Positions 1 to 22,895 of a DNA stretch of 22,895 nt are shown here, piece by piece. The stretch comes from a virus. Within the stretch, counting starts at the first letter, position 1. Every line of letters begins with the position of its first letter. The notes beneath the pieces are model-generated. The model did not search any database, was not told the DNA's origin, and saw nothing but the letters and a program-made list of their open reading frames with translations. Where the stretch lies: IMG/VR virus record IMGVR_UViG_3300003635_000026, positions 1-22,895 of that record, one strand, 5' to 3'. Both the position numbers and the translations under genes were made by a program.

Positions 1-747
1 GACCTGCTCTACGACGAGCTTCTCACAGTCCGTGAGCGACTCACTGAGACGCTTCGTGGAGCAGACGACCGTCCACTCCGGGACGCCGAAGAAATGGATC
101 GTGCGGTCACACGCGCCGTCCAACGGCGTCTCGACGACGCGGGAGTGGATGCTCGCTCACGTGATCACTTCGAGGACGCAATCGAGTCCACACTCGACAC
201 CCTCGGACAGGACAACCACACTCCCCGAATGGACGTGGACATGTCGGCCCGTCATCGACAGCGAGCACGGTTCCTGTCGAGCAACATGGCTGACAACTTC
301 GAGAACGCAGCCGACGATCTGCTGGAGTTCGCAACCGTGAACCTGCGTCAAGCAGTACAACACGGCGAGTCTCCGCAGTGGGTGGCCGAGCGTCTCGAAA
401 CGTCACACACGGACCAGAAGCTCCGGAATCGGGCTGAAACGATGGCTCGAACGGAGATCATGTCGGCTGTCAACTCCCTCAAGATGGCCGAGTACGATCG
501 TCACCCCGACATCGTTGGTGTGAAACTAATCAATCCCTGTAACGCCAACACGACACCGCTGTGTGAGAGCATTGCGTGTGACGATCACGCAGAAGCCATG
601 TTCGATGTCGAGGAAACCCTCGGTGAGCAGTTCCAGTCCGAGACACGAGACGCGCTGCTGTTCGACGGCTTCGATCCGCTTCCGACCGTTCCCCCGTTCC
701 ACTTCAACTGCCGGACTGAAATCGTTCCGGTGATCAACAATGAGTAA
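1..747 (+). CDS. Minor head protein, Mu gpF / SPP1 gp7-like (5' end outside window)
   Basis: The frame is open from base 1, so the gene starts upstream; 248 residues are visible, and the ATG at 94 is merely internal. Proteins of this family sit inside the capsid near the portal and assist head assembly or DNA delivery. The C-terminal half shows the family pattern: an Ala-Arg-Thr-Glu motif (MARTEIMSAVNS, codons from about 441), then a Cys-containing stretch (NPCNANTTPLC, IACDDH) and the closing PPFHFNCRTE motif, which resembles the PP-H-x-x-CR ending of Mu F-like proteins. The visible N-terminal part is charged and helical. The stop codon overlaps the next gene by 8 bp, and the next gene's strong ribosome binding site lies inside this one, which suggests translational coupling. 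It could also be the C-terminal part of a portal-MuF fusion; the upstream sequence would decide. Confidence 0.8.
   Translation, partial: DLLYDELLTVRERLTETLRGADDRPLRDAEEMDRAVTRAVQRRLDDAGVDARSRDHFEDAIESTLDTLGQDNHTPRMDVDMSARHRQRARFLSSNMADNFENAADDLLEFATVNLRQAVQHGESPQWVAERLETSHTDQKLRNRAETMARTEIMSAVNSLKMAEYDRHPDIVGVKLINPCNANTTPLCESIACDDHAEAMFDVEETLGEQFQSETRDALLFDGFDPLPTVPPFHFNCRTEIVPVINNE
729..735 (+). promoter_or_regulatory. Strong ribosome binding site GGTGATC
   Basis: GGTGATC lies 4 bases before the ATG at 740 and is complementary to the conserved haloarchaeal 16S rRNA 3' end. It sits inside the last codons of the minor head gene, so it fixes the start of the next gene and implies coupled translation. 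Confidence 0.6.
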
Positions 748-1357
748 GGAAAACCTTCGCATTGCACGAATTTCTGACCGATCAGTCGCATCTCTCCAAG
801 ACTACAGTGAAGGAGACTGGGTCGAATACTCCGAGGGTAACTACGGTGTTATCGTCGGCAAGGTTGATGGCCCAGTCGATTGGCCTACTGAGGAAGACGA
901 GACGGAGCAAGTTGGAGAAGACGGCGAGAACGTCTATATCGTCGCTCGCGCTACTGGTGGTTCCAAACCATTCAGTGCCAGCGAACTGAACAACGCGGAA
1001 CGTGGAGACGTACTCCAAACCGAAGAAGTTCCGGATGAACCCGAAGAAGACCTCGACGACGCTGAGATGGCGATGGTGTACTACACCATCAACGATGCTC
1101 ACGACTACGAGGAGCTTCAACGTGGCAAGGACGAACTTCTGAGTGTTCCCGGCGTTGACGATCCCGGAGTGGGCTTCGATTCGTGGCCCGACTCGTGGGA
1201 GGACGCCGACGAACCTGCCCGTCTGATCGCGCTCGATGCGTGGTCCTCGATGGGTGGCACCTTCACAGGGTGCATGTCTGAGATCGGTTCTCGGCGCATC
1301 TGTGCTGCTTTCAAGGACGAAATGCTTGGCACGGAGCGTTGGAGAAACCGGTTCTGA
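740..1357 (+). CDS. Unknown protein with SH3-like N-terminal segment
   Basis: I do not recognise this 205-residue protein as a named family. Residues about 24-75 (GDWVEYSEGNYGVIVGKV, then a Val/Ile-rich strand) look like a small SH3-type beta barrel. Comparable barrels occur in proteins encoded near phage portals and prohead proteases, and a similar stretch appears in the protease gene of this window. The middle is highly acidic. The C-terminus (SSMGGTFTGCMSEIG, RRICAAFKDEMLGTERW) is a compact segment with two Cys and several aromatic residues. The start is well set: the ATG follows GGTGATC at 729-735, a near-perfect haloarchaeal Shine-Dalgarno match, inside the upstream minor head gene. Position between the minor head protein and protease suggests a head-assembly role, but that is inference. 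Confidence 0.7.
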   Translation: MSKENLRIARISDRSVASLQDYSEGDWVEYSEGNYGVIVGKVDGPVDWPTEEDETEQVGEDGENVYIVARATGGSKPFSASELNNAERGDVLQTEEVPDEPEEDLDDAEMAMVYYTINDAHDYEELQRGKDELLSVPGVDDPGVGFDSWPDSWEDADEPARLIALDAWSSMGGTFTGCMSEIGSRRICAAFKDEMLGTERWRNRF

Positions 1358-1429
1358 GGCTCTCTAACAGCGGTTTGCGGTATGTCGCGGTTGCACAGCA
1401 GCCGACTACCCCCGAGAAGGGTGAATCCT

Positions 1430-1723
1430 ATGTCCGCAGAAGATTTCAGATCCAAATCGACGGTACAGATCAACTACGATGAGTTCGCATCCGACGAAGA
1501 CAAGTTCGTACATGAGGGTCGCTACGTCCCTGACGACATGCTCCCGTTCAACATCGATGATTCGGCGGGAACATGGTTCACGATGGACGGCACTCGGTGC
1601 GAACTTCTCGGTGACCTCGGCGGTCATGCGGTCTACCGTCGTGAACGATCGAAGTCTACCATCCGGACGATGGACTGGGAGGACTTCGTGACAGCGTACG
1701 AGCGCGGACGAATCCAACTCTAA
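1430..1723 (+). CDS. Small protein of unknown function
   Basis: This 97-residue acidic protein is not recognised. It has no signal peptide or membrane segment; it contains a probable beta-rich centre (AGTWFTMDGTRCELLGDLGG, then HAVYRRE) and ends with a short helix (WEDFVTAYERGRIQL). I chose the ATG at 1430 because GGGTGA at 1419-1424, a good haloarchaeal ribosome binding site, lies five bases before it. An in-frame ATG at 1382 would add 16 residues that are Arg/Pro-rich and unlike the acidic rest, so it is less likely. It sits among other small unknown genes between the minor head protein and the protease. A role in head assembly is a guess from position only. Confidence 0.65.
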   Translation: MSAEDFRSKSTVQINYDEFASDEDKFVHEGRYVPDDMLPFNIDDSAGTWFTMDGTRCELLGDLGGHAVYRRERSKSTIRTMDWEDFVTAYERGRIQL

Positions 1724-1766
1724 CAACACACAACAACTATGGCATGCGGATCAGGGTACGGAGACA

Positions 1767-2114
1767 GTGTACTTCCGTGGACACCCACGGTATGACGCAC
1801 TCCGTATCGAGTTCAACTCCGCTAACACAGATTCTACCTCGGCAGATGTCGAGGTAAAGGTCGATTCGAACGATGAAGTGTCTGAGGTCGAGAGCAACGG
1901 ATTTGCGTCAATGGACGCAACCGTTTTCTCTGAGTCAGGCATCGACGCTTCATCTACCGATGAGACTCGTGGAACAGAGGCGATGTCCCGAGTCGTAGCA
2001 GTACAGATTTCAGAAACTGAAGGTACCAACACTGGAGAGTCTGTGGAGGCAACCGTCAAGCTCCACGATGCCAGTGATCCCGCTCAGAACGGCGCTGCGT
2101 TCGCAAACCGCTAA
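1767..2114 (+). CDS. Small beta-rich protein of unknown function, N-terminus uncertain
   Basis: The reading frame encodes 115 residues from a GTG at 1767. It is rich in Ser, Thr, Asp, Glu and Val with alternating beta-strand patterns and only one Arg/Lys cluster near its start (FRGHPRYDALRIEF). I do not recognise the family; a surface or decoration-type protein is possible. The start is doubtful. An ATG at 1739 follows a CA-rich leader just like those before the capsid and sheath genes, but it reads in another frame and stops after 18 codons (MACGSGYGDSVLPWTPTV). A +1 shift between about 1755 and 1767 would join the two into one product. The choice therefore lies between a GTG start, a frameshift, or a one-base sequence error. 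Confidence 0.55.
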   Translation: MYFRGHPRYDALRIEFNSANTDSTSADVEVKVDSNDEVSEVESNGFASMDATVFSESGIDASSTDETRGTEAMSRVVAVQISETEGTNTGESVEATVKLHDASDPAQNGAAFANR

Positions 2115-2124
2115 GTGATCTTCG

Positions 2125-3003
2125 ATGAGTGAAGCAGAGTTCGCCGGTATCGGCACAGCGCACCTCTCCTCGGAACTTGATTCCGATGGTCCCTACACGA
2201 TCAGTGGTGTCGCTCTCGGTGCTGGCGACGTAACCGTCGGTTCCTCCGGGATCAAGAAGCATTGGCCTGCTGAGGAACTCAAGGAAGCTGCTGAAACTCT
2301 CGAAGGTCAGCCTCTGGTAAAGGACCACGAAAACAACACTGACGGACGAGTCGGTACGGTTACCGAAGCGTACTACAAGTCTGGTGTCGGTGTGATGTAC
2401 GAGGCCGAGCTTGCTCCTCACTACGAGGAACTCGCCCAAGACATCGCAGCCGGTATTCAGGAAGTCAGTGCTCGTGCCTACCACGATCCTGTAGACGAGC
2501 TTGAGGAGGACGAGGACACTGGTGCCCTTCGCACCTCGAACGTTGTCTTCGACAACCTCAGCGTCGTCTCACAGGGCGCTGCTCCGTCCAACACCGCCGA
2601 GATCGGTGGACTGGACGTGAGCGGTGCCGTGGCAATGGCACAGGGTCCGTCGGGCGATGCGGTGGCAACCCTCGAACAGGGTGCTCCGCGACCTGACGGA
2701 CACGTGGACGAGTCCGAGAACCGGCTTCATGGGGACCACGAGGAGCGTCCCGATGAGTCCAACATGCCCAAGGAAACTGTCGGCGATACTCCCGAGTGGG
2801 AAGAAGGCGACATGGTCCGATGGCAGGTTGAGCCGGATCTCTTTGGCAAGATCGTCCACGTGGACGACGAGAAGAACGTGGCGATGGTGGAGATCATGGG
2901 TATGGAGTCTGGCGAAATGACTTCGACCGGCTTCACCATCACCGCAGGCTTCTCTGACCGTTCCGGAGTCCAAGGCGGACATGTCTGGACACGGCATGGG
3001 TAA
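2125..3003 (+). CDS. Prohead (capsid maturation) protease
   Basis: This 292-residue protein looks like an HK97/XkdF-type prohead protease, which cleaves scaffold and capsid N-termini in the prohead. The first 160 residues show the usual beta layout: GVALGAGDVTVGSSGIKKHW, then the motif GQPLVKDHENNTDGRVGTV with the candidate catalytic His, and later AGIQEVSARAYHDP plus FDNLSVVSQGAAPSNTAEIG, where the Ser residues expected of this serine protease fold lie. Residues about 225-275 (EEGDMVRWQVEPDLFGKIVH...) form a second, SH3-like domain. The start follows GTGATC at 2115-2120. The last 15 or so residues look unnatural (DRSGVQGGHVWTRHG), while the +1 frame continues with family-like sequence. The true protein therefore probably extends into the following frame, which overlaps this one by 23 bp. 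Confidence 0.78.
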   Translation: MSEAEFAGIGTAHLSSELDSDGPYTISGVALGAGDVTVGSSGIKKHWPAEELKEAAETLEGQPLVKDHENNTDGRVGTVTEAYYKSGVGVMYEAELAPHYEELAQDIAAGIQEVSARAYHDPVDELEEDEDTGALRTSNVVFDNLSVVSQGAAPSNTAEIGGLDVSGAVAMAQGPSGDAVATLEQGAPRPDGHVDESENRLHGDHEERPDESNMPKETVGDTPEWEEGDMVRWQVEPDLFGKIVHVDDEKNVAMVEIMGMESGEMTSTGFTITAGFSDRSGVQGGHVWTRHG

Positions 3004-4123
3004 GGACAAGGACGACGAGGAGGACATGTCTGAGGGCGACGAAGCTGGCGATGTGGCCGAACTCAAGTCGGTTGCAGGCGTCACCTTCGACGGCAAGTCT
3101 GACGGGAAGCTCGACGAGAGTGAGATCCCGAACGACGACTACGAACAGCACTACCTGTTCCCCGACGACACCAAGTCCGACTCGTCCTACCCCGTGGTCG
3201 ATGCAGAGGGCAACCTCCGAGCGGGTAACGTTGCAGCAGCGCACCAACTCGGTGCCCGAGGAGGCGTGAGTGAGGATTCCCTCAAGGAGAAGCTCATGGC
3301 TCTGAACAAGGAGTGGCCCGAGGGAGAACGACCAATCGACATGGAGTCCGATGGTGAGGACTCCGAGGAAAACAGTGCAGCCACCACGGACGATGACGCT
3401 CAGAACGAGCAGAGTACCCTGACTGTTGCTGCACTAAGCGATCATTCACACAACACCAACGATTCAATCATGACAGATACGATCCAGTATGACAACGCGA
3501 CCGAGGATGACATCGAGGAGATGTCCGAGCCGGTCGTAATCGAGCAGGACGACGTGGAGTCTCTCCGAGACAAGGCTGACGAGGCCGACGAGCTTTCGGA
3601 GCGTCTCGACAACCTGAACAGTTCGCTCGACGAACTCGCACAGAATCAGGAAGCACTCGAAGACGTTGACGAGGACCGCCTCGACGAGCTTCGGGAGTAC
3701 GACGAGGCCGTCGTGCTGACCGAGGACGAGCACGAGGAGCTTCAGGGCCTCGTTGACGACATCGGTCAGGTCTTCTCGGAGGAACTCGCAGAGTACTCCG
3801 CATTCGAGGCCGAGGAGCTTCAGGAGCGGTTCACTCCGCTCGAACTCCGCGACAAGGTCGAGTCTCACGACGAGGCGTCCGTTGCCTCCGAACTCGGCGA
3901 GTCCACTGAGGACCCCGAGCCGGAAGGCGGTTCGGCAGACCCCGAGGAGCTTTCGGAGTCCGTCGAGGACGCCGAGACAGAGGCAACTGAGGAGGAACTC
4001 CGTGAGGCTGTTGCGGAGCACCTCGAAGACGGTAAGCTCTACCGTCAGGCAGAGAAGGTTCGTGAGGGAGACATCTCCCTCGACGAGATGGGCCTCGACG
4101 TTGAGAGCGTCGTTGCCGAGTAA
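2981..4123 (+). CDS. Protease C-terminal region plus scaffold protein (overlaps the protease in +1 frame)
   Basis: This reading frame encodes 380 very acidic residues. Residues about 20-110 (AELKSVAGVTFDGKSDGKLD, YLFPDDTKSDSSYPVVDAEG, LRAGNVAAAHQLGARGGV) resemble a domain that I associate with the C-terminal part of phage head proteases rather than with scaffolds. From about residue 164 the protein changes to long Glu/Asp/Leu-rich coiled coil, typical of a capsid scaffold that is lost or cleaved during maturation. The frame overlaps the end of the protease by 23 bp. The ATG at 2981 has only a weak preceding AAGGCGG, so expression may be by coupling or by +1 frameshifting from the protease. 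A Met at 3470 probably gives the free scaffold. The arrangement resembles lambda C/Nu3, where scaffold is nested in the 3' end of the protease gene. Confidence 0.68.
   Translation: MSGHGMGKDKDDEEDMSEGDEAGDVAELKSVAGVTFDGKSDGKLDESEIPNDDYEQHYLFPDDTKSDSSYPVVDAEGNLRAGNVAAAHQLGARGGVSEDSLKEKLMALNKEWPEGERPIDMESDGEDSEENSAATTDDDAQNEQSTLTVAALSDHSHNTNDSIMTDTIQYDNATEDDIEEMSEPVVIEQDDVESLRDKADEADELSERLDNLNSSLDELAQNQEALEDVDEDRLDELREYDEAVVLTEDEHEELQGLVDDIGQVFSEELAEYSAFEAEELQERFTPLELRDKVESHDEASVASELGESTEDPEPEGGSADPEELSESVEDAETEATEEELREAVAEHLEDGKLYRQAEKVREGDISLDEMGLDVESVVAE
3470..4123 (+). CDS. Internally initiated scaffold protein (nested, same frame)
   Basis: An in-frame ATG at 3470 begins a 217-residue product consisting only of the coiled-coil part (MTDTIQYDNATEDDIEEMSE onwards). 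The 40 bases before it are CA-rich and resemble the leaders of neighbouring capsid genes, and the residues they encode (ALSDHSHNTNDSI) look like translated leader rather than protein domain. Heptad-like Leu and Glu run through LRDKADEADELSERLDNLNS, and the C-terminal end (LREAVAEHLEDGKLYRQAEK) carries the basic residues that scaffolds often use to contact capsid protein. This start is inferred from sequence context; lambda Nu3 is the known precedent for a nested scaffold. Confidence 0.5.
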   Translation: MTDTIQYDNATEDDIEEMSEPVVIEQDDVESLRDKADEADELSERLDNLNSSLDELAQNQEALEDVDEDRLDELREYDEAVVLTEDEHEELQGLVDDIGQVFSEELAEYSAFEAEELQERFTPLELRDKVESHDEASVASELGESTEDPEPEGGSADPEELSESVEDAETEATEEELREAVAEHLEDGKLYRQAEKVREGDISLDEMGLDVESVVAE

Positions 4124-4151
4124 ACAGTCAACAACACACTAACATAATACA

Positions 4152-4556
4152 ATGGCACTTCAAGGTGGCGACCGAGAGTTCGGTCACGGCGATCAGGTCA
4201 CTGTCGTGTACGACGAGAATGACAACAACGCAGATGCCGTCGGTGGCGAAGCAGTTGTCGTTACTGGTCGGGCTTCGACAGGCGACCACGTAAACGTTGA
4301 ACTGACAACCGATGGTGGCGAGTCCGACGCGATCCTCGCAGAGGGCGCATCGTCCGGCGATCCCGTGCAGGCGGTTATGCACGGTATCGTGTGGGCACGT
4401 GTCCTCGATTCAGCAGACGTATCTGCTGGCGACACCGTTGGCGAGGGCGCAGCAGGCGTGCTCGACGACGACGAGACGGACTACCGCGTTCTCGAAGGAG
4501 AGGCAGTGGACAGCGAGTCCGGCGAGACGATCGCCCTCATCCGGTACGAGAACTGA
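4152..4556 (+). CDS. Putative capsid decoration (cement) protein
   Basis: This 134-residue acidic protein lies directly before the major capsid protein, the standard place for a decoration protein such as lambda gpD or the DUF2190 group. The sequence is almost entirely short beta strands and Gly turns (GDQVTVVYDENDNNADAVGG, VVVTGRASTGDHVNVELT, GDPVQAVMHGIVWARVLDSA, VSAGDTVGEGAAGVLDD). This matches the compact barrel pattern of cement proteins that sit on capsid three-fold or pseudo-three-fold axes. The ATG follows a CA-rich leader without a Shine-Dalgarno, like that of the capsid gene. The assignment rests on gene order, size and fold pattern; no signature residue proves it. Confidence 0.62.
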   Translation: MALQGGDREFGHGDQVTVVYDENDNNADAVGGEAVVVTGRASTGDHVNVELTTDGGESDAILAEGASSGDPVQAVMHGIVWARVLDSADVSAGDTVGEGAAGVLDDDETDYRVLEGEAVDSESGETIALIRYEN

Positions 4557-4584
4557 GCGGTTCTACAACTAACAAGATAACACA

Positions 4585-5454
4585 ATGACAGACTACGATA
4601 TTTCCGAGATGGACGCTGAGGAACTGGCCGTCAAGGTCGGTGACATCGACGACTTCCGCCTCACGCACCCGATTCTTCGGGACCGCGTCGAGGAGATCAC
4701 GCAGGAAAACCTCGTCTGGCGACAGGCGTTCCGCGACTACCCTGCATCCGACATCAACTCGAACACGGTGCAGTTCCCCGTCCCGGACGACGAGATCGGC
4801 AACCCCGACGTTGTTGCCGAAGGCGCAGAGTTCCCGCGTGAGCAGGAAACGTACAGCAAGAAGTCCCTCACCTTCGACAAGTTCGGTTTCGAGGTTGCAC
4901 TGACCCACGAGGCCGTCGAGGACTCGATGATCGACGTGGTACGCGATCAGGTCGATCGTCAGGCCCGACAGATGTCGGAGGAGATGAACCGTCAGGCGTT
5001 CGAGGTCATCGATGCCAACAACCGTGGCACTGTGGGTGACGCTGACGGGGTCTTCACGTACGACGACGTGCTGGCCGGACGCCAGCCCCTCATGCAGGAC
5101 AACTACGATCCCGATCTCCTGATCGCGGATCTGGACGCAGCGCACGACCTGCTTCAGGACGCCAACTTCCTCGAAGCGAGCGAGATGCAGGGCGAGATGC
5201 GTCGTTCCGGCCAGATCGGTCGGATCGCAGGCTTCGACGTGGTCGAGGCCGACGACGACTTCGACATCACCGGTAACAACAACCCCGGTGCTGTCATGGT
5301 GGACACGGACTTCTACGGATACGAGGGCGAGCGGGAGCCTGTAACGTCCGAGGAGTACCGCGAAGACCGCACGCAGACCGACGTGTACCGTGTGTACACC
5401 CGGATCGGCTGGCTCGCCATCGATCCGAACGCCTGCGTCAAGATCGAGGGCTAA
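4585..5454 (+). CDS. Major capsid protein, HK97 fold
   Basis: At 289 residues this fits a compact HK97-fold capsid subunit without a fused scaffold (delta) domain, agreeing with the separate scaffold upstream. The N-arm is followed by an E-loop-like strand region (SNTVQFPVPDDEIG, then AEGAEFPREQETYSKKSLTF). The long spine helix of the P domain comes next (LTHEAVEDSMIDVVRDQVDR to MSEEMNRQAFEVID). The A domain follows, with the usual order of helix, DLLIADLDAAHDLLQDANFL, GRIAGFDVVEADD, and a final strand pair ending RIGWLAIDPNACVKIEG. Its leader is CA-rich and lacks a Shine-Dalgarno. It lies after the decoration gene by 28 bases and before the head-tail joining genes, the canonical order. About 85 bases after it contain no recognised element. 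Confidence 0.88.
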   Translation: MTDYDISEMDAEELAVKVGDIDDFRLTHPILRDRVEEITQENLVWRQAFRDYPASDINSNTVQFPVPDDEIGNPDVVAEGAEFPREQETYSKKSLTFDKFGFEVALTHEAVEDSMIDVVRDQVDRQARQMSEEMNRQAFEVIDANNRGTVGDADGVFTYDDVLAGRQPLMQDNYDPDLLIADLDAAHDLLQDANFLEASEMQGEMRRSGQIGRIAGFDVVEADDDFDITGNNNPGAVMVDTDFYGYEGEREPVTSEEYREDRTQTDVYRVYTRIGWLAIDPNACVKIEG

Positions 5455-5539
5455 CGCTGTCCTCGCTGTCGGTTCAACACCAACTCCGCTGCGACTGAGT
5501 GGGGCGCACCAGACTGCTCCACCGTCGCGCACATAACAC

Positions 5540-6016
5540 ATGTCCGTCGAAACAGACTACCAACCCAAGTACGTCGAACTGGAGGACGTTCCGCTCTCCG
5601 GACCGGACGAGTATTCGTCTGAGGAGAAGCGGAAGGCCCTGTTCCACGCAGAAGCATCGCTGGAGCTTGACGTGAACAACGGCTCGTCCTTCGACCCCGA
5701 CGAAATCAGCAATTCCCACCGATCTGCTGTCATCAACCTCGCAACACACGTGCTGACGCACGCTGCCGAGGAACCATCCGACGTAACGATCGGTGACATG
5801 CAATCGGGCGGTGGCACGATCACGGAGTACTCCTCTCGATACCTCGACGAGTACCAGCGCATTGTCGAGGGGCTAATCGAGAGTGGATCTGGCGGACACG
5901 GCAACTTCACAGTTGCGGTCAACTCTGGCTTCGGTAGCGACCGAGGTCGGTACGACGACAAGTACGACACAACCGCACCGGACGAGTTCTCCCCGTCTGA
6001 CTACGACGACGAGTAA
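5540..6016 (+). CDS. Head-tail adaptor (HK97 gp6-like)
   Basis: This 158-residue protein, first after the capsid gene, has the helical core expected of the adaptor that docks under the portal: SSEEKRKALFHAEASLELDV, then SHRSAVINLATHVLTHAAEE, a Gly-rich loop (SGGGTITEYS) and a closing helix (YLDEYQRIVEGLIES). The Asp/Gly/Tyr-rich C-terminal tail of about 45 residues is probably disordered. In related phages this ring of twelve connects portal to the head-completion protein. The assignment is from gene order and helix pattern. The start ATG follows a short CA-rich leader (gcgcacataacac). Confidence 0.68.
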   Translation: MSVETDYQPKYVELEDVPLSGPDEYSSEEKRKALFHAEASLELDVNNGSSFDPDEISNSHRSAVINLATHVLTHAAEEPSDVTIGDMQSGGGTITEYSSRYLDEYQRIVEGLIESGSGGHGNFTVAVNSGFGSDRGRYDDKYDTTAPDEFSPSDYDDE

Positions 6017-6018
6017 TC

Positions 6019-6603
6019 ATGTCATGGGGACGAGACTTTAGGGAACTGGCTGATCAACTGGAGGAACTTGCGGAAAAGTTCGAGTCCAGACGACAGCAGC
6101 GAACACCACAGGACCCTGAGACTGGGCAGTTCCGATCACCACAGGGTCGTTTTGACCCGAAGAATCGGATCTCGTCCGGTATCAGCACCGCAATGCGGGA
6201 CGACGTTGTCCCGGACGCGCAACGTGGTGCTCGCCGAACGGTCCCCGAGTCCGATGCGCGAACGATTCGACACGAAAAACAGGCGTGGAACCGACACTTC
6301 CTCGTTTCGACCAGTGATCTGGTCAAGTACCACGAGTTCGGTACAAGCACACGAGCGTCGGACCCATCGAAGGCCACAATCAATGCACCGAGTGGTGGCG
6401 GATACGTGATCCCACGTGAGGGATACGATTCGCTTCCGTTCGGTCCTGATCAGGTTGAAATGATGGACGAACTGGACTTCCAGTTCGTTGTCCACCCCGG
6501 TGTCGAAGGGAAGCACTTCATGCAGAACGCACTGAACCGCAATCTTCACTCTATCGAGGAGGAAGTTGCTGACGAACTCGACGAACTCAATCTCGATCTC
6601 TAA
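6019..6603 (+). CDS. Tail completion / head-tail joining protein, HK97 gp10-like
   Basis: This 194-residue protein starts two bases after the previous stop. Its C-terminal part has the gp10-family signature: a strand with YHEFGTSTRASDPSKATINA, followed by FVVHPGVEGKHFMQNALNRN, which corresponds to the usual HPG-x-x-x-x-F-x-x-AL pattern. A coiled-coil-like helix opens the protein (LADQLEELAEKFESRRQQ). In siphoviruses and myoviruses, proteins of this group complete the neck, joining the head-tail adaptor to the tail tube. The tight spacing to both neighbours indicates a single operon of connector genes. Confidence 0.75.
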   Translation: MSWGRDFRELADQLEELAEKFESRRQQRTPQDPETGQFRSPQGRFDPKNRISSGISTAMRDDVVPDAQRGARRTVPESDARTIRHEKQAWNRHFLVSTSDLVKYHEFGTSTRASDPSKATINAPSGGGYVIPREGYDSLPFGPDQVEMMDELDFQFVVHPGVEGKHFMQNALNRNLHSIEEEVADELDELNLDL

Positions 6604-6606
6604 TAC

Positions 6607-7260
6607 ATGGTTCGACCTGATACCACACTGGAATCGATCGTGACTGCCCTTCGGGAGTCCGGTCGCCTACCAGATTCGACAACGTACTCGATTTACGAAG
6701 TCGATTCTGATGGTGGTCAGGCGAACCTTCGCCCGCCAATCGTTGAGGTAACAACAAACGATGTGGTTAGGTCGTCCCCGCACAATACCGACCTCGTCGG
6801 CTACGCGACAGACGATCAGGGCAACGATATTGGTCGGATCTACGAGTCCAAGTTCGAGATGCCCTTCCAGATCGACGTGTGGACCGCAGAGGGCGGTCAG
6901 TACGACCCACACGAGATCGGCGAGGCAGTCAGGTACGCGCTCTATCAGTACGATGATCAGCAGCGTGGTCAACCACTGCCTGACCCCGATGACCCTACGA
7001 CACGCCTTGATGAAGTCGGTAAGTTCATGATGGGCGACGGTGGGGTCAGGAACGATCTGTCCATGACACCGGCACTTCGTCGGTGGCGACAGACGGGTGA
7101 GGTCTGGTTCCACGAGACGGTCAACACAGCAGTGGAGTATGGTGCGGAGGATTACGTTGCCAACGTTGTAACGCCCTCCGATGGCAATTTCGAAGCAGAC
7201 GGCGTCATCATCGAGTTCGACGCCACGCCGAACACTGAATCGGCAGCAGACAACAACTAA
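6607..7260 (+). CDS. Tail terminator / neck protein candidate
   Basis: This 217-residue protein occupies the position, between the gp10-like gene and the sheath gene, where contractile-tailed phages encode the tail terminator that caps the tube and sheath. The segment YESKFEMPFQIDVWTAEGGQ followed by a helix (DPHEIGEAVRYALYQYDDQQ) fits the alpha/beta layout of terminator proteins. A further strand (TGEVWFHETVNTAVEYGAED) also fits. No diagnostic residue is visible, so the assignment is mainly positional. The C-terminus is Asn/Asp-rich. The gene ends 15 bases before the sheath start. Confidence 0.58.
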   Translation: MVRPDTTLESIVTALRESGRLPDSTTYSIYEVDSDGGQANLRPPIVEVTTNDVVRSSPHNTDLVGYATDDQGNDIGRIYESKFEMPFQIDVWTAEGGQYDPHEIGEAVRYALYQYDDQQRGQPLPDPDDPTTRLDEVGKFMMGDGGVRNDLSMTPALRRWRQTGEVWFHETVNTAVEYGAEDYVANVVTPSDGNFEADGVIIEFDATPNTESAADNN

Positions 7261-7275
7261 CATAACACTACAACA

Positions 7276-8592
7276 ATGGCAAGCACAACAACTTATGGCG
7301 ACTTTCCGGGTGTGAAGGTCACGACCGCCGGTGGCGCTATCACAGGCGTAGCCGTCGGTCGTGAGCAGAAGCTCGTGCTCGTCGGCATCGGAGATCCCGC
7401 GAACGGATCTGCATCGGTCAACACGGCCACGCAGGTTGCTTCGCGTCTCGATGCTGACAATAAGTTCGGTGATGGCTCCGAGCTTGCAGAGCAGATGAAG
7501 GATGCTCTCGCAAACGGTGCCAACATCGACTTCCTCTACGGCGTCATGCCGTCGGTTACGACGGTCACGGACGAGAACTTCACGAGCACGTCTTTCACGC
7601 TCGCTAACGCACCGATCATCGAAGACCTGTCCACGATTACGATCACGGACACTGTCAATACCATCGACCTCGATGTCGAGTTCCGGTACGACAGTCCTCC
7701 AGCATCTCCGGGAGATACGGACACTGCCTTCATCAACCCCATTACGGGTGAGGTGGAGATCAACTCCGCAGAATCGGACTTCAACGTGGACTACGACTAC
7801 CCGGACATTGCGTCTGCCCGCACCGAAGCCGAGACGGTTATCGGCGACGAGGAGACGGGCATCATCGCGCAACTGTTCGAGGCAGAGGACGAGGCAACCA
7901 ACCTCTCCGGTTCCGTGAATACTCTCCGTGGCGAGTACAAGCTCGCTATGGGTGTGCAGGCTGCACAGCCGAACGGGAACCAGACTGAGGACAACGGTGC
8001 CTACTACGACACCGGAGCCTACACGGATAGCATCGACAACGACTCGATGTTCCTCCACGCTCCTGCCCGAAAGGACGAGTCCAAGGTCACCATCACTGGT
8101 GCCCTCTCGGGCTACATGGCAGGCGCAGCACTCGGTCCCGGCGGATCGATCTACGGTGACAACCTCACGGTAGACGATCTCGACCAGAAGCTCAGTAAGA
8201 GCGAGGCCGACGACCTTCGGGACGTGCAGGTCATGCCGATCCGACAGCCACCGCAGGGTGGTTCGATCGAGATCAATGACAACATCTCCACGTCCACGGA
8301 GACGGACTGGGTCCGTGACTACTGGCGTCGTCGTATCGTTGATCAGGCGATCCTCATCGCCAAGACCGTTGGTGACTCCATCATCGGTCGGATCAACGAC
8401 GAGCGGACGCGAGACACGGTTCAGTCCACCATCCAGTCGGAACTGAAGGGCCTGAACGAGGATCGGCTCATCACCGACAACTACTTCGTCGATGTCTACG
8501 AGGTCGATTCAGACACCGTGGGCATCGACCTTGGCATCACGCCGTACGGCATCGTAAAGCGCGTGGATGTCAGCATCACGATCAACACGTAA
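7276..8592 (+). CDS. Contractile tail sheath protein
   Basis: The 438-residue product is a tail sheath subunit, which polymerises around the tube and contracts on infection. The N-terminus (YGDFPGVKVTTAGGAITGVA, VGREQKLVLVG) has the usual Pro-Gly-Val beta start, and the middle forms variable surface domains. The C-terminal third shows the conserved family core: a long helix WVRDYWRRRIVDQAILIAKT, GRINDERTRDTVQSTIQSEL, a Leu-Asn-Glu-Asp linker, NYFVDVYEVDSDTVGIDLGI, and a terminal strand VKRVDVSITINT that in known sheaths joins neighbouring subunits. This gene makes the virus a myovirus type. The ATG follows a short CA-rich leader (cataacactacaaca), with no Shine-Dalgarno. Confidence 0.88.
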   Translation: MASTTTYGDFPGVKVTTAGGAITGVAVGREQKLVLVGIGDPANGSASVNTATQVASRLDADNKFGDGSELAEQMKDALANGANIDFLYGVMPSVTTVTDENFTSTSFTLANAPIIEDLSTITITDTVNTIDLDVEFRYDSPPASPGDTDTAFINPITGEVEINSAESDFNVDYDYPDIASARTEAETVIGDEETGIIAQLFEAEDEATNLSGSVNTLRGEYKLAMGVQAAQPNGNQTEDNGAYYDTGAYTDSIDNDSMFLHAPARKDESKVTITGALSGYMAGAALGPGGSIYGDNLTVDDLDQKLSKSEADDLRDVQVMPIRQPPQGGSIEINDNISTSTETDWVRDYWRRRIVDQAILIAKTVGDSIIGRINDERTRDTVQSTIQSELKGLNEDRLITDNYFVDVYEVDSDTVGIDLGITPYGIVKRVDVSITINT

Positions 8593-8603
8593 GGTGAATT
8601 AAC

Positions 8604-9101
8604 ATGCCAGCACCAGAACACACGAGCCGAGTAACCGGTCAGGAAGCAGTCGTTAAGATTCCCAACTCCGCAGGCGACGAAATCGCTGTCACGAACGTCT
8701 CGTTCGACATCGAAGTCAACACGACGGACGTGCAGACGGATCAGAGCCTTCGGGCGAACATCGCAACGACTGGCCTCCGGTATTCCGGCTCCTTCGAATA
8801 CGACGGATCGCAGGACAAGATTCGCGCAAAGCTGTTCTACACAGCGGGCGAATCCAGTTACCACGAGGCCGGTGAGCCGAAGCGAGTGACCATGACGGTC
8901 AAGGAGGAGCAGCCCGACGAGTCTGCTAACGCAGCGACCAACGCTCGCACGTGGACGCTCGAAAACGTCATCGTCACGGGCATGTCACGCGACATCCCTG
9001 CCGACGACGTGGCCTCGACTTCGTGGGACTTCGAGGCAGAGGACGCATACGTCTCCAGCGGTGGATTCGACGGATCGTCCAGCCGAGTCAACAACGAGTA
9101 A
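8604..9101 (+). CDS. Tail tube protein
   Basis: This 165-residue protein directly follows the sheath gene, the fixed position of the tail tube subunit in contractile systems. Its sequence is strand-rich: VTGQEAVVKIPNSAGDEIAV, FDIEVNTTDVQTDQSLRANI, GLRYSGSFEYDGSQDKIRAK, RTWTLENVIVTGMSRDIPAD, and a closing SWDFEAEDAYVSSG. This agrees with the tail tube/Hcp fold, including a paired strand with a charged loop in the middle. The start follows GGTGA at 8593-8597. About 100 bases of pyrimidine-rich non-coding DNA follow it, the largest gap in the tail cluster except for the promoter regions. Confidence 0.82.
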   Translation: MPAPEHTSRVTGQEAVVKIPNSAGDEIAVTNVSFDIEVNTTDVQTDQSLRANIATTGLRYSGSFEYDGSQDKIRAKLFYTAGESSYHEAGEPKRVTMTVKEEQPDESANAATNARTWTLENVIVTGMSRDIPADDVASTSWDFEAEDAYVSSGGFDGSSSRVNNE

Positions 9102-9203
9102 TCCCACACCAGCTACCCCTTTCTTTGTCGCACCCCATCCCTTTCTTTGGGGGCAACCCACTCCGACTGTTTCTCCACCCCACATAACCCAAGTGATACA
9201 ACA
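9102..9203 (+). terminator. Pyrimidine-rich spacer, possible partial terminator
   Basis: The spacer contains two copies of CCCTTTCTTTG (9117-9127 and 9139-9149). It also has a weak stem, CCCC at 9133-9136 with GGGG at 9149-9152, extended past a bulged A by GC pairs at 9130-9131 and 9153-9154. Archaeal termination often relies on T-rich tracts, so this may reduce transcription between the abundant tube protein and the scarce chaperone. No poly-T run longer than three is present, so the call is weak. Confidence 0.3.
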
Positions 9204-9656
9204 ATGAGTAACGTTGACGCGATGGACTTCTACAAGCGAGTAACGGAATCCGAAAACGAGGTACGCGAGTACACCCTTGAGCACGAGTCTGGTGCCGAGT
9301 TGAACGTCGAACTGACGGTCGTTAACCGTAAGACCCTGCTCGACGAGATCAACCGGCTCCCTGACGCGATGCTGGAGACACTCTCGCAGGCCGAAGACGA
9401 AGACGAAGCGCAGGAGATGGCTGAGGAGCAGAACATGCTCTCGAACGTCAACGGGGACACGATCCTCGCGTTCGAGAACATCTGCGTTGCCTCGATGAAC
9501 CACGACGAACTGACGAGTCACAACTTCGAGGAGATCGTGGCCGAACTCGACTTCGAGACGCTGTTCGAGATCGGGTCTGAGGTCATCGAGATGTCCTTCG
9601 AGGAGACTGGCTCCATCAAAGATTTTCACGCGGTGGACTCGGACAAGAACTCCTAA
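9204..9656 (+). CDS. Tail assembly chaperone, G-type short product
   Basis: This acidic 150-residue protein lies between the tail tube and tape measure genes, where tailed phages encode the tail assembly chaperone. It is mainly helical (KTLLDEINRLPDAMLETLSQ, EAQEMAEEQNMLSNVNGDTI) with a beta start (REYTLEHESGAELNVELTVV). I chose ATG 9204 because GTGAT at 9193-9197 and a CA-rich leader precede it; the in-frame ATG at 9147 would read non-coding-like pyrimidine-rich DNA. A second frame follows that has no start of its own and can be reached only by a -1 shift before the stop at 9654. As in lambda G and GT, the short form should be abundant and the long form rare. Confidence 0.75.
   Translation: MSNVDAMDFYKRVTESENEVREYTLEHESGAELNVELTVVNRKTLLDEINRLPDAMLETLSQAEDEDEAQEMAEEQNMLSNVNGDTILAFENICVASMNHDELTSHNFEEIVAELDFETLFEIGSEVIEMSFEETGSIKDFHAVDSDKNS
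9623..9629 (+). promoter_or_regulatory. Candidate -1 slippery site T TTT CAC
   Basis: In the chaperone frame the codons are gat ttt cac. The Phe tRNA on TTT can re-pair with TTT one base back. It is the best of the runs between 9581 and 9656, although the A-site codon is not a canonical match. Confidence 0.4.
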
Positions 9657-10054
9657 CGCTCCACCAAGCGGGCTATCAGTTCACGATAGAGGAGGAGTTC
9701 GATTGCCCGCGATGTGAGGGCGAGGGCACCGAGTCCATCGACCTCACTGCTGAGGTTCTTGGACGAGAACTCGGCATCACGGGCGTCCTCACGAAGACGT
9801 GCGAGCGGTGTGACGGAAGCGGAGAGATAGAAGTCGTTCGGGATGCTCGGCTGGAGGATCTCAGCGACATTCAGGTAAAGACACTCCTACACGCTGACAT
9901 CTACCGGGAATCCGGCGGTGAAGAAGCGAAGAAGGAGCAGCAGCGTGCGCAACGCATGCAACGGCGTGGTGCCGGTGGACCGAAACAGGGGAATCCACAG
10001 GCACGACCCACGAATAAGACCGGACGCGAAGCGTTGTCCGGCAACAACTTTTAA
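9626..10054 (+). CDS. T-type extension of the tail assembly chaperone, read by -1 frameshift
   Basis: The -1 frame is open from 9581 to the stop at 10052-10054 and has no ATG, GTG or TTG until an ATG near 9956, so it is readable only as an extension of the chaperone. If slippage occurs at the TTTT at 9623-9626, the fusion has about 283 residues. The extension begins with natural sequence (GQELLTLHQAGYQFTIEEEF). It then shows two CXXCXGXG motifs, CPRCEGEG from 9704 and CERCDGSG from 9800, 32 residues apart, as in the zinc-binding region of DnaJ. The rest is a charged helix rich in Gln, Arg and Lys. GT-type proteins bind the tape measure and recruit tube subunits. The slip site is inferred, but the need for a frame change is plain. 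Confidence 0.75.
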   Translation, partial: SRGGLGQELLTLHQAGYQFTIEEEFDCPRCEGEGTESIDLTAEVLGRELGITGVLTKTCERCDGSGEIEVVRDARLEDLSDIQVKTLLHADIYRESGGEEAKKEQQRAQRMQRRGAGGPKQGNPQARPTNKTGREALSGNNF

Positions 10055-10076
10055 CCCCACTTGTTCCACCTAATTC

Positions 10077-13000
10077 ATGGCTGATTGGTCCGTAGTAGGA
10101 GAGATCCTTGGAGAAACCAACCTCGATGAGGTTGGAGAATCCGTAGAGCGTAGTCTCCAAGACGCTGCGAATGCCACACAGAAGGCAGCAGCAGGCTCCG
10201 AAGATATGGAGAAGGCGATGGACAGTGCCACCGAAGCTGTCGCTTCACTTTCTGGCGCGTCCAGAGACGCCGACGAGCAACTCGAAGAAGTCGAGGCGGA
10301 GATGGAAGACATCGTCACAGATGCCGGTGCAGCAGCCGGTTCTGTGCAGATCCTCAACTCATCGCTTCAGGGGATCGAAGATGTTGACGACCTCGACATC
10401 GATGTTAATACCAACATCGACGAGTTGAACGAATCGTGGGCCAAGATGCGAAACGAGATCGACGACTTCGAGCATCGTTTCGATGATATTATCCCACGTG
10501 GCGGAGGTGGAGGCGCACCCATTAGTGATTTCCTCGGCGACCAGCGCGAGTTCGAGAACGCGATGGACACGCTGGACAATGCTGAGGACACCATGCAATC
10601 CATCGCCGACGAGCGCGAGAGCGCGATGGGTGGTGGACGAGGTATCTCTGATCCGTTTAGACGCATCGATACCGGTGGCGACGTATTTAGACGCAGACTT
10701 GCTGAAGGACTCAGCCCCGGTGGTGGCAAAAGCGTCGTCAACGCCGGTCGTCTATCAAGTACGCTCGGTGGAGAACGACAGGCAGGCGACCTCGCCCGTG
10801 CCCTCTCACGACGCTCTGACATCGGTAGTAGCTTTGGCGAAGCCCTTAGTGCAGTAATCGAAGCCGGTGACTTCAACGAAGCTGCCGAGGAGTTCGGTCG
10901 GCAGATGGCAGATGTGGATCGTGTGCCAGCCCTGCCACCGGGAGAGGGCATCGACACGCCTGATCGGTTCAACCGACGCTTCGATACGCCACGGACCGCA
11001 GGGACGCTCCGTGGAATGGGCGTCGATATGTCGGGGCAGATTCCGGTAGACGAAGTCATGGAGGCCGAACCCGGCGCATTCGGCGAAGGATTCGTCGGGA
11101 TGCAGGAGGATCTCAGCCTCCGACAGCGTGGTCGAGCCATCGACATGGGCGCACTCGACTTCGATCAACTCATGGGTGGCCTCAACGAGCCGGTCACGAT
11201 GGCGCAGGACGAACTCCGTGAGTTCCACGAGCGCACTGGCGATGCGACGGAAAGCAGTTCACGCCTGAGTGACGCGCTCGATCGAGCTTCGACCCGTGTT
11301 CGTGATGCTGGCCGACGTGCTCGCGTTCGTGCTGGTGGCATCGGTGAGGGTATCACCGGTGGCATGACAGGCGACATCATGGACATGCGCGGTGGTGGCG
11401 ACGGTGGCACCGCACGTAGCTTCCGTCGTACCCGAGAGGCGCTCGGTGACCTCTCAGAGGGTGCCGTCCAGAGTAACACCACACTGGGCTTCATGATCGC
11501 CACAATGACGCTGGCGTCCGGTTCAGCCCGGAACATGGAGCACGCAGTCGAAGAACTGGACGAGGACGTTGAGGACCTCGCACGTTCCCTCTCAGCAGCA
11601 GCACCTGCTGTTCAGAACCTCTCCGCGAACCTCGGTCCGTTCAACGTCAGCATGAGCAACCTGCTGGTCACGATCCCGGCCCTGATCGCCACTGTTGGTC
11701 CGTTCATCGCAGTACTGGCCGGACTCGCTGGCGCAATACTGGCTGTCGTTGGTGCCTTCGGAGCACTGCTCGCTGTTGGCGCGATCGGATTCGTCGAGGA
11801 TCTGAAGAATAACTTCGCCGAGATCGAGTCCACCAGCGATGCCCTCATGGTCATCATGCGGGGCCTCAAGGAGGCCATTATCGATGCCCTCGCTCCACTC
11901 GAAGATGTCGAAATCGGTGGCCTCGGCGCACAGGGTATCTTCGTGACCGTCCTCCGTGATCTCGTTGCACTGATCAACATGTTCGCGGAGGCAGCAGCAG
12001 CCCTCCTCAACATGGACGTTGTCGAGGACTTCCTCCTCAACCTCCGTGCTGCGGTCCTCGGCTTCTCGGATGCGACTGAAGGTGGCATCTCGATGATCGA
12101 CGGACTCAAGCAGATGATGGCAGGAGCACTGCCGGTCCTCGAAGGCTTCCTGATCTGGCTCATCGACGTGTTCCCCGAGTTTATGGCCTTCATCGGGGAG
12201 ATCACAAGCGAGGCCGGACCAGCAATGGCGCAGTTCGCTAACGCACTCCTCCGCCTCAGCGTCCTGCTGACGGAAGCTGGTACGGGTGCCATGAGCGTGC
12301 TGTTCCCGGCACTCGCAATGGTGTTCGACGTACTCAGCCTCCTGCTCGGTGCGATGATCGCATTCGAGCGAATGCTCGGTGACGTGTCGAACGTCCTCAT
12401 CGCAGTTGCAGGTGGTGCCCTGTTCGCTGGCGCAGCACTGATCAAGATGGTCAGTACGCTCGACTCGGCGTTCGAGGCAGCAGCCACCGTCACGAGTACG
12501 CTCGACGCGATGAATGGTGCTGTTGCAGAGTCCGACACTGTGTTCGAGGCGTACCAGAAGTCGGTTCGGAACACCAACAGTTCGATGGTCAGGTTCGCAC
12601 ACCTGAGCCTCGTTGCGATGGGGCGTCTGATCGTCCTCGCAGCCGGGCTGTACCTCGTGCTGGACGCGCTCGGACTCCTCGAACCACTGATCTCCCTCGT
12701 GTCCGACAACCTCGGTCCGCTCATCGACGGCATCACTGACGCAACTGATGCGATGGGCAACGCGGTCGGTGTCGGTGACACGTTCACCCGCGTGATCGAG
12801 TTCATGACGGGTACGTTGCTTCTCGCAGCCTTCGCTGGATCGTTCTTCACAGGGTCCATGTGGTCGGCTGTCACAGCGATGGGTGGCTTCGTCACGAGCG
12901 CACTCGGTGTGATCGGTGTTCTGAGCGCGATGATCACCGAACTGATCATCAACACCGGCGGACTGTGGGGCCTCATCAGTGCCGAGACGACGGCAACGAT

Positions 13001-14300
13001 CGTCACTGAGGGCTTCACCGGAGCCGTCTGGAGTGCCGTGGCAAGCCTCTCCGCGCTTCAGATCGTTACGGGCGTAGCTGTCGTGGCAGCAATTGCCCTG
13101 CTTGCGTCAGAGATGCTCGGCTTCACTGACGTGATCGACACGACAACGCAGGCCATCCTCGCAGCCGTAGCAGCCATTACGGTTGCATTCCTCGGCTCTG
13201 GATGGGGAGCGATCATCGTGGCAGTTGGCCTCCTGATCGCAGCCCTGATCAACCTCGAAAAGGTTGTTGGGCCGGTGGCAGCCGGTGTCATCGCAGCAAT
13301 CGGCGCAATTACCGCAGCATTCCTTGGCTCTGGATGGGGTGCCATCATCGTGGCACTTGGGCTTGCAGCAGCAGCCATCTACATGCTCGGGAAGCGGTTC
13401 GGCTGGCTCAAGGTCATCGCCATCGCAGCTATCGGAGCGATCACCGCAGCACTGGTTGGCTCCGGATGGGGTGCCATCATCGTTGGCATCGGACTGCTCC
13501 TGCTCCTTCTGATGGAGTACTGGGACGAGCTTGCTGGCGCAGTCGAGGGCGCTATCAGTTGGTTCGACAACCTCGGACCGGCTGGTAAGGCAGCGATCAT
13601 GGCGATCCTGCTCCCACTCTCACCACTGCTCGCAACCCTGCTCGCAGTTCGTGAGGCAATCGGCCTCATTCTGAACCCGCAGAAGCGTCAGAAGTGGTGG
13701 AACGCCATTCAGAATGGCATTGATGGTATCATCGACACCGTCAAAGGCATCATCGACTGGGTCATCCTGCTGTTCACCGACCCGATGTCTGCACTCGGGC
13801 AACTGTACCAGAGCATCATGCGAGGAATCAACAACATCCTCGGACGCCTTGGCGGTCAATCTGGTCGTCAGGGTGGTGGCGATGGTATTCAGGGCACTGG
13901 AAGCTCGGTGCTCGCTGGAGCAGCAGCCGGAGCAGCAGCCGGATCGGTCATCCCCGGTGTCGGGACCGTAACTGGTGCCGTTGTCGGTGGAACCGCAGGG
14001 CTGGTTGACGAGCACGTCTTCGACCTCCCCGTCCTCCAGAAGGGTGGCTTCATCCAGCGGTCTGGACTGGCCTACCTCCACTCGAACGAGATGGTCGTGC
14101 CACAGCACATGTTCGCTGACGCGGACGTGAACACTGGCGCACAGACTGGTGGTGGACGAACCACAGCCACTGGCGGTACGACGGTCAACGTCAACATCCA
14201 AGGCGATGGGAGCGATATTGACGACCGACGCGCCCGTCAGATCGGACGGATTGCACGGAACTCGGTTGCAGAGCAGCGGAGATACGAAGATGGACGATAA
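10077..14300 (+). CDS. Tail tape measure protein
   Basis: This is the largest gene, encoding 1407 residues, and it follows the frameshifted chaperone as usual. The tape measure sets tail length and is ejected into the host with the DNA. The first 500 residues are charged and helical with Gly-rich linkers. From about residue 525 (PALIATVGPFIAVLAGLAGA) many long hydrophobic helices alternate with short acidic ones. Three tandem 44-residue units, residues about 1024-1155, each contain GSGWGAII. Residues about 1279-1311 form a Gly/Ala zipper (AGAAAGAAAGSVIPGVGTVT). The C-terminus (LQKGGFIQRSGLAYLHSNEM) is typical of tape measures. The ATG lacks a Shine-Dalgarno; a TTTTAA about 26 bases upstream could give a leaderless transcript. 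No peptidase or lysozyme motif is seen. Confidence 0.88.
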   Translation: MADWSVVGEILGETNLDEVGESVERSLQDAANATQKAAAGSEDMEKAMDSATEAVASLSGASRDADEQLEEVEAEMEDIVTDAGAAAGSVQILNSSLQGIEDVDDLDIDVNTNIDELNESWAKMRNEIDDFEHRFDDIIPRGGGGGAPISDFLGDQREFENAMDTLDNAEDTMQSIADERESAMGGGRGISDPFRRIDTGGDVFRRRLAEGLSPGGGKSVVNAGRLSSTLGGERQAGDLARALSRRSDIGSSFGEALSAVIEAGDFNEAAEEFGRQMADVDRVPALPPGEGIDTPDRFNRRFDTPRTAGTLRGMGVDMSGQIPVDEVMEAEPGAFGEGFVGMQEDLSLRQRGRAIDMGALDFDQLMGGLNEPVTMAQDELREFHERTGDATESSSRLSDALDRASTRVRDAGRRARVRAGGIGEGITGGMTGDIMDMRGGGDGGTARSFRRTREALGDLSEGAVQSNTTLGFMIATMTLASGSARNMEHAVEELDEDVEDLARSLSAAAPAVQNLSANLGPFNVSMSNLLVTIPALIATVGPFIAVLAGLAGAILAVVGAFGALLAVGAIGFVEDLKNNFAEIESTSDALMVIMRGLKEAIIDALAPLEDVEIGGLGAQGIFVTVLRDLVALINMFAEAAAALLNMDVVEDFLLNLRAAVLGFSDATEGGISMIDGLKQMMAGALPVLEGFLIWLIDVFPEFMAFIGEITSEAGPAMAQFANALLRLSVLLTEAGTGAMSVLFPALAMVFDVLSLLLGAMIAFERMLGDVSNVLIAVAGGALFAGAALIKMVSTLDSAFEAAATVTSTLDAMNGAVAESDTVFEAYQKSVRNTNSSMVRFAHLSLVAMGRLIVLAAGLYLVLDALGLLEPLISLVSDNLGPLIDGITDATDAMGNAVGVGDTFTRVIEFMTGTLLLAAFAGSFFTGSMWSAVTAMGGFVTSALGVIGVLSAMITELIINTGGLWGLISAETTATIVTEGFTGAVWSAVASLSALQIVTGVAVVAAIALLASEMLGFTDVIDTTTQAILAAVAAITVAFLGSGWGAIIVAVGLLIAALINLEKVVGPVAAGVIAAIGAITAAFLGSGWGAIIVALGLAAAAIYMLGKRFGWLKVIAIAAIGAITAALVGSGWGAIIVGIGLLLLLLMEYWDELAGAVEGAISWFDNLGPAGKAAIMAILLPLSPLLATLLAVREAIGLILNPQKRQKWWNAIQNGIDGIIDTVKGIIDWVILLFTDPMSALGQLYQSIMRGINNILGRLGGQSGRQGGGDGIQGTGSSVLAGAAAGAAAGSVIPGVGTVTGAVVGGTAGLVDEHVFDLPVLQKGGFIQRSGLAYLHSNEMVVPQHMFADADVNTGAQTGGGRTTATGGTTVNVNIQGDGSDIDDRRARQIGRIARNSVAEQRRYEDGR
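13146..13541 (+). repeat. Three tandem 132-bp units inside the tape measure gene
   Basis: Units at 13146-13277, 13278-13409 and 13410-13541 each encode 44 residues with the core AI-x-AITAA-x-x-GSGWGAII-V. The GGCTCTGGATGGGG core recurs at 13194, 13326 and 13458 (the last with one change), exactly 132 bases apart. Flanks are more divergent, so the duplication is not very recent. Confidence 0.85.
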
Positions 14301-14313
14301 ACGGAGCTAAACT

Positions 14314-14751
14314 ATGTCAGCATCAGGATACGGACGAGAACCAGCACGGATCGGCTTTTTGTACTTCACGTACGCCGATCCTGCTGTCAACGTGGACACG
14401 GAGCAACGGACAGTCGAGCACGAGACGATCGACGACACCATCGTCGTGCAGACGATTGGTCGGAACCCCGACAGTATCAGCATCGACGGTGTCGTCACCG
14501 AGTGGGAACTGGACACGATCGACGATCTCACCAAACAGGGCGTCATCGAGCTTCGGACCGAGCGATGGTCCGGTGACGTGATCGTTCAGTCCACCTCCAC
14601 GACGTTCAAGCGTGCGAAAAACGAGTACGGCTACTGGCTGTACGACGCAACGATCGAGTGTATCGAGGTTGACGAGCAGACCCCACTGGAGGAGCTTATC
14701 GAGGAAGGTTGGTTCAGTGGTGTCTACGGTGGCTTCGGAACAGGACTCTAA
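14314..14751 (+). CDS. Tail/baseplate connector protein (gpU / XkdP-like position)
   Basis: This 145-residue protein lies between the tape measure and hub genes, where P2-type and PBSX-type tails encode gpU- or XkdP-like proteins that bridge tube and hub. It contains GFLYFTYADPAVNVDTEQ, then IGRNPDSISIDGVVTEWELD, a strand LRTERWSGDVIVQST, and a second strand NEYGYWLYDATIECIEVDEQ. This order of strands with the GR-x-P turn resembles that group. There is no LysM domain, unlike XkdP. A weak GGAG lies 13 bases before the ATG. The assignment depends chiefly on gene order. Confidence 0.55.
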   Translation: MSASGYGREPARIGFLYFTYADPAVNVDTEQRTVEHETIDDTIVVQTIGRNPDSISIDGVVTEWELDTIDDLTKQGVIELRTERWSGDVIVQSTSTTFKRAKNEYGYWLYDATIECIEVDEQTPLEELIEEGWFSGVYGGFGTGL

Positions 14752-14753
14752 GT

Positions 14754-15815
14754 ATGCCCGGAATATTTACGCAGGATGTAACGGCATGGGCAACGGTCGG
14801 TGGAACGGCCAACTTCCAGCTTAAGAGCATCGAAACGACACGTCGAACTGGTCGTGAGATCGGACAGGCAATTCTCAAGGGTATTCCCGAGGAGCCGGGG
14901 GATGTGTACCCCGCACCCGGCGCTGATGCCGAAGTCTACATCGCCACGGAGTCCTCAACAGAACCGTGGAGTGACGACCTGAACACGTCTCGTCGTGTCT
15001 TCTACGGAGAAGTCATGTCTGCCAAACAGAACAAGGAAGGTGTGATCACCTTCGAAGTTGCTGGTATGGCAGACGTATTCCATCGAAAGACCGTCAAACT
15101 CGAAGTCGAGAATCCGACGTACACGCACGCCGTACTAAAGGATCTTCTCGAAGACGAGTTCGGATCTGTGGCAACCAGTCTGGATGGGGCAACACCGTAC
15201 ATCCCATATCTGGCACCAGCAAGTGAGTTCGTCGGCAACTACCAGCGCCCGTGGCGCTTCGGTAACGCCGAACGGGGGCTTCCGCTAATCGACGCACTGG
15301 AGGACCTCCTCAACTCACTCGGTGGCGTCCGGTGGGTTGACAGGGACGGTGTCATCCGCTTCGAGCCGTACCCTGAACACCGTGTCTGGCGAACACCGCT
15401 CGTCACGAAGATCAACTCGGGCGAATCGACACGCAACAAGTCCCGTGTGATCTTCGAGGCAAGCGGAAATGCCTCCGAACTCGGTCAGGGCGCATCCTAC
15501 GTTCACTCACAGGTTTCGCACACGTCTGCATCATCGATTCAGGGCGGTGAGGAGGAACCAGAAGCGCCTGAACTGACCCTCACGGACGACAACATCTCGT
15601 CCCAAGAGGAAGCAGACCAGCAGGCATTTAACGCTGCTGTCCAAGAGGACCAGAAGCGTGATCTCGGCGAAGTGACGATCATCGGTAACGCTGACATCGA
15701 TCTCTACGATCACGTCATCGTCCCCGAGGTCGAGTACACCGGCGACGATGGCCTCGCCATCACCAACGACTATCAGGCCGGTCGCTACAAGGTGGAGCAA
15801 GTGATGGGTTCCTGA
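14754..15815 (+). CDS. Baseplate hub protein (gp27 / gpD / XkdQ-like), main frame
   Basis: The product of 353 residues matches the baseplate hub that carries the spike. Seen are an N-terminal strand region (TANFQLKSIETTRRTGREIG), the turn-rich RRVFYGEVMSAKQNKEGVIT with its partner FEVAGMADVFHRK, and a helix (ERGLPLIDALEDLLNSLGGV) followed by VRWVDRDGVIRFEPYPEHRV. A late barrel also occurs (DLGEVTIIGNADIDLYDHVI, AGRYKVEQV). I prefer ATG 14754, just two bases after the previous stop; a GTG at 14709 in the same frame would overlap the upstream gene and read through sequence unlike a protein. The frame ends abruptly at 15813, in the middle of the C-terminal barrel strand. The expected remainder follows in the -1 frame, so the gene is frameshifted or recoded. 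Confidence 0.78.
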   Translation: MPGIFTQDVTAWATVGGTANFQLKSIETTRRTGREIGQAILKGIPEEPGDVYPAPGADAEVYIATESSTEPWSDDLNTSRRVFYGEVMSAKQNKEGVITFEVAGMADVFHRKTVKLEVENPTYTHAVLKDLLEDEFGSVATSLDGATPYIPYLAPASEFVGNYQRPWRFGNAERGLPLIDALEDLLNSLGGVRWVDRDGVIRFEPYPEHRVWRTPLVTKINSGESTRNKSRVIFEASGNASELGQGASYVHSQVSHTSASSIQGGEEEPEAPELTLTDDNISSQEEADQQAFNAAVQEDQKRDLGEVTIIGNADIDLYDHVIVPEVEYTGDDGLAITNDYQAGRYKVEQVMGS

Positions 15816-16000
15816 CGACGATCGAACTCTCACCACCGATCGACGAGTCGTACAACCGGTGTACTGTAGCAAGTGACGCTGGCTTCAGCCAGCAGTACCT
15901 CTCACAGTACGACAACAGCGTACAGGAGGGCCGTGTGTCCGTGACGGACAACGGTTCGAGCGATGACGACGGTGGTGGCTTCCTCAGTGGGATCTTCTAA
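15816..16000 (+). CDS. C-terminal continuation of the hub in the -1 frame
   Basis: These bases are the coding-like remainder of the hub. Frame 2 reads FLTTIELSPPIDESYNRCTV, then a soluble acidic tail ending GGGFLSGIF, and stops at 15998-16000, two bases before the spike gene. Hub proteins of this class normally follow the YKV strand with a strand like L-T-T-I-E-L, so the two pieces belong together. There is no ATG start at the junction. Only a short GTG-led fragment near 15933 could initiate. A one-base deletion near 15801-15812, a -1 slip, or a sequence error would explain it. No strong slippery heptamer is visible. Confidence 0.62.
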
Positions 16001-16002
16001 CG

Positions 16003-16707
16003 ATGACAACACGTGAAACACAATCGCGCTATCTACGGCGTTGGCAGAGCGTAACCGGGTTCGTAACGAAGGTATTCGAGCACGACGGAACAGAGGACCA
16101 GATTTCGAACCACGAGGTCAACGTCCAGCTTGCCGGTCGTGCCGAGGAGATGAAGCGCATTCCGGTTCACACCGACCACAACGGCTCCATCTACGTTCCA
16201 CAGAAGAACGATATGGTGGAGATCGGCTTCCTCAAGAGCAAGACGCAGCGCCCATACGTTGCCAACGTCATCTACACTGACAAAAACCGTGCGCCACTCG
16301 CTCGGTCCGGACACTTCCGCCGGGAGTTTGGTCCTGACAGCGGTGAGAAGCTCTACATCGAGGCAGAGAAGGACGATCACAGCGCGGGCGACCCAAACCT
16401 TGTCCGAATAGCAAAGAAATCTGACGGCCTCTCAGACCCCTCTACGGAGATCGTGCTGGACGACAGTGGGTCGGAGACGCAGGTTCGTGTTCACACCGAT
16501 GGCAACATCGAGGTGCAGGAAACTGATAACGGCACGACAATCAGCCTCAAGGATGGAACGATAGACATCACCGAGGGTACTGGTGGACAGGTGAACCTTT
16601 CGGGGTCCAGCAAGGGCGTCATCAAGGACATCAACACGACGACCGATGGTGACGGACACGTCACGAGCATTGATCTGGTCAGGTCGTCGGAAGTGTTCGT
16701 CAACTGA
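16003..16707 (+). CDS. Baseplate spike protein, gpV / gp5-like
   Basis: This 234-residue protein begins with an OB-fold as in P2 gpV and T4 gp5: NHEVNVQLAGRAEEMKRIPV, then HTDHNGSIYVPQKNDMVEIG and FLKSKTQRPYVANVIYT. From about residue 110 the protein becomes a repetitive beta structure (GEKLYIEAEKDDHSAGD, TEIVLDDSGSETQVRVHTDG, NIEVQETDNGTTISLKDGTI, DITEGTGGQVNLSGSSKGVI), consistent with a triple-stranded beta-helix needle. The spike trimer sits on the hub and pierces the cell envelope. No His-x-His metal tip is obvious at the C-terminus (SSEVFVN), and no lysozyme domain is inserted. A promoter region follows immediately. Confidence 0.82.
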   Translation: MTTRETQSRYLRRWQSVTGFVTKVFEHDGTEDQISNHEVNVQLAGRAEEMKRIPVHTDHNGSIYVPQKNDMVEIGFLKSKTQRPYVANVIYTDKNRAPLARSGHFRREFGPDSGEKLYIEAEKDDHSAGDPNLVRIAKKSDGLSDPSTEIVLDDSGSETQVRVHTDGNIEVQETDNGTTISLKDGTIDITEGTGGQVNLSGSSKGVIKDINTTTDGDGHVTSIDLVRSSEVFVN

Positions 16708-16719
16708 TCAACCCTCGTC

Positions 16720-16733
16720 CGAAAGGTTTAAGT
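16720..16733 (+). promoter_or_regulatory. Archaeal promoter, CGAAA-GG-TTTAAGT
   Basis: CGAAAGGTTTAAGT has a BRE-like CGAAA followed by a haloarchaeal TATA box, TTTAAGT at 16727-16733. Transcription would start about 25 bases downstream, near 16755, giving a leader of about 70 bases before the wedge gene at 16827. The same 14-base layout recurs at 21147-21160. Confidence 0.65.
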
Positions 16734-16734
16734 A

Positions 16735-16761
16735 TCCCCACGTCTTACCTGATAGTGGGGA
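16735..16761. promoter_or_regulatory. Inverted repeat over the predicted start site (operator candidate)
   Basis: TCCCCAC at 16735-16741 and GTGGGGA at 16755-16761 form a perfect 7-base inverted repeat with 13 bases between. It begins just after the TATA box and ends at the predicted transcription start, an ideal position for a repressor site. Confidence 0.5.
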
Positions 16762-16762
16762 G

Positions 16763-16787
16763 GTCGAGGCCATCTGGCCCGACTTTT
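16763..16787 (+). terminator. Leader hairpin followed by TTTT (attenuator or terminator candidate)
   Basis: GTCG (16763-16766) and GGCC (16768-16771) pair with GGCC (16776-16779) and CGAC (16780-16783), with one bulged A and an ATCT loop, followed by TTTT at 16784-16787. It may end transcription from the spike gene upstream, or act on the new transcript that begins just before it. Confidence 0.5.
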
Positions 16788-16826
16788 GGAGCGGTTCTAT
16801 ACGATAGTCGCAAATAGTGATACCCC

Positions 16827-17231
16827 ATGACTGATAGCCTTGGTTCTGGTCTTGCTCTTGATGAACAGTGGGACCTGTATGTGAACGAACGTGACGGTGA
16901 CCTTTCGTTCAACGAAGAAGGCAGTGAGTTGCTGAAGGACCTTGCGTTCATCGTTGGTCGCGCACTGACTGGCTCTGAGATCGGTACGGATGTTGACGAG
17001 GACGACCCGAACAGTGACCGTCGGTCACGAGGTGTTGTCGGGAAGGTCATCGACGACGGTCGTGCAGCCGACATTCGGCTCCGTGTTCGGAAACTCGTGC
17101 TGAGTGACGAGCGGGTCGATACGGTCGAGGAGATCGAGGTAGAAACGGTCAACAATGGGTCAGAACTGGAGATCAGCATCTCGCTGACGACAGTGACTGG
17201 CATCCAGATCGACGACGTTATCACGGTATAA
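16827..17231 (+). CDS. Baseplate wedge protein, gp25 / gpW-like
   Basis: The 134-residue product has the gp25-family layout. The start is ALDEQWDLYVNERDGDLSFN, followed by a helix (EEGSELLKDLAFIVGRALTG), a variable acidic loop, then a two-strand end (ADIRLRVRKLVLSDERVDTV, SELEISISLTTVTGIQIDDV). gp25-like proteins link the inner baseplate to the sheath start and are among the most conserved in contractile machines. GTGAT at 16817-16821 precedes the ATG. It is the first gene after the 16.72 kb promoter, so it opens a transcription unit with the wedge and gpI-like genes. Confidence 0.8.
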   Translation: MTDSLGSGLALDEQWDLYVNERDGDLSFNEEGSELLKDLAFIVGRALTGSEIGTDVDEDDPNSDRRSRGVVGKVIDDGRAADIRLRVRKLVLSDERVDTVEEIEVETVNNGSELEISISLTTVTGIQIDDVITV

Positions 17232-17235
17232 TAGC

Positions 17236-19164
17236 ATGTATATGGTTATTGAACCAACACCCCAAGACGATATTGAAGAATCGGTAGAGTCGCGTCTTCG
17301 GGGACGTATTGCGAAGCTGACGAACTTCGTCAGCACCAGCTTCAACAAGCTGTTCCTCAATACGTTCGCCGAGGAGATGTACGAGTTCGAGGTCAGGTTG
17401 CTGGCAGCCCAACTCTCTGGTTGGGTCGATTATGCCGGTGGTCCGATCACGGAAAGTGATCTCGACCAGCTTGGCCTCGAAAACTTCGATGATCTCGACC
17501 TGCTCAACCAGTACATGCTGGACGAGCACCTCGATAACCTCGGGGCGCTCGTTGGTGCAGAACGTGATCTCGGTGAACCGGCAACTGCCGACGTTCGGAT
17601 CGACGTATTCGACCAGAACACACGTGTCCCTGACGGGATGAAGGTTTCCACCCCACCGGACTTCGATGGGGATCAGTTTATCTACGCTGTCGATCTCGAC
17701 GGAGATAACTACGTTACCCCGTCCGAACAGGGGAACAGCGATTTCGTCGAAGTGAGTGTCGTAGCTGAGGAGGAAGGATCTGACTATAACGTTGGATCTG
17801 GACGTATCTCACGGCTTCGGTCCCCACCGCCGGGTGTCGAGAGTGTCAACAACCCGGCAGCAGCCACTGGCGGTGAAGACCCCGAGACAAATGATGAGCT
17901 TCGTGAGCGAATCAAGAACGCTGTCTTCGAAACCTCCGGCGGAGGTACGACAGCCGGAATCGAGGGCTACATCCTTGGAAATGTCGAAGGTGTCAACGAC
18001 GTATTCGTTGACGAGTTCATCGACGCAACACCGGTCTACGTGGACGTGATTGTAGACGGTGGTGTTGCGAGCGAGGTCGAAGATGCTATCGATACCTCCC
18101 GCCCTGCCGGTATTCGACACAACCTCGTTCGTCCGGTTACCTACAACCTCGCCATAGAGGTCGAGCTTCAAGGTACTGACATCGATCAGCTACAGGTCAA
18201 GGACGAAATCGAGGACTACATCTTCAATCTCGACCTTGGGGGGGACTACATTGGCGATCGTGTCAAGCAACGGATTCTCAACATCGAACCGAACGTCGAT
18301 AACATCCTCACGCTCAACGTCAGAGTCACAGAGGTCGTCAATCACCGAATCACGTTCCAATCCGGAACTGATGCGTACGATCTTGCTGACTCCCCGCTCG
18401 GGTTCATCGAAGACGAAGAACACTACTTCACGTCCGATACAGACGTGTACGAGCTTGGTGTTGCCCCAGTCGATGATTCGACGGTATCGGTCGAGGCAGT
18501 CGTCAATAGTCAGTCAGACCAGACACTCACTGGTGGCGGAACCGACTACTCCGTGGTGGACGACGACGGCGACGGAATGCTGGACTCGATCGACTTCTCT
18601 GGTGGCTCGACTGTCCCCGACGACGGGACGATCTTCGAGGTGAACTACGAGACGATCACCTCGACCAGCGAGACGTTCACGTACGATGGGTCGAGCGATT
18701 ACGCCCTGACGTACCTGCCAGCACTGGCAGACGACTCCAGTGTCTCTGACAACTCTGGCGACACGTACACGCTCGGAACCGACTACGACATCGTTGACAC
18801 AAATGGCAACGGTGAGAAGGACACGCTCCGCTGGCTATCTGGTGGATCAACGCCGAACAATCCCGAGGACTTCACCGTCAACTACGAGGTCAACGTTGGC
18901 TCGATCTACGAAGTCACTGGAACGCTCGGTGGCACCGAGGGCCACGAGTTCGTCGAGGGCACTGACTTCAACGAACTTGACGGTGACTCTGACGGACACA
19001 TCGATCAGATCGACTGGTCACTTGCAGGAGATGATCCTGATGGCGACACCGACTTCTCGGTTGATGCCACGATTCAGACACATGCTGACGAAGACTACTT
19101 CGTTACGCAGCGAGAAAAGATCAGCCCTGTTGTAGACGAAGTGGAGATCACTACGTATGAGTAA
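17236..19164 (+). CDS. Baseplate wedge protein, gpJ / gp6-like, with C-terminal Asp-rich repeats
   Basis: The 642-residue product is a gpJ-type wedge protein over its first 400 residues. The signature region at about residues 205-260 includes NPAAATGGEDPETNDELRER, then GTTAGIEGYILGNVEGVNDV, and is followed by a permuted strand region ending LTLNVRVTEVVNHRI. The C-terminal 230 residues are unusual for gpJ: three repeats start at residues 435, 514 and 575 with GTDY/GTDF, then D-x-DGDG, D-x-NGNG or D-x-DSDG, then D-x-I/L-x-W/F and a Gly/Pro turn. These look like calcium-binding loops in beta repeats. Another copy lies in the next gene. The stop overlaps the next start by 8 bases. The added region may display surface domains or bind ions in a high-salt setting. 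Confidence 0.8.
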   Translation: MYMVIEPTPQDDIEESVESRLRGRIAKLTNFVSTSFNKLFLNTFAEEMYEFEVRLLAAQLSGWVDYAGGPITESDLDQLGLENFDDLDLLNQYMLDEHLDNLGALVGAERDLGEPATADVRIDVFDQNTRVPDGMKVSTPPDFDGDQFIYAVDLDGDNYVTPSEQGNSDFVEVSVVAEEEGSDYNVGSGRISRLRSPPPGVESVNNPAAATGGEDPETNDELRERIKNAVFETSGGGTTAGIEGYILGNVEGVNDVFVDEFIDATPVYVDVIVDGGVASEVEDAIDTSRPAGIRHNLVRPVTYNLAIEVELQGTDIDQLQVKDEIEDYIFNLDLGGDYIGDRVKQRILNIEPNVDNILTLNVRVTEVVNHRITFQSGTDAYDLADSPLGFIEDEEHYFTSDTDVYELGVAPVDDSTVSVEAVVNSQSDQTLTGGGTDYSVVDDDGDGMLDSIDFSGGSTVPDDGTIFEVNYETITSTSETFTYDGSSDYALTYLPALADDSSVSDNSGDTYTLGTDYDIVDTNGNGEKDTLRWLSGGSTPNNPEDFTVNYEVNVGSIYEVTGTLGGTEGHEFVEGTDFNELDGDSDGHIDQIDWSLAGDDPDGDTDFSVDATIQTHADEDYFVTQREKISPVVDEVEITTYE

Positions 19165-21127
19165 CATAAAGGGACGGTTCCCCGACCTGCTCCCGATGGA
19201 GGAGCTTCGGGTTGGACCTGAGACACACACGTACGAGGTAATCGAGTACGACGATACTCCGAACGCCGTTAAGGAACAGTACGTTCCGAACAAGGCCCCT
19301 GTGCTCGAAGTAGAGAACATCACTGGTGTCGTCAACGGAGACGACTACTCGTTCGAGCAGGGAACCGACTACGAGATCATCGACACCGACAACGATGGTC
19401 GTCTGGAGACGATCGACTTTGGTGTGGGTGGTGTGTCACCGGATGACAATACGGATTTCGAGATCACCTATCTCGCTCGTTCCATCATCGTTCGGTACGT
19501 CGAGTCGTACGAGGACGAGTTCGACCGCGTTACCAACGACATTAACGAGGTCATCAACTCCCACTACGTCGATACAGCGACCAACACTGGCTACATCGAC
19601 AGTTTCGAGGACGAGGAGATCGTTGAGTACACGACAGACTACTGCCAAGGTAGTATCAACGTTCAGTCGAGTGTCGTTCTACAGGGCAACTGGGCACTCA
19701 AGATGCAGAGCGAGTGCAAGGATGATCCGCTTACCATCACATCGACGAGTGGCCTCGAACGGTACCCGAAGCGTGGTGACACCTTCACGTACTACATGCA
19801 ACTCACCAACGATGGCGACATCGGGTACTTCGACTTCATGTACCAGAACGGTACGGACGACCGTTACTACAGCGTCCAGATAGACTCGAAGGCCGATGAG
19901 TTCATCCTCCAGAAGGACGGTGGCAATACGAAGAAGGATACCGCCTCCGTCGATCTGAGCACATACTTCGGCGAGTGGATGCAAGTCGAAGTCAGCGTGT
20001 CTCCTATCGGTGACATCGTCGCCACACTTATCGACGAGGACAACAACGACCTCGTGACGGTAACGATCGTCGATACGGAGTACACGTCTGGTGGCATTCG
20101 ATGGCGTGCGTTCAACGACTCCGGAACAGGAATCGTGTACGCCGACGCAGCCGACATCATCCAGCGGAATAGCTCTGACCTCGACCGGATCGGGGCGATA
20201 TTCGGTGAACTCGGGAAGCGTCGTGGACGAACAGACGACGAGTACTCGACGTTCCTCCGCTCCATCGTTCAGTCGTTCAGTGGACGTGGAACGGTAGACG
20301 GGATCAAGTTCGCGGTTGCATCTGCCCTCGACCTGCCACCTGATCAGATCCTCGTTACCGAAGACTTCGTTGAGAACGAGTATGTCGTCCGAATTACGAC
20401 GCCGTTCCCACCACACCAACTCCAAACCCTTACTGAACTGGCTGATCTTGCAGACCCATCGGGTGTCCGGTTTGCATCGATCAGTTACGATGTCGCTGAT
20501 GAAGAAGTCGGGTTCAGCGACAACGTAAGCATTACTGAAGGTATTGACTTGGGAGAAGACATGGTGGTCGATGATGAAGCAACTGTTGATCCCAACCTGC
20601 GTACGACAGACGATGATGTGTCGATTGCTGACGTAGCAGCAGTCGATCAGAACCAACAAACAGCCGATGAAGATGTGTCAGTTGATGACACGACTTCAGT
20701 TACAGTTGATGATACAGCATCCCGATGGGATCAACAAGAAACAAACTGGGACTTCTTCGAGTGGCAGCAGATCGATGATCTCGTTCGCACACTAAGTGAA
20801 CAAGCTGGCGTCGTTGATTCCGTTACGATCAACGGAAATCTGGTTACTGTCAACGACGAGATGGTGGCCGACGATGCAGCGTTCATTGATCAGAATGCAC
20901 TCACTGTATCGGACGCCATGTCTTCCGATGATGCAGTACAAATCGACCAGAACAAAACAACGGTGTCTGATGGTGCTGGCTCTCACGATGTAGCCACCGT
21001 TGATCAGAATACACTCAGTTCAGTCGAGACAACAGGCAGCGATGAATCAGTCACGGTTTCCACGACACTCGTTGCGTGGGGACTTGGTGGCTGGAACACA
21101 ATGACGTGGACAAAGGAGCACAACTGA
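19157..21127 (+). CDS. Tail protein gpI-like with added Asp-rich, LamG-like and 19-residue repeat regions
   Basis: This 656-residue mosaic follows gpJ. Residues about 45-105 hold an Asp-rich repeat (GTDYEIIDTDNDG at residue 69) like those in gpJ. Residues about 144-332 look like a concanavalin/LamG jelly roll (YCQGSINVQSSVVLQGNWAL, FDFMYQNGTDDRYYSVQIDS, GEWMQVEVSVSPIGDIVATL). Residues about 345-442 are the gpI-like core (LGKRRGRTDDEYSTFLRSIV, then QSFSGRGTVDGIKFAVASAL), which in P2-type tails joins baseplate and fibre. The C-terminus has five V/I-D-P/Q-N repeats, spaced 19 residues within two blocks, and Trp-rich patches (WDQQETNWDFFEWQQ, WGLGGWNTMTW). The start is preceded by GGAG at 19143-19146. 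It probably anchors the fibres that follow. Confidence 0.7.
   Translation: MSNIKGRFPDLLPMEELRVGPETHTYEVIEYDDTPNAVKEQYVPNKAPVLEVENITGVVNGDDYSFEQGTDYEIIDTDNDGRLETIDFGVGGVSPDDNTDFEITYLARSIIVRYVESYEDEFDRVTNDINEVINSHYVDTATNTGYIDSFEDEEIVEYTTDYCQGSINVQSSVVLQGNWALKMQSECKDDPLTITSTSGLERYPKRGDTFTYYMQLTNDGDIGYFDFMYQNGTDDRYYSVQIDSKADEFILQKDGGNTKKDTASVDLSTYFGEWMQVEVSVSPIGDIVATLIDEDNNDLVTVTIVDTEYTSGGIRWRAFNDSGTGIVYADAADIIQRNSSDLDRIGAIFGELGKRRGRTDDEYSTFLRSIVQSFSGRGTVDGIKFAVASALDLPPDQILVTEDFVENEYVVRITTPFPPHQLQTLTELADLADPSGVRFASISYDVADEEVGFSDNVSITEGIDLGEDMVVDDEATVDPNLRTTDDDVSIADVAAVDQNQQTADEDVSVDDTTSVTVDDTASRWDQQETNWDFFEWQQIDDLVRTLSEQAGVVDSVTINGNLVTVNDEMVADDAAFIDQNALTVSDAMSSDDAVQIDQNKTTVSDGAGSHDVATVDQNTLSSVETTGSDESVTVSTTLVAWGLGGWNTMTWTKEHN
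20585..21010 (+). repeat. 19-residue VDQN repeats in the gpI-like gene
   Basis: V/I-D-P/Q-N occurs at residues 477, 496, 577, 596 and 615 of the 19157 gene. Spacing within each block is exactly 19 residues (57 bp), with the pattern VDQN-x-x-T-V-SD-x-x-SxDDA. A Trp-rich segment separates the two blocks. This region is also AT-richer than the core of the gene. Confidence 0.7.
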
Positions 21128-21146
21128 CGCGATAATCGCACACAAT

Positions 21147-21160
21147 CGAAACATTTAAGT
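21147..21160 (+). promoter_or_regulatory. Archaeal promoter, CGAAA-CA-TTTAAGT
   Basis: The TATA box TTTAAGT at 21154-21160 is preceded by CGAAA, as at 16720. Start of transcription is expected near 21182, leaving a CA-rich leader of about 17 bases before the ATG at 21200. It would drive the fibre genes separately from the baseplate. Confidence 0.65.
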
Positions 21161-21199
21161 GCCCACAACACATATCAACACACAACTTACTACTCACTA

Positions 21200-21826
21200 A
21201 TGGAACACCGATCTACCAACAGCGGTCTGACAATCGAAGGACGTATCGACACAAAAGTACACAGTGCAGACGAACTCCGCAGCGCGATCCCTGAGTGGGA
21301 CGAGTTGTCGAAGGACGAGAAGATGCTCGTTACCCGCGATCCCGAAGACTTCGATCTCGACGCACTCAGCCCCGAGGAGCGAGAGTATGCCGAGATGTTC
21401 GTCGAGCCGGACGAGGAGCAGGTTTCGTATAACGTTACGACTGATCGATTCCATCAGTACTTCGTTGACAACCTCGATCCGTCACAGTCCGCTGCAAAGG
21501 ACAACGTGACGGCGTCGTGGCTCGCACTCGGAGATGATGGCGCAACCGGTACCGCCACATCTGACACCGATCTCAACAACCGTGTCTACTCCGAGGCTGT
21601 CACCGATCACGCCGATAACAGCAAAGAACTTCTCGCATCGACGTTCGTTGACTCCACTGAGGCCAATGGAAACAGTCTCGACGAACTCGGCCTATTCACT
21701 GGTGATCCGGCCAACATCGCAAACGACGAAGTCTTCCTGATCAACCACACCGATTTCGGTGCAGTGACGAAGGACAACTCAAAGACTGTGACATTCGATG
21801 TCACACTCTCGTTCAGCGACGTATAA
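21200..21826 (+). CDS. Tail fibre-associated protein
   Basis: This 208-residue acidic protein is transcribed from its own promoter. The N-terminal 70 residues are helical and charged (LRSAIPEWDELSKDEKMLVT) and not recognised. Residues about 75-208 resemble N-terminal attachment domains of tail fibres: NVTASWLALGDDGATGTA, RVYSEAVTDHADNSKELLAS, NSLDELGLFTGDPANIANDE, VFLINHTDFGAVTKDNSKTV, and the closing TFDVTLSFSDV. The ELGLF and final V-x-F-x-V-x-L-x-F strands fit the collar-fibre type. It probably attaches a fibre to the baseplate or forms a short fibre. The function is inferred from these motifs and from the fibre gene 27 bases downstream. Confidence 0.6.
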   Translation: MEHRSTNSGLTIEGRIDTKVHSADELRSAIPEWDELSKDEKMLVTRDPEDFDLDALSPEEREYAEMFVEPDEEQVSYNVTTDRFHQYFVDNLDPSQSAAKDNVTASWLALGDDGATGTATSDTDLNNRVYSEAVTDHADNSKELLASTFVDSTEANGNSLDELGLFTGDPANIANDEVFLINHTDFGAVTKDNSKTVTFDVTLSFSDV

Positions 21827-21853
21827 GGCTGTAGCAGTTTTCAATAGCAATTC

Positions 21854-22895
21854 ATGACAGAAAAAGTTAATCCGTCTATCAACCGACCGGCAGAGGCATT
21901 CAAGACAGCAGGAGCAATTGCACTTGCAGGAGGTGCTGGCGATGGGTATATTAGCCCTGCCGACAGTACTTCAGAAATTGCAGTACAAGATGCAGGAATT
22001 ACTGACAGTAATCTCAACGCCTTCAGCGAATCGAGTGGCGCAGCATCGCTCGATGTGGATATTGATGGCGGTGAGGCATTTATCTTCGGGTCGTGGCTTG
22101 CTATCGATACAGTAACGACAGTCTCACTTTCAGCAAGTACGATCGGACAAACGGTGTACGTCGGATGGAACAAAGATGGTACTGATGATGTAATCATCGG
22201 CCTTCAATCTGCGTTCGATTCAGCGAGCGGGAATGCCGACCAGAAGATTCCATTGTACGAGTACGACACTGATGGAACTGGAGTTACGGCTGTCACTGAT
22301 GTTCGAAGTGTTGGACAGGAGAGTCCAACAGAACAGATTACGACTGAGCGAATTGCATCTTCATTCGAGGAGGCAAACGTTTCGCTTACTGGTGGACTGT
22401 TTGCATCTGGTGGAAGTCTTACTGGCTCGACTACCCCACCGTTGAACGATTCCTTCGATGTGAGTACTGAAGACGGCTCCCCGCAAGGCCTCACCTTCAA
22501 TGGAGATGGGAGTCAACTCTACATTATTGGGTTCGGCTCTGGTTCTGTCTACTCGTACACCCTCGGGACAAATTACGACATTAGCACAGCCTCGTTGAAT
22601 AATTCCTTCGATGTGAGTACTGAAGAAAGTTCCCCGTCAGGCCTCACCTTCAACGGAGATGGGAGTCAACTCTACATTATTGGGTTTGGCTCTAATTCTG
22701 TCTACTCGTACACTCTCGGGACAAATTACGACATTAGCACAGCCTCGGTGAATAATTCCTTCGATGTGAGTACTGAAGACAATATCCCGAACGGCTTCAC
22801 CTTCAATGGAGATGGGAGTCAACTCTACATTATTGGGAATGGCTCTGATTCTGTCTACTCGTACTCTCTCGGGACGAATTACGACATTAGCACAG
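21854..22895 (+). CDS. Tail fibre / adhesin with propeller-type repeats (3' end outside window)
   Basis: The frame starts at ATG 21854 and is open to the window end, giving 347 residues without a stop. Residues 1-180 hold a fibre base domain (SINRPAEAFKTAGAIALAGG, AFIFGSWLAIDTVTTVSLSA, TVYVGWNKDGTDDVIIGL, KIPLYEYDTDGTGVTAVTDV) like that seen in haloarchaeal viral fibres. A short Gly/Ser linker follows. From about 22449 a 51-residue unit repeats: SFDVSTED-x-x-P-x-GLTFNGDG, SQLYIIG-x-GS-x-SVYSYTLG, TNYDISTAS. This is a beta-propeller blade pattern, probably for receptor binding. Codons are AT-richer (att, aat, tac-tcg) than in the capsid and tail genes, suggesting separate origin. There is no clear Shine-Dalgarno. 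Confidence 0.75.
   Translation, partial: MTEKVNPSINRPAEAFKTAGAIALAGGAGDGYISPADSTSEIAVQDAGITDSNLNAFSESSGAASLDVDIDGGEAFIFGSWLAIDTVTTVSLSASTIGQTVYVGWNKDGTDDVIIGLQSAFDSASGNADQKIPLYEYDTDGTGVTAVTDVRSVGQESPTEQITTERIASSFEEANVSLTGGLFASGGSLTGSTTPPLNDSFDVSTEDGSPQGLTFNGDGSQLYIIGFGSGSVYSYTLGTNYDISTASLNNSFDVSTEESSPSGLTFNGDGSQLYIIGFGSNSVYSYTLGTNYDISTASVNNSFDVSTEDNIPNGFTFNGDGSQLYIIGNGSDSVYSYSLGTNYDIST
22451..22895 (+). repeat. Tandem 153-bp repeats in the fibre gene
   Basis: TCCTTCGATGTGAGTACTGA begins units at 22451, 22604 and 22757, exactly 153 bases (51 codons) apart; the array runs past the window end. Units one and two differ at about 11 of 153 positions, so the duplication is recent or maintained by recombination. 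Confidence 0.9.

Follow-up and report, generated by a model that had tools for sequence, protein, structure and literature searches.

The question raised by this locus is how a virus might translate a reading frame that has no start codon near its beginning. The window, by which we mean the whole 22,895-nucleotide stretch of DNA that was analyzed, carries two small overlapping frames between its tail tube and tape measure genes, and the genes of this tail region, like the overlap and its slip site, lie on the forward strand. The first frame (positions 9204 to 9656) begins with ATG, ends with a TAA codon at 9654 to 9656, and encodes a candidate G-like tail assembly chaperone of 150 amino acids. 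The second is an open frame in the -1 register (9581 to 10054) that overlaps the 3′ end of G and holds the T part. An earlier reading of the sequence alone (hereafter the sequence-only reading) had placed the chaperone stop at 9654 and the overlapping frame at 9581 to 10054, and our reading of the open reading frames confirms both. Upstream are the genes for the tail sheath (7276 to 8592; phrog_10244, E 5e-105), whose presence marks the virus as contractile-tailed, and for the tail tube protein (8604 to 9101; weak matches to phrog_365 / phrog_12452). Downstream is the gene for a tape measure protein of 1407 amino acids (10077 to 14300; phrog_1272 / phrog_788). Among isolates, Halogranum tailed virus 1 (HGTV-1) comes closest, and it has the same order of tube, G, T in the -1 frame, and tape measure. 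By this gene order and by the identities with HGTV-1 (48.5% for the sheath and 45% for G), the window may belong with Halomagnusviridae.

Two other regions of the window deserve mention in their own right. The head maturation region (2125 to 4123) comprises overlapping frames in different registers (2125 to 3003 and 2981 to 4123), and HGTV-1 has a single long prohead protease gene (8822 to 11488) at this position. In the window, the second frame possibly begins at its own start codon at 2981, or the region has been recoded or divided in some other way. In addition, the last open reading frame (22390 to 22895), which is cut by the end of the window, finishes in near-identical repeats of the form FDVSTEDxSPxGLTFNGDGSQLYIIGxGSxSVYSYxLGTNYDIST. 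These repeats are propeller-like and probably belong to a tail fibre or adhesin.

Homologues of G that are 40-95% identical occur in HGTV-1 and in IMG/VR contigs, and no relatives were found in contigs of cellular genomes. Although G has no direct match to chaperone family models, a G profile aligns with the chaperones of HF2 and HSTV-2 (hhalign E 1e-4, probability 57%), which clearly belong to tail-chaperone families. An AlphaFold model of G (mean pLDDT 75) resembles tail chaperones of prophages and has as its top structure matches 3fgx (Z 6.6), the HK97 tail chaperone 2ob9 (Z 5.4), YqbN 3klu (Z 4.7), and 5ir0 (Z 3.6), with the next-ranked, unrelated structure at Z 2.2, and these Z scores are below the level that would be safe alone. 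A Foldseek search of the PDB with the same model returned nothing significant (the HK97 chaperone appeared at E 0.7), and a search of BFVD gave one unnamed match below E 0.001 along with weak matches to annotated tail chaperones. Gene position, the HF2/HSTV-2 profile match, and the predicted structure are each modest alone, but they agree in suggesting that G is a tail assembly chaperone.

To compare the locus among relatives, we used chaperone searches of IMG/VR, which yielded contigs from different metagenomes, to assemble a set of 24 non-redundant sequences that includes the window and HGTV-1. The T part that would follow the shift (9626 to 10054) begins SRGGLGQELL, runs for 142 amino acids plus the stop, and shows similarity to DnaJ-type zinc fingers. 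As the sequence-only reading had stated, this frame has no start codon of its own: the first ATG, GTG, or TTG in the -1 frame of the window is an ATG at 9956, which is 333 nt past the slip site. Likewise, 21 of the 24 sequences have none from the opening of the T frame to 36 nt past the slip. These observations bear on the possibility that T is a separate protein, made from its own start by ribosomes that re-initiate, or initiate internally, past the stop of G. Such a start has been annotated for gp20 of HGTV-1, where a TTG lies just after the stop of gp19, and two further sequences (L046 and L047) have TTG at the equivalent place. However, the conserved T sequence FSRxxLGQEL starts at the junction, upstream of that TTG, and a separate T protein would also leave the invariant slip DNA described below unexplained. 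We therefore consider a separately initiated T protein very improbable, and the refuting case named by the sequence-only reading, in which related viruses provide T with a start of its own, is not borne out as a conserved feature.

The T frame is under purifying selection. Relative to the nearest relative (L003), the window carries 10, 5, and 39 substitutions at codon positions 1, 2, and 3, respectively, corresponding to a dN of 0.06, a dS of 0.44, and a dN/dS of about 0.14. Codon usage is uninformative as proof of coding. The log-odds per codon of the T frame in the window are about neutral (-0.01, versus +0.43 for the 0-frame of G), and the remaining two forward readings of the T stretch score -0.34 and -0.46. 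Thus, the earlier description of a good coding frame holds with respect to selection but not with respect to codon bias. A lone metagenomic contig could carry an indel, and the split might stem from faulty sequencing or from decay of the gene. Yet the same split recurs in all 24 sequences, which represent independent assemblies from different metagenomes together with the HGTV-1 isolate genome, and both frames are under purifying selection. It is hardly credible, therefore, that an indel conceals a single intact frame.

The T part has its own peculiarity. The window and its clade carry two CxxCxGxG motifs (9700 to 9825 in the window) that resemble a DnaJ zinc finger and that are lacking in the T parts of HGTV-1-like viruses. 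The resemblance consists of a match to Pfam PF00684 that falls below the cut-off (E 1.3e-4) and of structural similarity to domains of the DnaJ type (Z 4.8), which suggests that the T domain of tail chaperones in this clade carries a zinc-finger-like insert. The T part alone found no match at E 1 among phage records.

If T is reached by a frameshift, then a slip site should reside near the 3′ end of G. The window has TTTT at 9623 to 9626 followed by CAC, and we assign the slip site to A_GAT_TTT_C (9620 to 9627), with U_UUU at 9623 to 9626 as its core. In all 24 sequences the T frame is in the -1 register after the same spot, close to where G ends, and at this spot the 0-frame of all 24 reads, in register, G(A/G)T TTT C. 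The alignment of related haloviruses proposed by the sequence-only reading thus does reveal conserved bases, GRTTTTC. The heptamer is G_GAT_TTT in 15 sequences, A_GAT_TTT in 5, A_GGT_TTT in 2, and C_GGT_TTT and G_GGT_TTT in 1 each, and the codon that follows TTT is CAC, CAG, CAA, CGC, or CGA. The first base of the heptamer is therefore largely free, whereas GRU_UUU_C is fixed.

This conservation acts on bases rather than on residues. From a codon alignment of G for the 24 sequences, Fitch changes were counted on the protein tree at the third position of 39 columns with a nearly constant, degenerate amino acid. Both slip codons have zero changes, compared with 3-12 at the other 37 conserved columns and 3-5 at the four other invariant Phe columns of G. 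Furthermore, GAT and TTT run against local codon preference (34% and 8% in the window), and four lineages that have Gly in place of Asp at the first slip codon still retain T as its third base. Because third positions do not change, the codons are disfavored, and T is kept even under Gly, we conclude that the bases themselves are preserved, as would be required for tRNA-Phe to re-pair from one UUU to an overlapping UUU. The motif itself is not rare, since GRTTTTC occurs 3 times on both strands of the window when 3.9 matches are expected; it is the in-register conservation among relatives that stands above chance.

The place of the shift is further constrained in HGTV-1 (L002/L029) and in two other lineages (L037 and L049). 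In these sequences, a -1-frame stop precedes the site with only a single codon between this stop and TTT, and a 0-frame stop follows 12 nt after the slip site. Therefore, the shift must occur at or just after the slip site, and in this short stretch GATTTTC is the sole element common to all sequences.

The same bases could instead favor slippage by RNA polymerase, which might add one U at the T run and thereby create a longer mRNA whose normal translation would give an identical GT protein. The conserved core is indeed a T run. However, no lineage among the 24 has a lengthened run, and four T residues make a very short run for programmed transcriptional slippage. We regard this route as very unlikely. 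A forward slip, +2 in effect, is also conceivable because on TTT C the tRNA-Phe could move +1 (UUU to UUC), and the site proposed for +1 shifts in related haloviruses of the HF1 group is TTT-CGN (PMC7230728). Against this explanation, every relative has T in the -1 frame. Moreover, a T immediately 5′ of TTT would be needed for a backward slip alone, and it is present in all 24 sequences but in none of the seven +1-type viruses that were examined. A forward slip at this site thus seems exceedingly unlikely.

The locus thus has two overlapping frames that are both under selection, slip DNA that does not vary, and a T part without a start. A G/GT-type -1 programmed frameshift, as the sequence-only reading had proposed, very probably explains these features in the window and its relatives, and among the possibilities considered it is the only one that fits all of these genomes. 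Judged from this comparative evidence, a virus of haloarchaea almost certainly makes two tail chaperone products from one message by a -1 slip.

The sequence-only reading favored T TTT CAC as the slip sequence. The TTTT core of this candidate is upheld, but its register is not, because it would position CAC in the A site, where re-pairing of tRNA-His to UCA would fail. The heptamer, moved by three bases, is instead A_GAT_TTT (9620 to 9626) followed by C, and therefore the slipping tRNA would be tRNA-Phe on U_UUU. We infer the slipping by the ribosome, its frequency, and the roles of the products along the following lines. With the 0-frame codons GAT TTT (9621 to 9626) in place, tRNA-Phe would be paired with UUU at 9624 to 9626, and a minority of ribosomes would move back one base to the overlapping UUU at 9623 to 9625. 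The next codon would then be TCA instead of CAC, and reading would continue TCA CGC GGT. The predicted product is a GT fusion of 283 amino acids (9204 to 10054), in which residues 1-141 of G, ending in SIKDF, are joined to SRGGLGQ. A simultaneous slip of tRNA-Asp is possible, with partial re-pairing in the 15 sequences that have G_GAT_TTT; the A that begins the window heptamer would make P-site re-pairing of tRNA-Asp poor, which counts somewhat against the -1 reading. Whether tRNA-Phe slips alone or with tRNA-Asp, both routes would lead to the same protein. By analogy with lambda gpG and gpGT, G might form a coat on the tape measure protein, with recruitment of the tail tube subunit falling to the T part.

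No conserved stimulator of the slip is evident from these comparisons. A possible RNA structure downstream of the site (9627 to 9711; z -2.3 in the window) is at most a weak, lineage-specific candidate: relative to shuffled sequences, the mean z over 12 relatives is about -1.43, with some relatives reaching -3.3, and these 12 have no fold in common. We rejected it as a stimulator for want of a common fold and because equally low values arise elsewhere in G (mean z -1.55 versus -1.43). Nor do the aligned sequences have a Shine-Dalgarno-like element in common in their 5′ flank.

Comparison with known systems begins with lambda G/GT, which this locus resembles in the order of tube, G, T, and tape measure, in a T frame that is -1 and has no start, and in a slip near the 3′ end of G. 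It differs in that the site is A_GAT_TTT_C rather than a G_GGA_AAG-like heptamer, in that no family-level sequence similarity of the window G to gpG was found, and in the zinc-finger-like insert of T. The gp19 and gp20 proteins of HGTV-1 (Halomagnusviridae) are direct homologues, with slip DNA G_GAT_TTT_C, but they are annotated as two unrelated hypothetical proteins, with gp20 beginning at TTG, and the T part of HGTV-1 lacks the CxxCxGxG insert.

Haloviral G/GT frameshifting has already been reported, with ordinary heptamers for -1 shifts or TTT-CGN for +1 shifts. Among haloarchaeal tailed viruses, -1 chaperone frameshifts have been predicted for HVTV-1, HCTV-1, -2, -5, and Hardycor1 (PMC5009743, PMC8211752, PMC7911831). 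Standard heptamers are found in HCTV-1, -2, -5, and Hardycor1, the last of which has G_GGA_AAT (PMC7911831). HATV-2 is annotated with a -1 shift, and by our own reading its slip site is A_AAA_AAC. Reviews of haloviral frameshifts name only HVTV-1, HCTV-1, -2, -5, and HSTV-2. What is new here is that HGTV-1-like viruses have the GRU_UUU_C signal, that they conserve it, and that they would make a GT protein absent from the annotation, together with hints, described below, that the -1 and +1 shifts of related haloviruses use about the same Phe codon; an earlier mention of HGTV-1 is nevertheless possible. The suggestion that haloarchaea may use a signal unlike that of bacteria is only partly sustained. 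The signal of this lineage is unusual and, as had been noted, not a textbook heptamer: the window sequence A_GAT_TTT does not conform to X_XXY_YYZ, and among the 24 sequences only L047 (G_GGT_TTT) does. However, other haloviruses use standard heptamers, and G_GAU_UUU and G_GGU_UUU are already functional in eukaryotic RNA viruses. The exact G_GAU_UUU heptamer is present in 15 of the 24 sequences, and the window differs from it in beginning with A. GGATTTT also fits a two-one-four motif listed by a frameshift predictor that was trained on phage records (PMC10885494).

The umbravirus PEMV2 uses G_GAU_UUU, and changing its four U residues reduces frameshifting to near background (PMC4737148). In the same virus, frameshifting is 112% with G_GGU_UUU and still 36-40% when re-pairing in the P site is blocked (PMC4737148), results that fit a site with an essential U_UUU and a tolerant first base. 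Both this heptamer and that of BYDV (G_GGU_UUU) are of the same type as the site described here, and both variants occur in the window family. Nevertheless, PEMV2 and BYDV are unrelated plant RNA viruses that rely on a strong 3′ RNA structure, which was not found here.

A further comparison is with the HF1/HF2/HSTV-2 group (Hafunaviridae). The G profiles are related, the T profiles match over a short helix, and in both groups the slip is at UUU-C near the end of G. The Phe codons of the two groups nearly coincide in position (KDFH versus EKFR), a correspondence that is offset by one residue and read from a profile alignment ending about ten residues before this codon. The HF1-group viruses have TTT-CGC and are thought to shift +1 (PMC7230728), and seven Hafunaviridae-type genomes have T in the +1/-2 frame downstream of TTT CG(C/T), which is preceded by AAG, TCC, or GAA, so the base before TTT is never T. 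We also note that the HF2-type chaperone shift (L021-L028) is given as -2 in GenBank records and as +1 in the HF1-group paper; TTT CGN preceded by a base other than T suits +1 slippage of tRNA-Phe to UUC.

It is quite possible, although we would not yet call it probable, that one ancestral Phe UUU-C codon near the end of the chaperone gene is the pivot for opposite shifts in related archaeal tailed viruses. Plausibly, a preceding U (GRU_UUU_C) would direct the -1 shift in HGTV-1-like viruses, and a preceding base other than U (TTT CGN) would direct the +1 shift in Hafunaviridae. If so, then local substitutions around a single tRNA can switch the direction of an essential programmed frameshift. 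Few cases of programmed frameshifting are known in archaea, and most haloviral ones have been predicted from single genomes; here, deep conservation pins the signal to seven bases. The site has a U_UUU core and a first base that is almost free, and no conserved stimulator is evident; it thus offers a test substrate for slipping by the archaeal ribosome. Since related haloviruses have contrasting +1 sites, what sets the direction of the shift is directly testable.
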